This document shows, piece after piece, positions 1 to 64,000 of a stretch of DNA of 64,000 bases. Origin of the DNA: Pararhizobium sp. IMCC3301 (GTDB taxonomy: Bacteria > Pseudomonadota > Alphaproteobacteria > Rhizobiales > GCA-2746425); assembly GCF_030758315.1 (NCBI RefSeq), contig NZ_CP132336.1:3005001-3069000 (forward strand). The letters run 5' to 3'. The translations under genes were made by a program, and so were the position numbers. The number at the start of each line of letters is the position of its first letter. Position 1 is the stretch's first letter. The notes beneath the pieces were generated by a model. It saw nothing but the letters and a program-made list of their open reading frames with translations. It had not been told where the DNA came from and ran no database searches.

Positions 1-870
1 ATTCTTGCCCGTCATGATTATCCAAAACCGGTTGCCAGGCTGCTGGGTCAGGCGGCGGCTCTGACCGTGATGCTGGCAGCGTCGATAAAACTCGAAGGCC
101 GGCTGATCCTGCAGGCCCAGACCGATGGTCCGGTTTCGCTGCTGGTGGTTGATATGCGTGCCCCCGGCGATTATCGGGCGACCGCCAGTTTTGACGCCGA
201 CCGCGTCGCCGAGCTGGAAGACGCCGACGCTGGCGCATTGCTGGGCAGCGGAACCCTGGCTCTGACCATTGATCAGGGTCAGTATATGAACCGCTATCAG
301 GGTTATGTGGAATTGAATGGCGGGTCTCTGGAAGACGCCGCCCATGATTATTTCATCCGCTCCGAGCAGATCCCGACACGGATTCGTCTTGCCGTTTCCG
401 AATTAATCACCCGCACTGAAACCGGCGAGGCGACCCACGCCTGGCAGGCCAGCGGCGTGATGATCCAGTTTCTGCCTCATGCCTCCGACCGGCTGGTGCA
501 GAAAGATCTGCCGGCTGGCGGCATCGCGGATGAGGATTACCACGCTTCCCAGCCGGAAGACGATGATTCCTGGGTAGAAGCTCAGGCTCTCATCGACACA
601 TTGCAGGAAAACGAACTGGCCGATCCTGACCTGTCGGCAGAACGACTGCTGTTCCGCCTGTTTCATGAACGCGGCGTTCGCGTCTATGATGCTATGAGTG
701 TGCAGGACAAATGTTCCTGCAATGCCGCCAAGGTCGGCGGCGTTCTGGGTCAGCTCAGCCGCGAGGAACTGGTTGAAAGCATTGCGCAAAGCGGCCAGAT
801 CGAAGTCACATGCGAATTCTGCGCCCGCAAATATGACTTTGATCCGAACCGGCTGCTGAAACAGTCCTGA
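1..870 (+). CDS. hslO: Hsp33 redox-regulated chaperone, 5' truncated by the window edge
   Basis: The reading frame is already open at base 1, so the N-terminus lies outside the window; the first internal ATG is at 70. Hsp33 is a cytosolic holdase chaperone activated by oxidation, which releases zinc from a C-terminal four-cysteine centre. That centre is visible as a C-x-C pair (CSC, near base 715) followed by a C-x-x-C pair (CEFC, near base 820) just before the stop. The upstream part matches the family's N-terminal substrate-binding domain. Identification is strong because both cysteine pairs and their spacing fit. The next gene, maeB, is on the opposite strand. Confidence 0.95.
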   Translation: MLARHDYPKPVARLLGQAAALTVMLAASIKLEGRLILQAQTDGPVSLLVVDMRAPGDYRATASFDADRVAELEDADAGALLGSGTLALTIDQGQYMNRYQGYVELNGGSLEDAAHDYFIRSEQIPTRIRLAVSELITRTETGEATHAWQASGVMIQFLPHASDRLVQKDLPAGGIADEDYHASQPEDDDSWVEAQALIDTLQENELADPDLSAERLLFRLFHERGVRVYDAMSVQDKCSCNAAKVGGVLGQLSREELVESIAQSGQIEVTCEFCARKYDFDPNRLLKQS

Positions 871-920
871 CACCGGCGGGTTTTCTTTCACCGCGCCATT
901 CCGCACCGACCTCTCCACTA

Positions 921-1037
921 TCGTCGTCCTCGGGCTTGTCCCGGGGACCCAGCATATGATTTGCGGTGGTGAGGAAGGCGGAAAGTTTAGTCAGGTCTGG
1001 ATCCCCGGGACAAGCCCATTAATGTTTCGGGACGACG
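921..1037. repeat. Imperfect long inverted repeat (REP-like palindromic element)
   Basis: The left arm at 921-952 (core cgggcttgtcccgggga) is repeated inverted at 997-1037 (core tccccgggacaagccc), with about 45 bases between. The gtcgtc and gacgac ends also pair, with a short bulge in the right arm. It lies between the convergent hslO and maeB genes. Similar cgggcttg-rich palindromes are common interspersed intergenic repeats in alphaproteobacteria. It may also help end transcription from both sides. No coding function is evident. Confidence 0.7.
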
Positions 1038-1127
1038 GGTTTGGGCGGTTTTGGCTTATCCCTCGCCCCGCATCATTCCGCCCCGGCCCCCGCCAGCACA
1101 CCGTTCAAAAAAGCCGGGACTAAACAG

Positions 1128-3410
1128 TTAGCCTGAAATGCCATAGGCGGCGATGGCGGCCATGTTGACGATATCGCTGTCGCGCGATCCCATCGGCATG
1201 ATCTGCACCGATTTGTCGAACCCGACCAGCAGCGGGCCGATCACCGTTGAGCCGCCCAGTTCCTGCAGCATCTTGGTCGAGATGGAGGCGGAGTGGAAAG
1301 CCGGCATCACCAGCACATTGGCCGGTCCTGTCAGGCGGCAGAACGGATAGGAGCTCATGACATCCGCGTTGAGGGCGACATCGGCGGCCATTTCGCCATC
1401 ATATTCGAAATCAACACGTCGCTTGTCGAGGATCTTCACCGCTTCCTGCACCCGCTCGGAGCGTTCGCCCTGGGGATGGCCGAAGGTGGAATAGGCCAGC
1501 ATCGCAACTTTCGGCTCATAGCCCAGACGGCGCGCCACACCGGCGGCCTCTTCGGCAATGTCTGCAAGCTCAATTGCATTCGGCATATCATGAACGGCGG
1601 TGTCTGCGACCAGTACAGTACGGCCGCGGCAGATTGCCAGCGACATGCCGATGACCCGGTGCCCCGGTTTGGGGTCGATCATCAGGCGGACATCCTCCAG
1701 CACTGTGGAGTAATTCCGCGTGATGCCGGTGACCATGCAATCCGCATCACCCAGCGCCACCATGGCGCTGCCGAAATAATTCCGGTCGGTGTTCATCAAT
1801 CGCACGCAATCGCGGTAAAGATAACCTTTGCGCTGCATGCGGGCATACAGAAAATCGGCGTAATCCTTGTTGCGGTTGGAGCTTCTGGCACTGATCACTT
1901 CAATCTGGCCGCCCAGTTCCACGCCGACAGATTTTGCCGTGTCGTGGATTTCGTCCTCCCGCCCGATCAGAATTGCAGTGCCCAACCCCTGCGCAACGAA
2001 GCTCACCGCAGCGCGGATCACCTGCTCTTCTTCGCCCTCGGCAAACACCACCCGCTTGGGGTTGCGTTTGACTTTTGCAATGATGCGCTGAAGCGCGTTG
2101 GCGGTCGGATCGCGCCGGGCCGACAATTCAGCCTGATAGGCATCCATATCGACAATCGGCTTGCCGGCGGCACCCGATTCCATGGCGGCTTTCGCAACCG
2201 CCATCGGCACCGCCGAAATCAGTCTTGGATCGAACGGCACCGGAATGATGTAGTCAGTGCCGAATTTTGGCCGGTGACCGCGATAGGCGGCGGCAACTTC
2301 GTCAGGCACATCAGCGCGGGCCAGCGCGGCGATAGCGCGGGCCGCCGCAATTTTCATGTCATCATTGATAGTCGAGGCGCGCACATCCAGTGCGCCGCGG
2401 AAAATATAGGGAAATCCAAGCACATTGTTGACCTGGTTGGGATAGTCCGAACGGCCGGTCGCAATAATGGCATCATCGCGAATTTCCATAATCTCTTCCG
2501 GGGTCATTTCCGGATCAGGATTGGCCATCGCGAAAATGATCGGCTGGTCAGCCATGGCGCGAACCATATCAGCGGTCAGTGCGCCCTTGGCGGACAGGCC
2601 AAAGAACACGTCGGCTCCTTCCATGGCTTCCAGCAGGCTGCGCGCCTTGGTGGGCACGGCATGTGCCGATTTCCACTGGTTCATTCCCTCCTGGCGGCCC
2701 TGATAGATCGGCCCCTTGGTGTCGCACAGAATGATATTCTCGTGCGGCATGCCCATCGATTTGATCAACTCGATACAGGCGATCCCGGCAGAGCCGGCAC
2801 CGTTGCAGATCAGCTTCGTGGTTTTCAAATCGCGCCCGGTCAGATGCAGCGCATTGATCAGCCCGGCCGCGGAAATGATCGCAGTGCCGTGCTGATCATC
2901 ATGAAACACCGGAATATCCATCAATTCCCGCAGGCGCTGTTCGATGATGAAACAGTCCGGGGCCTTGATGTCCTCCAGATTGATGCCGCCAAAAGAGGGC
3001 CCCAGAAAGCGCACCGCATTGATAAATTCATCGACATCCTCGGTGTCGATTTCCAGATCGATACTGTCCACATCGGCAAACCGTTTGAACAGCACGGCCT
3101 TGCCCTCCATCACCGGTTTGGAGGCCAGCGCACCCAGATTGCCCATACCCAGAATGGCCGTGCCATTGGAGATCACCGCAACCATATTGCCCCGCGTGGT
3201 GTAGTCGTAGGCGCGCGATGGATCGTCAGCGATAGCTTGCACCGGCACCGCCACACCAGGCGAATAGGCCAGCGACAGATCGCGTTGTGTCGCCATTGGT
3301 TTGGTGGCGACGATTTCCAGTTTTCCGGGGCGGCCCTGCTGATGGAACTGCAGGGCTTCCTGGTCGGTCAGCGGGATGTTGCGTTTACCGGACTTGTCCG
3401 TAGCGGGCAT
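1128..3410 (-). CDS. maeB: NADP-type malic enzyme with phosphotransacetylase-like C-terminal domain
   Basis: A 760-residue protein that oxidatively decarboxylates malate to pyruvate, supplying NADPH and pyruvate. The N-terminal ~430 residues form the malic enzyme part (SLAYSPGVAVP; FHDDQHGTA around the metal site; NAD(P)-binding GAGSAGIAC). The C-terminal ~330 residues resemble phosphotransacetylase, which in MaeB enzymes is regulatory and not catalytic. The frame extends upstream to 3587, but the ATG at 3410 is chosen because an aggaaa ribosome site precedes it and the resulting length matches known MaeB proteins. Residues upstream of that ATG are cysteine-rich and unlike the family. Confidence 0.95.
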   Translation of the reverse strand: MPATDKSGKRNIPLTDQEALQFHQQGRPGKLEIVATKPMATQRDLSLAYSPGVAVPVQAIADDPSRAYDYTTRGNMVAVISNGTAILGMGNLGALASKPVMEGKAVLFKRFADVDSIDLEIDTEDVDEFINAVRFLGPSFGGINLEDIKAPDCFIIEQRLRELMDIPVFHDDQHGTAIISAAGLINALHLTGRDLKTTKLICNGAGSAGIACIELIKSMGMPHENIILCDTKGPIYQGRQEGMNQWKSAHAVPTKARSLLEAMEGADVFFGLSAKGALTADMVRAMADQPIIFAMANPDPEMTPEEIMEIRDDAIIATGRSDYPNQVNNVLGFPYIFRGALDVRASTINDDMKIAAARAIAALARADVPDEVAAAYRGHRPKFGTDYIIPVPFDPRLISAVPMAVAKAAMESGAAGKPIVDMDAYQAELSARRDPTANALQRIIAKVKRNPKRVVFAEGEEEQVIRAAVSFVAQGLGTAILIGREDEIHDTAKSVGVELGGQIEVISARSSNRNKDYADFLYARMQRKGYLYRDCVRLMNTDRNYFGSAMVALGDADCMVTGITRNYSTVLEDVRLMIDPKPGHRVIGMSLAICRGRTVLVADTAVHDMPNAIELADIAEEAAGVARRLGYEPKVAMLAYSTFGHPQGERSERVQEAVKILDKRRVDFEYDGEMAADVALNADVMSSYPFCRLTGPANVLVMPAFHSASISTKMLQELGGSTVIGPLLVGFDKSVQIMPMGSRDSDIVNMAAIAAYGISG

Positions 3411-3688
3411 GGCGTTTCCTGTTTTAATTTTTATGATTTTTACCTTGGTCAGACAACCTAGCGAGCCGCAACGATCTCCACAAGGTGTGCTTTTGCACAG
3501 CCCACAATCCTGCGTGTCATGGACGCAATAATTTGCTGGAGCGTTGGGTGATTCAATCGAGACACCCCCGCGTTCTGGCAAGGTCATATCTGCCGCCTGA
3601 ACAATGATTCCCGGATTCAGGTCGCTTTTGCAAAACGACCTATCCCCTTACAAGACGGCCATGATAATTGCCGGTTCGCAGTTGACAA

Positions 3689-4096
3689 TCAGGGATGCGG
3701 ATGCGGTCCCAGACGGTGGTGCAAGCGTGAATCATGGACATGGAAGTGGTTGGCGAACCAAGCTTCCAGAGTTGTCGCCAATCGATCGGCGGTTTGATCG
3801 GGTGACGGTGCGTTCTCCTCCATGATGTCGCGCAATTCGTCCATGAGGCGCTCGTGATCGGCCTTGTGCTCGGCGCGCTGGTCGTAACCGTGGGCCTGCA
3901 TCTGCTGCTCTTCCAAGGCGAAATGCGCCGAGATCCCGCGCAGCAGATCGCCAAACCCGCGCTCAACGTCCGCATCCGGACGCCGGTCAAGGATTGCCGC
4001 TGTGGTCTGGTTGACCAGATCGATCAGCTCCTGGTGTTCGCTATCGATTGCCGGGTTTCCGACACTGTATTCGGGTTTCCATTCGATTGGTGCCAT
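3689..4096 (-). CDS. Bacteriohemerythrin-like di-iron protein
   Basis: A 135-residue single-domain hemerythrin. All expected di-iron ligands can be read: H21 in an SEHQEL context, H58-x3-E62, H77-x3-H81 and H117-x4-D122. These proteins bind O2 reversibly and some bind or reduce nitric oxide. The C-terminus ends in a His-rich tail. It is the last gene of the minus-strand oxidase-like operon, 18 bases after the anchored unknown gene, so a role in delivering or buffering the gaseous substrate (O2 or NO) of that system is a reasonable inference, not shown here. Confidence 0.9.
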   Translation of the reverse strand: MAPIEWKPEYSVGNPAIDSEHQELIDLVNQTTAAILDRRPDADVERGFGDLLRGISAHFALEEQQMQAHGYDQRAEHKADHERLMDELRDIMEENAPSPDQTADRLATTLEAWFANHFHVHDSRLHHRLGPHPHP

Positions 4097-4114
4097 GTCC
4101 GGCTCCTTTCATCG

Positions 4115-4618
4115 TTACTTGAAGACGAATCCGACATCGTTGCGAAAGTCGATCACGAAACTCTGCTGCGGCTTAAGGTCAACCTGTCGCGCGACCTCGT
4201 AGTCGAACCCGTTGGTTTGGGGGTTGTCCCGCATTCGTACCGTCAGGGAATGCGATCCTGCAGGCAAGATCAGGCGTTCATAGATGCGTGATGGCCCGCT
4301 GCCCGCCAAGCCTGAAGGCGGGCTTTCTGCAGCATAGACAGGGGCACCATCGACCTCCAGCTCAACGTATATCGCAGGGCGACGGCGCTCGCAAATCTGG
4401 GTCTGGCGCATGTTGGGCGGCAGCTTCGCCAGTTCTTCAGGCGTTCTGTCGCGGCATCTGGCGCTGCTGTCGCCGCTGTGGGTGAAGCTCAGCCGCACCA
4501 GTGCCGAGCCTTCGGGCACGCTGCGCCAGGTCGGCGCGGCGGACAGCCAGGCGACCCCGGCGAACAGCAGCAGCGTGACGCCGCCGCCCATCGCCAGATG
4601 ATGCAAACGCGCTTTCAT
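4115..4618 (-). CDS. Membrane-anchored protein of unknown function in the oxidase operon
   Basis: A 167-residue protein with one hydrophobic segment (about residues 10-28) that could be an anchor or uncleaved signal, then a soluble region probably in the periplasm. That region contains a C-R-D-R patch and a second cysteine near residue 76. I do not recognise the family. Its ATG overlaps the stop of the upstream cytochrome b fusion gene in an ATGA arrangement, so the two are probably translationally coupled. This placement suggests it is a component or assembly factor of the same electron-transfer complex. Confidence 0.75.
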   Translation of the reverse strand: MKARLHHLAMGGGVTLLLFAGVAWLSAAPTWRSVPEGSALVRLSFTHSGDSSARCRDRTPEELAKLPPNMRQTQICERRRPAIYVELEVDGAPVYAAESPPSGLAGSGPSRIYERLILPAGSHSLTVRMRDNPQTNGFDYEVARQVDLKPQQSFVIDFRNDVGFVFK

Positions 4619-6201
4619 CGCTTTTTGCCCGCACTCGCCACGATCTGGTCGGCCGCTTTCACATCGTCGGGGTCGAGCGGACGCTGGTTGGCGATCGGTC
4701 CCATCGCCGCGAGTCTTTCGGCGAAGCTACGGGTTTCCGCCTCCAGACGTGCGTTTTCAGTTGGCCCCGCCCAGACCGTCAGCAATCGCTCGGACGGAAC
4801 GCGGGCGCGCAGGAACGGATCACGGGTACGGGCGATGCGTTCTTCGGTCCACTTGCCGCCGAGCCGGTTGAAGCAGTCGCGTTCAGCACAGCCCGCGATG
4901 CAGACGCCGTCGGCCAGATCGCGGCTGAGGATGAAGTCGAACAGCGACGGTGGTGCCATCGCCACGCAAGGCAGGATCACACGACCTTTTTCAGGAACAC
5001 TTGCCGCACCGTGGGCACAGGCGATGGTCATCGTCCGGCCCGGTCCCGTCAGCTCCGATCCTGCAGCGATTACCTCGGCGCGCAACTCCTCAAGCGGGCG
5101 ACCGGGAAGGTCGATACCGGTAATCAGCGGGCCACTGCGGCGGAACGGCGTCGAGGAGGGGCACGATCCCATGCAGATGCCGCAGGCGACGCAGCGGTCC
5201 GCATCGACCTCCGCCTGCAGCAGAAAGGCGGCGCCGTCAGTGCGCGGAACCATGGTAATGGCATTGTAGGGGCAATCGGCCTCGCAGCGAGTGCAGCCGT
5301 TGCAGAAGTCCAGGAAAACCTGTGCCGCCTCGGCTTCCTTGCGCGGCGGCAACCAGGGCAGCCCTATCATGAGCAGCGAAACAAGCAGCGTTCCGGTCCA
5401 GACCACGCCCGGCGGCGCAAGATCGATCACCGGGTAGAGTCCGAGGATGAACCAGTCGAGTCCGATTTCTGAGGGGAAGGTTGCCAGATTTGCCGGGCCC
5501 TGCGAAGACGCCGGCATCGCGAACGCGACCGCTATCAGCGCCGTCAGCGTGATGGCGCCGAGGCCGCGCGGCGGATTCGTCCGCGCCGAGGTGATGCGCT
5601 GGACGTGGATCCACATCATCAGCAACAGCAGCAGCGGAATGGCGATGTGGAGGAACACCATCAGCGTGAAGAAGCGCCCCGACAGGCTGTCGGGCGTCAG
5701 GAAGTTCCGCGCAATCGGTTCGGCGAAAAACGGCAATGCGTCCAGCAGTTCCGTCGTCGTCAGCGCAACATATTGCGCCAGCTTGTCCCAGACCAGCCAG
5801 TAGCCGGTGATGCCCGACATGTAGACGAACCACATGACCGGTACGCCGGTGATCCAGGAGAACCAGCGCCGCCCACGATAGCGGTCGAAGGACCATTCGC
5901 GCACCAGATGTATCAGCATCACGACGACCATAAGATCCGACGCATAGCGGTGCAGACTGCGCGCCAGCCCGGCGTGAAACCAGTGGTCGTTGGAGAGCCA
6001 TTCTACGGACTGATAGGCCTCGACCACACCGGTATCGAAGAAGATGAACAGATAGATGCCGGTGACGGCGACGATCCAGAACAGGAACCAGCCAAGCGAA
6101 CCCAGATTGGCGAGCGGGTTCCAGTCCGGCCCGAATAGCGTATCGAGAGGACGTTCGACCCGATCAAACCCGCGCCGCAGAATCGTGCGAACCCCAATCA
6201 T
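4615..6201 (-). CDS. Cytochrome b / 2x[4Fe-4S] ferredoxin / MvhD-like fusion protein
   Basis: A 528-residue three-part fusion. Residues ~1-285 form a cytochrome b N-terminal-type membrane domain with two bis-heme His pairs in H-x13-H spacing (H84/H98 and H185/H199). Residues ~295-350 hold two [4Fe-4S] ferredoxin motifs (C300, C303, C306, C310 and C337, C340, C343, C347). Residues ~390-490 resemble the small MvhD/hydrogenase FeS subunit domain (CIAGC and ERDCF motifs). The ATG at 6201 is chosen because it follows the SCO stop by 4 bases. The gene lies in the oxidase-like operon. It probably passes electrons between a cytoplasmic donor, the quinone pool and the complex; direction and partner are unknown. 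Confidence 0.85.
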   Translation of the reverse strand: MIGVRTILRRGFDRVERPLDTLFGPDWNPLANLGSLGWFLFWIVAVTGIYLFIFFDTGVVEAYQSVEWLSNDHWFHAGLARSLHRYASDLMVVVMLIHLVREWSFDRYRGRRWFSWITGVPVMWFVYMSGITGYWLVWDKLAQYVALTTTELLDALPFFAEPIARNFLTPDSLSGRFFTLMVFLHIAIPLLLLLMMWIHVQRITSARTNPPRGLGAITLTALIAVAFAMPASSQGPANLATFPSEIGLDWFILGLYPVIDLAPPGVVWTGTLLVSLLMIGLPWLPPRKEAEAAQVFLDFCNGCTRCEADCPYNAITMVPRTDGAAFLLQAEVDADRCVACGICMGSCPSSTPFRRSGPLITGIDLPGRPLEELRAEVIAAGSELTGPGRTMTIACAHGAASVPEKGRVILPCVAMAPPSLFDFILSRDLADGVCIAGCAERDCFNRLGGKWTEERIARTRDPFLRARVPSERLLTVWAGPTENARLEAETRSFAERLAAMGPIANQRPLDPDDVKAADQIVASAGKKR

Positions 6202-6205
6202 GGCA

Positions 6206-7060
6206 TCATCTCGTCTGCTCTTGGTGTGCCGGTGCAGCACGATACCGCCCGGCGCGCCGCCGTTCAAGCCAGAGCCGCAGAATAACGAGCGCCGTCAGCA
6301 GCAGCGACACGGCACCGAAGAAGATGCCAAAGAAGATGCCGTAATCGAAGCGATAGGCGCGGGTCAGTGGATTGTAGACGGTGCACAGAAATGTGAGCCT
6401 GTTCCACAGATCAGCTGGCGCGGCCGAGCGCAACGTCTTGCCAAGGATGAGATCCTTGAGTGGCTCCATGAACACCGGCAGCGGAAAAGTCTCTCCGTAG
6501 AGCTGGCGGTAAACCTTGCCGTTGGCGTCCAGGATGGTCGTCTGGCTGGGATGATCAAAACTGCCTGCAGCCGCCCGCCAGCTGAAGCCCAGATCCTTCA
6601 CCAGCGCTTCGGTGGTTTCGGCATCGGCGCTGGCGACACGCCAGTCGTCGAGCTGGCGCAGCCCGTGCGAAATCGCGAAAGCGCGAAGCTGCGCCGGCTT
6701 GTCCCCGCTGGCGTCGAAGCCGAAGCTCAGCACCCCGAAGCTTTTCTCGCCCAGCACCTTGCGGGCATCCTTGACGGCATTGACCAGATGATCGGTCGTG
6801 ACCGGGCAGATCGAACTGCAACTGGTGTAGATCAGCGAAATTACCAGCGGGCGTCCGCGCAAATCGGCCAGTGACAGCGGCGCGCCTCGCTGGTCGCGCA
6901 GAACATGGTTGCCGACTTGCCGTCCGATGGCGTCCTGGCTGATCCTGTAAACCTGTTCGGCGTCCAGTGCTTCCGGAGGCTGGTCAACCGTCTGCGCCTG
7001 CGCGCCATAGCTCAGCGCCGCCATCCAGAGGATGCACAGGCTGCGGATCAGAGCGCCCAT
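6206..7060 (-). CDS. SCO1/SenC-family copper chaperone with C-terminal membrane segment
   Basis: A 284-residue thioredoxin-fold protein. SCO proteins deliver copper to, or reduce, the CuA centre of oxidase subunit II in the periplasm. The copper-binding C81-x3-C85 motif (CSSIC) and distal H170 are present. A signal-like segment occupies about residues 5-23, and an extra hydrophobic helix lies near residues 240-262, so it may be anchored at both ends. The start at 7060 overlaps the end of ctaB by 13 bases. Its presence fits the intact CuA motif encoded upstream at 9712-10266. Confidence 0.9.
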   Translation of the reverse strand: MGALIRSLCILWMAALSYGAQAQTVDQPPEALDAEQVYRISQDAIGRQVGNHVLRDQRGAPLSLADLRGRPLVISLIYTSCSSICPVTTDHLVNAVKDARKVLGEKSFGVLSFGFDASGDKPAQLRAFAISHGLRQLDDWRVASADAETTEALVKDLGFSWRAAAGSFDHPSQTTILDANGKVYRQLYGETFPLPVFMEPLKDLILGKTLRSAAPADLWNRLTFLCTVYNPLTRAYRFDYGIFFGIFFGAVSLLLTALVILRLWLERRRAGRYRAAPAHQEQTR

Positions 7061-7944
7061 CCCAGAACCTCGTCCAGAGGAGCCTCGTCCAGAATCACGC
7101 CTGCCGCGAGCAAAGCAAACTGGACGAGCGAGGCGCGAAAGGTCCGCATCGCTGCGCTGGGGGTTGGCCCGCGCAGCAGCCGCCAGGCGGCGAAAAGAAA
7201 GGGCAGTCCTCCCAGGGCGGCGAAGACGCCATAAATCCAGCCCATGCCGAACCACAGCGGCACCAATGACAGCACGACCAGGAAAACAACATGGCTGAAG
7301 ATCGCCGGCCCCCAGATTTCGGGTCCGGTCACGACCGGCAGCATCGGGATCTTGGCGCGGCGGTAATCCTCGCCGCGTGCCACTGCAAGGCTCCAGAAAT
7401 GCGGCGGGGTCCACAGGAACAGCACCGCGGCCAACAGGATCGGTACCGGGCCGATGACCGGGCCGAACTGCGGCGCCGCCGCCGCAGCTCCGGCCAGAAC
7501 CGCGAAACTGCCCGCAGCGCCGCCGATCACTATGTTCCAGACGGTGCGGGTCTTGAGCCAGACGGTATAGACAACGCCATATGTCAGGGCTCCCAGAAAC
7601 ACCAGAAACGTGGCCAGGGTGCCGCCGACCGACCAGGCCATCAGAAGCGATACGCCCAGCAGCGCCAACAGTGTCACCGGCCAGATGGCACCGGCCTTCA
7701 GTACACCGCTGGCGAAGGGCCGGTTCCGGGTTCGCGCCATCATGCGGTCGCTGTCGCGTTCGTAATACTGGTTGAAACCACCAGCCGCGCCGGACGCACC
7801 CAGCACGGCCAGCGCGAAGACCAGTGCCTTCACCATGCCCAGTTCACCATCGCTGGTCATCACCCCGACAAGGGCCGCCAGGGCGATGAAGCTGCCGATC
7901 CTGAGCTTGAGGATCGAGACGGTCATGGACAGGGCATTAAGCAT
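7048..7944 (-). CDS. ctaB: Protoheme IX farnesyltransferase (heme O synthase)
   Basis: A UbiA-family membrane prenyltransferase of about 298 residues that converts heme B to heme O for heme-copper enzymes. The Asp-rich prenyl-diphosphate site is clear (NQYYERDSDRMMARTRNRP), and the rest is a series of hydrophobic helices. The ATG at 7944 has a ggagt ribosome site 8 bases upstream. An alternative ATG at 7965 overlaps the upstream oxidase stop as ATGA. No heme A synthase is seen nearby, so the adjacent enzyme may carry heme O, or heme A made elsewhere. Confidence 0.9.
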   Translation of the reverse strand: MLNALSMTVSILKLRIGSFIALAALVGVMTSDGELGMVKALVFALAVLGASGAAGGFNQYYERDSDRMMARTRNRPFASGVLKAGAIWPVTLLALLGVSLLMAWSVGGTLATFLVFLGALTYGVVYTVWLKTRTVWNIVIGGAAGSFAVLAGAAAAAPQFGPVIGPVPILLAAVLFLWTPPHFWSLAVARGEDYRRAKIPMLPVVTGPEIWGPAIFSHVVFLVVLSLVPLWFGMGWIYGVFAALGGLPFLFAAWRLLRGPTPSAAMRTFRASLVQFALLAAGVILDEAPLDEVLGWAL

Positions 7945-7964
7945 GGCGGGCACTCCCTTGCGCA

Positions 7965-9695
7965 TCAGTTGAATAGCCACAGCGCCGACAGGTACTTCCA
8001 GTTGACGAAGTAGTAGAGCACGAAGACCGCAAAGAAGATCGTCACCAGCATGATGGTGCCGGGCAGTTTGAGACTGCGCTCGCTGCCATATTCCGACACC
8101 GCCTGGGCACCGCCATCATGCAGCGGAAAGACCAGCTTGGCTCCCGGCTGATCCAGACGCGGTCCGGCCAGGACCGAGGCGACGATGAGCACCACGAAGA
8201 GCAGCCCGCCGATCGCCGCAAGGATTGCAGCCATGCCGTTGAGACCCATCATAAGATAGGCACCCGGCGCGAATTCGTACGGCATTGCTGCATCCACCAG
8301 CGAGATGTCCCAATGCCTGCGCGGAACTCCCAGCGTGCCTGCACCCATCATGAAGAGCGAAATGCCGCCGGCACCGATGCCGAAAAGATAGGGTTGCCAT
8401 TTCGCCAGCGTCGGCCAGATAATGTCGCGCTGGAACATCATCGGCACGAGGATATAGGTCATCGCCATGAAGGCCAGCGTCGTGCCCGCGACCACAGTGC
8501 CGTGGAAATGGCCCGGCACGTAGATCGTATTGTGCATCAGTACGTTGAGCTGTTCGGTGCCCAGAATTACGCCGGTAATGCCGCCGATGAAGCCGAACAT
8601 GACGAGGCTCATGAACATCCCCGAAAATGCCGGATTGCCCCAGGGCGCCTTGGTCAGCCATTCGAACATGCCGCGGGTATAGCCATTGCGGCGCTGCGCC
8701 GCCTCGACCGCTCCGGGAACGGTCAGGCCGTGGATCATCGAGGCCATAACCGCCAGATACATCATGTAGCTGGTGTTGATGATCTTCCAGGACGAGCTCA
8801 TTCCAGGCTCGGCCAGCAGATGGTGAGCCGACGCGAGTTGCAAAAACAGGATATACATCAGGAAGGCAAAGCGGCTGACTTTCTCGGATAGCGGTTTGGC
8901 CCCGACGACCATCGCCGCGATCGCGTACCAGATCGAGATATGTGCCGCGACGTTGATCTGCTGCGATGAATGGCCCATGCCCCACCACACCAGCTTGTAC
9001 ATCAGCGTATCGATACCCGAGATCAACCCCAGCGACCACAGCCAGGTCGGTATCAGGATGATCGCACCCGACGCCAGCGTGAACACCGCGATGATCGCCG
9101 CCGTAATGGCGCCGAACGTCACCAAAGGCACCGATCCGTCATAGGTCCGCTCGGCTTTGGCCACCACCAGTGTGCCGAAGAACACGAAGACCGCAATCAG
9201 CGCGCCGACCGCGAAGACGATCAGCGACAGGTAGAACCAGTGCTCGGCCATCATCGGCGGATAGGAAGTGAACATCACCGTCGAATCGCCATTCAGCACG
9301 GCATAGTTGGCCATCACCGCGCCCACCAGCATCAGCGCGAACCCCAGCCAGGCCCATCGCGGCGTTGCCAGGCGTGCGCCCAGAAGCACCGCCGAGGCGA
9401 AATAAAGCACCGCGATTTCGAAGAAGATGATCCAGAACAGCAACACGTTGGCACCGTGGCCGGTCAGCACCAGATAGAACCAGTCCGCCGGTAACAACTG
9501 CACCGCCGGCCAGCGCGTCAACGCGACCATCAGGCCGAAAAACCCGCCGATTGCGAGAAACACGACCGCCGCAACGGCATTGGCGCGGATCAGCAATTCG
9601 GCGCTGCGTTCGATGCGGCGGCCGGTGAACGGGCAGGTACGATAGCGCACCGGGGTACTGGTTACTCCGATTATACCTTGATCAATAGTGGTCAT
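7965..9695 (-). CDS. Heme-copper oxidase subunit I homologue lacking the cross-linked tyrosine (candidate NO reductase)
   Basis: A 576-residue, roughly 13-14-helix membrane protein. The six metal-binding histidines of the superfamily are readable: H80 (low-spin heme), H242 (active-site metal), H291 and H292 (active-site metal), H396 and H398 (hemes). Oxygen reductases have H-x3-Y at the active site; here the sequence is GHSSQQ, so the +4 residue is Gln246. Loss of that Tyr is a hallmark of nitric oxide reductases in this superfamily. The overall style is B-family-like, not canonical coxA. The ATG at 9695 is chosen for its ggag ribosome site; the stop overlaps an alternative ctaB start. The NO reductase role is inferred. 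Confidence 0.8.
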   Translation of the reverse strand: MTTIDQGIIGVTSTPVRYRTCPFTGRRIERSAELLIRANAVAAVVFLAIGGFFGLMVALTRWPAVQLLPADWFYLVLTGHGANVLLFWIIFFEIAVLYFASAVLLGARLATPRWAWLGFALMLVGAVMANYAVLNGDSTVMFTSYPPMMAEHWFYLSLIVFAVGALIAVFVFFGTLVVAKAERTYDGSVPLVTFGAITAAIIAVFTLASGAIILIPTWLWSLGLISGIDTLMYKLVWWGMGHSSQQINVAAHISIWYAIAAMVVGAKPLSEKVSRFAFLMYILFLQLASAHHLLAEPGMSSSWKIINTSYMMYLAVMASMIHGLTVPGAVEAAQRRNGYTRGMFEWLTKAPWGNPAFSGMFMSLVMFGFIGGITGVILGTEQLNVLMHNTIYVPGHFHGTVVAGTTLAFMAMTYILVPMMFQRDIIWPTLAKWQPYLFGIGAGGISLFMMGAGTLGVPRRHWDISLVDAAMPYEFAPGAYLMMGLNGMAAILAAIGGLLFVVLIVASVLAGPRLDQPGAKLVFPLHDGGAQAVSEYGSERSLKLPGTIMLVTIFFAVFVLYYFVNWKYLSALWLFN

Positions 9696-9711
9696 GTGCC
9701 TGGTCTCCCGC

Positions 9712-10266
9712 TCATTCGACAACGCGGATGATACCGGTCATCGTATGATGGCCGATGCCGCAATATTCATTGCATATAACGCCGTACTCGCCAGTCTCGG
9801 TCGGGGTCAGCGTCAGGATGTGTTCATAGCCCGGATGTACCGAGATATTGATGTTGACGGGCTGGAGCGAAAAGCCATGCTGCCAGTCGGCCGAGGACAG
9901 ATGGAACCGGTAGCTCTGTCCCTTTTTCAATTCCAGCGCCGGCCACCATTCCCACAACCGCGCCAGCAAGTAGACGTCGCCCCCGGCTGGCGGACTGACT
10001 ACCGGAACGCCGGCGATTTCCACCGGCTCTCCGGCTGCATCGATAAGCTGATATTCCTCAGCAAAGGCCTCGACCTTTTCAACGAATCTTTCGGGACGCA
10101 CGCGATAGGTTTCCGTGGACAGGTTCTGATTGCCGATGAAATGCCAGGCGATCATGAAGAAGAACATGAACAGGCCCCAGAGGAAGGCAATGATGATCCA
10201 TGTCAGTTCAATGCCGTGGATCGGTTCATTCCACCAGAGGCGGTTGCTTGGAGGATCGATGGCCAT
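9712..10266 (-). CDS. Cytochrome oxidase subunit II-like protein with CuA site
   Basis: A 184-residue protein with one N-terminal transmembrane helix (about residues 22-45) and a periplasmic cupredoxin domain. The CuA ligands are intact: H130, then C165-N-E167-Y-C169, H173 and M176. It therefore should accept electrons from a soluble or membrane cytochrome c or cupredoxin and pass them to subunit I. The ATG at 10266 has a gaaagg ribosome site. It sits 16 bases upstream of the subunit I start and 27 bases after the small membrane protein gene. Confidence 0.88.
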   Translation of the reverse strand: MAIDPPSNRLWWNEPIHGIELTWIIIAFLWGLFMFFFMIAWHFIGNQNLSTETYRVRPERFVEKVEAFAEEYQLIDAAGEPVEIAGVPVVSPPAGGDVYLLARLWEWWPALELKKGQSYRFHLSSADWQHGFSLQPVNINISVHPGYEHILTLTPTETGEYGVICNEYCGIGHHTMTGIIRVVE

Positions 10267-10293
10267 GCTGCGACCTTTCGGATTTGTTTGGGA

Positions 10294-10473
10294 TCAGTTG
10301 CCGATGGGAACGGAGGCAATCTCCATCACGCCCCAGATAATGTAGAGTACGGTCGGCATGGTGACGCCGATGAACAAAAGCAGGAAAGGATTGTCCAGAA
10401 CGCGCTGCATAACCGGAATCCGCTCTTCCGGCAGCGGTGGCGCGCCTTGTGCGGTATCGTCGGTATTTTCCAT
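10294..10473 (-). CDS. Small single-helix membrane protein, probable subunit of the oxidase-like complex
   Basis: A 59-residue protein with a polar N-terminal half and one transmembrane helix around residues 30-50. A strong ribosome site (ggaagggg) lies 6 bases before the ATG at 10473. It is the first gene of the operon, followed by subunit II. Small one-helix subunits accompany many B-family heme-copper enzymes, so a structural role is likely. There are no catalytic motifs. Confidence 0.75.
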   Translation of the reverse strand: MENTDDTAQGAPPLPEERIPVMQRVLDNPFLLLFIGVTMPTVLYIIWGVMEIASVPIGN

Positions 10474-10691
10474 CTGGTTCCCCTTCCTCAGTGACACGCA
10501 CCAGATCAAATATCCCTTATGCGAGATGTGCGCATGCCAGGGGCGAATCGATCTGCTGTTATCGGTCCTGTGGAGGGAAATCCGACGGGTTTGCCAGCAG
10601 GCGGGCAAAGCATTTTTGCCATCGCCGCAGCCGGAAATCCGGTACACGGGGCCAATTGCTGAAAAGCTATTTAAAAAAGAATTGTCGCGAT

Positions 10692-10705
10692 ATGATCCAG
10701 ATCAA
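10692..10705. promoter_or_regulatory. FNR/Dnr/NnrR-like palindrome in the mutS-oxidase divergent intergenic region
   Basis: The bases atgatccagatcaa differ from the consensus ttgat-n4-atcaa at only one position. The 368-base gap 10474-10841 separates the minus-strand oxidase-like operon from mutS, and the site lies about 220 bases before the operon's first ATG. CRP/FNR-type regulators of anaerobic or NO-responsive genes bind such sites. Apart from this site I see no gene in the gap. The transcription start is not known. Confidence 0.5.
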
Positions 10706-10841
10706 AGACAAATTTCTGTCATTTCGATTGTCGCTGCGAACGGTCATGATTATGGAAATCGCCTTTGCCAAAACATACACACACGCCTCGCAAAACGCTT
10801 CAAAGATATGAACAAATCCGACAGTCTGCTAGAGAGTAGCG

Positions 10842-13583
10842 ATGCGCACTGACGATTCCACCATAGATGACCGCCCGGCAGATACAGGCTCTGCGGCAAA
10901 AGCTGCGCCGGAAACGGAGCCTGAGCCCAAACTGACGCCAATGATGGCGCAGTTCATCGAAATCAAGGCGGCCAATCCGGGCTCTCTGCTGTTTTATCGC
11001 ATGGGCGATTTCTACGAAATGTTCTTCGACGATGCGGAAGTCGCAAGCCGGGCGCTCGGAATCACATTGACCAAACGCGGCAAGCATCTTGGCGAAGACA
11101 TTCCGATGTGCGGCGTGCCGGTTCACGCCGCTGATGACTATCTGCAGAAACTGATTGCGCAGGGCCATAAAGTGGCCGTGTGCGAACAGATGGAAGATCC
11201 GGCGGAAGCCAGGAAACGCGGCACGAAATCGGTTGTCAGACGCGGTGTGGTGCGTCTTGTCACCCCGGGAACCATCACTGAAGAGCGTTTGCTGGATGCC
11301 GGCCAGAACAGTTTTCTGGCGGCACTGGCGCGCTCCAGATCCAGCGCGTCCGGCTTTGCTCTGGCATGGATTGATTTGTCCACCGGCGCTTTTTTTGTCC
11401 GCCCGCTGGAGTCCATACAGGTCGCGGCGGCTCTGGCGCGGATTGAGCCACGGGAACTGATTCTGTCGGATGCGCTGCTTGATGATCCCGAGATCACCGC
11501 ACTGCTGGACGGCTCTGCCACGACCCGCAGCCCGGTGCCAAAGGTGTTTTTCGACGGCGCCACCGCGGAAAGCCGGCTTTGCCGGTTCTTTGACCTGCAG
11601 ACCCTGGACGGCCATGGCAGCTTTGAACGGGTCGAATTGTCCGCCGCCGCAGCGATTCTGTCTTATGTCGAAAAGACCCAGATCGGCGCCCGTCCGCCTT
11701 TGCTGGTGCCGGTGCGGGAATCGGCAAGCAGCGGCATGTCGATTGACGCGGCAACGCGGGCCAATCTGGAACTGATGCAGACCCTGTCCGGGAAACGTGC
11801 GGGCAGTGTGTTTGATGCCATTGACCGCACCGTCACCGGAGCCGGAGCACGGCTGCTGGCAATGCGCCTCGCATCACCCTCAACCATTGTCGCCACCATC
11901 CAGGCGCGGCAGGATGCGCTGGCCTGGGCGCTGAAAAACCCCGCAGCCCTGTCGGATTTGCGCAAACAGCTGAAACGTCTGCCGGATATGGCCCGCGCCC
12001 TGTCGCGCCTGATGCTGCAGCGCGGTGGTCCGAGAGATCTGGCAGCCATTCGCGACGGGTTGACCGGGGCCCAGGCCCTGTCCGTCGGGTTGCAAGGTGG
12101 CGATGGCCTGATCGAAACCATCCATCAGGCGCTGAAGGCCGCCGGGACCGGCGAACTTGCGGCCCTTGCGGCACAATTGACCGGTGCCCTTGCAGAAGAC
12201 CTGCCGCTGCTAAAGCGCGATGGCGGGTTTGTCCGCAGCGGCTTTGCTGCAGAGCTGGATGAACATCGCGGCCTGCGCGATCAAAGCCGCAAGATCATTG
12301 CCGGTCTGCAAAGCCAGTATGCCGCTGAAACCGGTGTCAAATCCCTCAAAATCCGGCACAATAATGTGCTTGGCTATTTCATTGAAGTGACCGCGCAAAA
12401 TGCCTGTGCATTGCAGCAGGATGGCGACCAGCGCTTTATTCACCGTCAGACCATGGCGAATGCCATGCGCTTTACCACCACCGAATTGAGTGCGCTGCAA
12501 AGCCGCATTGCCGGAGCGGCGGATGCGGCTTTGCAGCTTGAACTTAAACTGTTTGAAGACTTTTTGAGCGAGGTCAGCGCCGCCGCCGCGCCGATCCAGA
12601 TCCTGTCGCAGCATCTTGCGGATTTGGATGTTATCTGCGCATTGGCAATTCTGGCCGATACGCAGAATTACTGCCGCCCGGAGGTCGATGAAAGTCTGGC
12701 CTTTGCCATTGAAGGCGGGCGTCATCCGGTTGTGGAACAGGCGCTGCGCCGGGATGGCAGTGTATTTGTAGCCAATGATTGTGATCTGACCGGCCAATCC
12801 GCCGGCCAGATCTGGCTGCTCACCGGTCCCAATATGGCGGGCAAATCCACCTTTTTGCGGCAGAACGCGCTGATTGCCATTCTCGCTCAGATCGGCAGTT
12901 ATGTGCCGGCGGCCAAGGCCCATATCGGTATTGTCGATGCGCTTTACAGCCGCGTCGGTGCCTCTGATGATCTGGCGCGCGGGCGCTCGACCTTTATGGT
13001 CGAAATGGTGGAAACCGCAGCGATTCTCAATCAGGCCGGGCCGCGCGCACTGGTTATTCTCGATGAGATCGGCCGTGGTACGGCGACCTATGACGGGTTG
13101 GCGATTGCCTGGTCGGCGGTCGAACATCTTCACGCCATCAACGGCTCGCGGGCGCTGTTTGCCACCCATTATCATGAGCTGACCGCACTGGCGCAGACCC
13201 TGGAGCGGCTGTCCAATGCCACGGTGCGCGTCAAGGAATGGCAGGGCAATGTGGTGTTTCTGCATGAAATCGTTCCCGGCGCTGCCACCAGTTCCTATGG
13301 CATTCAGGTGGCAAAACTGGCCGGCCTGCCGGAGGCCGCGCTGGCCCGGGCACGCGATGTGCTGCAGCAGCTTGAAGCACAGGAGCGCGAGCGCTCCAAA
13401 ACCACACTTATCGATGATCTGCCGCTGTTTTCCGTCTCGCCGCAGCACTGGCCGTCCAAAGCCATGGCGGCGCGCGATGAGCAGGCGCTGACCGCCCTTG
13501 ACGCTGCTGATCCGGATGATCTGACGCCGCGTGAGGCGCTTGAGGCGCTGTATCAGTTGAAAAAGCTGAGGCAGAGCCAGTGA
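10842..13583 (+). CDS. mutS: DNA mismatch repair protein MutS
   Basis: A 913-residue protein that recognises mismatches and small loops and recruits MutL. The mismatch-binding N-terminal domain carries the G-D-F-Y-E-M-F motif with the Phe that stacks on the mismatch. Walker A is [10 protein letters not shown], and a Walker B/ABC segment ([10 protein letters not shown]) follows. Length is slightly above the usual 850-910 because of an N-terminal extension of about 30 residues. Its stop overlaps the GTG start of the downstream moeB-like gene by 4 bases. Confidence 0.97.
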
Positions 13584-14338
13584 CGTCCGCGCCATTATCC
13601 CCAGCCGAACTGGAGCGCTATGCCCGCCATCTGGTGCTGCCGGACATCGGCGGTCCGGGGCAGCAGAAGCTGAAGGCGGCACGGGTTCTGGTGGTCGGGG
13701 CAGGCGGCCTTGGCGCGCCGGTGTTGATGTATCTGGCGGCTGCCGGCATCGGTCATCTCGGCCTGGTCGATGATGATCATGTCAGCCTGTCAAACCTGCA
13801 GCGCCAGATTATCCACACCACCGCAAATGTCGGCATCGCCAAGGTGGAGAGCGCGGCCGCGCTGTTGACGGCGATCAACCCGCATCCGGTGCTGGAATGC
13901 CACAATACGCGGCTTGATCAAAGCAATGCCGCAGAGCTGATTGCCGATTGTGATGTGGTTGTCGATGGCAGCGATAATTTCGCCACCCGCTTTCTGGTGG
14001 CCGACACCTGCGAGCAGTTGCAAAAAACCCTGGTGACCGGCGCGGTCAACCGCTTTGACGGTTCGATCACAACCCTGCAGCCCTTCCTCGCCGGCAAGGA
14101 CGGCACCCCCAATCCGCGCTACCGCGACCTGTTTCCCGAACCCCCTGACGAGCGCACCGTGCTGACCTGCGAGGAAGCCGGCATCATGGGCGCGCTCACT
14201 GGCGTCATCGGCTCACTGCAGGCGCTGGAAGTGATCAAGGCAATCACCGGCACCGGACAGCTGCTGGTCGGCCGCCACCTGTTGTTTGATGCCAGCTCGA
14301 TGCTGTTTTATCCGGTGAAATACGCCCGCAGCGACTGA
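13580..14338 (+). CDS. moeB: MoeB/ThiF/HesA-family adenylyltransferase (E1-like)
   Basis: A 252-residue E1-like enzyme that adenylates the C-terminal glycine of a ubiquitin-like sulfur carrier (MoaD or ThiS type). The nucleotide-binding GAGGLGAP motif, the SNLQRQ segment and the D-G-S-D-N-F region are clear. The usual zinc C-x-x-C pairs of E. coli MoeB are absent, and one conserved Cys remains in the TCEEAG segment. The GTG start overlaps the mutS stop. Assignment to molybdenum cofactor rather than thiamine synthesis is by length and style only. A molybdoenzyme is encoded near 54-57 kb. Confidence 0.85.
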
Positions 14339-14356
14339 AGCGTCACATCCAGCCGC

Positions 14357-15721
14357 CTAAACCATCGAGCCAATGTCTGATGCAAAGCTTGGATAGGCAA
14401 AGATCATGGCCTTGATCTTGTTGGCTGTCAGCCCCGCACCCATTGCCATGGCGAACAGATTGATCTGTTCTTCCGCGCCGGGGCCGATCAGATGCGCGCC
14501 CAGAATCAGGCCGGTTTTCTGTTCCACCAGAACTTTGAATGCCGTTCGTTTGGCGCCGACCCGCATCGATGAATACCAATCAGCGGTCTTTTCGAAATGG
14601 ACATCGAAAGCCAGCCCCTTTTCGGTGGCATCAGCTTCCGATAAGCCGACCGTAGCCAGTTGCGGCAAGGTGAACACGACACTCGGGATTGGCGGATAAA
14701 CCACCGCCCTTGTGTCCTTGCCCGCGAGCAGATTTTTACCGGCTATGCGTCCCTCATTCGCCGAGACCGGCGTCAGGTTAGGGCCGCTATCGGCACAGTC
14801 ACCGGCCGCGAAAATATTCGAATTGGTGGTTCGCATATAGTCGCTGACCTTGATACCGCGCCGGCCGAATTCCACACCTGCTGCAGCCAGGTTCAAATGG
14901 TCGATATTCGGCACGCGGCCTGTGCCGTGCACCACGAGATCACAACTCACCTGCTCCGTCCCGGCAGTTGTTTCGAATGTGACCAGGAAGGCTTCCCCAG
15001 ACCGCTCGACCTTTAGCACCCTGGCCTCTGTCCGCAAGCTGATCCCCATCTCGTTGGTCGCCTCGACCAGAAGGCCCACCAGATCCGGATCAAAATTACC
15101 CAGCGGGCGCTTCATCATTTCCAGCACCGTAACCTCACTGGCACCGGCCCTTGCCGCGATATGCGCAAACTCCATGGCGATAAAACCGCCACCGACAAAG
15201 GCTATCCGCTCCGGCCGGTCTGGAAGGTTCAGAAAGTCCGTACTTGTGATCAGGAGCTCTTCGCCGGGAATCTTCAGCGTCATGGGACGCGCGCCGGTGG
15301 CGATGTGAAAATGCTTGGCCCGCAGGGTTTCTCCATTCAGCTCAATGCTGTCCGGGCCAGTAAATCGCGCCTCGCCATGCAGGGTTGTAACGCCAGCCTT
15401 GCTCAGCCCTGCCTCGATGCGCGGCGGCATGGCATCGGTGAATGTGCGCTTGAAAGCGATCATGTCGGGCCAGTTGACCGCCGGCTGTGCCTCAAATCCC
15501 TTGCCATCCATGTTATCGGCCCAATCGACAGCTTCGGTGACAGCAACCAGCATCTTCTTGGGATCGCAGCCCCGCAGAGCACAGGTGCCGCCATAAGGCA
15601 GACAGTCCACGCTGGCTACATTCCAACCTTCGGCTGCCGCCATCCGGGCGACACCGTTTCCGCCGGTTCCAGCGCCGATCACAATCAGATCATAGGTTTT
15701 TTCTTTATTTGACGATGTCAT
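14357..15721 (-). CDS. MerA-like flavin disulfide reductase with atypical C-terminus
   Basis: A 454-residue class I pyridine nucleotide-disulfide oxidoreductase. The FAD motif (GAGTGGNG) and a redox-active pair C-x4-C (CALRGC) are present. The usual C-terminal H-P-x3-E catalytic dyad of glutathione and lipoamide reductases is replaced by YPSFASD, so His and Glu are missing. MerA enzymes also lack this His (they use Tyr), but this protein does not end in the paired cysteines of MerA. It lies 8 bases after merA and is probably in the mer operon. The substrate is unknown; a mercury- or thiol-related reductase is the best guess. Confidence 0.8.
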   Translation of the reverse strand: MTSSNKEKTYDLIVIGAGTGGNGVARMAAAEGWNVASVDCLPYGGTCALRGCDPKKMLVAVTEAVDWADNMDGKGFEAQPAVNWPDMIAFKRTFTDAMPPRIEAGLSKAGVTTLHGEARFTGPDSIELNGETLRAKHFHIATGARPMTLKIPGEELLITSTDFLNLPDRPERIAFVGGGFIAMEFAHIAARAGASEVTVLEMMKRPLGNFDPDLVGLLVEATNEMGISLRTEARVLKVERSGEAFLVTFETTAGTEQVSCDLVVHGTGRVPNIDHLNLAAAGVEFGRRGIKVSDYMRTTNSNIFAAGDCADSGPNLTPVSANEGRIAGKNLLAGKDTRAVVYPPIPSVVFTLPQLATVGLSEADATEKGLAFDVHFEKTADWYSSMRVGAKRTAFKVLVEQKTGLILGAHLIGPGAEEQINLFAMAMGAGLTANKIKAMIFAYPSFASDIGSMV

Positions 15722-15729
15722 ACATTTTC

Positions 15730-17157
15730 CTATCCGGCGCAGCAGCTCAGTTTGGCGACGTCCATATCAAAGGTTTGCGCTGCCAGTTTCAACCCTTCGA
15801 CGGTGGTCAGATAAGGCATGATGGTCTGGCCAAGTGCCTTGGTCGTCATACCGAATGACAGGGCCATCGCCAGCGTCTGAATGGTGTCAGAGCCTTCGGG
15901 TGCGATAATCTGGCCGCCGAGCAGCAGATCAGATTTGGCGTCGGCCACCAGTTTGATCAGCCCGCGCGTGTCGCGTGCGGCGAGCGCCCGTGGCACATTG
16001 TCCAATGTCAGTACCGAAGTTTTCACTTCATGGCCCGCGGCTCGCGCTTCAGCCTCGGACAATCCGACCCCGGCCACTTGCGAGTCGGTAAACACCACCC
16101 AGGGCATAGTAGCATTGTCATAGCGATTGGTTTCGCCCAACACAGCGTTGCGCGATGCCAGCTTGGCCCCGTAAGCAGCCATGTAGACGAACTGATCGCG
16201 ATCGGTCACATCACCGGCGGCATAGACACCTGGCCGCGACGTCTGCATGTCATCATCAATGATGATGGCGCCGCGCTGATCCAGTTCAATGCCCATCTCT
16301 TCCAGGCCCATACCATCAGTATTGGCGCGCCGGCCAGCGGTCACCACCAGCTTTTCAGCGTTCAATTCCAAAGGTTTGCCGTCCTTTTTGACGCGGAGCG
16401 TGATGCCATCGGCATCCTCACTGACTACGTCATAGCTGACGCCGCAATGTATCTCGATGCCTTCAGCGCGAAATATCTCAGTCAGCGCATCTGAAACTTC
16501 GGGTTCAGCGCCGGGCAGGAGCCGTGAGCGGCACACTACAGTCACTTCGACGCCCATCCGGCGCATCATTTGGGCAAGTTCCGCGCCGATATAACCGCCG
16601 CCAATAAAGATCAGGCTCCTGGGCTTTTCCTTCAACTCAAGCAGACTGGTGCTGTCCAGCGTGGGCACCTGTTCGATGCCCTTGATCGGCGGCAGGGTGG
16701 GACGCCCGCCCGTTGCAATGATGATCTTCGGCGCCTTGATGACACGACTGCCGATTTTAACACCGCCTTCAACCAGTTGTGCGGCGCCCTCGTCGAAGTA
16801 GTCGACAAGCTCGTAAGACGGCAGCAGATCGGCATATTTCTTTTGCCGCAGAGTTTGCACCAGCTCATCCTTGGCAGCAACAAGCGCCGCCCAGTCATGG
16901 AGCTTTGCCTGACCGCTCACACCGGGAAAGCGCGATGCCGCATGTGCGGCATGGATAGCCTCACCGGCCCGGATCATCGCCTTGGACGGCACACATCCAA
17001 CGTTGACGCAGGTGCCGCCAATGGTGCCGTGACCAATCAGAGCCACGCGCTTGCCTGCATCGGCGGCCGTGATCGAGGCCGAAAACCCGGCCGATCCCGC
17101 GCCGACCACGATCAGATCGTAAAGGCTGATTTTCGGCGTTCCGCTGGCGTCATTCAT
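15730..17157 (-). CDS. merA: Mercuric reductase MerA (without N-terminal HMA domain)
   Basis: A 475-residue cytoplasmic flavoenzyme that reduces Hg(II) to volatile Hg(0) with NADPH. The FAD motif GAGSAGFS, active-site pair GGTCVNVGC and the C-terminal vicinal cysteines (SCCAG end) are all present. There is no N-terminal NmerA metal-binding domain, as in many shorter MerA forms. The Tyr of the MerA C-terminal region appears in the MPYLTTVEG segment. The ATG at 17157 is chosen over an upstream TTG because gaaagg precedes it. It lies downstream of merT-merP-merF. Confidence 0.93.
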   Translation of the reverse strand: MNDASGTPKISLYDLIVVGAGSAGFSASITAADAGKRVALIGHGTIGGTCVNVGCVPSKAMIRAGEAIHAAHAASRFPGVSGQAKLHDWAALVAAKDELVQTLRQKKYADLLPSYELVDYFDEGAAQLVEGGVKIGSRVIKAPKIIIATGGRPTLPPIKGIEQVPTLDSTSLLELKEKPRSLIFIGGGYIGAELAQMMRRMGVEVTVVCRSRLLPGAEPEVSDALTEIFRAEGIEIHCGVSYDVVSEDADGITLRVKKDGKPLELNAEKLVVTAGRRANTDGMGLEEMGIELDQRGAIIIDDDMQTSRPGVYAAGDVTDRDQFVYMAAYGAKLASRNAVLGETNRYDNATMPWVVFTDSQVAGVGLSEAEARAAGHEVKTSVLTLDNVPRALAARDTRGLIKLVADAKSDLLLGGQIIAPEGSDTIQTLAMALSFGMTTKALGQTIMPYLTTVEGLKLAAQTFDMDVAKLSCCAG

Positions 17158-17181
17158 GTCTGTGCCTTTCAATGCATTTCA

Positions 17182-17571
17182 TCAAATATGTTTGGAAGTG
17201 ACCTGTGCGGCTGCGGTTGCCCGCGACCGCCGCAGCCAGAGCGCATAAACCACCACTGCCAGCGCCGCCGCGACCGAGAGGCGCAAGGCAAAGCGAAATT
17301 CAAGCCAGAACAGCAGTGCCGACAACACCACAACAGCCACGATAATCAGGGTTTTCGGACTGCGCCCCGGCTTGCCAGTTTGCAGCCACAGCGCTTGTGC
17401 AACCACGCCGAGTGAGGCAAACAGCAACGGGAACAGCACATAGTCGAGCCATCCGACAAGGGCTGACAGTCCGGCCCCTGCCACCAGCAGCACCAGAAGT
17501 GGCGTGAAACAGCAAATTGCAGCAATGACAGCGCCGGTCAGGCCGCTGCGCAGGAGAGTTCTGTCATTCAT
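17182..17571 (-). CDS. merF: MerF-like mercury transporter, extended form
   Basis: A 129-residue inner-membrane protein. The N-terminal ~60 residues match MerF: a first helix with a vicinal Cys pair (AICCFTP) and a second helix (LDYVLFPLL). MerF itself is about 80 residues; here two further hydrophobic helices follow, so the protein is longer. It moves Hg(II) inward to MerA. The start at 17571 has an aagga ribosome site. It lies between merP and merA. Confidence 0.8.
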   Translation of the reverse strand: MNDRTLLRSGLTGAVIAAICCFTPLLVLLVAGAGLSALVGWLDYVLFPLLFASLGVVAQALWLQTGKPGRSPKTLIIVAVVVLSALLFWLEFRFALRLSVAAALAVVVYALWLRRSRATAAAQVTSKHI

Positions 17572-17593
17572 TGTGGGTCCTTGATCTGTCGCG

Positions 17594-17899
17594 CTACGAA
17601 CCGGATGCCGGCAGCAGAACGCGGCCTGGGTAGCCAAATTGCATGGATGCTTCGGCAATTGCATCCGGCGTGGTCACGGCATCATCATAGGTAATCAGAA
17701 ACACGATTTTTTCTGCTGCCTGATCAAAATCCGCCTCGACGATTTTGACGCTTTCAATGGACTTGACCGCGTCCGCAGCGATGTAGGGGCAGGACGGGCA
17801 GAATAACTCGCTGACTTCGATACGGGTCTGCTGCTCGGCGGCCCAGGCCGCACCGGTGGTCAGAAAACAGCCCAGGACTGTTGCGTAAAAATATTTCAT
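17594..17899 (-). CDS. merP: MerP-like periplasmic mercury-binding protein
   Basis: A 101-residue protein with a signal peptide (residues 1-20, cleavage near AAWA) and a heavy-metal-associated fold. The metal site is F-C-P-S-C, in place of the usual G-M-T-C-x-x-C. MerP binds Hg(II) in the periplasm and hands it to MerT. It follows merT by 15 bases and precedes merF. Assignment rests on context and on the C-x-x-C near the domain start. Confidence 0.82.
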   Translation of the reverse strand: MKYFYATVLGCFLTTGAAWAAEQQTRIEVSELFCPSCPYIAADAVKSIESVKIVEADFDQAAEKIVFLITYDDAVTTPDAIAEASMQFGYPGRVLLPASGS

Positions 17900-17914
17900 T
17901 TTCGGAAGTCCTCT

Positions 17915-18322
17915 CTAATAACTCAAAATGTAGGGGGTGAGGTAGGGAAAGATCATTGCGACAGCGACAATGAACGCGGCAGACCACAAAATCGCGCGCA
18001 TCAGCGTCCGGTTTAATGGTTTTGCGCAACTGCCATCCTGGCAGTCCAGCGCCTCAACCGGCCGGTAGGCCTTCCAGAACCCGTAAGACAGAAACGCCAC
18101 GCTGATGGCGAATGTGTACCACTTATAGGCATAAAGTGCCGTCAACTGAGCGATCCAGACGCCGCCGACACCAAAGCTGACCAGAACCAGAGGCAGGATG
18201 CAGCATGATGTCATGGCCAAAGCACCAAGACCGCTGAAGCCGGTAGCCGTCCACCCTTTTCGGTCGGTTTCAGGGTTGTCGGTCAATTCTGTCAGGCTGT
18301 TACCGGTCGTCAATTCGCTCAT
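17915..18322 (-). CDS. merT: Mercuric ion transporter MerT
   Basis: A 135-residue inner-membrane protein with three hydrophobic helices. The vicinal Cys pair in helix 1 (MTSCCILP) and the second Cys pair in the cytoplasmic loop (DCQDGSC) are the known Hg(II) relay sites of MerT. It is the first gene of the mer operon, directly downstream of the MerR-controlled promoter. Confidence 0.93.
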   Translation of the reverse strand: MSELTTGNSLTELTDNPETDRKGWTATGFSGLGALAMTSCCILPLVLVSFGVGGVWIAQLTALYAYKWYTFAISVAFLSYGFWKAYRPVEALDCQDGSCAKPLNRTLMRAILWSAAFIVAVAMIFPYLTPYILSY

Positions 18323-18352
18323 TCAAATCATCCTTGCCTTAACCTGGAAGAC

Positions 18353-18383
18353 AAATTAGTGTCTGTAGTAAGTACAGGGTCAA
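18353..18383 (-). promoter_or_regulatory. MerR-controlled merT promoter and operator with 19-bp spacer
   Basis: Read on the minus strand, a -35 box TTGACC (18378-18383) and a -10-like box TAATTT (18353-18358) are separated by exactly 19 bases, as in MerR promoters. The spacer contains the dyad CTGTA-n5-TACAG (18363-18377), the expected MerR operator position. MerR untwists this over-long spacer when Hg(II) is bound. The divergent merR GTG is only 10 bases from the -35 box. Confidence 0.85.
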
Positions 18384-18393
18384 GGATTTTTCT

Positions 18394-18819
18394 GTGAAGA
18401 ATGGTAACACTGTTGTGAAGCATTTGAGGCGCTCTGATCTGGCGCGGAAAACCGGCTGCAATCTGGAAACGATCCGATACTATGAAACCATTGGTGTCAT
18501 GCCCGAGCCGCCGCGAACGGCGAAGAATTACCGAAGCTATGATGCCGGGCATGTTCAGCGGTTGAAATTCGTCATTCGGGCGCGGGATCTGGGCTTCTCG
18601 CTGAACGAAGTGCGCGGCCTTCTTGCTTTGGTCGACGGCGGCATCCAGACCTGTGCCGAGGTTCAGGATGTCGCGCTGTCGCATTTGACCGCGATCCACC
18701 AGAAGATCGCTGATCTTCAGCGTATCGAGAGCGTACTTTCCGAAACGGTCGCACAATGCAGCGGCAGGGATATTCCAAAATGCGCGGTGATTGATGCCCT
18801 GAATGACGAAGCTGCATGA
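18394..18819 (+). CDS. merR: Mercury-responsive transcriptional regulator MerR
   Basis: A 141-residue regulator with an N-terminal winged-helix (CNLETIRYYE), a long dimerisation helix and Hg(II)-binding cysteines: one in the QTCAEV segment and two in the C-terminal loop (QCSG and PKC). These correspond to the three ligands of classical MerR. The start is GTG, following aagg. It is divergent from merT and overlaps its own operator region, so autoregulation is expected. Confidence 0.93.
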   Translation: MKNGNTVVKHLRRSDLARKTGCNLETIRYYETIGVMPEPPRTAKNYRSYDAGHVQRLKFVIRARDLGFSLNEVRGLLALVDGGIQTCAEVQDVALSHLTAIHQKIADLQRIESVLSETVAQCSGRDIPKCAVIDALNDEAA

Positions 18820-18865
18820 CGAAGCGGCATAATGCCGGTCAGTGACCGGGATTCATAGCCGTGCT

Positions 18866-19558
18866 CTAATCCTCAAATTCCTCATTGGGGTAGACGCCCC
18901 ACAATTTGTTCTGCTGCACATAGCCGCGAAAGCTCTGATTGCTGCTGTCCCGCAGATCTGCGCGGCACCATACGCCGTCGCACTCATCAATGCTCAGCAG
19001 CACGCCGGTTTCCAGCCGGGCATTCAACTTTGCGCCCGGGCTGCGTTCGCGGTAGAGCGGCAGGGGTTCGGCGGCGCTGGCCCATGGCGTGACCAGCGCG
19101 GTTCTGCGTCCCGATAAAAGACTGTGAAACACCCAGCCGGAATTTCCGGAAGCATCACGGATGCGGCGCCAATTATCGGATTCCTGAAACACCTCCACCG
19201 GAAGCCCGCCCTTGACGAAAATCCAGGCAATATCATATTCCCGGCCGGGTCCGACCCGGACATTCACCTGATTGGATTTGAGGCTGACAAAGCGGGGCAG
19301 GGCAAGGCCCGAAGGTCCGACGCGAATTCCGCGCTCACCAATGGACTGGGCAAAGGCCGGCTGCTGCACAAATCCCGCAGCGCTCAGCGCCAGCAGAGCA
19401 GCAATTAGCCACACACCGCGTAGCAGGCACCTTGGTAGCCATTTGGGCAGGCATCCGGGCAGCGCTTGCTGAAATCCTCCGAGAATTTTCTGCCGAAACT
19501 GCTTATGCAGCGTCTGGCGCAATTGCATCACTTTCAAACTCATTTTCTGCGCATCCAT
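18866..19558 (-). CDS. Secreted or anchored bacterial SH3-domain protein
   Basis: A 230-residue protein. A basic N-terminus leads into a hydrophobic segment (about residues 48-63) ending in A-F-A-Q, so it is exported or anchored. The remainder contains SH3-type segments (VNVRVGPG, GWVFHSLL, GYVQQNKLWG). This is the SH3/DUF1058 type common in alphaproteobacteria, and probably binds cell-wall components. It sits next to the hydroxyacid dehydrogenase gene, divergently transcribed. Confidence 0.75.
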   Translation of the reverse strand: MDAQKMSLKVMQLRQTLHKQFRQKILGGFQQALPGCLPKWLPRCLLRGVWLIAALLALSAAGFVQQPAFAQSIGERGIRVGPSGLALPRFVSLKSNQVNVRVGPGREYDIAWIFVKGGLPVEVFQESDNWRRIRDASGNSGWVFHSLLSGRRTALVTPWASAAEPLPLYRERSPGAKLNARLETGVLLSIDECDGVWCRADLRDSSNQSFRGYVQQNKLWGVYPNEEFED

Positions 19559-19749
19559 AAGCTCAATTCGCGCATCTCAATTTCAAACTTGCCTTCCGTG
19601 TCACAGGAGGCTTGGCATTCGCTCTCCTGACACATTATACCAAGCCATTCAAATTGTGTTTGCAGTCCTATCTGATAGTGTCTGCAGGAACGGCTGTAGA
19701 TCCGGGTTGGGCATTGCCTGTTCAACTCATATACAAGTTTTGAACCGAT

Positions 19750-20787
19750 ATGGTTAAAGAGCTCTCAACAACAATGGGCAAGCGCGATATGTCGAGATCG
19801 AAAACTCTGGTTATTGTCACCCGGAAACTGCCTGAACAGGTCGAAACCCGCATGCGCGAGCTGTTCAATGCCCGCCTTAATCTGGACGATCATGCCATGA
19901 CTCAGGCAGAACTGGTGGAGGCAGTGAAAACGGCGGAAGTGCTGGTTCCCACTGTGACCGATCGAATCGACGCTGCCGTGCTCAACCAGGCCGGCCCGCA
20001 ATTGAAGATCATCGCCAATTTTGGCAATGGCGTCGACAATATCGATGTCGGCGTTGCCCATGACAAGGGCATTGTGGTGACGAATACGCCCAATGTGCTG
20101 ACCGAAGATACGGCCGATATGACGATGGCGCTGATTCTGGCCGTACCGCGCCGGCTCGCCGAAGGGGCGGCCATATTGCCGGGCGGAGAGCCCTGGTCGG
20201 GCTGGTCTCCGACGTGGATGACGGGCCGCCGCATTTCAGGCAAGCGTCTGGGCATTGTCGGCATGGGCCGGATCGGTCAGGCCGTGGCCCGCCGTGCAAG
20301 AGCGTTCGGACTTGCCATTCACTATCACAACCGCCGGCCGCTGCCCTCTGACATTGAAGAAGGTCTGGAGGCAACCTATTGGGACAGTCTCGACCAGATG
20401 CTGGCGCGCATGGATATCATTTCCGTCAATTGCCCGCACACGCCCGGAACCTATCACCTGCTGTCAGCCAGAAGGCTGCATTTGATGCGGCCGGAAGCCT
20501 ATGTGGTCAACACGGCGCGCGGCGAAATCATCGACGAGAACGCCCTCATCACCATGCTGGAAGACAAGAAACTCGCTGGCGCCGGTCTGGATGTGTTCGA
20601 GCATGAACCGGCCGTCAATCCCAAATTGCTGAAGCTTGCCCGTGCCAACAAGGTTGTGCTTTTGCCGCATATGGGATCGGCGACGATCGAGGGCCGCATC
20701 GATATGGGTGACAAGGTGATCGTCAACATCAGATCCCTGCTCGACGGCCATGCAGTTCCGGACCGGATTCTTCCCAGCATGGTCTGA
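19750..20787 (+). CDS. D-isomer 2-hydroxyacid dehydrogenase (glyoxylate/hydroxypyruvate reductase type)
   Basis: A 345-residue NAD(P)-dependent enzyme that interconverts 2-oxoacids and D-2-hydroxyacids. The nucleotide site GMGRIGQAVA, catalytic Arg in VNTARGEI, the Glu near FEHEP and the His in LLPHMGSA are visible. It resembles the GyaR/GhrB branch. The family start aligns with the Met at 19789 (MSRSKT), which is probably the true start; the ATGs at 19750 and 19774 lack a better ribosome site. Exact substrate cannot be told. Confidence 0.87.
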   Translation: MVKELSTTMGKRDMSRSKTLVIVTRKLPEQVETRMRELFNARLNLDDHAMTQAELVEAVKTAEVLVPTVTDRIDAAVLNQAGPQLKIIANFGNGVDNIDVGVAHDKGIVVTNTPNVLTEDTADMTMALILAVPRRLAEGAAILPGGEPWSGWSPTWMTGRRISGKRLGIVGMGRIGQAVARRARAFGLAIHYHNRRPLPSDIEEGLEATYWDSLDQMLARMDIISVNCPHTPGTYHLLSARRLHLMRPEAYVVNTARGEIIDENALITMLEDKKLAGAGLDVFEHEPAVNPKLLKLARANKVVLLPHMGSATIEGRIDMGDKVIVNIRSLLDGHAVPDRILPSMV

Positions 20788-20825
20788 CCGGCCAGCATGG
20801 TGTGGCCGGGCCGGGCGGAAAAAGT

Positions 20826-21833
20826 CTAAAGCCGGCGCAATGCGACCTGGTCAATTCTGTGATCGGCACCTTTGCGCAGGATCAGATCGGCGCGCTGCCG
20901 CGTCGGCAGGATATTTTCCAGAAGGTTAGGCCGGTTGATGCGCGCCCAGATATCATCGGCCTTGGCCAGCGCGTCCTGTTCGGACAATTCGGCAAATGTT
21001 CTGAAAAAACTTTTCGGGTCGCGGAACGCGGTTTCGCGGAGCCGCAGGAAACGCTCGCGATACCATTGCTGGACAAAGGCTTCATCGGCATCCAGGTAAA
21101 TCGAAAAGTCGAAAAAGTCCGACACGAATGGCACGCTGTCTCCGCCCGGCGGCAGATCACGAACCTGCAACACATTCAGCCCTTCCAGAATCAGGATATC
21201 CGGGTTGGAAATCGTTATGGTTTCATTGGGAACCACATCATAGATCAGGTGTGAATAGAGCGGTGCGGTGGTCGATTTGCGGCCCGCCTTGATGTCGGTC
21301 AGAAAGCGCAGCAGCGCCCCGACATCATAGCTTTCCGGAAAACCCTTGCGCTCCATCAGGCCTTCTGCCTGCAACACCGCATTGGGGTAGAGAAAACCAT
21401 CCGTGGTAATCAGATCGACCTTTGGCATTGATGGCCAGCGCGCCAGCAGGGCCTGCAGCACCCGTGCCGTTGTGGATTTGCCGGCCGAGACCGACCCGGC
21501 CAGCCCGATGATGAACGGCACCTTGCTGTCTTTCAGATCGAGAAACTGTGCCGTTGCCTGAAACAGAGTCTGTGTTGCCTTGACGTAGTGAAACAACAAT
21601 CGCGCCAGCGGCAGATAGACGAGTTCCACTTCCTCGACCGAAATCGGGTCATTGAGGCCCTGCATTCTGCGGATTTCATTGATCGACAGCGTCATCGGCG
21701 TATCGGCCCGCAGCTTCGCCCAGTGCTCAACATCATAGATCCGGTAGGGCGACAGGGAACCTTCCTGCGGCGCCGTGTCAGCGGCTTTGCTGGCGATTAG
21801 TCCGATCTGTGTTGCTGCCTCAGCCGGGGTCAT
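20826..21833 (-). CDS. coaA: Type I pantothenate kinase
   Basis: A 335-residue kinase that performs the first step of coenzyme A synthesis. The P-loop GSVSAGKST and the TTDGFLYPN and ESYD segments are typical of CoaA. It lies 11 bases after hisE on the same strand, an arrangement seen in many rhizobial relatives, so it is probably co-transcribed with the his genes. The enzyme is normally inhibited by CoA. Confidence 0.95.
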
Positions 21834-21844
21834 ATCGGGTTCCC

Positions 21845-22171
21845 TTATTCGGGTGCACTGCGCCCCGCTTTCTCCGCAAGACCGGATTGAGCGGTGCGTT
21901 GCTCCAGAATAGCCATGATTTGCGCCAGTTCCACACCGCGTGCGCGCAGCACCACCATCAGATGATACAGCACATCTGCCGCTTCATTGGCCACATCCGC
22001 CTGCTCCTGTGCCACTGCTGCCAGAGCCAGTTCAACAGCCTCTTCGCCAAATTTCTCGGCACATTTCAGCACGCCCTTGTCGAGCAGCCGCGCCGTATAG
22101 GAGGCCTCTACGCCCGCAGTGCTGCGTTCTTCTATGATGGTTTGCAGATCACTCAGCGAAAAATTGCTCAT
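21845..22171 (-). CDS. hisE: Phosphoribosyl-ATP pyrophosphatase
   Basis: A 108-residue MazG-like enzyme that carries out the second step of histidine synthesis, hydrolysing phosphoribosyl-ATP to phosphoribosyl-AMP. The K-F-G-E-E-A-V-E-L and [10 protein letters not shown] metal-binding segments are clear. It is a stand-alone HisE and not the HisIE fusion of enterics. It follows hisF by 13 bases. Confidence 0.95.
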
Positions 22172-22184
22172 AACAGATCCGTTT

Positions 22185-22958
22185 TCAGATAAGCCGCATG
22201 GCCAGACCGGCCCTGGCCATATGGGCCTTGGCTTCGGCCACAGTATAGGTACCGAAATGAAAAATCGAGGCGGCCAGAACCGCACTGGCATGGCCCTGTT
22301 TGACGCCTTCGACAAGATGATCGAGATTGCCGACACCACCCGATGCAATGACCGGCACCGGCACCGCATCGGCAATAGCCCTGGTCAGCGGCAGATTATA
22401 ACCGATTTTGGTTCCGTCCCGATCCATGCTGGTCAGCAATATCTCACCGGCCCCCAGTGCCACCACCTGGCGGGCAAACGCCACCGCATCAATGCCGGTC
22501 GCTTCACGCCCGCCATGGGTGAATATCTCAAACCGCTCCGGCTCATCGGCTGCCGAAACGCGTTTCGCGTCAATCGCCACGACAATGCACTGATTGCCGA
22601 ATTTATCGGCCGCTTCGCGGACAAATTCCGGTCGCCTGACCGCAGCCGTGTTGATCGACACCTTATCGGCGCCGGCCAGCAGCAGATTGCGGATATCGGC
22701 AATTTCCCGCACACCGCCGCCCACTGTCAGTGGCATGAAACAGTGTTCGGCGGTTTCCCGCACCACCTCCAGCAGAATGCCGCGATCTTCATGGCTGGCG
22801 GTAATGTCGAGAAAACACAACTCATCGGCTCCGGCGGCATCATAGGCAATTGCGGCCTGAACCGGATCGCCGGCATCGATCAGATCGACGAAATTGACGC
22901 CTTTGACGACACGCCCTTCCTTGACGTCGAGACAGGGAATGACACGGACTTTCAGCAT
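22185..22958 (-). CDS. hisF: Imidazole glycerol phosphate synthase, cyclase subunit
   Basis: A 257-residue TIM barrel that closes the imidazole ring using ammonia channelled from HisH. The N-terminal catalytic Asp ([15 protein letters not shown]) and the C-terminal Asp segment (TSMDRDGTK) are present. The start overlaps the hisA stop by a few bases, indicating coupled translation. Confidence 0.97.
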
Positions 22959-23695
22959 GGTGCGGCTTTCTTCAGAACGGCCAGGGCCTGCGCAGGGTCA
23001 ATCCGGCCATCATAAAGCGCCCGTCCGGAAATCGCACCTGCCAGAATTTGCGCGTCCGGCAGGGTCATTCTGTGGATATCGTCCATGGAGGCCAGGCCGC
23101 CGGATGCGATCACCGGAATATCAACATGATTTGCCAGCTCCAGCGTGCTGTCCCAGTTGATGCCGCTCAACACGCCATCGCGGTCAATATCGGTATAGAT
23201 GATGGCGGCGACCCCGGCATCTTCAAAGCGTTTTGCCATGTCGAGCACTGTCAGATCAGACGTTTCGGCCCAGCCTTCAACCGCCACATGCCCGGAGCGG
23301 GCATCAATGCCGACCGCGATCCTGCCGGGAAATTCGGCACAGGCGCGGCGCACAAGGCCGGGATCACGCACAGCGACAGTGCCGAGAATGACGCGGGCGA
23401 GGCCCTTGTCCAGCCAGGCTTCAATATGGTCCAGCGTGCGGATACCACCGCCCAGCTGGACCGGATTTCGCGTTGCCGCCAATATCGCATCGACCGCCGC
23501 GCCATTGCGGCTTTCTCCGGCGAAGGCACCATTCAGATCAACCACATGCAGCCATTCAAAGCCCTGATCTTCAAAGGCTTTGGCCTGCGCTGCCGGGCTG
23601 TCATTGAACACTGTGGCCTGCTCCATATCACCCAGTTTCAGGCGCACGCACTGGCCATCCTTCAAATCGATTGCGGGAAACAGGATCATGGTCAT
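22952..23695 (-). CDS. hisA: Phosphoribosylformimino-5-aminoimidazole carboxamide ribotide isomerase
   Basis: A 247-residue TIM barrel catalysing the ring-opening isomerisation before the HisFH step. The catalytic Asp near the N-terminus ([14 protein letters not shown]) and the second Asp segment ([12 protein letters not shown]) are visible. An ATG two codons further in (23689) is an equally good start. It overlaps hisF and lies 41 bases after hisH. Confidence 0.96.
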
Positions 23696-23736
23696 TTTGT
23701 CTTTTTAATTACAGTCATGTCTTAATTACAGTCAGG

Positions 23737-24441
23737 TCAGGCATTCGCCGCCACGGCATCGATCTGCGCCCGGGTTCTTTCCGGCCACCATGTCAGAAAA
23801 TTACCGATCAGAGACAGACCGAGCATCTGGCTTTTTTCCGGATGAAACTGGGTGCCGACCAGATTGTCCCGCGCCACCATTGCCGTCACCGGACCGCCAT
23901 GGTCGGTGATCGCTACAACATGGTCGGGATTGTCCGGCACAAGCTGGTAGGAATGCACGAAATAGGCATTCAGACCTCCCGGCCCCAGTGCAATACCGTC
24001 ACAGACAGGGTGCGGGCGCAGCGGCGTCAGCGTATTCCAGCCCATCTGCGGAATTTTCAGGGCGGGATCTGAAGGCGTTATCGCAACAACGTCGCCCGGA
24101 ATCCAGCCAAGACCGCTGGAGATTTTCTTTTCCAGCCCGCTTCTCGCCATCAATTGCATGCCGACACAGATGCCGAAAAACGGAACGGCACGCTGTTCCA
24201 CGCTGTGCCGCAATGCTTCCACCAGCCCGTCAATGGCAAACAATCCTGCCCGGCAGTCGGCAAAGGCCCCGACACCAGGCAGCACGATCCTGTCGGCCCG
24301 CGCGACATAATCGGGATCATTGGTGACCGCAATCTCCGCCTCAAGATCGCGCTCGCGCGCGGCCCGCTGAAAGGATTTTTCGGCGGATCGCAGATTGCCC
24401 GAGCCGTAATCCAGTATAGCAACACGCATCGACCGCTTCAT
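23737..24441 (-). CDS. hisH: Imidazole glycerol phosphate synthase, glutaminase subunit
   Basis: A 234-residue class I glutamine amidotransferase that supplies ammonia to HisF. The nucleophile Cys is in [10 protein letters not shown] and the His/Glu pair in TQFHPEKSQ. The ATG at 24441 overlaps the stop of the upstream DUF2628 gene as ATGA; an internal ATG at 24429 (MRVAIL) is an alternative start. Confidence 0.96.
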
Positions 24442-24917
24442 CACTGATATCCGATGATCGACGGTGTTGCCGCACCAGTTGATGGCCGGGTCGAGGAAAG
24501 GCCGTTTTGCAATATGGCTGGGACAGGTTGGACCGGCCTGCGATTGCCCTGGGCGAGGCCGCTGAAAAACCGCAACTCCGCATCTTCAAGATCATGCGCC
24601 GACAGGGCTGCCGCCATCTGCCAGCCGCGAGCGTCCAGCCGCCAGCGCCGCAGCGTGCTGGCTTCCAGCGCCAGTCCGATACCGAACAGCAGATTGACGA
24701 TCAGAATGGCCCAGACAGAGACATATTCTGCGCTGAAATCCAGAACAAGCATGGCCACAATATACAGCGCCAGCCCCAGCCATTGCCGGTACCACAGCAG
24801 CCACAGGGGCGGTGCAAGCAGGGCGACGGCGTGAAATCCGTCTCTGACAAAGACGGCTTGTGCCAGACGCTCTTCTTCAGAGACCAGCGGCGGAAGGTGG
24901 ACGGTAAAGGATCTCAT
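24441..24917 (-). CDS. DUF2628-type small membrane protein within the his operon
   Basis: A 158-residue protein with three hydrophobic segments (about residues 29-42, 45-62 and 65-85) and a polar C-terminal tail. Its position between hisB and hisH, with the stop overlapping the hisH start, is typical of many alphaproteobacteria, where this family is annotated DUF2628. Its function is unknown. Its conserved location suggests co-expression with histidine synthesis, not necessarily a role in it. Confidence 0.8.
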
Positions 24918-24928
24918 GCGGAACCTCG

Positions 24929-25522
24929 TTAAAGTGTGCCTTTGGTCGACGGGATCTTGCCGCTTTCACGGCTGTCCAGGGCAATTGCCACGCGCAGAGC
25001 GCGCGCCACCGCCTTGAAGGCGCTTTCCGCAATATGATGATTATTGTCACCGTAAACACCCTCGACATGCAGCGTCAGCCGGCCGTTCATGGCAAATGCC
25101 TGAAAAAACTCGCGCACCAGTTCAGTATCAAAACTGCCGATCTTGGCAGCGTTGAACGCCAGCCTCCAGACCAGAAATGGTCGGCCGGAAACGTCTATCG
25201 CTGCCCGTGACAGGGCTTCATCCATGGGCAGCTCGGCCGAGCCGTAGCGGTTGATGCCGGCGCGGTCGGCCAGTGCCTCATTCAGCGCCATGCCAAGCGC
25301 AATTCCCACATCCTCGACCGTGTGATGGTCATCAATATGCAGATCGCCCTTGGCCCGCACTTTCAGGTCCATGCCGCTGTGCCGTGCCAGCTGCTCCAGC
25401 ATATGGTCAAAAAACCCGATGCCGGTTTCAACATCATAATGCCCCGAGCCATCCACCGTCACGGAGACATTGATCTCCGTTTCAGTGGTTGTTCTCGAGC
25501 GGTTGGCAGCGCGGATACTCAT
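24929..25522 (-). CDS. hisB: Imidazoleglycerol-phosphate dehydratase
   Basis: A 197-residue monofunctional dehydratase for the sixth step of histidine synthesis. Manganese-binding His motifs are visible ([14 protein letters not shown] and DNNHHIAES). It lacks the phosphatase domain of enteric HisB. It is the first his gene of the minus-strand run, so the promoter should lie in 25523-25641, which holds no other gene. Confidence 0.96.
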
Positions 25523-25641
25523 GGGACGAACTCTTTTGTCTCTTCAGCCAATGCGTGGGCCTTTTATCAGGCAAAGTGTTCAAATACCAGCATTTGCATT
25601 GGCTTGGCTGCGCCCATGCGAAAGCACGGTGGCCTGTCAGT

Positions 25642-27564
25642 TTATTCAGCGGCCTCTTCCTGATCGATGCCACCCAGAAAGCCGCCGGACTGGCGCTGCC
25701 ACAGGCTGGCATAAAGCCCGCCCTTGGCAATCAGTTCCTCATGCGGTCCGGTCTCGACGATATGCCCGTCATCCATCACCACCAGACGATCCATGGTGGC
25801 AATCGTTGACAGGCGGTGGGCAATGGCAATCACCGTCTTGTCTTTCATCAGATTGAACAATTGCTCCTGGATCGCCGCCTCAACTTCTGAATCCAGCGCC
25901 GAGGTTGCCTCGTCGAGAATCAGGATCGGTGCATCTTTCAAAAGCACCCGCGCTATGGCGACGCGCTGGCGCTGGCCGCCGGATAGTTTCACCCCGCGCT
26001 CGCCGACATGGGCATCAAAGCCATGGCGGCCTCTGGGGTCGGTCAATTCGGCGATGAACTCCATTGCCTCGGCCTGACGCGCGGCGCGGATCATATCCGC
26101 CTCGCTGGCATCGGGCCGGCCATAGAGAATATTGTCGCGCACCGAGCGGTGCAGTAGCGAGGTGTCCTGTGTCACCATGGAAATCTGGCCGCGCAGCGAG
26201 TTCTGGGTGACCTTTGCAATATCATGCCCGTCAATGGTGATGCGGCCGCTTTCCACATCGTAAAGCCGCAGCAGCAGATTGACGAGGGTCGACTTGCCGG
26301 CACCGGAACGTCCGACCAGACCGATTTTCTCGCCTGGTGCAATGCTCAAAGTGATGTCGTGCAAAATGCCCTTGGTCCAGCGACGGTTCTCATTCGGTCC
26401 ATCAGCCTTATCAGGATTGCTGCCGGCAGGGCCGAACTTGCCATAGTGAAAACCGACATGATCAAAGCAGACCGCTCCGGCCACCGGCGGCAAAGAAGGG
26501 GCCGAAGGCGCGTCGTGAATATCCCGGTCAGTGGCAAGAGTGGTGATGCCGTCTTCCACCGTGCCGATATTTTCAAACAGGGCGGACAATTCCCACATGA
26601 TCCACTGTGACATGCCGTTGAGCCGCAATGCCAGCCCGATGGCAACCGCGATCGCGCCCGTTGAAATATCCGCACCGAGCCACAATCCGATTGCAGTTGC
26701 GCTGACCGAGAAAATCAACAGGCAATTCATCAGATACAGCAGCGATTGCAGACCCGTAACCTGGCGCATTTGCTGGTGCACGGTCTGCAGAAAGCCATTC
26801 ATGCCCTGGCGGGCATAATCCTGCTCGCGGGTGCGCTGCGAAAATAGTTTGACCGTCAGAATATTGGTGTAGCTGTCGACCACCTGGCCGGTCATCAAAG
26901 AGCGGGCATCGGCCTGACGCTCTGAAATCCGGCGCAGCCGAGGAATGAAGCGGCGCATCAACAGGACATAGCCGGCAAGCCAAACCAGTAACGGCAGCGC
27001 CAGACGCCAGTCCGCCAGCGCGACAAGCACAATCGCGCCGCTGAAATAGACGCTGACAAACACCAGAACGTCGAGAACTTTCATCACCGCTTCGCGCACC
27101 GCCAGAGAGGTCTGCATGACTTTGGTGGCAATCCGTCCGGCAAACTCATCCTGAAAGAAACTCATCGACTGGCCAAGCAGATAGCGATGCGCCTGCCAGC
27201 GGATGATCATCGGGAAATTTCCCAGCAATGTCTGGTGAATAAGCATCGCGCCGACGAAAACCGTCAGCGGCAACAAAACCAGGATCATCACCGCCATCAG
27301 GCTCAGCGGCATGCCATTATCCGCCCAGAAGGTCTCCGGGTTGCTGGCATTCAGCCGGTCTACCAGCGAGCCGAGAAAGCCGAACATCAGAACTTCCATG
27401 ATGGCGATCATGGCGGTCACCAGTGACATCAGCAGAAGAGGCGCACGCACGGGTTTTGCATAGTGCCACAGGAAGGCCATCAGTGTATCTGGCGGGTGCC
27501 TGGGATCGGCAGCGGGAAAGGGTTCAACCCGTCTTTCAAACCAGTCGTAAAGTGCGGCAAGCAT
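25642..27564 (-). CDS. ABC exporter, fused permease and ATPase (MsbA-like)
   Basis: A 640-residue half-transporter: six membrane helices in the first ~340 residues, then a nucleotide-binding domain with Walker A GRSGAGKST, signature LSGGQRQR, Walker B ILILDEATSALD and the H-loop in AHRLST. A short insertion precedes the ATPase domain (around GPAGSNPDKADGP). Substrate is unknown; lipids or multidrug export are typical of the family. The ATG at 27564 is used, since the frame's upstream codon is TTG. Confidence 0.9.
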   Translation of the reverse strand: MLAALYDWFERRVEPFPAADPRHPPDTLMAFLWHYAKPVRAPLLLMSLVTAMIAIMEVLMFGFLGSLVDRLNASNPETFWADNGMPLSLMAVMILVLLPLTVFVGAMLIHQTLLGNFPMIIRWQAHRYLLGQSMSFFQDEFAGRIATKVMQTSLAVREAVMKVLDVLVFVSVYFSGAIVLVALADWRLALPLLVWLAGYVLLMRRFIPRLRRISERQADARSLMTGQVVDSYTNILTVKLFSQRTREQDYARQGMNGFLQTVHQQMRQVTGLQSLLYLMNCLLIFSVSATAIGLWLGADISTGAIAVAIGLALRLNGMSQWIMWELSALFENIGTVEDGITTLATDRDIHDAPSAPSLPPVAGAVCFDHVGFHYGKFGPAGSNPDKADGPNENRRWTKGILHDITLSIAPGEKIGLVGRSGAGKSTLVNLLLRLYDVESGRITIDGHDIAKVTQNSLRGQISMVTQDTSLLHRSVRDNILYGRPDASEADMIRAARQAEAMEFIAELTDPRGRHGFDAHVGERGVKLSGGQRQRVAIARVLLKDAPILILDEATSALDSEVEAAIQEQLFNLMKDKTVIAIAHRLSTIATMDRLVVMDDGHIVETGPHEELIAKGGLYASLWQRQSGGFLGGIDQEEAAE

Positions 27565-27760
27565 TTTCAATTTTCCAAACAGTTTCAGCGCTATCGCTAC
27601 CTTCAGTTGCAGTACAGCCTGTCAGATTATCAAAAAAGCCGGAAAGGACCTGTCACCGAAAAGCGACACGTTGCGTCAAATCGATATCGCTGGAGCGCCT
27701 GCGGTAATCCAGACTTCGCGGCGGTCGGGCCACCAAACAGGCAGCGTACTCAAGACCGAT

Positions 27761-28678
27761 CTAGAAACGCACGCCGTCTGGCATCGGCAGCCAATCGGTT
27801 TTCAGCCAGCCGGTCATCCGGTTGTTCGCGTGTTCAACCAGAGCAAACCTGCGATCTTCGCTGAAGCGGCGCAGAAGAATTGTACTGCCATCAGGCAGCG
27901 CGCCGGTCGTTGCGCTGGCATCATCAGGTTCACCGCGCAGTGGATAGGGGGCCCCTCCTGGCAGGATCAGTTGCACTGGCTGCCAGTCGCGCGGATCTTC
28001 CTGTACGGCGTCGGTGATCATCTCCTGCTGGAGCTGGCCGTCATCGCTGAGAAACCGGGCATAGGAGATGCCGCGACCTGCTGCAGTGGTGGTCATGAAG
28101 CGGTAGGGCCGCCAATTCGAAATCAGATAGATATCGCGGTACCAGGTCGGCCCGCTGCGCATCATCGTCGAGATCTGTTTGCGGCCTTGATCAATTTCAG
28201 GGTTGGACAGGCCCTGTTCGGCAGTGTCAGGTTCAAAGCCGGTCGGGGTTCCCAGATAAAGGTCAAAGAATACATTAACGCCGCCATATCCAACCTGAGT
28301 TTCCACCAGTAAATCTCGAATGCCATCGAAATTGACATCGCTCAGGCGGGCTTCCAGCGTCTGATGGGGCAGGGTCGCCACAACCAGATCGAACAGCGGC
28401 GCGACAGATGGGGAATTGCGCACCTGCACGCTCGCCTCAATGTGGTTGCCGCTGCGCATCAGAACCAGAGACATGTCTTCATCGAGAGCAATTTGGGCGC
28501 GGGAATCAGGACCCATATGAATTCGCGTTTCACCGCTTGGCAAATCAAGGATGGCGGCCGCGCCGATTGCGCTCTCAAATGGGTTCTCCGAAGGACCAAT
28601 ATCATCTGCAAAAGCGGACTGGCTGGCAACTGGCGCAAGGGCCAGCGCGGCTGCAATTATGATCAAAGGGGCGAACAT
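27761..28678 (-). CDS. Exported protein of unknown function with SH3-like C-terminus
   Basis: A 305-residue protein with a clear signal peptide (hydrophobic stretch then S-A-F-A, cleavage near residue 24). The middle part contains a D-V-N-F-D-G-I-R-D-L segment that resembles VCBS/FG-GAP-type calcium-binding loops. The last ~50 residues end in G-W-L-K-T-D-W-L-P, typical of bacterial SH3 domains. I do not know its role. The ATG at 28678 is preferred over an upstream TTG at 28696. Confidence 0.65.
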   Translation of the reverse strand: MFAPLIIIAAALALAPVASQSAFADDIGPSENPFESAIGAAAILDLPSGETRIHMGPDSRAQIALDEDMSLVLMRSGNHIEASVQVRNSPSVAPLFDLVVATLPHQTLEARLSDVNFDGIRDLLVETQVGYGGVNVFFDLYLGTPTGFEPDTAEQGLSNPEIDQGRKQISTMMRSGPTWYRDIYLISNWRPYRFMTTTAAGRGISYARFLSDDGQLQQEMITDAVQEDPRDWQPVQLILPGGAPYPLRGEPDDASATTGALPDGSTILLRRFSEDRRFALVEHANNRMTGWLKTDWLPMPDGVRF

Positions 28679-29077
28679 CAAACGGCGAACTTTCAAAGCG
28701 GAGACTGGCGAGCTTCCCGAATCTCCTGGCAGGGTCTGTTAGCAAGCCTGATGACAGTCAAGTATGATTGCAATATGGCAAAATCGCACCGCATTGACTC
28801 TTTTGTGATTTGCCCTCATAGAACCGGCAATTCTTGTAACGTCACCTGTCACAGGGTCCGAATGTCAAACGGTTTGAAACCAGTGTGGGAATTGAAGTTG
28901 TCTGCGCATCCTGATGGCGCGACAGAAATCATGCTGACGGCCGGAACCACCACCAAAACCTGCAAAACCACCTGATTTCCCTTATATGCCGCATTCTCTC
29001 TCGCCGGTATTATGAGGGAGAAAAGCCCGGCTGCGTGTCGGGTCCAGCAGGCGGGAGAGTGATGAAAGGATATTTCA
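28679..29077. other. Intergenic region between the exported SH3-like protein and asd
   Basis: A gap of about 400 bases between divergent genes. It must hold the promoters for both sides, but I cannot pick out a convincing -35/-10 pair. A gaaagga ribosome site lies 12 bases before the asd ATG. Short open frames here have no family-like features. Confidence 0.5.
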
Positions 29078-30109
29078 ATGGGTTACAAAGTTGCCGTAGT
29101 CGGGGCCACAGGCAATGTCGGTCGCGAGGTTCTGTCCATCTTGCAGGAACGCGGATTTCCCGCTGACGAGGTGATCGCCCTGGCGTCACGCCGCAGCCAG
29201 GGAACGGAAGTGTCGTTCGGCGACAAGACGTTGCGCGTGAAGGCGCTGGACAATTACGATTTTGCCGGAACTGACATTGCCATCATGTCAGCCGGGGGCG
29301 AAATCTCAAAAACGCTGGCACCGAAAATCGCGGCGAAGGGCTGCGTCGTGATCGATAATTCATCGGCCTGGCGATATGATCCCGATGTGCCCCTGATCGT
29401 GCCCGAGGTTAATCCGGACGCCATAACCGGCTTTACCAAAAAGAACATCATTGCCAATCCCAATTGCTCCACCGCGCAACTTGTGGTGGCGCTGAAACCT
29501 TTGCATGACAAGGCCCGCATCAAGCGTGTCGTTGTGTCCACCTACCAGTCGGTTTCCGGGGCCGGCAAAGAAGGCGCTGACGAGTTGTTCACCCAGACGC
29601 GCGCCGTCTTTGTGTCCGATCCGCTGGAGACCAACAAATTCACCAAGCGCATTGCCTTCAATGTCATCCCGCATATCGATGTGTTTCTCGACGATGGCTC
29701 CACCAAGGAAGAATGGAAGATGGTCGCAGAGACCAAGAAAATCCTCGACAAATCCATCAAGCTGACCGCCACGGCTGTTCGCGTGCCGGTGTTTGTCGGC
29801 CATGCCGAAGCGGTCAATATCGAATTTGAAAACGAGATCACCGCCGATGAGGCCCGCGAAATTCTGCGTGAAGCACCGGGCTGTCTGGTCGTCGACAAGC
29901 GGGAAGATGGCGGCTACGTCACACCTTATGAATGCGCTGGCGAGGATGCGACATTCATCTCCCGCATTCGCGAGGACAGCACCGTAGAAAACGGTCTGAA
30001 CATCTGGGTTGTTTCCGACAATCTGCGCAAGGGCGCGGCGCTCAATGCGGTTCAGATCGCTGAATTGCTGGTCAATCGCGGATTGCTGAAAGCCCAGTCA
30101 GCAGCCTGA
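29078..30109 (+). CDS. asd: Aspartate-semialdehyde dehydrogenase
   Basis: A 343-residue enzyme that reduces aspartyl phosphate to aspartate semialdehyde, the branch point to lysine/diaminopimelate, threonine and methionine. The NADP motif GATGNVGRE, the catalytic Cys in NPNCSTAQ and the active-site His in VGHAEAV are seen. dapD, a later lysine-pathway gene, is encoded next to it on the opposite strand. Confidence 0.96.
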   Translation: MGYKVAVVGATGNVGREVLSILQERGFPADEVIALASRRSQGTEVSFGDKTLRVKALDNYDFAGTDIAIMSAGGEISKTLAPKIAAKGCVVIDNSSAWRYDPDVPLIVPEVNPDAITGFTKKNIIANPNCSTAQLVVALKPLHDKARIKRVVVSTYQSVSGAGKEGADELFTQTRAVFVSDPLETNKFTKRIAFNVIPHIDVFLDDGSTKEEWKMVAETKKILDKSIKLTATAVRVPVFVGHAEAVNIEFENEITADEAREILREAPGCLVVDKREDGGYVTPYECAGEDATFISRIREDSTVENGLNIWVVSDNLRKGAALNAVQIAELLVNRGLLKAQSAA

Positions 30110-30137
30110 TAACCCGGCCCGAAACTGGCTGGATAGC

Positions 30138-30179
30138 CTGCCCTGATACGACAGCGTCGTGTCAGGGCAGTTTTGTTTT
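30138..30179 (+). terminator. Rho-independent terminator after asd
   Basis: A near-perfect hairpin with 15-base arms, ctgccctga(t)acgac and gtcgt(g)tcagggcag, with a 3-base loop, is followed by ttttgtttt. It starts 29 bases after the asd stop and separates asd from the convergent dapD. Confidence 0.9.
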
Positions 30180-30188
30180 CAGCGCAGC

Positions 30189-31037
30189 TCAGTCGCGCAG
30201 CAGCTCGTTGATCGAGGTCTTCGACCGGGTCTGTGCATCGACTTTCTTGACAATCACTGCGCAATACAGGCTCGGGCCCCAGTTCTGCCCCGGTATCGGT
30301 TTGCCGGGCAGGGCACCGGCCACTACGACAGAATAGGCCGGCACTTCCCCCATATGGATTTCGCCAGTGGCCCGGTCGACGATCTTGGTGGATTTGCCGA
30401 TATAGACCCCCATCCCCAGAACCGCACCCTCGCGCACGATGCAGCCCTCCACCACTTCCGAACGCGCGCCGATGAAGCAATTGTCTTCGATGATGGTCGG
30501 TCCGGCCTGAAGCGGCTCCAGCACGCCACCAATGCCGACACCGCCGGATAGATGGACATTTTTGCCGATCTGCGCACAGGAGCCGACGGTCGCCCAACCA
30601 TCAACCATGGTGCCTTCATCGACATAGGCCCCCAGATTGACAAAGGAGGGCATCAGCACCACGCCGGGAGCAATATAGGCCGAGCGGCGCACGGTGCAAT
30701 TCGGTACAGCACGAAATCCGGCCCGTTCAAATTCCAGGCTTCCCCAGCCATCGAATTTCGAAGGCACCTTGTCCCACCAGACCGATTCGCCCGGGCCGCC
30801 TTTGATGATTTCCATGGCGTTCAGCCGGAACGACAGCAGCACCGCTTTCTTCAGCCATTGATTGACGGTCCATGCGCCGTCAGCCTGGCGCTGCGCGACA
30901 CGGACTTCGCCCCTGTCCAGCAGGTTCAGCGATTTTTCCACAGCGTCGCGAATTTCGCCTTTGGTGCGGGTGTTTATCGAATCGCGGGCATCAAATGCGG
31001 CTTCGATAGTGGTTTCCAGGGCAGCAAGGTCTGTCAT
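30189..31037 (-). CDS. dapD: Tetrahydrodipicolinate N-succinyltransferase
   Basis: A 282-residue left-handed beta-helix acyltransferase of the succinylase branch of lysine and diaminopimelate synthesis. The hexapeptide-repeat region ([18 protein letters not shown] and [10 protein letters not shown]) is characteristic. The ATG at 31037 gives the usual family length; the open frame extends upstream but without family-like sequence. It converges with asd across a terminator. Confidence 0.95.
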
Positions 31038-31297
31038 TCTGTCTCCAAAGAAATAGGGGGTGGCCGGAAAAATCTGGCGGACAATAGGCGCTGGATGACT
31101 TTTTATCAATGTCGGGTCTTGCGGACGGGTCCGCACCCCCGCCCAACGCGTCACACACCGCTTGTGGCCATGACAGTCCCTGCGCAAAATCGACATGACC
31201 GGCAAAATACAAAGTCGCACATGAGATACCTTATCGGCAGAAAAGGCTTCCGGACGTTGATCTTGCAATGGGCGGAAAACCGGATTAGGCGTTGCAT

Positions 31298-31717
31298 ATG
31301 AACCCACATCCTCCCGCCGATTTTGCGCTCGATCCGCGTCTTGAAGCCGATACTCATTTTATCGCCCGGCTCACCCTGTGCGAGGTCCTGTTGATGAATG
31401 ACAGTCGTTTTCCCTGGCTGATTCTGGTGCCTGCCATTTCGGGCGCAACCGAGATCGTGGATCTGGATGCCGCACAGCGCGACACCTTGTGGCATGATGT
31501 TGACACAGCCTCCCGAATCCTGCGCCAGTTGACCAGTTGTGAAAAACTCAACATCGGTGCGCTTGGCAATATGGTCCGGCAATTGCATGTGCACATTATC
31601 GGGCGTTATGCAGCCGATGCCGCCTGGCCAGGCCCGGTATGGGGCAGCGGAACTGCTGAAGCTTATGACGCCATCGCCGCCAGGGCGATTGTCAATGATA
31701 TCAGATCAAGATTTTGA
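31298..31717 (+). CDS. HIT-family nucleotide-binding protein
   Basis: A 139-residue histidine-triad protein. The triad reads Q-L-H-V-H-I-I, so the first His of H-x-H-x-H is Gln, a variant common in this bacterial subgroup. Such proteins are nucleotide hydrolases or transferases of unclear substrate. The gene overlaps the start of nudC by 23 bases, so the two nucleotide-handling enzymes are probably made together. Confidence 0.85.
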
Positions 31718-32663
31718 GGCCCGTTACGTGAATGCATTGTTCGATGGCACGGCTTTCCCCGAGGCTTCGGCAGGGAATGCCTTTTCTGCCAACCGCCTGG
31801 TCCGCAACAGCGAGCATCTTGGTGCTGAAGATCTGGCGCGCGCCTGGCGTAACCCGCACGCGCTCATCCATCTGTTCCACAATGGTGATCCAGTTCTCAG
31901 AACCGATGCGAGCGGCGCTGTTGCCGCCTTTACCCTGCAGCAAACCGCAAAGCTGAATTATGATGCGGCTGCCGGGATTTATCTTGGCGACAGGGACGGC
32001 GTGCCTTATCTCGCCGCGACGATTGTCTCTTCAGACGATTTGCCGGCACCATATACTACGCTGGATATGCGATCCCTGGTCATTACTGGCAGTGTCGCCG
32101 CCGAAGATGTGGCATCAATTGCCCATGGCTGGTCGCTGTTAAGCTGGCACGCCAACAACCGCTTTTGTGCGCATTGCGGTCAGGCGTGCGAAAAAACCCA
32201 GGCCGGTTACCGGCGCCAATGCCCGGCTTGCGAGCGCGAGCATTTTCCAAGGCTCGATCCTGTCTCGATCATGCTGGTAGTTGATGGCAGCAACTGTCTG
32301 CTGGGCCGCCAGCCCCGGTTTCAACCGGGCATGTATTCCTGCCTGGCGGGCTTTATCGAACCGGGTGAAACACTTGAAAATGCCGTGCGCCGTGAAGTCA
32401 TGGAAGAGGCTGCCATCGAGATATCGGCGGTGCGCTACCATTCCACCCAGCCCTGGCCTTTCCCCCACACCTTGATGATCGGCTGTTTTGCCAAAGCGGA
32501 AAGCACGGCCATCACAATGGACGCCGCTGAACTGGAAGATTGCCGCTGGTTCAGCCGGGAAGAAGTCGGTGCCATGCTCACCGGCAGCGGCGAGTTGAAA
32601 ACGCCGCCGCCCATGGCCATCGCCCATCAGTTGATCAGAGCATATTACGATTTGTCCGGCTGA
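31695..32663 (+). CDS. nudC: NADH pyrophosphatase (Nudix), also a possible NAD-RNA decapping enzyme
   Basis: A 322-residue protein. A four-cysteine zinc ribbon (CAHCGQACEK then CPAC) precedes a Nudix box (GFIEPGETLENAVRREVMEE) and the NudC signature (QPWPFPHTLM). It hydrolyses NADH to NMNH and AMP, and NudC homologues remove NAD caps from RNA. It overlaps the HIT gene at its start, and its 3' end overlaps the convergent pheA by 19 bases. Confidence 0.94.
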   Translation: MISDQDFEARYVNALFDGTAFPEASAGNAFSANRLVRNSEHLGAEDLARAWRNPHALIHLFHNGDPVLRTDASGAVAAFTLQQTAKLNYDAAAGIYLGDRDGVPYLAATIVSSDDLPAPYTTLDMRSLVITGSVAAEDVASIAHGWSLLSWHANNRFCAHCGQACEKTQAGYRRQCPACEREHFPRLDPVSIMLVVDGSNCLLGRQPRFQPGMYSCLAGFIEPGETLENAVRREVMEEAAIEISAVRYHSTQPWPFPHTLMIGCFAKAESTAITMDAAELEDCRWFSREEVGAMLTGSGELKTPPPMAIAHQLIRAYYDLSG

Positions 32664-33574
32664 GCCGGACGCAGCGCACGGTTGATTTCCGGCTCTGTTA
32701 TGTTGGCCCGGAACGGACTCGCCGGATAGACACCGAGAATTTTCAACTCGGCGCAGAAAAATCCCAGTTCTTCGAGCGCGAGCGTAACACTGGGATCATC
32801 GGGATGCCCTTCAATCTCTGCATAGAACTGCGAGGCGAAGAAAGTGCCTTCCAACTGGTAGGATTCCAGTTTCGTCATATTGACGCCATTGGTGGCAAAC
32901 CCGCCCATCGCCTTGTAGAGCGCGGCCGGGACGTTGCGCACACGAAACACAAAACTGGTCATCACCGGCCCGTTGCCGGCCTCCGCCTTCAGCGCCTCGC
33001 GCGCCAGAATGATAAAGCGCGTGGTGTTGTGGTCTTCATCCTCGACATTGGTTTCCAGAATCTGCAGGCCGTAAATCTCGGCCGCCAGACCAGAGGCAAT
33101 TGCAGCGATGGACGGGTCGCCGCGTTCCGCAATCTGGCGCGCCGAACCGGCTGTGTCCGCTCCGATGACCGGTTTCAGACCCAGCCTGCGAATCATTTTG
33201 CGGCACTGGCCAAGGGCCATGATATGACTTTGTACCGAACCGATGGACTGGATCGAAGATCCCGTCAGCCCGAGAAGCTGGTGGTGGATCGGCAGGAAAT
33301 ACTCGCCGATGATGCTAAGCGACGAAGTTGGCAGCAGATGATGAATATCGGCGACCCGCCCGGCCACTGAATTTTCAATCGGAATGATCCCCAGATCAGC
33401 TTCCCCGCCTTCCATGGCGGCGAAACAATCCTCGAATGTGGCCGTGGCAACCGCTTCGGCTTGCGGAAAGACCTCGCTGCAGGCGATATGGGAGTTGGCT
33501 CCAGGTTCGCCCTGAAACACCACTTTGGTGGGATGAATTGTCTTGGCCAGACGGGCGGCAGTTTCCGCAGTCAT
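32645..33574 (-). CDS. pheA: Prephenate dehydratase (monofunctional PheA)
   Basis: A 309-residue enzyme that converts prephenate to phenylpyruvate in phenylalanine synthesis. The catalytic domain carries the T-T-R-F motif (HNTTRFIIL), and a C-terminal ACT domain with LESYQ (in place of the usual ESRP) should give allosteric control by phenylalanine. There is no chorismate mutase domain. It lies 9 bases after kdsB on the same strand. Confidence 0.95.
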   Translation of the reverse strand: MTAETAARLAKTIHPTKVVFQGEPGANSHIACSEVFPQAEAVATATFEDCFAAMEGGEADLGIIPIENSVAGRVADIHHLLPTSSLSIIGEYFLPIHHQLLGLTGSSIQSIGSVQSHIMALGQCRKMIRRLGLKPVIGADTAGSARQIAERGDPSIAAIASGLAAEIYGLQILETNVEDEDHNTTRFIILAREALKAEAGNGPVMTSFVFRVRNVPAALYKAMGGFATNGVNMTKLESYQLEGTFFASQFYAEIEGHPDDPSVTLALEELGFFCAELKILGVYPASPFRANITEPEINRALRPAQPDKS

Positions 33575-33583
33575 GCTGTATCC

Positions 33584-34318
33584 TCAATATAATGCTTGGC
33601 GTGCAAGTTCCAGATCATGTGGTGTGTCGACGCCAAGTGGAACGGTGTCGACAATCCTGGCGTCAATCCGCATCCCGGCTTCAATGGCGCGTAATTGTTC
33701 CAGCTTTTCACGCTTTTCAAGAGTGGAGGGCGGCAGTGATACAAACCGCTCCAGAGCCGTCCGCCGATAGGCATAAATCCCGATATGATGATACAGCGGA
33801 CCCTCGCCATAGGGTGCTGTTGCACGGGTGAAATACAATCCGCGCAGGCGGCTTTCCGACACCGGACTGCCGATGATCTTGACCACGCTGGGATTGGTTT
33901 TTTCCGCCTCGTCGCTGATGATCACTCCAAGGGTAGCGATATCCACCTGCTCATCCTCCAGCGGCTCCAGACAGGCATGAATCGAGGCCGGGTCGAGAGT
34001 CGGCAGATCGCCCTGCAGATTGACAACACTCTGATAGCTCTGCTCCGGGTCACACAGTTGCAGCGCCTCGAAAATCCGGTCCGAACCAGACGGATGGTCG
34101 GCGCGCGTCAGCACCGCGCGTCCGCCTGCGCCTGAAATGGCATTTGCGACCAGATCAGAATCGGTCGCCACAACCACATCCCCAATGCCGGCCTCCATGG
34201 CCCGGCGCCAGACATGGACAATCATCGGTTCGCCGGAAATATCGGCCAGCGGTTTGTTCGGCAGTCTGGTCGCGGCCAGTCTGGATGGAATAAGCACTAA
34301 TGGCGCTGCGCAAGCCAT
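33584..34318 (-). CDS. kdsB: 3-deoxy-manno-octulosonate cytidylyltransferase
   Basis: A 244-residue enzyme that makes CMP-Kdo for lipopolysaccharide inner core. The N-terminal nucleotide site [15 protein letters not shown] and the LQGDLP segment are typical of KdsB. The ATG at 34318 gives the expected length. The kdsB-pheA pair beside a divergent membrane-anchored cytochrome c is a common alphaproteobacterial layout. Confidence 0.94.
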
Positions 34319-34510
34319 AAAGAGTTCTCTGTTACTGTAAAATTTCTGTTTTTTTGCAAAACAGGCTGAATTCAGGGCATATCGCCACAAAGAACTATGC
34401 TTATACGTGTTGCATGCGCATAGGAAAGTTTTTAGTTTGCGAACATATCCCAGATGGCGTATCGCCACTGGCGACACGGCGCAACACCGGATTGCAGGAA
34501 AGATAAGCGA

Positions 34511-35272
34511 ATGAATTCCTTTGAGTTTAACAAGATTGCAGGTGCTATTCTCGGCACTCTGCTCCTGGCGATGGGACTGGGAATCGTAGCAGACTTCATT
34601 TTTGAAAGCGGTGAGCTTGAGACACCCGGATATGTGGTCGATGTCCCTGAAGCGGACGCCACTGTTGAGACGGCGCAAGCCCCGGCTGAAGAGCCGATTA
34701 CAGTGTTGCTGGCCAGCGCCACGGTCGAGGGTGGGCAGTCTATTTCGAAAAAATGTGCGGCCTGCCATACCTTTGAACAAGGTGGTGCCAACAAGGTAGG
34801 CCCGAATCTGTGGAACATTGTCAATGCCACACCGGCTTCACATGATGGCTTCAAATATTCTTCTGCGATGCAGGCCTTTGCAGCTGACAATGTCTGGAAT
34901 TACGAAAATCTGAACGGCTTTCTGCTGGCACCAAAAAAATATATCGATGGCACGGCGATGGGCTTTGCCGGTTTGAAAAAAGCTGAAGACCGGGCCGATA
35001 TGATCGCCTATCTGCGGTCGCTGTCTGATTCTCCGGCAGTCTTGCCCGAGGCCGAGCCGGCCGCTGCAGACATGCCGGCAGAAATCATGGACAGCGAAGC
35101 CGCCACACCTGAAGAGCCGGAAGGCGAGCCTGCCGTCAATGCCGTCCCGGAGGAACGCCTGTCGCCAGACGCCCCGATCGTGGAAACACCGGCGGATGAA
35201 GCGCCGGCAGCTGACCCGGTCGAACCGGCAGCACCGGCATTGGACCAGAACAGTGGGACGACCGCCAACTGA
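34511..35272 (+). CDS. Membrane-anchored cytochrome c (CycM/c552 type)
   Basis: A 253-residue protein: an uncleaved N-terminal anchor (about residues 8-28), a flexible linker, one class I c-type heme domain (CAACH near residue 80; axial Met likely in GTAMGFAG) and an acidic Pro/Ala/Glu-rich C-terminal tail of about 75 residues. CycM-type cytochromes carry electrons from complex III to cytochrome oxidases. The long acidic tail is unusual in length. It is divergent from kdsB. Confidence 0.9.
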
Positions 35273-35301
35273 TTGTTTGTTTTTCATGAAACGCTCTGAG
35301 A

Positions 35302-35329
35302 CCTTCCGGCGCCGCCCGGAGGGTTTTTT
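35302..35329 (+). terminator. Rho-independent terminator after cytochrome c gene
   Basis: A GC-rich hairpin with arms ccttccgg and ccggaggg (one wobble pair) and a short loop is followed by tttttt. It starts 30 bases after the cytochrome c stop. Confidence 0.88.
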
Positions 35330-35514
35330 GTCGCAATGGAGCCGCGGATTCTTGGGTGGCACGCTCTGAACCGCTCACAGTGCGTTCACTCTTGGTTTAT
35401 TTGCAAATTTTTACCAACGGGCCGATAAAGCAGCAGAACCCTGCCGTGCTGGCCAGGCAATGCGTGCTGCATTGTCTGGAATTGAACGGCCCGGATGTGC
35501 GTTGGATCATTTGA

Positions 35515-37068
35515 ATGAACACTCGCCTTCAACAAAAACTTCCTGCTGACCAAGAGCCACCTCCGCGCCGGCATTCGGTGGGCGGATTGTCAATGAAGCT
35601 GTTGTTGCTGACCATCGTGTTTGTCATGATCAGTGAGGTGTTCATCTATGTTCCGTCTCTGGCCTATTTCCGCAACACCTGGCTGATTGATCGCCTGGAG
35701 CGGGCATCCATTGCCCTGCGAGTGTCCGAGGGGTCGGGCAATTTCGATATGCTGTCGGACAGCACAGCCCAGGATATTCTGGAGGAGCTGGGTATCCAGA
35801 CCATCGCAATTCAGAACGAGGGCAGCCGCCGGTTGATTGCCATGTCGGATATGCCGGCGATGGTCACATCGGAATTCAACACTGCGATTCTTGAGCCTGT
35901 AAATGCAATCATGGAGGCGATGCAATCGCTGCTCTTCGGCAACAGCCGCACCACGAGAGTGGTCGGGCAGGCGAAGGGGCTGACAGGCCCGGACGGGAAA
36001 CCGGTTGAAATCGAAATTGTCCTGAAAGAAGACAAGCTGCATGCAGCCATGCTGGCTCATTCCATCAATATACTTCAATTATCGCTGGTGATTTCCATTA
36101 TCACCGCATCCCTGGTGTTCCTGTCGCTGCGTGCCCTGTTTGTCCGCCCGTTCCGGCGGGTCACTCGGAATATGGTGCATTTTTCGGAAGATCCGGAAGA
36201 TCCGGCGCGGGTAATTGCCAAAAGCCGGCGTGGCGATGAGATCGGCATTGCCCAGAATCAACTGGCCGAAATGCAGACCGAACTTCAGACCATGCTGGGG
36301 GAAAAACGCACATTGGCGGATCTCGGTCTGGCGGTCTCGAAGATCAATCATGATCTGCGCAATATCCTCGCCTCCGCAGTGCTGTTTTCCGACCGCCTGC
36401 AGGCGATTGACGATCCGGTGGTGCAGCGCTTTACGCCCAAGCTTGTGCGCGCCCTTGACCGCGCCATAGACTACTGCCAGTCGACCCTGTCCTACGGCCG
36501 TGCCCGCGAAGCGCCGCCAGCAATCCGGGTTGTGCAATTGCAGACCCTGGTGCTGGAAGTGTCCGACGCGCTGGGCCTCGACAGCGAACAGGCGGTCCGG
36601 TTTGAAAGTCATGTCGGCCGTGACTTCACGGTCGACGCTGACCCGGATCAATTGTTCCGCGTTCTGCTGAACCTGTCGCGCAACGCGCTGGAGGCAATGA
36701 AGACCAACGGCACGGAAATGGCCGACAGTGTTGTCAATTGTCTCACCATCAGGGCCTGGAGCGAAGATCGCAGTGATTGCATAACTGTATCCGACACCGG
36801 CCCGGGCGTGCCGGACGAATTGCGCGCCACCCTGTTCAAAGCCTTTCAGTCCTCCTCTGGCCCCGGCGGCACCGGTCTTGGCCTGGCCATTGCCGCGGAA
36901 CTGGTGCGCGCCCATGATGGCAGCCTCACGCTGGATCAAACAGGCCAGGGCGCAAGCTTCACCGTGCGCCTGCCGGTGAGACGCGACATACGCGATCCAA
37001 TTGCTGCGGAAACCGCTACTCAGGCAACGTTGCGGGTGGTCAAATCCGACACCGGCCACGGCGCCTGA
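35515..37068 (+). CDS. Membrane sensor histidine kinase (orphan)
   Basis: A 517-residue kinase. Two membrane helices (about residues 28-50 and 183-205) flank a periplasmic sensor region with no recognisable fold, followed by a HAMP-like linker. The phospho-acceptor box reads K-I-N-H-D-L-R-N, then an N-box (NLSRNALEAM), G1 (DTGPGVP) and G2 (GGTGLGLA). No response regulator gene lies beside it; tRNA-Arg follows. Confidence 0.87.
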   Translation: MNTRLQQKLPADQEPPPRRHSVGGLSMKLLLLTIVFVMISEVFIYVPSLAYFRNTWLIDRLERASIALRVSEGSGNFDMLSDSTAQDILEELGIQTIAIQNEGSRRLIAMSDMPAMVTSEFNTAILEPVNAIMEAMQSLLFGNSRTTRVVGQAKGLTGPDGKPVEIEIVLKEDKLHAAMLAHSINILQLSLVISIITASLVFLSLRALFVRPFRRVTRNMVHFSEDPEDPARVIAKSRRGDEIGIAQNQLAEMQTELQTMLGEKRTLADLGLAVSKINHDLRNILASAVLFSDRLQAIDDPVVQRFTPKLVRALDRAIDYCQSTLSYGRAREAPPAIRVVQLQTLVLEVSDALGLDSEQAVRFESHVGRDFTVDADPDQLFRVLLNLSRNALEAMKTNGTEMADSVVNCLTIRAWSEDRSDCITVSDTGPGVPDELRATLFKAFQSSSGPGGTGLGLAIAAELVRAHDGSLTLDQTGQGASFTVRLPVRRDIRDPIAAETATQATLRVVKSDTGHGA

Positions 37069-37173
37069 ATGCCCGTTTCCACACCCTGAGTCTTGTCGGG
37101 AATTACTGCTTGCATTCTGCCCGCCATCGCATTAGGGATACCCACCTTGCCACCCCAACGGGGCCAGGCATTG

Positions 37174-37250
37174 GCACCGGTAGCTCAGCTGGATAGAGCA
37201 CCAGACTACGAATCTGGGGGCCGAGGGTTCGAATCCTTCCCGGTGCACCA
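37174..37250 (+). tRNA. tRNA-Arg (anticodon ACG)
   Basis: A 77-base cloverleaf including an encoded CCA. The acceptor arms are gcaccgg and ccggtgc, the D arm includes gctcagctggatagagc, the anticodon stem is ccaga/tctgg around loop ctacgaa with ACG at 37208-37210, and the T loop is ttcgaat. Its 3' end is the edge of a direct repeat that recurs at 40323, marking an integration site. Confidence 0.96.
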
Positions 37251-37270
37251 TTTCCCCATGTCCGACCCGG
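37240..37270. repeat. Putative attL: tRNA-Arg 3' end direct repeat
   Basis: Eighteen bases, ccggtgcaccatttcccc (37240-37257), are identical to 40323-40340. A further 13 bases (atgtccgacccgg, 37258-37270) match 40343-40355 after a 2-base gap. Repeats containing a tRNA 3' end are the usual footprint of site-specific integration. Confidence 0.85.
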
Positions 37271-37317
37271 AGAGATAGGTACCATCTTTGATTGGTCCTT
37301 CAGGCTGGCTGCAGCCA

Positions 37318-37857
37318 TCATTCGGGCACCCGATCAAACAAGGTTGTGACATTGACGACAATCATTGAGGAATAGCGCTCGGAGTGTGGGTTGCTTTTAA
37401 CTTCCTCGTTAGTGTCAACAAAGCCAAGAAGGGACAATAGCCGTCTGGGATCATCGGACATATTGAGGATAGTGCCCTCATCTGCGTTAGAAGCGACATT
37501 GAGATAGACGTCTCGCGCACCTTCCTTGACTATCTGCCAGTGCTCAAGATCCTTGTTGGTCTCAAGCCAATCACCAAAGCCTATATCTTCTAGAAATACA
37601 GCCGGAACGCCCAAGCGAACCAGCTCTTCCAGAATAACGGCTTTGTAAAACTCATCCTCATCGTAGACACGACTGACACCAGTACCTGTGGCTTTGGGAC
37701 CATCCGTGCGAAGAAAATCAAGCGCGGTCCAATGATGGAATTGCCGTATCATTTTAGAGAGTGCGGCATCGTCGCCATCAGGGACCAAAATGACGGGAAA
37801 ATGTTTGACAGACATGAATAAGTGTTTGGAGATAATTACACCGATAGGGCAAGACAT
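37318..37857 (-). CDS. Island-borne protein of unknown function
   Basis: A 179-residue, acidic, apparently soluble protein with no signal or membrane segment. I do not recognise it. Met15 (37815, MSVKHF) may be the real start; neither start has a good ribosome site. It is about 370 bases downstream of the reverse transcriptase gene on the same strand. Whether it works with the reverse transcriptase is unknown. Confidence 0.55.
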   Translation of the reverse strand: MSCPIGVIISKHLFMSVKHFPVILVPDGDDAALSKMIRQFHHWTALDFLRTDGPKATGTGVSRVYDEDEFYKAVILEELVRLGVPAVFLEDIGFGDWLETNKDLEHWQIVKEGARDVYLNVASNADEGTILNMSDDPRRLLSLLGFVDTNEEVKSNPHSERYSSMIVVNVTTLFDRVPE

Positions 37858-38226
37858 GATTTTTTACAGCCTGCTGGTTCACTCAATGTTTGGGATGCTC
37901 ATAAACGGCATTCTGCTCGCCGGATCGACCGGCGATGTTGACGCTGGTCTTGGCAACGTTCAGTGTAATTTCCTGATTGTTTGGCCACCTCTGCTTGAGA
38001 GCATCTGGAGCGTGCTAGGCGGATTTATATCAACCCAATCCAACGCTGTGTCACCCCTACCAGAAACGTAGCACTGATAGAATTAGGCTTGCCGCGCCAA
38101 ATGATTACCTAGTTCAATGTTTGCACCTGACGTCCTGATGACAATGAGAAGTTTACTTCAAGGATCTGACCCTCGCAATTGCAGCCTTCAAATATGGAGT
38201 TGCGATTCTAGGTTTTCTCAACAAAA
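37858..38226. other. Non-coding stretch within the island
   Basis: AT-rich sequence between the unknown gene and the reverse transcriptase stop. A 93-codon open frame on the plus strand (37790-38071) overlaps the unknown gene's start and has no ribosome site or family-like feature. I see no clear terminator or structured RNA here. Confidence 0.4.
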
Positions 38227-39792
38227 TTAATAGTCAAAAGCGTCAAAGAGAATTGATATGTCGAATGAGGAATCGTAGCCCGGCGCTTGAACACCTTCGA
38301 GACCAAACGTAAAAAAGTGCTTTCTCGCTGCGCGCCAGCCGCGAACTAAACTAGGAAAAACTACCTCTACGGCACTATCTGCACTATCTTCTTCACGCCA
38401 AGCAGATGGCGCAATCCAGTTTCCTAGAATTAGTTGTTGGTTTGATGGTGTTGGGCAATTGCGTCGATACCTGTCTCGTAAAATTCGCCTGCGTGCCACA
38501 GAAGCCCGCCGCACCATGTTTACTGTCCAGCCGTCGAGCGCCTTAAGAACAGATGGGTCTTCGATCAGACAGTAAAAGCCCATAAGACCGCGCATTTTCT
38601 TGAGCCGCCCGCCATGGTATAAAAATTCCTGAATATCTTGTTCTTTAAGCCCACCATAAAACCCCCTGCGAAGCTCATAGATCAGCCCTAACAAATCCCA
38701 ATCGTAGCCGTGCCGCCTATTGGCTCTGCTCCGATCAAATCCGTGTTTCAGGGAATTTATCAAATAGATATTGGCCAGCCGAGAAACCTTTTGTTCAAGT
38801 TTTTTCTTGGTCTTTTCTGGTAGCGTAAGCCCAGCGTCTTTGAATCCGTAGCCCAAATAAGTGAAGTCGTTTATTGTGCGAATTTCATGCTGGTAGTCTG
38901 AAATTACAGAAATCCCCGGCGACTTTTTTCGATTGACGATTAGACCGCTTTCAGAGCAGTGGCGGTCGAAACATCGCTCAAGCCGCTGTGCGTCTTCATA
39001 ACTTCCGCAGATTGCAACCACGTCATCCGCAAATCTGACAAACTTGCCAGCCTCGACAGATAGTTTTCGGTCAAGATCATGATTTGCAAGGTTGGCCAGT
39101 ACCAAAGATGCTGAAGAACCTTGAGGCGTTCCCTTGACCTTGCGTTTAAACATCGAAGTCCTGTGTGCCTCTGCATCACCCAAGCGGTGATGAAGGAATG
39201 CTTCAAAGATATGTCGCTCATGAGGTGTAAGGCTAACCGTGGAGCGATCGGCAATTTTCTTTTTCAAGTAATTTGCTGGTATGTTGTCAAAGTACCTTTC
39301 AAAGTCAATTTGAACAGCAAATAGCTTACCATCTTTATCGAAGTCTCTTAGCGCCAAAATCGCATCAAACACGTTCTTGTCAGGATGATAGGCATACGAG
39401 TGTGGTGAGAGTCGCTTCTTATTTCTGTTTAATGTTCTTCGGAAAATTACGTTTGCTAGTGCTGCATCAGGAATTCCAAACGCGGTAATTTCCCGATTTG
39501 ACCCATCTGGCTTAGGTATTAGAAATCTAAGCGCGGGCTCAGGATCGTATTCGTAGCGAAGGACTTTGTGCCAAATTGCTGTAGCAATAACATTTGCATT
39601 TCGTTTGCAATGTCGCGGATCAAAGTGCCGATGCAAAAACGTTCGAGATTTATTGGAAGGAAGCGCAGCTTCAACTCCCGTGCGGCGCTTGAACTTTTCG
39701 CGGTATTTCGCTTCTTTCTCAGCCTTGGTTCGTTCTTTTTGAAAGGCCTTTTTGCTCAAGCGTTTGATTTCTTGTCGTAATTCATTGCGCAT
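38227..39792 (-). CDS. Reverse transcriptase, non-canonical (retron-like or DRT/UG type)
   Basis: A 521-residue protein with the RT motifs in order: PKPDGSNREI (about 93-102), motif A VQIDFERYFDNI with D163, TPQGSS (222-227) and motif C F-A-D-D (254-257). About 35 basic residues precede the RT fold, and a C-terminal region of roughly 180 residues follows, with no recognisable maturase or endonuclease domain. The FTYLGYGF segment after motif C is unlike the VTG-containing region of classical retron RTs. A structured RNA lies 19 bases upstream. No group II intron RNA or DGR template repeat is visible. A defence-type RT is the best guess, class unassigned. Confidence 0.85.
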   Translation of the reverse strand: MRNELRQEIKRLSKKAFQKERTKAEKEAKYREKFKRRTGVEAALPSNKSRTFLHRHFDPRHCKRNANVIATAIWHKVLRYEYDPEPALRFLIPKPDGSNREITAFGIPDAALANVIFRRTLNRNKKRLSPHSYAYHPDKNVFDAILALRDFDKDGKLFAVQIDFERYFDNIPANYLKKKIADRSTVSLTPHERHIFEAFLHHRLGDAEAHRTSMFKRKVKGTPQGSSASLVLANLANHDLDRKLSVEAGKFVRFADDVVAICGSYEDAQRLERCFDRHCSESGLIVNRKKSPGISVISDYQHEIRTINDFTYLGYGFKDAGLTLPEKTKKKLEQKVSRLANIYLINSLKHGFDRSRANRRHGYDWDLLGLIYELRRGFYGGLKEQDIQEFLYHGGRLKKMRGLMGFYCLIEDPSVLKALDGWTVNMVRRASVARRRILRDRYRRNCPTPSNQQLILGNWIAPSAWREEDSADSAVEVVFPSLVRGWRAARKHFFTFGLEGVQAPGYDSSFDISILFDAFDY

Positions 39793-39811
39793 AATATCTC
39801 ATTCAAAAATC

Positions 39812-39953
39812 GGTGGGGCGCATAGAGTAAGGGGATACGGCGACTCAAGGTCCCCGATACCATCCAGTAAGTCTTTCGACCCACTGTCGCCAAATCAGTT
39901 TCCCAAAAAGGACGTCTTCAACCCCATAAGGGCCGGGTAGGTCGCGCCCCACC
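39812..39953 (-). ncRNA. Structured RNA candidate immediately upstream of the reverse transcriptase
   Basis: A 142-base segment bounded by a perfect 10-base inverted repeat (ggtggggcgc at 39812-39821, gcgccccacc at 39944-39953). Inside, ggcgac (39839-39844) pairs with gtcgcc (39886-39891). Nested against that is an 8-bp hairpin at 39866-39885 whose minus-strand loop is a GAAA tetraloop. The position, just 5' of the RT start, is where retron and some DRT non-coding RNAs lie, and terminal repeats like these resemble retron a1/a2. Transcription and true ends are unproven. Confidence 0.55.
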
Positions 39954-40322
39954 TAGGCTCCACGCCATCATCTATTAAAAGGCAAATTTGTTTGCGAGAG
40001 TCAACTTAGAACTGTGAAGGCATAGGACCTAACGCGGTTTAGATGAATTTCAGCTATTTCCGGTCAAAAGCTACAACTAGGTATCTGTAAGGCAGGCCTG
40101 CTTCTTGTTTACTATATCAAAATCCGACAGAGTTGATTTGATCCGCCATTCTTCAACCGCCAATATGTGAAGACTGACATGCTTATAGAATAAGCCTAAC
40201 GCATTTCAAATTTCACCGATCGCAAAAACCGCAGAATTCTCCTCGTGGCGGGAATATTGTTAACCCGTCGCAATATTCAGAATGAAATCACTACCACAAA
40301 CATGTTCCCACCATCATCCCCG
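39954..40322. other. Gene-free AT-rich end of the island
   Basis: No open frame with coding character. This should hold the promoter for the RNA/reverse transcriptase unit on the minus strand. I cannot single out a convincing promoter. Confidence 0.4.
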
Positions 40323-40355
40323 CCGGTGCACCATTTCCCCAAATGTCCGACCCGG
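40323..40355. repeat. Putative attR: second copy of the tRNA-Arg 3' end
   Basis: Matches 37240-37270 at 31 positions with a 2-base insertion (aa after tttcccc). Only the last 11 bases of the tRNA are present, so it is not a second tRNA gene. It marks the right edge of the island; the ATPase gene beyond it is chromosomal or belongs to another insertion. Confidence 0.82.
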
Positions 40356-40563
40356 AATCGGTGACCCAAGTCACACTTCACCACCGGCAACTGCGCCCAT
40401 GATTCCCGATGCACGTGCAACTGCGCCACTCTGGCAGCGTCCCCGGCTTGACGCCTGTTTTCTGGTGCGCGAGGATGATGCGGGCGTACCGGGTGCTGGA
40501 ATTTGAGGGTTGTGTTGCGAATGAACCAGCGGCAATCGCCTCGGCCCGGAGGGATTGAGCCGT

Positions 40564-42426
40564 ATGGAATACACAGGCACCGGGCGGGTCAAGACTGCAC
40601 TCCTGCTGTTTGCCCTGACGGGGCTTCTGGCGGGAATTGCATTTTACTTCGCCGGCAATTCCAGTCTGGCCACCATTGCCTGGTTCGTCGGGGTGCTCCC
40701 TGTTCTTTTAGCTCTGCTGCTGGATATTCTGCACAGCCTGTGGCGAGGCGAGGTCGGGCTCGACATCGTCGCTGCCCTGTCGATGACGGCAGCTCTGTTA
40801 TTTGACGAAACGCTGGCAGCGGCTGTTGTGGCCGTGATGTATTCCGGGGGAACCTTTCTTGAAAGTTTCGCCGAGGGCCGCGCGCGACGTGAGATGCACG
40901 CTCTGCTGTCACGCGTTCCGCGCGCCGCGACGCGGCACAAAAACGGCAGCCTCGAAGATGTGCCGCTTGATGCGATCAAACCGGGAGACCTGCTGCTGAT
41001 CCGTCAGGGCGATGTCGTCCCGGTGGATGGGTTCGTCGTGTCACAGGCAGCTTTCCTCGATACTTCCGCCCTCACTGGTGAATCCCTGCCCACCCGCCTG
41101 TCGCAAGGGGCAACGGCGATGAGTGGCTCCACCAATGCGGGCGCACCTTTCGATCTGTCCGCGACGCACCTTGCGCAAGACAGCACCTATGCCGGGATTG
41201 TGCGTCTGGTGGAGGAAGCACAGCGCTCCAAGGCGCCAATGGCGCGGCTGGCGGATCGCTGGTCGCTGGGATTTCTGGCGCTCACTGTTACCATCGCCTT
41301 TGCGGCATGGTGGTTCACGGGCGACCCGATCCGCGCCGTCGCCGTGTTGGTGGTTGCAACGCCTTGCCCGCTGATTCTGGCCGTGCCGGTGGCGCTTGTT
41401 GCCGGCCTGTCGCGCGCCGCGCATTTCGGCGTCCTGATCAAGGGGGCGGCTCCTCTTGAGGCGATGGCGCGCATTCGAACACTGATCCTCGACAAGACCG
41501 GAACCCTCACCGACGGGCGCCCGCAAATTGTTTCGATCGACACATATGGCGGCAGGGACGAGGACGACATTCTGCGGCTCGCAGCAAGCCTCGATCAGGC
41601 GTCAAAACATCCGGTCGCGCAGGCTATCGTCGCCGCTGCGAAGCAGCGCGATCTTGTGCTGCCTGTGCCTTCGCAGGTTACAGAAATTGCGGGCGAGGGT
41701 GTGACCGGAAGGGTAGAGGGCCACATGGTCATTGTCGGCGGCGACACATTCGTGGCGCAACGTGTTGGCAGAATTTCGGGCGGCCCGTTGGCTCTCATGC
41801 AGGGCTCCGTCCTTGTCGCAGTGGCGCTGGACGGTGTTATGGCAGGGCATCTTGTGATGGCCGATCCGTTACGAAAAGGGGCAGGCGCGATGCTTGCCGG
41901 GCTGCGCCGCGAAGGGATTGCGCGCATCCTGCTTGCAACCGGCGATCGGGCCGAAGTTGCCGAGCGCGTCACAAAAGGCCTTGGCCTTGACGGGCTTCAT
42001 GCCGGGCTGACGCCGGATCAGAAAGTCAGTCTTGTCCTGGCTGAGCGGAACAACGGCCCCGTGATGATGGTCGGGGATGGCGTCAACGACGCGCCGGCAC
42101 TGGCGGCGGCGGATGTCGGCGTGGCCATGGGTGCCCGCGGTGCGGCGGCTTCTGCGGAAGCGGCGGACGTAGTGCTTCTGGTCGACCGGATTGACCGGCT
42201 CGGACCGGGAATCGAGATCGCCCGCCGCTCGCGGCGCATAGCTGTCGAAAGCGTTGTCGCCGGGATCGGATTATCTGTGGCCGGCATGATCGCGGCGGCT
42301 TTCGGATACCTGACGCCAGTTGAAGGAGCGCTGCTTCAGGAGGTGATCGACGTCGCCGTCATCCTCAATGCGCTGCGCGCTCTGCGCATTACACCCCGTG
42401 ATCCCATGGCTTTGCGGGCCGCATAA
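40564..42426 (+). CDS. Heavy-metal P1B-type ATPase with TPC motif
   Basis: A 620-residue metal-exporting ATPase. Motifs: TGES (171-174), the membrane metal-site motif TPC (266-268) where most copper and zinc pumps have CPC, phosphorylated D310 in DKTGT, HP in the SKHPVAQ segment, and GDGVNDAP. There is no N-terminal metal-binding domain. The TPC variant leaves the metal uncertain. The start at 40564 follows a ggaggg site. The gene begins just beyond the island repeat. Confidence 0.9.
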   Translation: MEYTGTGRVKTALLLFALTGLLAGIAFYFAGNSSLATIAWFVGVLPVLLALLLDILHSLWRGEVGLDIVAALSMTAALLFDETLAAAVVAVMYSGGTFLESFAEGRARREMHALLSRVPRAATRHKNGSLEDVPLDAIKPGDLLLIRQGDVVPVDGFVVSQAAFLDTSALTGESLPTRLSQGATAMSGSTNAGAPFDLSATHLAQDSTYAGIVRLVEEAQRSKAPMARLADRWSLGFLALTVTIAFAAWWFTGDPIRAVAVLVVATPCPLILAVPVALVAGLSRAAHFGVLIKGAAPLEAMARIRTLILDKTGTLTDGRPQIVSIDTYGGRDEDDILRLAASLDQASKHPVAQAIVAAAKQRDLVLPVPSQVTEIAGEGVTGRVEGHMVIVGGDTFVAQRVGRISGGPLALMQGSVLVAVALDGVMAGHLVMADPLRKGAGAMLAGLRREGIARILLATGDRAEVAERVTKGLGLDGLHAGLTPDQKVSLVLAERNNGPVMMVGDGVNDAPALAAADVGVAMGARGAAASAEAADVVLLVDRIDRLGPGIEIARRSRRIAVESVVAGIGLSVAGMIAAAFGYLTPVEGALLQEVIDVAVILNALRALRITPRDPMALRAA

Positions 42427-42572
42427 CGTCAATTGAGTGGATATACGACATGAGTGGTCTCATGCGCTCCGAAATCCATATGCTCTGGAAGAGAGCTGCA
42501 GAAAACCCGCTATAGTTGGAGCATCAGGTCCTTGATGTTAGGAAGCGCTCTAAGGCAGCGTGAAAACAGGGC

Positions 42573-42603
42573 AAAAAAAAGCCCCGGCATAACCGGGGCT
42601 TTA
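42573..42603 (-). terminator. Rho-independent terminator of the triple-barrel outer-membrane protein gene
   Basis: Read on the minus strand, an 8-bp stem agccccgg/ccggggct with a short loop is followed by eight T. It begins 20 bases after the stop of the outer-membrane protein gene. It could also act for the ATPase gene from the other side, where the T-tract is weaker. Confidence 0.92.
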
Positions 42604-42622
42604 TAAGACGTCGCTACGGGAC

Positions 42623-44518
42623 TTAGTTGAAGTGCCAGCTTGCACCTACTCGTGCCGCCCATGTATTCTGAATTCCGGCTTCACCGGTTGCACCATTGCC
42701 ACCTTGCTGCTGGTCGAACCAGTAATGCATACCTTCGGCACGCAGACTGACCTTTTCAGTTGCCATCCACTCAATTCCAAGTCCTGCAACCGGCCCGGCA
42801 ATTATTTCGGCTTTTTTGTTGATCTGAATAATCGAGCCGCCGGAACCAGTTGAACTGGCAAAGGCAATACCGCCCGTTGCATAGATCAGGCTGCGGTCCA
42901 GTGTCATTCCCAGGCGTCCGCGCAGGGATGCAATACCTGACAATTGTCCGGATACCAGATCGGAGACATCCGAGGTGGTAATACCGCCAACCCATGGGTT
43001 CACACCGACATCGGCTTCAACCCCGGCAATCACCATATCAGCAACCTGCCAGTTGTACCCGGCATGACCGCCGATCAGGAACCCGGCGAACTGACCAGAT
43101 CCCTCGTCCGATGAATCTCCGCTGAGGTCAGATGTACCGTCGTAAAGGGCTCCGCCATAGCCGGTGAAACCGCCGACATAGGCACCGCTGAAATCTGCAT
43201 CAAATGGTTCTGCGTCATCGCTGGAGCCTGGATTGAAGTAATAACTCGCTCCGACACGCGCCAGCCAGGTGTCCTGAATACCGCCATAGCCAGAGCCTTG
43301 ATTTCCGCCCTGTTTCTGGTCAAACCAGTAATACAGACCTTCCGCCCGCAGGCTGACCTTGTCCGACACCATCCACTCAAGTCCGGCACCGGCCACGGCA
43401 CCAGTCACGATTTCGGCTTTCCTGTTATACTCCATCGTGATCCCGCCCGAGGCGTTGGAGCTGGCAAAGGCGACACCGCCGGTTGCATAGATCAGTGTCC
43501 GGTCAATCTGATAGCCAAGACGTGCCCGCAGTGAAGCGATGCCACTCAGATGCCCACCAACAAATGACGAACTGCCGGCGCTATTTGGCATGGAGACATT
43601 CCATGGCGCGACAGTGATGTCGCCTTCAATGCCGAGCACCAGATTTGAAGCCGTTTTCCAGTTGTAACCGGCCTGGGCGCCAACCAGAAAGCCTTCATTC
43701 TTGACAGTGAATTCGGTGCCGCTGTCATCGGGATCACCTTTATAGTCGGCACTGCCATAGCCGGTGTGTCCACCAACATAGAAACCGGAAAAGGCGTTTC
43801 CTGCCAGCGCGCCATACATATCGTCAACTGGACGCGAGCCGTTGAAATACCAGCTGGCTCCGACCCGCGCCACCCAGGTGTCCTGAATGCCACCAAAGCC
43901 GCTTTCGCCGGGGGCGCTGTCCTTCTGGTCGAACCAGTAATACAGGCCTTCCGCCCGCAATGCGACAGAAGGTGACAGCAGCCATTCAACACCGGCACCG
44001 ACAACCGCCCCAGTGACGATCTCGGCTCTACGGTTGTGCTGGATTGTTGCGCCGGCTCCAGCATTGGAACTGGCAAAGGCAACACCGCCCGTGGCGTAGA
44101 TCAGAGTTTCGTCAAGCACATAGCCAAGCCGCGCGCGCAGCGAGGCCATTCCCGACAGATGTCCGAAGACCGAGTTTGTAGAATCTTCTGAATAGGCCGC
44201 ATTCCAGGGCGCAACAGTGATGTCGCCTTCAATACCCAGAAGCACGTTCTGCATGACTTCCCAATTGTAACCCGCCTGCATGCCGAACAAGGCACCACGA
44301 TTTTTCATGCCGTTATAGGGATCGCCGTCATCTTCCCAGGAGCCTTCGTAATCCGCACTGCCATACCCGGTATGAGCGCCGATATAAAAGCCGGTGAACG
44401 GCGTGCCGGCGGCAACCGGAATGCTGATCGGATCAGCAGCTTCCGCCACAACCATTGAAGCAACCAGCAGTAGCGCTGCAGGTGCCACACTGCACATCAG
44501 TTTTCTATGAATTCTCAA
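42623..44518 (-). CDS. Outer-membrane protein made of three tandem beta-barrel repeats
   Basis: A 631-residue exported protein with a signal peptide (residues 1-28, ending A-E-A-A). It contains three homologous blocks at residues about 41-226, 243-429 and 442-631. Each opens with F-x-G-x-Y-(I/V)-G-x-x-T-G-Y-G and closes with W-x-A-R-V-G-A-S-x-(W/Y)-Y/H-F-N, and each resembles a complete 8-stranded Omp25/OmpA-like barrel. The TTG at 44518 is chosen as start because aaagggg lies 8 bases upstream and it gives the basic signal-peptide N-region; the next ATG is 44497. One barrel per polypeptide is the norm. Confidence 0.85.
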   Translation of the reverse strand: MRIHRKLMCSVAPAALLLVASMVVAEAADPISIPVAAGTPFTGFYIGAHTGYGSADYEGSWEDDGDPYNGMKNRGALFGMQAGYNWEVMQNVLLGIEGDITVAPWNAAYSEDSTNSVFGHLSGMASLRARLGYVLDETLIYATGGVAFASSNAGAGATIQHNRRAEIVTGAVVGAGVEWLLSPSVALRAEGLYYWFDQKDSAPGESGFGGIQDTWVARVGASWYFNGSRPVDDMYGALAGNAFSGFYVGGHTGYGSADYKGDPDDSGTEFTVKNEGFLVGAQAGYNWKTASNLVLGIEGDITVAPWNVSMPNSAGSSSFVGGHLSGIASLRARLGYQIDRTLIYATGGVAFASSNASGGITMEYNRKAEIVTGAVAGAGLEWMVSDKVSLRAEGLYYWFDQKQGGNQGSGYGGIQDTWLARVGASYYFNPGSSDDAEPFDADFSGAYVGGFTGYGGALYDGTSDLSGDSSDEGSGQFAGFLIGGHAGYNWQVADMVIAGVEADVGVNPWVGGITTSDVSDLVSGQLSGIASLRGRLGMTLDRSLIYATGGIAFASSTGSGGSIIQINKKAEIIAGPVAGLGIEWMATEKVSLRAEGMHYWFDQQQGGNGATGEAGIQNTWAARVGASWHFN

Positions 44519-44966
44519 TTTAAAGCCCCTTTAAAAATCAATATGTCTTCCTGCTGATCCCGACGGGCTCTCTTGATGGTCAAACACAAGGCTTGATGGT
44601 CACATACAAAGCACCACGCCGCGGGAATCGCGCGAGTGGAATCATCTGATTAGGGGCAGGTTTTCGCGGCGTGTAAACCTGCAGGCGAATTTCAGCGTGC
44701 AAAATGGCATCCGGCGTGTACTTTTTCGGGAACTGTGGCGAAAATGTGACAGAATTCGGGCGGCGATCCCCATCGCAACATCTATGGTGCAACAGTCCAC
44801 AGCATCGTTCAGAGCCGGACTGCAGCTCGAAAGCGGCAGGAGAATTGACTTGTCAGCGGCGCTGCGAATAGTTTGTCGGCGAAACCGCAACCAGCAGCAT
44901 CTGGCCAGCCTTCAGCCCGGTCTGCGGGCCGGGCAGGGAAGTGTTGCTCAACTGCCGAGGCCTCGG
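44519..44966. other. Divergent intergenic region upstream of the outer-membrane and sulfotransferase genes
   Basis: About 450 bases. The plus-strand frame of the sulfotransferase stays open back to 44697, but that stretch lacks coding character, so it is treated as non-coding. Promoters for both genes should be here. No clear regulatory palindrome was identified. Confidence 0.5.
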
Positions 44967-46523
44967 GTGTCCAAAAAACAATTCAAAACCGCAACACTGC
45001 CGGGTAATGAGAAAATCACACCGGTCAATCCGCTTCAGGATGCTTTCATCAGACTGGAACAGTCGGAACGGCTGCGCCAGGCCGGCAAGTTCCAGCAGGC
45101 GCAGAAAACCTGCTTGGCGCTACTCAAGGAACACCCCAATTATATGGCAGCGCTGCACACGCTTGGCCTGATCTATGCCGGCATGTCGAATTATGAGCAG
45201 GCGCTCAATTGTCTGGTGCGCGCGGCGATGCAGAACCCCCGCAGCATAGCCACCCTGACAGCGCTGAGCGGCGTCTATCTGGAACTCGATGCGCCCGAAA
45301 CCGCGGCCTATACGCTGGAGCAGGCCAGAGCGATTGATCCGAAGGACGTCAATGTCCTGGTCACGCTGGGCGAGATTTATCGCGCTGAAATGGAATATGA
45401 GCAGGCCAAACTGGTGTTTGCCGAAGCCCGGGCCCTCCAGCCGGATCTGGTTCCCGCTTCTGCCGGCTATGCCTGGGCCTGTTCTTCGCTGGGAGAAAAC
45501 GAAGAGGCGGTTGCCGTTTTCGAGAAATTGCTCAGCGGCGGCTACAAACGCTTTGAACCGCTTTCTGCTCTCGCTGCCCTGCCAGCGCCACTGCTTCATG
45601 TTGATCTGCTGGATGAAATGGACGCCTATTTGAAGGGGCCGGATCAATCGGATTCCGACCCGACCATGATTGCCTTCATACGCGCCGCCGCGTTGGACAA
45701 GGATGAGCGCTATCAGGAAGCCTGGGACGCCATGGTTCCGGCCAATAAAGCAGTACTCAAAACTGTCAAAGAGCAGGCCGAACGCATTCGCGAACGCCAG
45801 AACAGGACCCTCGATCTGCTGCGGGCAAACCCGGTAAAACCGGCCAGCGATACAGCCGGTGATGCAGCCGGTGACAATACCCCCACCACTTTGTTTATCC
45901 TCGGTCCGTCCCGTTCCGGGAAGACCTCAATGGAAGCTCTGGTTGCCAGCCTGGATGGCGTCAAACGCGGCTATGAAAATCGCTTTGTCGATACCGCAAT
46001 ACGCCAGACCTTTCAGGGTGCGGGCCTGCTCACCAACCGCTATTTTGAAGTGCTGCCGCCACAGCTTTATCCGCAATGCCGAACAATCTATCTTGAAGAA
46101 CTGCACCACCGCGCCGGCGGCGCCAAAGTTTTCACTAACACCCATCCCTCGCGGATGAGTGACGCCGCGCTGATGTCGATCGTTTTTCCCAAGACAAAAT
46201 TCCTGTTTATCAAGCGCGATCCGGAAGATGTCGCGCTGCGCATTTTCATGCGCCATTACCAGAGCGACAACAGCTATGCCTATGACATGGATATGGTCCG
46301 CGAACACATCGACTGGTACCACGAGATGATGGATCTGATGGTCGAGAAGAACCCGGATCATGCCCGCATCGTTCACTATGAAGATATGGTCACTGATCCG
46401 GCGCGTGCGCTGAAAGTTGCCGCTGATTTGTGCGGCATTGCAATGCCCGAAGGAGCCGTTCCGGCGGTGGGAGATGATCGCGGCTGCGCCAAGCCTTACA
46501 AGGACATGATCGCTTCACTCTGA
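44967..46523 (+). CDS. TPR-repeat sulfotransferase-family protein
   Basis: A 518-residue protein. Residues ~25-200 are TPR-like helical repeats (for example HTLGLIYAGMSNYEQALNC). The C-terminal ~270 residues form a sulfotransferase fold with the PAPS-binding loop LGPSRSGKTSME and a later KRDPEDVALR segment that matches the 3'-phosphate site. Such enzymes sulfate cell-surface molecules or peptides. The GTG at 44967, after a gagg site, is the likely start. Acceptor unknown. Confidence 0.8.
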   Translation: MSKKQFKTATLPGNEKITPVNPLQDAFIRLEQSERLRQAGKFQQAQKTCLALLKEHPNYMAALHTLGLIYAGMSNYEQALNCLVRAAMQNPRSIATLTALSGVYLELDAPETAAYTLEQARAIDPKDVNVLVTLGEIYRAEMEYEQAKLVFAEARALQPDLVPASAGYAWACSSLGENEEAVAVFEKLLSGGYKRFEPLSALAALPAPLLHVDLLDEMDAYLKGPDQSDSDPTMIAFIRAAALDKDERYQEAWDAMVPANKAVLKTVKEQAERIRERQNRTLDLLRANPVKPASDTAGDAAGDNTPTTLFILGPSRSGKTSMEALVASLDGVKRGYENRFVDTAIRQTFQGAGLLTNRYFEVLPPQLYPQCRTIYLEELHHRAGGAKVFTNTHPSRMSDAALMSIVFPKTKFLFIKRDPEDVALRIFMRHYQSDNSYAYDMDMVREHIDWYHEMMDLMVEKNPDHARIVHYEDMVTDPARALKVAADLCGIAMPEGAVPAVGDDRGCAKPYKDMIASL

Positions 46524-46536
46524 GACATTGAACGAG

Positions 46537-46571
46537 TGCGGAAACGGCACCGCGCTGGTGCCGTTTCCGCA
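46537..46571. terminator. Perfect 15-bp hairpin after the sulfotransferase gene
   Basis: Arms tgcggaaacggcacc and ggtgccgtttccgca surround a 5-base loop, 14 bases after the stop. There is no T-tract directly after it, so it may be a weak or factor-assisted terminator or a transcript-stabilising structure. The remaining sequence to 46740 holds another GC-rich hairpin ending in ggctttttc near 46712 but no gene. Confidence 0.65.
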
Positions 46572-46740
46572 GGCCTCCCGGACGAAGCCCGCAGCAGCGG
46601 CGCACTCCACTCGTGAAGAGCCGTTATCGCCGCCGCGCCCTATAATCAGACTTCCTTGTCCGGCCATGACCGGTCCCGTCGCGCCCGTCATTTCGGGCCG
46701 GGCCGGGCTTTTTCTATCGCATCGAATGCCAGCATTGACG

Positions 46741-47991
46741 TCATTTCGAAAACTCCCGGCTCTCGGCCTGCAGAAAAAACCGCACCATTTCAGCCGAGGC
46801 ATCGGGCCCGACAGGATCGGTGAAGGAACCTGTTGCGGAGCCGCCGGACCAGGCATGGCCGCTGCCCTCGATCATCCACAATTCGCGCGCCGACACCTGC
46901 TTTGAAGATGCGACGATTGTACGGTGGTAGCGCCGTCCTCCAGCGGAAATGCCACTCTCGGCTGACGCGGCGGACGCATCGTCAGAGGCACCAAAAACAC
47001 GGTCTGCATTTGAGGGATGCACGGTTCCATCGCCGCTGCCATGAAATACAATCCTTGGCGTCCGGCCTGTATCACTCCAGCTCTGATCGGCTGGCGAACC
47101 GGACGCAAATGTCATGTCGCCGCGCATCGCTGCAAAGGCCGATGGCACATCATGGGCCGCACCATGCGCCAGTCCGGAATGGACGCCGATCGCGCAATAG
47201 ACATCCGGATAAACGGCACCAAGGGTTGCGGCCATGGCACCACCGGCAGAAAGGCCGGCGGTGAAAGCCCGCCCGCGCTTCACCTTGAATTCTTCTTCTA
47301 TCTGCCGGGTGAGAGCGGCCAGGAGCGAAGGTTCGCCTGCGCCACGGCGCTGATCCTGCGGCCGGAACCAGTTCCAGCATACAGACGGGTTCTCTGCCCG
47401 GTTCTGTTCGGGATACAGTATGATGAGATTGTGCTGTTCAGCCAGCTGGTTCATGCCGGTGCCGCAGGCAAAATCATCTGCCGTCTGGGTGCAGCCGTGA
47501 AGCATCAGCAACAGACCTTCTGCCGGTTGCGAAAGCCCGCCCGGCACGTAAATGCGATAATCGCGAGCACCCTCACTACAGGAGAAATGCCGCTGCTCAT
47601 AGCGCGCGCCATCGGCAATCCGGGGCAGGATGGTGGTTTTCCGCGCCGCCGGTACAGTGAAGTCGGGCCGACTGTGGCGCAAGCCATGAAGGACAGATTT
47701 CAACGATTGGCGAGGTGTGCCGTTCGGGGTGCCAACGCGCCGGAGCCGGTTGCCGGACGTATCAAACTTCGACGTGGCTGCAGCGCCGGTTTCGCCGCTT
47801 GGCCTGGCGGCACCGGAGGCGTTGCTTCCGATCAGCAGGGTCTGTGGCGTTTTATCAGCCCACGTGCCGGGTCTGGTATTTTCGGAATGCGCTGCCAGCG
47901 CGGCCTGTATCGTCGAGGTGGCAGTGGCAACATCACCCGCACAGGTTTCTCTCAGCGCCTGCCGCATGGCCGTCGGAAATTTGAAAGTCAT
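46741..47991 (-). CDS. PHB-depolymerase-family esterase
   Basis: A 416-residue alpha/beta hydrolase. The catalytic Ser is in GLSAGGAM; the oxyanion-type HGCTQT segment and a C-terminal GSGHAWSGG segment with the likely catalytic His fit the family. These enzymes hydrolyse poly-3-hydroxybutyrate or other esters. No cleavable signal peptide is obvious; the first ~120 residues are low in hydrophobicity and have no known domain. The start at 47991 has an aagga site. It lies downstream of the CopG-like gene. Confidence 0.85.
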   Translation of the reverse strand: MTFKFPTAMRQALRETCAGDVATATSTIQAALAAHSENTRPGTWADKTPQTLLIGSNASGAARPSGETGAAATSKFDTSGNRLRRVGTPNGTPRQSLKSVLHGLRHSRPDFTVPAARKTTILPRIADGARYEQRHFSCSEGARDYRIYVPGGLSQPAEGLLLMLHGCTQTADDFACGTGMNQLAEQHNLIILYPEQNRAENPSVCWNWFRPQDQRRGAGEPSLLAALTRQIEEEFKVKRGRAFTAGLSAGGAMAATLGAVYPDVYCAIGVHSGLAHGAAHDVPSAFAAMRGDMTFASGSPADQSWSDTGRTPRIVFHGSGDGTVHPSNADRVFGASDDASAASAESGISAGGRRYHRTIVASSKQVSARELWMIEGSGHAWSGGSATGSFTDPVGPDASAEMVRFFLQAESREFSK

Positions 47992-48022
47992 ATTGAGATC
48001 CTTAGAATTAGCGGGCTTCGCC

Positions 48023-48427
48023 CTATTTGATGCGCCCGGCGAGCGCTGTTTTAACGTCAGGCGAGGCATGCAGCGCGCCAAGAACCGTGATCGTTGCGAT
48101 CGTGGCACTGGCCAGATCAGGCGCGACATCATCTGCAAACCGGGCCAGCCCGACGACTTTGATGTGCAGCATTTCGCCGGCCTGGCGTGCCGCTTCAAGC
48201 TCGTCGCGGGTGATGTCACGCAGCCCCAGCTGCAAAGTGTGGCGCTCAATGGAATTTGCGATAGCACTTGCTTCCGTGGCCAGTTGGTTGCGGATCGAGG
48301 TGCGGATGAAATCGGTCCGGTTCTGGTAGAAACCTTCCTGCACCAGCAGGTCGATCCGTCCCAGATCGACATGGCCAAGATTGATTGTGATTTTTTCGCT
48401 GTCCGACACTCGCATTGCCAAAACCAT
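48023..48427 (-). CDS. CopG/ribbon-helix-helix-like transcriptional regulator
   Basis: A 134-residue protein. The N-terminal ~50 residues have the ribbon-helix-helix pattern (ITINLGHVDLGRIDLLVQEG then NRTDFIRTSIRNQL). The C-terminal half has no recognised domain. It precedes the esterase gene by 31 bases, so it may control that pair. Met5 (48415) is another possible start. Confidence 0.72.
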   Translation of the reverse strand: MVLAMRVSDSEKITINLGHVDLGRIDLLVQEGFYQNRTDFIRTSIRNQLATEASAIANSIERHTLQLGLRDITRDELEAARQAGEMLHIKVVGLARFADDVAPDLASATIATITVLGALHASPDVKTALAGRIK

Positions 48428-48654
48428 CTATAAACCATCTGATTGGATGGTATATGGAGTATCTACCAGTTTTTGTAAAGGCCTGTAGCGTCGAATTGCG
48501 TAGGACAAGCCCGCCAGGGACTGAAAGGTTCCGCTTTTCCTTGTCGGAAAAATTGTTCGGGCGGAATTTAAGCACTCAGCATCCCGATTTGGATGAAATC
48601 GAATGCAGTAATGGATTGACAAAATGGGTGTAATTGGGTGTATTATTGGATGTT

Positions 48655-49704
48655 ATGATCCAACTCAAAAGCCTTGTCATTACGTCTGACATACTCAACC
48701 TCATCTCCGAGATCGATGAATTCAAAGGAGCGTGGAGGGCGTTGGGAACACTGGCACCAGAGCGGTTGTCAGCTCTGCGCCATGTCGCCACGATTGAGAG
48801 CGTGGGGTCTTCCACCCGCATTGAGGGCAGCCATATGTCCGATCGGCAGGTTGAAACGCTTCTCAGTAACCTGGCAAACCGGCAATTTGACTCCCGTGAT
48901 GAACAGGAAGTCGCTGGTTATGCCGAAGTCATGGAACTGATTTTCCACTCCTGGCCCGACATTCCGGTTTCGGAAAACTATATCAGACAATTGCATCGCG
49001 ACCTGCTGGTTTACAGCCAGAAAGATGAGTGGCATCGCGGAAACTATAAAACGGCACCAAACAGCATCGCGGCATTCGATGAAGCCGGAAACCAACTCGG
49101 AATCATCTTCGAAACCGCCACTCCTTTCGATACACCGTCATTAATGCGGGAACTTATCTCGTGGATTGTGACGGCACGCGCCGAAAAAGTGCTTCATCCA
49201 CTGTTGATCATTGCTGTATTTGTGGTCGTTTTTCTTGAAATTCATCCCTTTCAAGACGGCAATGGCCGTCTCAGCCGCGCGTTGACGACCTTGCTGCTGC
49301 TGCAGGCGGGGTATGTCTATGTGCCCTACAGCTCGCTTGAAAGTGTGATTGAACAGAACCGGGAAACCTATTATGCGGCACTACGTCAAACTCAGGGAAC
49401 CATCCGATCCCAAACGCCGGACTGGCAGCCCTGGATTGTCTTCTTCCTGCGTGCGCTCCAGCAGCAAATGCGCCGTCTGGCGCACAAGGTCGAGCGCGAA
49501 AAGCTGCTTCTGTCTGCTCTGCCGGCATTATCCGTCCAAATCCTGGATCATGCGCGCGCCCATGGCCGGGTGACAGTCCGGGAGATGGTCATTGTGACCG
49601 GGGCTAGCAGAAACACGCTGAAAGAGCATTTCAGATCGCTTCATCAGAACGGGCATCTTGACTTACACGGCAAAGGCCGCGGTGCTTGGTATAGCCTGCG
49701 TTGA
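48655..49704 (+). CDS. Fic-family AMP/nucleotide transferase with N-terminal inhibitory motif
   Basis: A 349-residue protein. The Fic core motif HPFQDGNGR occupies residues 197-205 with catalytic H197. An inhibitory (S/T)-x3-E-(G/N) motif is present at residues 53-58 (STRIEG) ahead of the core, the class II arrangement that keeps Fic in check. The C-terminal ~70 residues look like a winged-helix DNA-binding domain (VTVREMVIVTGASRNTLKEHF), so it may also act as a regulator. No antitoxin gene is needed or seen. Confidence 0.88.
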   Translation: MIQLKSLVITSDILNLISEIDEFKGAWRALGTLAPERLSALRHVATIESVGSSTRIEGSHMSDRQVETLLSNLANRQFDSRDEQEVAGYAEVMELIFHSWPDIPVSENYIRQLHRDLLVYSQKDEWHRGNYKTAPNSIAAFDEAGNQLGIIFETATPFDTPSLMRELISWIVTARAEKVLHPLLIIAVFVVVFLEIHPFQDGNGRLSRALTTLLLLQAGYVYVPYSSLESVIEQNRETYYAALRQTQGTIRSQTPDWQPWIVFFLRALQQQMRRLAHKVEREKLLLSALPALSVQILDHARAHGRVTVREMVIVTGASRNTLKEHFRSLHQNGHLDLHGKGRGAWYSLR

Positions 49705-49762
49705 AACGCAATCATCCGCATATCCGTTACGTGCTTTAAAAATTGCAGATGAAGGAAAAAAA

Positions 49763-50425
49763 ATGAATGAATTCTGGGTGTATGTGGAGCCGTTCGTTAA
49801 TGAATTGAAAGAATGGCAGACAGCAATAGTCGGAATCCTGGCTGTGGTTTATGCGGCCAAAACCGTGTGGCAAATAAGACGGCAACGCGCGGACGAAAAA
49901 ACCCGCCATCAGGAAACCGAGCGCAAAAAGAGCTGGGCGGCACGCGCACAAATGCCTGACGCATTGTCAGAGATATCTACCTTCTGTCGCGCCGTTGTCT
50001 CGCAGCTTGACCAGACCCCGCTCGAAATGCCGCCATTGCCTGAGCGGGCAATAGACACATTAAAGCTGGTAATCGAGCATATCGCGGCTGATGCTTCAAG
50101 ACGAACATTTGAACTTTTGAGTCACTACCAGGTTCACAATGCGCGTCTGCAAGCTCGTATTTCAGATTCATCCGAATTCAAAGCGGACTCGCCGGACTGG
50201 GAAAACGCAATGTACGACGTGGCGCTGCTTCAGACCTTCGCCAACAGCCTTTACGATTATGCACGAAACAAAGCAGATACAAGTCCCACTGGCGAGCCAG
50301 ACCGTAAAGACTTGTATGCCGGCTTGGTCCAAGCCGTCGGTATGGTAAAATTCTATGGGGACGAAGATCGATTTCGCCCGGTGGTGAAATTGATAGAACA
50401 ATATCACCCCGACAGCGAGAGTTGA
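49763..50425 (+). CDS. Membrane-anchored protein of unknown function
   Basis: A 220-residue protein with one N-terminal membrane helix (about residues 18-36), then a charged, mostly helical cytoplasmic part. A strong gaagga ribosome site precedes the ATG at 49763. I do not recognise the family. It follows the Fic gene by 58 bases on the same strand and may be co-transcribed. Confidence 0.65.
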   Translation: MNEFWVYVEPFVNELKEWQTAIVGILAVVYAAKTVWQIRRQRADEKTRHQETERKKSWAARAQMPDALSEISTFCRAVVSQLDQTPLEMPPLPERAIDTLKLVIEHIAADASRRTFELLSHYQVHNARLQARISDSSEFKADSPDWENAMYDVALLQTFANSLYDYARNKADTSPTGEPDRKDLYAGLVQAVGMVKFYGDEDRFRPVVKLIEQYHPDSES

Positions 50426-50572
50426 GCCAACCAAATTTCTATCTGCTCCGGCGTCCTATTCGGATTTCCTTCATTTCCGCTCCGTAAACCCTTTGTTGTT
50501 GTCATCCCGCGCAACTCCGTTATGTAAGGGGCACAAAACCCCCCGATGATTTTTCGAACGGATTGATCCCAC

Positions 50573-52183
50573 GTGAACAAGCCCACGCTTGCTGCCTTTG
50601 CCGACCGCCTGTCTTTTCCTGACTGGAAAAACAACACGCCAACTGTTTTTACGCCGAGCCGCATCAAGACGGAGTTGTTGTCGGGGCTGACTGTCGCCCT
50701 GGCGCTGGTGCCCGAAGCGGTTGCCTTTGCCTTTGTCGCCGGCGTGCATCCGCTGGTCGGGCTGTATGCAGCTTTCATTGTCGGCCTGATTACTGCCGTT
50801 TTCGGCGGCCGTCCGGGCATGATTTCCGGCGCTACCGGCGCGCTGGCAGTGGTAATGGTCTCACTGGTCGCCGTTCACGGCGTGGAATATCTGTTTGCCG
50901 CAGTGGTGGTGATGGGCATCCTGCAGATTCTTGCAGGCGTTTTCAAATTGGGAAAATTCATCCGCCTGGTGCCGCACCCGGTTATGCTGGGCTTCGTCAA
51001 CGGTCTGGCGATTGTCATCTTCATGGCTCAATTATCCCAGTTCAAGGTGGCCGGAGCTGACGGCACCAAAATCTGGATGACCGGCTGGCCTCTGGCCAAC
51101 ATGCTGGGTCTGGTGGTGCTGACGATGGGCATTATCTGGCTGATGCCAAAGCTGACCAAAGCCATTCCTGCGCCGCTTGCCGGCATTGGCGTCGTCGCTG
51201 CCATTGTTATTTTCTTCGGCGTCGATGTGCCGCGCGTCGGCGATCTGGCCTCGATTCAGGGTGGCCTGCCGCAATTCAGCATTCCCATGGTGCCGCTGAC
51301 CCTTGAGACCCTGGAAATTGTGTTGCCGTTTGCGGTCATTCTCGCCGCCATTGGCCTGATTGAAAGTCTGCTGACGCTGAACCTGGTCGGCGAAATCACC
51401 GAGCAGCGCGGCGGTGCATCGCGCGAATGTATGGCTCAGGGCGTTGCCAATACGGTGACCGGCTTTTTCGGCGGTATGGGCGGCTGCGCCATGATCGGCC
51501 AGTCGATGATCAATGTAAAATCCGGAGGCCGCACCCGGCTGTCCGGCATCGCAGCGGCGCTGTTTCTGCTGGCCTTCATTCTGGTCGCCTCGGGGCTGAT
51601 CGAGCAGATCCCGCTGGCGGCGCTTGTCGGCGTGATGTTCATGGTGGTGATCGGCACCTTTGCCTGGCAGAGCCTGACCATCCTGCGCCGCATTCCGTTG
51701 ACAGATGCGCTGATGATCGTGCTGGTGACGGTGGTCACGGTTCTCACCGATCTGGCAATTGCCGTGGTCGTCGGCGTTATCATGTCGGCTCTGGCCTATG
51801 CCTGGAACAATGCCACCCGCATCCATGCCAAGGCGCAGATCTCGCCGGACGGTGCCAAAGTCTATCAGATCGAAGGACCGCTCTTCTTCGGCTCCGCTGA
51901 CGGGTTTTCCGAGATTTTCAACCCGCAGGATGATCCTGAACTGGTCATTGTGGATTTCATGAACTCCCGTGTGGTCGATCAGTCAGCCCTTCAGGCCATT
52001 GAATCCCTTGCCATGAAATACGAGGCGCTCGGCAAAACTCTGCAATTGCGCCATCTGTCGCGGGACTGCCACAGATTGCTCAACCGGGCCGGTCAGCTGA
52101 TGGTCGATTCAGATGATGATCCCGATTACGGGCTGGCCGCAGATTATTCCGTCAAGACCGGCATTCTGGGGGCCGGACACTGA
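50573..52183 (+). CDS. SulP-family anion transporter with STAS domain
   Basis: A 536-residue protein: 10 or more membrane helices, then a STAS domain from about residue 430 (VYQIEGPLFFGSADGF). SulP proteins move sulfate, bicarbonate or other anions. The start is GTG. Because it is next to, and convergent with, the sulfite-dehydrogenase-like genes, sulfate movement is a reasonable guess, but the substrate cannot be read from sequence. Confidence 0.87.
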   Translation: MNKPTLAAFADRLSFPDWKNNTPTVFTPSRIKTELLSGLTVALALVPEAVAFAFVAGVHPLVGLYAAFIVGLITAVFGGRPGMISGATGALAVVMVSLVAVHGVEYLFAAVVVMGILQILAGVFKLGKFIRLVPHPVMLGFVNGLAIVIFMAQLSQFKVAGADGTKIWMTGWPLANMLGLVVLTMGIIWLMPKLTKAIPAPLAGIGVVAAIVIFFGVDVPRVGDLASIQGGLPQFSIPMVPLTLETLEIVLPFAVILAAIGLIESLLTLNLVGEITEQRGGASRECMAQGVANTVTGFFGGMGGCAMIGQSMINVKSGGRTRLSGIAAALFLLAFILVASGLIEQIPLAALVGVMFMVVIGTFAWQSLTILRRIPLTDALMIVLVTVVTVLTDLAIAVVVGVIMSALAYAWNNATRIHAKAQISPDGAKVYQIEGPLFFGSADGFSEIFNPQDDPELVIVDFMNSRVVDQSALQAIESLAMKYEALGKTLQLRHLSRDCHRLLNRAGQLMVDSDDDPDYGLAADYSVKTGILGAGH

Positions 52184-52224
52184 AATTCTGGCACTGAATT
52201 GTAATCGATTTGGTGCTGCCCTGC

Positions 52225-53139
52225 TCAGGCGCGGTCTGCCCCGTAATAGACCGAGACAGCGTGTTTTGCTTCGGCGAAGAACAGCCAGCGTTCCGTCAGC
52301 ACACCGGCGAGATGACTGATCAGGGCTGCAAGACCGAAAAACACCATGCCTGAGGCCGCCATGATGAGCAGCAGCAGCACGGGCAGGATCAATCCCAGAA
52401 CATAGCTCAGCAGCCGCAGTTTCTGCGCATGTTTGCGTGCTACCTTGAAGCCCATTTCGCGCGTCAGGTAATTCTCGCCCATATGCGGAGGCTCGAGCAG
52501 CCGTGCTTTGCCGAGAAAGCCCAGACCCGTCGCGCTTTCCGGGGTCGACGGGCCGGATTCCTGGTCAAGCGCGCGATACCACGCAGTCTTGGCCATGAAG
52601 GCGGCTGCCAGCGCCACGATTGTCAGAACGATAAGACTGGCTTCCAGGCCGTTAAAGGCGTTGAGCGTGGCCAAGGCAAGTAAACCACCGGACAGGGCGA
52701 ACAGCAGATAGCAGGTGTTTGTTACCGGATTGTGCCAGGCATGGACGGTTTTCAGCGAGGCATAAATCATGCTGGTGGCGTAGACCGTTATTGCGGCCAT
52801 AACGGCCACTAGGAACCCCAGCCAGCCGAAACTGAGGTCAAACAGCACCGCAAAACCGGTCTGCGCCGTCAGCGGCACAAAGGTCAGAACAGCCAGCACG
52901 CCTTCGCGGGACAGCCAGCTTGAGCGCCATTGCGAAAACGCCCGCCAGGCCCGTTGCGGATTACCCAGATGCAGCGTCGAGGACACAAGACCGCCGGCAA
53001 TGGCAACAAAAGCCAGCACATGCCCGATCTTGACGGCGGCCAGCGCCGGGTCCGGCTGCAACAGGCCGAGCATTGCCGCAAGGCCGTAGCCGAAGCCGGA
53101 CAGGGTGGTGAAGATGATAACGGACAGGGCGGGATGCAT
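52225..53139 (-). CDS. soeC: DmsC-like membrane anchor subunit (probable SoeC)
   Basis: A 304-residue integral membrane protein with about eight hydrophobic helices, of the DmsC type. It exchanges electrons between the FeS subunit and the quinone pool. It is the third gene of an operon with the molybdoenzyme and FeS genes and starts 16 bases after the FeS gene stop. Confidence 0.8.
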   Translation of the reverse strand: MHPALSVIIFTTLSGFGYGLAAMLGLLQPDPALAAVKIGHVLAFVAIAGGLVSSTLHLGNPQRAWRAFSQWRSSWLSREGVLAVLTFVPLTAQTGFAVLFDLSFGWLGFLVAVMAAITVYATSMIYASLKTVHAWHNPVTNTCYLLFALSGGLLALATLNAFNGLEASLIVLTIVALAAAFMAKTAWYRALDQESGPSTPESATGLGFLGKARLLEPPHMGENYLTREMGFKVARKHAQKLRLLSYVLGLILPVLLLLIMAASGMVFFGLAALISHLAGVLTERWLFFAEAKHAVSVYYGADRA

Positions 53140-53155
53140 GATTTTGTCTCAAATC

Positions 53156-53989
53156 TCAGAGTTTGGATAGCGCGGTGTCGATCCATTTCAGGAAGCCCTG
53201 CGCTCCGTCAGTGCTTTCAGCAACGGCGATGGGGTTAGAAGAGGCATCCGCCTTCGGCAAGGTCTGGCGCGGTCGTGGTGGCAGATATTTGTTGACCGGT
53301 CGTGTGCCCTGTTCAGGCATCAGATCAATTCCGCCGCGCTCTCTCACCAGAACCGAAACATCCGACTGCGGGTCGCCAAGATCGCCGAAATGCCGGGCAT
53401 TGGCCGGGCAGGTGCGCACACAGGCGGGCTGGCGGTCAATTTCAGGAATAGCTTCATTGTAAATCCGGTCGACGCACAGGGTGCATTTTTTCATCACCCC
53501 GGCATCCTCATCCATTTCGCGTGCTCCGTATGGGCAGGCCCAGGCGCACAGGCCACAGCCGATGCATTTGTCCTCATCGACCAGGACAATGCCGTCTTCG
53601 CCGCGTTTGTAACTGGCCCCTGTCGGGCACACCGTGACGCAGGGCGCATCGTCGCAATGCAGGCAGGATTTGGGAAAATGGACAACCCGCGCTTCGTCGG
53701 TTTGGGCAATGATTTCGCCAATACCCTGGCCTTTCGGCTTCTTGCCGTAACCGGGGATGACATCACCCGGTGTCACATCCCCCGGCGTCACTTCGAATGT
53801 GTGGATGCGGTTCAGCCATGCACCGCTGACATCCTTGCCGTAAGGGTCCTGGTCCGACAGGGCCGAGCCATAGCCGCCGGTATTCCATTCCTTGCAGATA
53901 ACGGCGCAGGCATGGCATCCCACGCACACATCCAGATCGATGACGAGCCCGAGTTTCTTGCCTGTCGTGGCGGTTGGCAGACTGGTCAT
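53156..53989 (-). CDS. soeB: Four-cluster ferredoxin-like FeS subunit (probable SoeB)
   Basis: A 277-residue protein with four Cys-rich ferredoxin motifs (for example CVGCHAC, CLHCDDAPC, CIGCGLC and CTLC). It carries electrons between the catalytic and anchor subunits on the cytoplasmic face. A short internal repeat (TPGDV twice) sits in a loop around residues 70-80. The ATG at 53989 overlaps the upstream stop as ATGA. Confidence 0.88.
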   Translation of the reverse strand: MTSLPTATTGKKLGLVIDLDVCVGCHACAVICKEWNTGGYGSALSDQDPYGKDVSGAWLNRIHTFEVTPGDVTPGDVIPGYGKKPKGQGIGEIIAQTDEARVVHFPKSCLHCDDAPCVTVCPTGASYKRGEDGIVLVDEDKCIGCGLCAWACPYGAREMDEDAGVMKKCTLCVDRIYNEAIPEIDRQPACVRTCPANARHFGDLGDPQSDVSVLVRERGGIDLMPEQGTRPVNKYLPPRPRQTLPKADASSNPIAVAESTDGAQGFLKWIDTALSKL

Positions 53990-56922
53990 GATGAAGTGTC
54001 CCTGGTCCATTCCTGGCCATAGCGCAGATCCTCGGGCGGCTCGCCCAGCACCTTGCGGGCTGCCAGATCGTCAAAGCCGGGACTGCTTTCCGGGCTCGAC
54101 TGGTCAGGATGTTTGCTGATCGAGACACGCAGATCATACCACGCCGCCTGGCCGGTGATCGGGTCGCTGTTGGCCCAGCGCAGGCCGTCGCCTTTTGGCG
54201 GCAGCAATTCGTGAATCAGGTGGTTGAGCAGAAAGCCCTTGGTGGCTTCCGGCGAGTCCGGCGACAGATTCCAGGCACCCTTGCGCTTGCCAATCGCATT
54301 CCAGGTCCACAAGGTCTTGTCATTGACCGCTTCCATCCGCGCGATCGGCACGCGGATCGAGGAATGCCAGGACGAAACCTTCGCCCAGTCGCCATCGACC
54401 AGGCCTTCCGCATCGCAAATCGAGCCTGGAACATACAGCACGTTTTTGGTGTGAATCTGGCGCAGCCAGGCATTCTGCGACCCCCAGGAATGATACATTG
54501 CTGCCGGTCGCTGGGTGATGGCGTGATAGGGATAATCCGCCAGATCCACACCGTCTTCCTCAAATGGCGCATACCAGACGGGCAGAGGGTCGAAACAGGT
54601 CTTGATCCGCTCCCTGTGGTGTGCCGGGGCAATCGGCTGGCGCAACCCTTCGGCACTGAGGCGGAATTTCTGCAGTTCCTCCACATAAAGCTGGAAGGTT
54701 ACGGGTTGCGGTGCATCGAAGAAACCCATCTCCACGGCAAAGTCCTGATAGGCCTTGTTGGCATGTTTGTAGAACCGTGCCTCTTCCGGCAGCTCCTTCG
54801 ACCAGAAAGCACCGTTTTTGATATAGGCATTGATCTGATCCGGATTTGGCGCTCCGCGGCCTTCCTGATCGCCATTCTCGCCACGAAAACCCGCCAGAGG
54901 CCCGATACCCGGCCGGCGCTGATGGTTGACGATATAATCCGCATAATCCTTGTAGAGCGGCTCCCCGGTGTCATTGACAAAACCCGGCAAATTGAGTTTT
55001 CCGCCAAGCTGAATCAGCGCGGACTGGAACCCGCGCACATCCCGGTCCGGTTCCACCACCGGCCAGCGAATGCTGTCATTCACCGAATCCGGTTCCGAAA
55101 TCGGTCGGTCCAGCAGCGAAATGCAGTCATGGCGTTCCAGATAAGTCGTATCCGGCAGCACCAGATCGGAATAGGCCACCATTTCACTGGCATAGGAATC
55201 GGAATAGATAATCTTCGGAATCTTGTACGCGCCGGTCTCATCCTTGTCGGTCAGCATGTCGATGACGGATTTGGTGTTCATCGACGAATTCCACGCCATA
55301 TTGGCCATATACATGAACAGCGTGTCGATCTTGTAGGGATCACCGGCATGGGCATTGGCGATCACCATATGCATCAGACCATGGGCCGACATCGGCGCAT
55401 CCCAGGAAAACGCCTTGTCGATGCGTGTCGGTTTGCCCTCGCCGTCAATCAGCAGATCCTCCGGGCCGCGCACATAACCAAGATGCGGACCGGCAAGGCC
55501 CTGCTTGGGATCAGATTCAAACCCGTTCGCACTCATGTGCTCAGGCTTGCCATGCGGCTTGGGATGAGCTGCCATAGGTTTTGGATAGGGTGGTTTTGAC
55601 CGGAAGCCGCCGGGACAGTCAATCGAGCCGATCAGAACCTGCAACACATGCAGCGCGCGAGTCGTCTGGAAGCCGTTCGAATGGGCCGAAATACCGCGCA
55701 TCGCATGCATCGAAACCGGGCGGCCGATGATCTTGTCGTGACGCTCGCCCGTCATGTCGGTCCAGGGCTGGTCGATGACGATTTCTTCTTCAAACGCAAC
55801 GCGGGCGATTTCGGCTGCCAGATCGCGGATCGTCTCGGCGGCAATGCCGGTCTTGGCGGCAACCGCTTCCGGCGCGTAATCGGGCACCATATACTTCTGC
55901 GCCATCAATTCCAGGACCGGCACGGCCTGTTTGCCGGCACCAATTGTGCAGCTGTCCGGCAGAGTCACAGAACCGCCCATGCGCGGTTTGACATTTTTTG
56001 TCTTGGTCGGCTGCACCGAGCCGTCAGCGACCAGAACCAGCGGTGTGCCGTTACCATCGCGCGCAATCAGACCATGATCCTTGTCGCCCGGGGCCTGCAC
56101 CACCAGCCAGGCGGCGTTGGTATAGCGGTTGAGATAATCCAGATCGATTTTGCGCAACCGGAATAATTCGTGAATCAGCGACAGGATCAGCAGGCCGTCG
56201 GTGCCCGGCTTTACGCCCAGCCAATTATCGGCAATCGAGGAATAACCGGTGCGCACCGGGTTGATCGAGACAAACCGCGCGCCACGGGATTTCAGTTTCG
56301 ACAGGCCCATCTTGATCGGGTTGCTGTCATGGTCCTCTGCCACACCGAACAGCAGAAACAGCTTTGTCCGGTCCCAGTCCGCAGAGCCGAATTCCCAGAA
56401 TGCACTGCCGATTGTATAGATGCCGGCGGCAGCCATGTTGACGGAACAGAACCCGCCATGGGCGGCATAATTTGGTGTGCCGAAATTCTGTGCCCAGAAA
56501 CTGGTCAGGGCCTGCGACTGGTCGCGTCCGGTAAAAAAGGCCAGTTTTTGCGGGTCCTTGCGCAGCGGGCCGAGCCATTCGGCGGCTTTGTCGAGAGCTT
56601 CCTCCCAGGAAATTTCCTTGAATTCATTGGAGCCGCGCGGACCGGTGCGCAGCAGCGGTTTTTTCAACCGGGCCGGAGACATGTGCTGCATGATCCCGGC
56701 AGCCCCCTTTGCGCACAGCACACCCTTGTTGACCGGATGATCGCGGTTGCCTTCAATGTAACGCACCTTGCCATCGCGCAGATGCACATTGATGCCGCAG
56801 CGGCAGGCACACATGTAGCAGGTGGTCTGCCGCATATCCTCGCCCACGGGGGCCGTTGTGGTGATGGTCCGGTCACCGACGCCACCGGTCAGATGTTGTG
56901 GGGCGGTCTCGCGCATGCTCAT
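53986..56922 (-). CDS. soeA: Molybdopterin oxidoreductase catalytic subunit (probable sulfite dehydrogenase SoeA)
   Basis: A 978-residue molybdopterin-guanine-dinucleotide enzyme of the DMSO reductase superfamily. An N-terminal [4Fe-4S] motif (CYMCACRCG, then a Cys in GVLCAKG) is present. No twin-arginine signal exists, so the enzyme should face the cytoplasm, as known for quinone-linked SoeABC and unlike periplasmic DmsA or PsrA types. A strong gggaggaag site precedes the ATG at 56922. SoeABC oxidises sulfite to sulfate. Other substrates in this family cannot be excluded. Confidence 0.78.
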   Translation of the reverse strand: MSMRETAPQHLTGGVGDRTITTTAPVGEDMRQTTCYMCACRCGINVHLRDGKVRYIEGNRDHPVNKGVLCAKGAAGIMQHMSPARLKKPLLRTGPRGSNEFKEISWEEALDKAAEWLGPLRKDPQKLAFFTGRDQSQALTSFWAQNFGTPNYAAHGGFCSVNMAAAGIYTIGSAFWEFGSADWDRTKLFLLFGVAEDHDSNPIKMGLSKLKSRGARFVSINPVRTGYSSIADNWLGVKPGTDGLLILSLIHELFRLRKIDLDYLNRYTNAAWLVVQAPGDKDHGLIARDGNGTPLVLVADGSVQPTKTKNVKPRMGGSVTLPDSCTIGAGKQAVPVLELMAQKYMVPDYAPEAVAAKTGIAAETIRDLAAEIARVAFEEEIVIDQPWTDMTGERHDKIIGRPVSMHAMRGISAHSNGFQTTRALHVLQVLIGSIDCPGGFRSKPPYPKPMAAHPKPHGKPEHMSANGFESDPKQGLAGPHLGYVRGPEDLLIDGEGKPTRIDKAFSWDAPMSAHGLMHMVIANAHAGDPYKIDTLFMYMANMAWNSSMNTKSVIDMLTDKDETGAYKIPKIIYSDSYASEMVAYSDLVLPDTTYLERHDCISLLDRPISEPDSVNDSIRWPVVEPDRDVRGFQSALIQLGGKLNLPGFVNDTGEPLYKDYADYIVNHQRRPGIGPLAGFRGENGDQEGRGAPNPDQINAYIKNGAFWSKELPEEARFYKHANKAYQDFAVEMGFFDAPQPVTFQLYVEELQKFRLSAEGLRQPIAPAHHRERIKTCFDPLPVWYAPFEEDGVDLADYPYHAITQRPAAMYHSWGSQNAWLRQIHTKNVLYVPGSICDAEGLVDGDWAKVSSWHSSIRVPIARMEAVNDKTLWTWNAIGKRKGAWNLSPDSPEATKGFLLNHLIHELLPPKGDGLRWANSDPITGQAAWYDLRVSISKHPDQSSPESSPGFDDLAARKVLGEPPEDLRYGQEWTRDTSS

Positions 56923-57118
56923 ATAAATTCTTCCTCCCTGCCCAAGTGTTATCTGCACCGGGTTGGAATATCAAACATTTAATTGCCAATTATTAAGACT
57001 TACAGTCTCATAAAATGGCAGAAAAAGACAAATTGACAGTTCGTCAGATAGGGATCTGAAGAAGCTGTTAACCTGTCTTATATAAGATTGAAACAGTCAA
57101 TTCATCAAATCAGGCGCA

Positions 57119-58252
57119 ATGTCAACGCAGAACCCCCTAACCATCATTCATCTGGTGCGTGCGCCGATTGGCGGAATTTTCCGGCATCTGGCCGATCTGG
57201 CGTTGGCACAGGCCGGGCAGGGGCACAGGGTCGGAATTGTCTGTGACCGCCTCACCGGTGGTCCATTCGAGGACGCCCACATTGAACAGTTGCAGGCGTT
57301 GCTTCCGCTCGGCGTCACTCGCCTGGCAATGCCGCGCGCGGTCGGACCATCCGACCTGCGCGCTTTCATCAGTGTCCTGAAAGCCCTGCGCAAGGTCAGG
57401 CCGGATGTGCTGCACTGTCATGGATCCAAGGGCGGCGTCTACGGCCGCTTTGCCCGCGCCAGCGGTGGGCTTGGGAAACCAACGGTGGTGTTTTACGCCC
57501 CCCATGGCGGCAGTCTGCATTATCCCAAAGCCAGCCGGGAAGGCCGGCTCTATTTTGCTATGGAACGGTTGCTGGAGCGCTGGACCAGCGCACTGATTCA
57601 TGTCAGCGCCTATGAGCAGCGCACCTACAGCGAAAAAGTCGGCGCCCCGTCATGCCGGGCGGCAGTGATTCACAACGGCATTGGCGAGCCGGAACTGCTG
57701 CCCGTTACCCCTGGTAGCGACGCGCGGGATTTTCTGTTTATCGGCATGTTGCGCGATCTGAAAGGCGTCGATCTGTATATCGATGCGATGCATGAATTGA
57801 ACCGCCAGGCACCCGCTACAGCCTGGATTGTCGGAGATGGCGCTGAGGAGGACAAAGCGCGCTACCGCCAGATGGTCGCACAGCGCGGACTGGCAGATCT
57901 TGTCTCGTTCCATCCCTCAATGCCTGCACGCCAGGCGTTTGCCATGGCCCGCGCGATTGTCGTGCCATCGCGTGCCGAATCGCTGCCCTATATCGTTCTG
58001 GAAGCCGCCGGCGCCAGCATTCCGATGATCTGCACGAATGTCGGCGGCATCAGTGAAATTTACGGCGAACAGGCCGATGCTCTGGTCAATCCGGAATTGC
58101 CCGACATCACAAAGGCGATGCGTACATTACAGCAAGCCGGATTCCGCTCCGATCAGATCGCGCCGCTCCATGAACGGGTCGCGAACGGGTTTTCGATCCG
58201 CCTTATGGAGCAGCACATTATGCAACTTTACCGCTCGGCACTGGACCTTTAA
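57119..58252 (+). CDS. Glycosyltransferase family 4 (GT-B) protein
   Basis: A 377-residue GT-B enzyme. The N-terminal glycine-rich segment (HLVRAPIGGIFRHL) and the C-terminal EX7E-like segment around VPSRAESLPYIVLEAAGA are typical of GT4. It probably adds sugars to a cell-surface polysaccharide. It stands alone between the sulfite dehydrogenase operon (divergent) and ppk2 (convergent); no cluster is visible. Confidence 0.85.
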   Translation: MSTQNPLTIIHLVRAPIGGIFRHLADLALAQAGQGHRVGIVCDRLTGGPFEDAHIEQLQALLPLGVTRLAMPRAVGPSDLRAFISVLKALRKVRPDVLHCHGSKGGVYGRFARASGGLGKPTVVFYAPHGGSLHYPKASREGRLYFAMERLLERWTSALIHVSAYEQRTYSEKVGAPSCRAAVIHNGIGEPELLPVTPGSDARDFLFIGMLRDLKGVDLYIDAMHELNRQAPATAWIVGDGAEEDKARYRQMVAQRGLADLVSFHPSMPARQAFAMARAIVVPSRAESLPYIVLEAAGASIPMICTNVGGISEIYGEQADALVNPELPDITKAMRTLQQAGFRSDQIAPLHERVANGFSIRLMEQHIMQLYRSALDL

Positions 58253-58273
58253 AGCCCATTTGAAAAGCCTGCT

Positions 58274-59167
58274 TTAATCGTCAAAATCCATGGCTTCATG
58301 CAGACGCAGAAAATCTGGCCCCTGGCCAAGAATGAGCGGGTCAATCTTGCCAATCGCTGACAAATCCTTGCCATCATAATCAAGATTGGCCAGCACGTGC
58401 CGGATGCTGTTGAGCCGCGCCCGCCTTTTGTCGTTGGAGCGCACAATTGTCCATGGTGTCGATGCTGTATGGGTCATTTTAAGCATCAGATTGCGCTTTT
58501 CGGTATAGTCACCCCATTTGTCGAGCGATGCCACGTCCATGGGAGACAATTTCCATTGCTTCAGCGGATCATGGGCCCGGTCGTGAAACCGTTTCATCTG
58601 CATTTCGCGCCCGATATTCAGCCAGAATTTGAATAGATGAATGTTTTCATCAACCAGCATCTGCTCGAATTTCGGCGCTTCCTGGAGGAAAATCCGGTGC
58701 TGTTCCGGTGTGCAAAAGCCCATCACCGGTTCAACACCGGCGCGGTTGTACCAGGAGCGGTCGAACAGAACCAGTTCTCCGCTACTCGGCAGATGCGCGA
58801 TGTATCGCTGAAAATACCACTGTCCTTGCTCCCGCTCTGTCGGTTTTGGAAGCGCTGCAATGCGGGCGTTCCGGGGGTTGAGGTAAGCCCGTATGGCATT
58901 GATGGTTCCACCCTTTCCGGCAGCATCGCGCCCCTCGAATACCAGCACCAGTCTGGCTCCGGTATCCTGTGCCCAGGCTTGGACCTTGACGAGTTCGATC
59001 TGCAAAACCCGCAACGCACGCTCATATTTCTTGCGTGATAATTTATCGCTGTAGGGATAATTGCCGCTCTGCATCGCAGCGCCTTTGATCTGCGAAGCCA
59101 GCTTGGGATTGTCCAGATCAAAATTGTCCCGAAGGGGGTCACCGGAAGACGATTTATCGTTAGCCAT
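58274..59167 (-). CDS. ppk2: Polyphosphate kinase 2
   Basis: A 297-residue PPK2 kinase. Walker [10 protein letters not shown] and the lid/Walker B segment ([11 protein letters not shown]) are present. Class I PPK2 enzymes use polyphosphate to phosphorylate GDP or ADP, or the reverse. It is encoded beside the PHO-box-controlled phoR, which fits a phosphate-storage link, although it is on the opposite strand. Confidence 0.94.
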
Positions 59168-59257
59168 ATGGGTCCTCGAATAATGTCAGCTTTGCCACGC
59201 TAGCGGATTGTCGGGTTTGTCACAATGAGGCCTGAACCGTCGGTGCGGCGGTGGTGA

Positions 59258-59275
59258 GTGTCATAAATCTGAAAT
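59258..59275 (+). promoter_or_regulatory. PHO box upstream of phoR
   Basis: gtgtcat-aaat-ctgaaat: two 7-base half sites 11 bases apart, close to the CTGTCAT consensus, 68 bases before the phoR ATG. The second half site is weaker. Binding by PhoB would give autoregulation. Confidence 0.72.
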
Positions 59276-59343
59276 AACTTTGCCACAATAGAGTTTTCCT
59301 TCAATGTCTGTTGCAAGTTTCCATTCATGGAGGATTGGCCATC

Positions 59344-60708
59344 ATGGCTGCCGAGCCCCCGCTTTCAGATGCGGAAATCGAAAACAATGCGCTCCTGACC
59401 CGGCTGCTGGATCAGCGCTGGGCTGTGATCGTCGCCTGTGTCGGAGTGCTGGCCTTCTGGCTGCGCGGCGATGTAACCCCTTTTGCCGGCATTCTGTTTC
59501 TTTTGGCGCTGGGCGCGGCAACCATGGTGGAGCCGGTCGCAAGCCAGCGCCGCCGCCGCCTCAATGCCTTGCGGACCGCACGCGCAGTGGCACAGCAGTC
59601 GGTCTGGCCGGATCCATCGACCAAACGGGTCATTGCATCGCTGACGGTGCCCACGCTGCTGGTCGACAGCGAAGGGGTCGTACGTTTTCTCAATAAAGCC
59701 ACCATATCAAACTTGGGTGACATCAGGCCCGGCCAGCCCATGGCTCTGCATTTTCGCCAGCGCAATCTCGTCGCTGCGCTGGCCAGGGTTATGGAAACCA
59801 ATCAGCCCGAGCAACTGGAATACATTGAACGCTTCCCGGTCGAGCGTTGGTTCAGTGTCGATTTAAGCCCATTGCGGTTTGACACTGACGCGGCAGTTCC
59901 GCTAACCGCGACGCCGCAATTTCTGCTGGTCCAGTTTCAGGATTTAAGCGCACAGAAGCGCATAGAGCGGATGCGGGTGGATTTTATTGCCAATGCCAGT
60001 CATGAATTGCGCACGCCGCTGGCGTCCATGTCGGGGTTCATCGAAACGCTGCTGGGACCGGCCCGGAATGATGAGACTGCGAGACTGCGCTTTCTCAACA
60101 TTATGCGCGAGCAATCTCAGCGCATGTCTCGGCTGATTGATGATCTTCTGTCGCTCAGCCGAATCGAAATGAAGGCACATTTAAAGCCAACTGATCCGGT
60201 CGACCTTGGACCTTTGATTGGTCATGTGGCGGATACGCTGGCACCGCTGGCCCGTGACAATGACGTCAAGCTGGTTCTTGGTACCTGGGATGATCCTGTC
60301 ATCGTGTCTGGTGCTCAGGACGAATTGGTTCAGGTTTTCAGCAATCTGATTGAAAATGCTATCAAATATGGCGCATCAGGCCAGCGTGTCGAGATTGACT
60401 TCCTTGCAGAAACAGAAACCAGGGGACCTGCCACAACCATCCGCGATTTCGGCCCCGGTATTGCGTCCGAACATGTGCCGCGTCTGACAGAACGATTCTA
60501 TCGCGCCGATGTGGAGACCAGCCGGCAAAAACAGGGCACCGGACTTGGACTTGCCATCGTCAAGCATATCCTGAACCGTCATAGCGCCACCCTTCACATA
60601 AAAACCGAAGCCGGCAAGGGCGCGGCCTTCACAGTGCAGTTTCCCCGCCGGACAGCGTCAGCGGCGGCTGAAAAAATGGCCAAAAGCGATGGCATTTCGG
60701 AAAACTGA
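59344..60708 (+). CDS. phoR: Phosphate-regulon sensor histidine kinase PhoR
   Basis: A 454-residue kinase with N-terminal membrane helices (about residues 25-65), a PAS-like region (VPTLLVDSEGVV) and kinase motifs: H-box NASHELRTPLASM, N-box (LIENAIKYG), G1 (DFGPGI) and G2 (GTGLGLA). There is no large periplasmic sensor domain, consistent with PhoR sensing through the Pst complex and PhoU. The ATG at 59344 follows a ggagg site. Confidence 0.93.
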   Translation: MAAEPPLSDAEIENNALLTRLLDQRWAVIVACVGVLAFWLRGDVTPFAGILFLLALGAATMVEPVASQRRRRLNALRTARAVAQQSVWPDPSTKRVIASLTVPTLLVDSEGVVRFLNKATISNLGDIRPGQPMALHFRQRNLVAALARVMETNQPEQLEYIERFPVERWFSVDLSPLRFDTDAAVPLTATPQFLLVQFQDLSAQKRIERMRVDFIANASHELRTPLASMSGFIETLLGPARNDETARLRFLNIMREQSQRMSRLIDDLLSLSRIEMKAHLKPTDPVDLGPLIGHVADTLAPLARDNDVKLVLGTWDDPVIVSGAQDELVQVFSNLIENAIKYGASGQRVEIDFLAETETRGPATTIRDFGPGIASEHVPRLTERFYRADVETSRQKQGTGLGLAIVKHILNRHSATLHIKTEAGKGAAFTVQFPRRTASAAAEKMAKSDGISEN

Positions 60709-61062
60709 TATTTTTCAAGGGTATGGATTGTCATCTAATTGATACAAAAATGCCATAGAAGCATCACTGCGTCTGGCTAGATTGCTGGGCGGCAGGTGGC
60801 AGTTGTCCGATCATTATGCACGGACCGCCACTGTCCTGCGTAATTCTTGTTTTCAGAGCCTGGCTGACACGAGCCTGGCCGGGTCGCTGGCAAGTCCTTG
60901 GCAGATTACTGGCTGGCTGATTACTGGATGGCAGGTCACTTGAATGAATATAATAGGCGCTGTTGCTCTATACCCGGCAAGCCCGCATCTTTGAGCACGT
61001 CCGGTAACCTGTTAAGCCGGTAGCCTGTTAAGCCGGTAACCCGTTAAGAAGGAACCTTGGAC
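60709..61062. repeat. Gap between phoR and pstB with a 16-bp tandem repeat
   Basis: The pstC and pstA genes that usually lie here are absent. At 61001-61048 three 16-base units (ccggtaacctgttaag and close variants) stand in tandem, ending 14 bases before the pstB ATG, partly overlapping its ribosome site region. Earlier bases have looser gattactgg repeats. No PHO box or gene was found here. Confidence 0.75.
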
Positions 61063-61881
61063 ATGGAGACTTCTGTGCAAACCATGAGCAGCAAAAATGA
61101 AAGCGCCGCTTTGACCAATGCGCCGCGGGTCAAGATGAAGGGTGAGAAGGTCAACGTGTTCTACGGTGAAAAGCAGGCGCTTTTCGACGTTGATCTGGAA
61201 ATTCCGGAGCATCGGGTCACATCATTGATCGGACCGTCAGGCTGCGGCAAATCCACATTTTTGCGCTGCCTCAATCGCATGAATGACACCATCGATATCT
61301 GCCGGGTGAAGGGCGATATCACGCTTGATGGCAAGGATATTTACGATTCCGCCGTGGACGTGGTTGAACTGCGCGCACGGGTCGGCATGGTTTTCCAGAA
61401 ACCGAATCCGTTTCCAAAATCCATCTTTGAAAATGTCGCTTATGGCCCGAAGATTCACGGGCTTGCAAGCAGCAAGGAGGAGTTGGAGGCAATGGTGGTC
61501 GAAAGCCTGCAAAAGGCAGGCCTGTTTGAAGAGGTGAAGGACCGTCTTGACGAACCGGGAACCGGCCTCTCCGGCGGCCAGCAACAGCGCCTGTGCATTG
61601 CGCGCGCCATTGCTGTCAGTCCCGAAGTCATCCTGATGGACGAACCCTGTTCCGCACTCGATCCCATTGCCACGGCCAAAGTGGAAGAGCTGATTGATGA
61701 ATTGCGTAATAATTACACGATTGTCATCGTTACTCACTCCATGCAACAGGCCGCAAGGGTGTCTCAACGGACCGCGTTTTTCCATCTTGGCAATCTGGTT
61801 GAAGAAGGTGTGACCGACGATATCTTCACCAATCCAGGGGACAAGCGGACCCAGGATTACATCACTGGCCGGTTCGGGTAA
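61063..61881 (+). CDS. pstB: Phosphate ABC transporter ATP-binding protein PstB
   Basis: A 272-residue ATPase. Walker [10 protein letters not shown], signature LSGGQQQRL and Walker [12 protein letters not shown] with PstB-typical CLNRMND and KPNPFPKSI segments. It powers phosphate import and relays phosphate status to PhoR. It precedes phoU by 20 bases. The ATG at 61063 follows aagga. Confidence 0.96.
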
Positions 61882-61901
61882 CACTGGGTAAGGACGCTAA
61901 A

Positions 61902-62612
61902 ATGGCTGATCATACAGTTACAGCATATGATGAGGAACTGCAGGCACTGGCAAAATATATTGCCGAGATGGGTGGGATTGCAGAGAGCATGATCGTGGAT
62001 GCGTTGCAGGCATTGCTGCGCGCTGATCCTGTTCTCGCCCGCAAAGTCATCACAGATGACAAGGACCTCGACAATCTGCAGCGCAAGGTCGAGGATGACG
62101 CAATCCGCACCATCGCCAAACGCCAGCCAATGGCATCCGATTTGCGCGAAATTATTGCATCCCTGCGCATTTCCAATGATCTGGAGCGTTGCGGAGACCT
62201 GGCCAAGAATATCGCCAAACGCGCCATCGCAATCGAGGGCGTTGTTCAGCCTTCAAAACTCATTCACGGCATTGAACATATGGCGGAACTGGCCCAGGCC
62301 CAGTTGACAAAAGTTCTGGATGCCTATGTCGCCAGAGATGTCGGCAAAGCGGAAATGGTGTGGCAGAACGATAGCGAAATCGATGCCATGTATACCTCGC
62401 TGTTCCGCGAATTGCTGACTTACATGATGGAAGATCCGCGCAATATCTCATATTGCACCCATCTGCTGTTCTGCGCCAAAAATGTCGAGCGGATCGGCGA
62501 TCACGCCACCAATATTGCAGAGACAGTCATCTATCAGGTTACCGGCGTCCAGTTGGAGGATGAGCGGCCCAAGGGTGACAACAGCGCAATCCACGTGGTG
62601 GAGCAGCCATGA
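61902..62612 (+). CDS. phoU: Phosphate-signalling regulator PhoU
   Basis: A 236-residue all-helical protein with two PhoU repeats, each holding the metal-binding E/D-x3-D type motif (for example IARRAIAIE-like segment NDLERCGDLAKNIAKRA and NVERIGDHATNIAE). PhoU links the Pst transporter to PhoR and keeps the regulon off in excess phosphate. It lies between pstB and phoB. Confidence 0.95.
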   Translation: MADHTVTAYDEELQALAKYIAEMGGIAESMIVDALQALLRADPVLARKVITDDKDLDNLQRKVEDDAIRTIAKRQPMASDLREIIASLRISNDLERCGDLAKNIAKRAIAIEGVVQPSKLIHGIEHMAELAQAQLTKVLDAYVARDVGKAEMVWQNDSEIDAMYTSLFRELLTYMMEDPRNISYCTHLLFCAKNVERIGDHATNIAETVIYQVTGVQLEDERPKGDNSAIHVVEQP

Positions 62613-62656
62613 AAAAGAACCTGCCGCAACCTGCTTTTGCCTGAGGAGACCCCGCA

Positions 62657-63355
62657 ATGGCTGCCCCAAATATCCTTGTTGTCGAGGACGAAGAATCACT
62701 CAGTCTGCTTTTGCGTTACAATCTGGAAAGCGAAGGCTACCAGGTCGACGTGTCTGAACGCGGCGATGATGCCGAACTGAAATTGCGCGAGGCAGTTCCT
62801 GATCTGCTGCTTTTGGACTGGATGCTGCCGGGCCTGTCGGGCATTGAATTGTGCCGCCGCCTGCGTGCGCGTGATGAAACACGCAATCTGCCTGTTATCA
62901 TGTTGACCGCACGCGGCGAGGAAACCGAGCGCATACGCGGATTGTCCACCGGGGCCGATGATTATGTGGTGAAGCCGTTTTCCGTGCCCGAACTGATGGC
63001 ACGAGTGAAAGCGATGCTGCGCCGCGCCAAGCCGGAAGTGGTCTCACGGCTGCTGCGCACGGGCGATCTGGAGATGGACCGCGAGACCCACCGCGTACAT
63101 CGCGCGACACGCGAAATCCACCTGGGCCCGACAGAATTCAAATTGCTGGAATTCTTTTTACAAAGCCCCGGCCGCGTCTTTTCGCGCGAGCAGCTTCTGG
63201 ATGGCGTCTGGGGCCATGATGTCTATGTCGATGAGCGCACCGTCGATGTCCATGTCGGCCGCTTGCGCAAAGCCATCAATAAAGGCCGCGCCAAAGACCC
63301 GATCCGAACCGTGCGCGGGGCCGGTTATTCACTGGATGATCAGTTCCGGGACTAG
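62657..63355 (+). CDS. phoB: Phosphate-regulon response regulator PhoB
   Basis: A 232-residue OmpR-family regulator: receiver domain with phospho-acceptor Asp in LLLDWMLPG, and a C-terminal winged helix (SREQLLDGVWGHDVYVDERTVDVHVGRLRK). It binds PHO boxes such as those before phoR and pstS. It is the end of the pstB-phoU-phoB run. Confidence 0.96.
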   Translation: MAAPNILVVEDEESLSLLLRYNLESEGYQVDVSERGDDAELKLREAVPDLLLLDWMLPGLSGIELCRRLRARDETRNLPVIMLTARGEETERIRGLSTGADDYVVKPFSVPELMARVKAMLRRAKPEVVSRLLRTGDLEMDRETHRVHRATREIHLGPTEFKLLEFFLQSPGRVFSREQLLDGVWGHDVYVDERTVDVHVGRLRKAINKGRAKDPIRTVRGAGYSLDDQFRD

Positions 63356-63490
63356 AGCGCGTTCAGGCGCGGCTGATCGTTGCCAGCAAACGCCGCAACC
63401 GCAGGCAAAGAGCCGCAAAACACAAGAAGTCGGTGCCCGTTACCGACAACCGGCTGCATCAGGTCAGTCGATTTTATCACACGCGGCCTG

Positions 63491-63519
63491 GTGTCATAAA
63501 TCTGTAACAAAACTGTTAC
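63491..63519 (+). promoter_or_regulatory. Triple-half-site PHO box upstream of pstS
   Basis: gtgtcat-aaat-ctgtaac-aaaa-ctgttac: three 7-base direct half sites spaced exactly 11 bases apart, matching the CTGTCAT-type repeat of PhoB operators. It lies 78 bases before the pstS ATG. The rest of the phoB-pstS gap holds no gene. Confidence 0.88.
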
Positions 63520-63596
63520 ATCCATGACACTCGGCAGGAGTACTCGAACAGTCAGGTCGTAGACAGACGATCACTAATGAAACCCAAGGAGTTTCC

Positions 63597-64000
63597 ATGT
63601 CCTATCTTAAACTCGCGACTTCTGCCCTGGCTATCACAGCGTTATCCGCGACGTCTGCCATCGCTCGCGACGAAATCCGGATTGTCGGATCGTCCACTGT
63701 GTTTCCATACACACAAGCTGTCGCCGAGCAATTCTCCAACAATACCGGCGCGCCTTCGCCGATTGTAGAATCGACCGGCACCGGCGGCGGGATGAAAATA
63801 TTCTGTGAAGGTGTTGGAGAGGCACACCCTGATATCACTGGTGCCTCCCGCGCCATGAAAGCATCCGAGTATGAATTGTGCCAGTCAAATGGCGTTACGG
63901 ATATTTCCGAAGCGCTGATCGGCTTCGACGGTTTGTCGCTTGCAATTTCGCGCAGCAATGATTTTGACTGGGATTTGACCCTTGGCGAGATTTATCTGGC
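63597..64000 (+). CDS. pstS: Phosphate-binding protein PstS, 3' truncated by the window edge
   Basis: The first 134 codons are present, without a stop. A signal peptide (about residues 1-24, ending S-A-I-A) is followed by the PstS/SphX-type start R-D-E-I-R-I-V-G-S-S-T-V-F-P-Y and the phosphate-loop segment S-T-G-T-G-G-G-M. The variant with F-C-E-G-V and S-R-A-M is common in alphaproteobacteria. An aaggag ribosome site precedes the ATG. pstC and pstA probably follow beyond the window. Confidence 0.92.
   Translation, partial: MSYLKLATSALAITALSATSAIARDEIRIVGSSTVFPYTQAVAEQFSNNTGAPSPIVESTGTGGGMKIFCEGVGEAHPDITGASRAMKASEYELCQSNGVTDISEALIGFDGLSLAISRSNDFDWDLTLGEIYL

What the first reader, a model, noticed from the sequence alone, without database searches (positions are those of the whole stretch)
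38227..39953. Reverse transcriptase with a tightly structured upstream RNA: candidate retron-like or DRT-type defence system
Seen: a 521-residue RT with F-A-D-D motif and a long C-terminal extension; 19 bases upstream, a 142-base segment closed by a perfect 10-bp inverted repeat, containing a GGCGAC/GTCGCC stem and an 8-bp hairpin with a GAAA tetraloop. Known: retron and several DRT systems place a ncRNA directly 5' of the RT; retron ncRNA ends are paired a1/a2 repeats. The RT lacks the retron VTG-type region, so it may be an uncommon class.
Basis: partly seen in the sequence, partly recalled or inferred. Interest (0 to 1): 0.88.

Follow-up and report, generated by a model that had tools for sequence, protein, structure and literature searches.

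The report
DRT9-type defence RT with CUCU template
This is a bacterial anti-phage reverse transcriptase of the DRT9 family with its own structured guide RNA, but where all published DRT9 RNAs carry a run of U that makes the enzyme spool out pure poly-A DNA, this one and its nearest relatives carry CUCU, so they should make a repetitive, probably alternating A-G, DNA instead.

Summary
In detail: an intact 521-aa reverse transcriptase (38227-39792, -) preceded by a structured RNA of about 160 nt (39809-39967, -). The RT belongs to the DRT9/UG28 family, not the retrons: PADLOC Drt9 E=1.2e-151, and the six best PDB fold matches are all DRT9 cryo-EM structures. The RNA is conserved. Eight related loci show strong covariation, and a covariance model built from them found an independent ninth copy (E=4e-21).

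The unexpected part is the template. Published DRT9 RNAs are said to have a 'universally conserved' poly-U tract (UUUU after CUUAC) that templates poly-dA. In this alphaproteobacterial clade the same unpaired position reads CCC(U/G)ACUCU. It is the most conserved 10-nt stretch of the RNA. CUCU is present in the window and all other intact copies of its subclade; one deeper relative has CUUU. By DRT9/DRT10/DRT3a realignment logic this predicts tandem-repeat cDNA, most simply (dA-dG)n, instead of poly-dA. These RTs also carry a C-terminal tail ending in Tyr.

The system sits in a 3.1-kb low-GC island between att-like repeats at tRNA-Arg, without a recombinase. Defence, transcription, cDNA sequence and priming residue are inferred, not shown. 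Verdict: a new variant of a known kind (DRT9).

The parts
38227..39792 (-). DRT9/UG28-family reverse transcriptase, 521 aa
   Evidence: ORF; PADLOC Drt9 1.2e-151 over residues 1-507; fold matches 9vma, 9vku, 9nlv, 9ioa, 9nlx
39022..39033 (-). catalytic F-A-D-D (residues 254-257); YADD in canonical DRT9
   Evidence: alignments A1 and A4
38275..38277 (-). Tyr506, candidate priming tyrosine (aligned with Tyr496 of E. coli/Salmonella DRT9 by MAFFT)
   Evidence: inference
38230..38232 (-). Tyr521, C-terminal residue of the clade-specific tail ...LFDAFDY, second candidate priming tyrosine (FDY resembles YDY of canonical DRT9)
   Evidence: inference
39809..39967 (-). DRT9-like ncRNA (5' end inferred from conserved TGGCG and upstream TTGAC; 3' end not determined)
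39944..39953 (-). closing helix P1, 5' strand GGUGGGGCGC
39812..39821 (-). closing helix P1, 3' strand GCGCCCCACC
39919..39935 (-). stem-loop 2 (CGGCCC..GGGUUG), covarying
   Evidence: helix 4
39888..39914 (-). stem-loop 3, covarying across the clade (weak in the window copy)
   Evidence: helix 5
39865..39886 (-). stem-loop 4, 9 bp with GAAA loop; 95% of cells paired, 6 of 8 pairs with double changes
   Evidence: helix 6
39834..39861 (-). stem-loop 5, only in the window/L037/L038 subgroup
   Evidence: helix 8
39824..39833 (-). unpaired template motif CCCUUACUCU; CUCU = 39824-39827, at the place of UUUU in canonical DRT9
   Evidence: most conserved 10-nt window of the RNA
39999..40004 (-). putative -35 element TTGACT of the ncRNA promoter
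   Evidence: TTGA 35-38 nt upstream of TGGCG in 9 of 9 homologues; not found by the generic scan
37233..37271 (+). att-like repeat, 3' end of tRNA-Arg and following bases
40316..40356 (+). second att-like repeat
37318..37857 (-). 179-aa ORF of unknown family on the same island; homologue (78% nt) on the island of congener G913

Best explanation
An anti-phage system of the DRT9 (UG28) family. The ncRNA is transcribed from a promoter at about 40004, folds into a closed multi-hairpin scaffold and binds the RT. The unpaired loop just before the 3' strand of the closing helix is the template. Synthesis is primed by a C-terminal tyrosine of the RT, and the short template is copied repeatedly by dissociation and realignment. 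In canonical DRT9 this template is UUUU and the product poly-dA. Here it is CUCU (two adjacent CU units), so the enzyme should add AG, slip back two bases and repeat, giving long alternating (dA-dG)n attached to the RT. Product accumulation on phage infection should cause abortive infection. Shown here: family membership of the RT, the RNA structure, and replacement of the U tract by a conserved CUCU. Inferred: transcription, priming, product sequence, phage trigger and defence.
For: RT: Drt9 profile 503.8 bits, next best 109.5. Top six PDB fold matches are DRT9; VIA-align Z 27.7 to 9vma over 454 residues, including the long N-terminal helix typical of DRT9. RNA: covariation and an out-of-sample copy in L056 found with the covariance model at E=4.2e-21. 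Template: in canonical DRT9 relatives the loop is CUUAC-UUUU (L018, L029, L008) or UUAA-UUUU (L013, L028), at the place shown by mutation and structure to template poly-dA in SenDRT9 (PMC12483538). In window, L037, L038, L006, L014, L015/16/17 and L056 the same anchor CU(U/G)AC is followed by UCU, giving CUCU in every intact copy. It is the most conserved 10-nt window (0.92 pairwise identity against 0.61 for other unpaired columns). L006, L014, L015, L016 and L017 hold no run of 4 or more U at all. Precedents: U4>A4 reprograms SenDRT9 to poly-dT; 2-nt A/A' homology occurs in natural DRT10 systems and removal of B is tolerated (PMC12632851); DRT3a uses ACACAC for poly(dT-dG) (PMC13174585).
Against: No cDNA, RNA or phage data. 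U4>C4 and U4>G4 mutants of SenDRT9 failed to bind RNA or to polymerise, so C in the template position is not tolerated by every DRT9 RT. The loop also holds period-4 (CU-KA-CU) and period-6 patterns and an invariant CCC that could template other products. L011, a deeper relative, has CUUU. Which tyrosine primes is unresolved, and the AlphaFold tail is below pLDDT 50. The CUCU copies descend from one ancestor, so the change is one evolutionary event kept by conservation. The canonical comparison set held here is small (five loci).
Confidence: 0.58

Rival explanations
1. An ordinary DRT9 that still makes poly-dA, using another U tract or tolerating C in the template.
For: The RT is a full-length Drt9 match. 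The window RNA has U5 runs in stem-loop 3 and after the closing helix. L011 keeps CUUU.
Against: The U runs are not conserved: five members have none of 4 or more U, and in L011 the U6 run is paired (P unpaired 0.01). CUCU is the most conserved segment. Deleting one U of the SenDRT9 template abolishes defence.
Confidence: 0.15
2. Same architecture, but the repeat unit is longer: A-B-A' with A = CU and B = UA/GA, or unit CUKACU, giving tetra- or hexanucleotide repeats as in DRT10.
For: CU(U/G)ACU and its CU/CU homology is present in all members. DRT10 uses such A-B-A' patterns with 2-nt homology.
Against: The same CUUACU occurs in canonical DRT9 (E. coli L018, L008, L029), whose product is poly-dA, so there it is not the repeat unit.
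Confidence: 0.17
3. Poly-dG from the invariant CCC of the loop.
For: CCC is invariant in the clade and absent from canonical DRT9.
Against: It lies 5' of the CUUAC anchor, where canonical DRT9 does not template. C4 RNA did not co-purify with SenDRT9 RT.
Confidence: 0.04
4. Retron, or RT with a non-defence role (group II intron-like, DGR).
For: 5' structured RNA with paired ends; generic RT matches.
Against: Profile, fold and tree all place it with DRT9. NCBIfam group II (127.9 against 300) and retron (37 against 235) models are below cut-off. Rfam finds only the tRNA in the window, no intron RNA.
Confidence: 0.02

Closest known systems
DRT9 / UG28 (SenDRT9, E. coli DRT9; PMC12483538, PMC12489045)
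   Same: Full-length RT homology and fold including the N-terminal helix; upstream multi-hairpin ncRNA ending in an unpaired template loop next to a closing helix; conserved CU(U/G)AC anchor; C-terminal tyrosines; latch residues K98/R104 conserved (K94/R100 here)
   Different: Template UCU/CUCU instead of UUUU; FADD instead of YADD; R140 of the lock loop is His; Tyr25 of the N-terminal helix not conserved; about 14-residue extra C-terminal tail ending in Tyr; an insertion of about 15 residues in the fingers/palm; no terminator-like SL6; 28-29% identity to E. coli DRT9
DRT10 / UG17 (PMC12632851)
   Same: Short-homology realignment of a small template loop would give tandem repeats
   Different: RT only distantly related (profile 81.5 bits against 503.8 for Drt9); no SLATT partner here
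DRT3a (PMC13174585)
   Same: Dinucleotide-repeat RNA template at the analogous loop (ACACAC, giving poly(dT-dG))
   Different: DRT3 needs a second RT (DRT3b); none here; different RT family (Drt3a 57.5 bits)
Thioclava sp. plasmid (L012) and G842 (L035) DRT9-like RTs with SLATT
   Same: Sister group in the RT tree
   Different: SLATT partner present; R1 model does not match their upstream DNA; template not resolved

Membership tests
DRT9 (UG28) | RT of the Drt9/UG28 sequence family | tested here: met
   PADLOC Drt9 E=1.2e-151 over the whole length; placed with DRT9 RTs in the trees
DRT9 (UG28) | DRT9 fold with long N-terminal helix and C-terminal extension | tested here: met
   Foldseek ranks 1-6 are DRT9 structures; VIA-align Z 27.7, 454 residues; helix 2-38
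DRT9 (UG28) | ncRNA immediately upstream of the RT with conserved stem-loops and an unpaired template loop | tested here: met
   (structure and covariation); binding to the RT not tested
DRT9 (UG28) | universally conserved poly-U template (UUUU) | tested here: not met
   CUCU in the window and in all intact members of its subclade
DRT9 (UG28) | two conserved C-terminal tyrosines that prime synthesis | tested here: inconclusive
   Y506 and Y521 present, but YDY itself is not; clade-specific tail
DRT9 (UG28) | poly-dA product, hexamer assembly, abortive infection | not testable with these tools
   needs experiments
Retron | retron-type RT | tested here: not met
   NCBIfam retron models far below cut-off; Drt9 is the best PADLOC family by about 394 bits
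Retron | msr-msd RNA with a branching guanosine and msDNA | not testable with these tools
   no Rfam match at gathering score in the region; msDNA needs experiment
DRT10 (UG17) | UG17 RT with SLATT partner | tested here: not met
   UG17 profile 1.4e-23 against Drt9 1.2e-151; no adjacent ORF resembling SLATT
Group II intron RT | maturase RT with intron RNA | tested here: not met
   TIGR04416 127.9 bits against cut-off 300; no intron RNA in Rfam scan

The most novel reading that the evidence does not exclude
A DRT9 subfamily has switched its RNA template from poly-U to a CU repeat and makes kilobase-scale alternating poly(dA-dG), covalently tethered to the RT, as the abortive-infection product. 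The product sequence of class-2 DRTs would then evolve by template changes inside one RT family, possibly together with the C-terminal priming tail.
Probability: 0.5. Interest if true: 0.75.

Novelty: new variant of a known kind. Interest (0 to 1): 0.62.

Why it matters
Published work calls the DRT9 poly-U template 'universally conserved', and it remains open why poly-dA kills the cell. A natural DRT9 clade with a conserved non-U template makes that question testable: if it defends with (AG)n, toxicity cannot depend on poly-dA as such (dATP drain, or proteins such as H-NS/StpA that bind it). It also offers a naturally reprogrammed repeat-synthesising reverse transcriptase that sits between homopolymer (DRT9) and tandem-repeat (DRT10, DRT3a, telomerase-like) synthesis.

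Tried and rejected
Rfam scan: only tRNA-Arg in the window. Genome contigs peptide scan returned only distant Gram-positive RTs. Phage records hold no full-length relative; plasmids hold only Thioclava and Hymenobacter. AlphaFold model with 8 sequences: the C-terminal tail is below pLDDT 50, so the distance from Y506/Y521 to FADD could not be judged. Generic promoter scan did not list the TTGACT site. Covariance model R1 did not match canonical DRT9 loci or L012/L035, so RNA homology to those rests on position and anchor motif, not on a model hit. L012 has CUUACUUU 3' of its best 10-bp helix, and L035 has CCCUGACU in a small hairpin loop; neither template could be assigned. A first tree with L053 used a wrong ORF and was redone with the right one. 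U5 in stem-loop 3 was considered as template and rejected as not conserved. The 'GGCGAC/GTCGCC stem' was considered and judged unlikely.

Full report
OBSERVATION. The RT ORF lies exactly at 38227-39792 on the minus strand (521 aa), and the 10-bp inverted repeat 39944-39953/39812-39821 is perfect. A single-sequence fold is only modestly unusual (z -2.35), so the RNA had to be judged by comparison.

WHAT THE RT IS. PADLOC's Drt9 model matches residues 1-507 at E=1.2e-151 (503.8 bits); the next family scores 109.5 bits. NCBIfam retron and group II intron models are below their cut-offs. The best PDB sequence match by far is DRT9 (9ioa, 3e-53). An AlphaFold2 model (mean pLDDT 69.6) has six DRT9 chains as its best Foldseek matches and Z 27.7 to substrate-bound DRT9, 9vma. 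It has the long N-terminal helix described as specific to DRT9 (PMC12489045). Of the residues tested in that paper, K98 and R104 are conserved (K94, R100). R140 is His136, and Tyr25 has no equivalent.

RELATIVES. Searches of genomes and IMG/VR gave close relatives L037, L038 (86% and 85% identical to the window protein), L056 (59%), L006, L014, L015, L016, L017, a degenerate L020, and the split gene L010/L011. An ML tree puts them in one clade (100/100), with the SLATT-associated L012/L035 as sister and canonical DRT9 (E. coli L018, L008, L009, L013, L028, L029) on the other side. With a UG17 outgroup the topology holds, but the root between the two sides has only 81% support. Copies are rare: a few per several hundred genomes sampled. 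The host genome is probably alphaproteobacterial: its Asd protein is 80% identical to rhizobial ones; the record itself is unnamed.

THE RNA. Minimum-energy folds computed one sequence at a time give the same layout in all members: a small 5' hairpin, closing helix, stem-loops 2-4 (plus a fifth in the window subgroup), then an unpaired stretch directly before the 3' strand of the closing helix. On the alignment of eight, 87.8% of cells pair, 20 pairs show changes on both sides, and the covariation score is 0.419 against 0.217 in shuffles and at most 0.118 in slid controls. The structure was derived from these same sequences, which favours it somewhat. The independent test is L056, fetched after the model was built: it matches model R1 at E=4.2e-21. 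A TTGA box lies 35-38 nt upstream of the conserved 5' TGGCG in 9 of 9 loci, which suggests the promoter and the transcription start; there are no transcription data.

THE TEMPLATE. In SenDRT9 the unpaired U4 (nt 123-126) templates poly-dA. It lies about 8 A from the active site, deletion of one U abolishes defence, and U4>A4 switches the product to poly-dT (PMC12483538). The papers call this poly-U tract universally conserved. In the canonical relatives held here the motif is CUUAC-UUUU (L018, L029, L008) or UUAA-UUUU (L013, L028). In the window clade the same unpaired position reads CCCUUACUCU or CCCUGACUCU. This is the most conserved 10-nt window of the whole RNA (mean pairwise identity 0.92; other unpaired columns 0.61, paired columns 0.64). 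CUCU occurs in every intact copy of the subclade, including the out-of-sample L056; L011, a deeper branch, has CUUU. No other U run is conserved: five members have none of 4 or more U.

MECHANISM (inferred). DRT10 repeats arise by A-B-A' realignment, natural A/A' homology can be 2 nt, and B can be removed (PMC12632851). DRT3a makes poly(dT-dG) from ACACAC at the analogous loop (PMC13174585). CUCU is therefore a minimal A-A' template that would yield (AG)n. Period-4 and period-6 alternatives exist, but CUUACU is also present in canonical DRT9 that makes poly-dA, so I rank them lower. Priming is probably by a C-terminal tyrosine. Y506 aligns with Y496 of E. coli DRT9, but all full-length CUCU copies also carry an extra tail that ends in Tyr (FDY, FEY or FGY), resembling the YDY end of L008. 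L010, whose upstream RNA (L011) has CUUU, lacks that tail; this is one event and only suggestive. The trigger and the killing step are taken over from DRT9 by analogy.

CONTEXT. The system lies in a 3.08-kb low-GC segment (GC 0.43-0.50 against 0.55-0.65 around it) between imperfect 40-bp repeats, the first being the 3' end of tRNA-Arg. No recombinase is present. In a congener, G913, the same tRNA carries a larger island with a serine recombinase and a homologue of the 179-aa ORF but no RT; in three other congeners the segment downstream of the tRNA shows no match. It looks like an integration site with exchangeable cargo; mobilisation in trans is a guess.

LIMITS. No expression, cDNA or phage data; canonical comparison set small; the literature library lacks subscription papers and supplements were not read, so a report of non-U DRT9 templates elsewhere cannot be excluded.

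Noticed in passing
37233-37271 and 40316-40356: Imperfect 40-bp direct repeat, the first copy covering the 3' end of tRNA-Arg, bounding a 3.08-kb low-GC island that carries the RT, its ncRNA and a 179-aa ORF but no recombinase.
   Followed up: yes
L049 2273-11992 (genome G913): The same tRNA-Arg site in a congener holds a 9.6-kb island with a large serine recombinase (PF00239/PF07508), a homologue of the 179-aa ORF and a 2072-aa beta-helix/NosD-repeat protein, without RT.
   Followed up: partly
37318-37857 (-): 179-aa island ORF without Pfam, PADLOC or NCBIfam match; by eye it has a segment that could be a MerR-like helix-turn-helix (untested).
   Followed up: partly
L012 4001-6131 and L035 1123-3268: DRT9-like RTs with an overlapping or adjacent SLATT gene (RTasSLATT 1e-18 and 6.7e-25); their upstream RNA does not match model R1 and the template could not be assigned.
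   Followed up: partly
L020 1723-3384: Degenerate prophage copy: 5' half of the ncRNA missing and the reading frame disturbed at the catalytic FADD, while CCCUGACUCU is kept.
   Followed up: partly
L018 and L019 2583-4181: RefSeq annotates the E. coli DRT9 RT with a start about 33 codons too early, so the annotated gene overlaps the template part of its ncRNA.
   Followed up: no
L010 1-1302 and L011 1501-2054 (genome G499): DRT9-like gene split across two contig ends, with CUUU at the template position and without the C-terminal FDY tail.
   Followed up: partly
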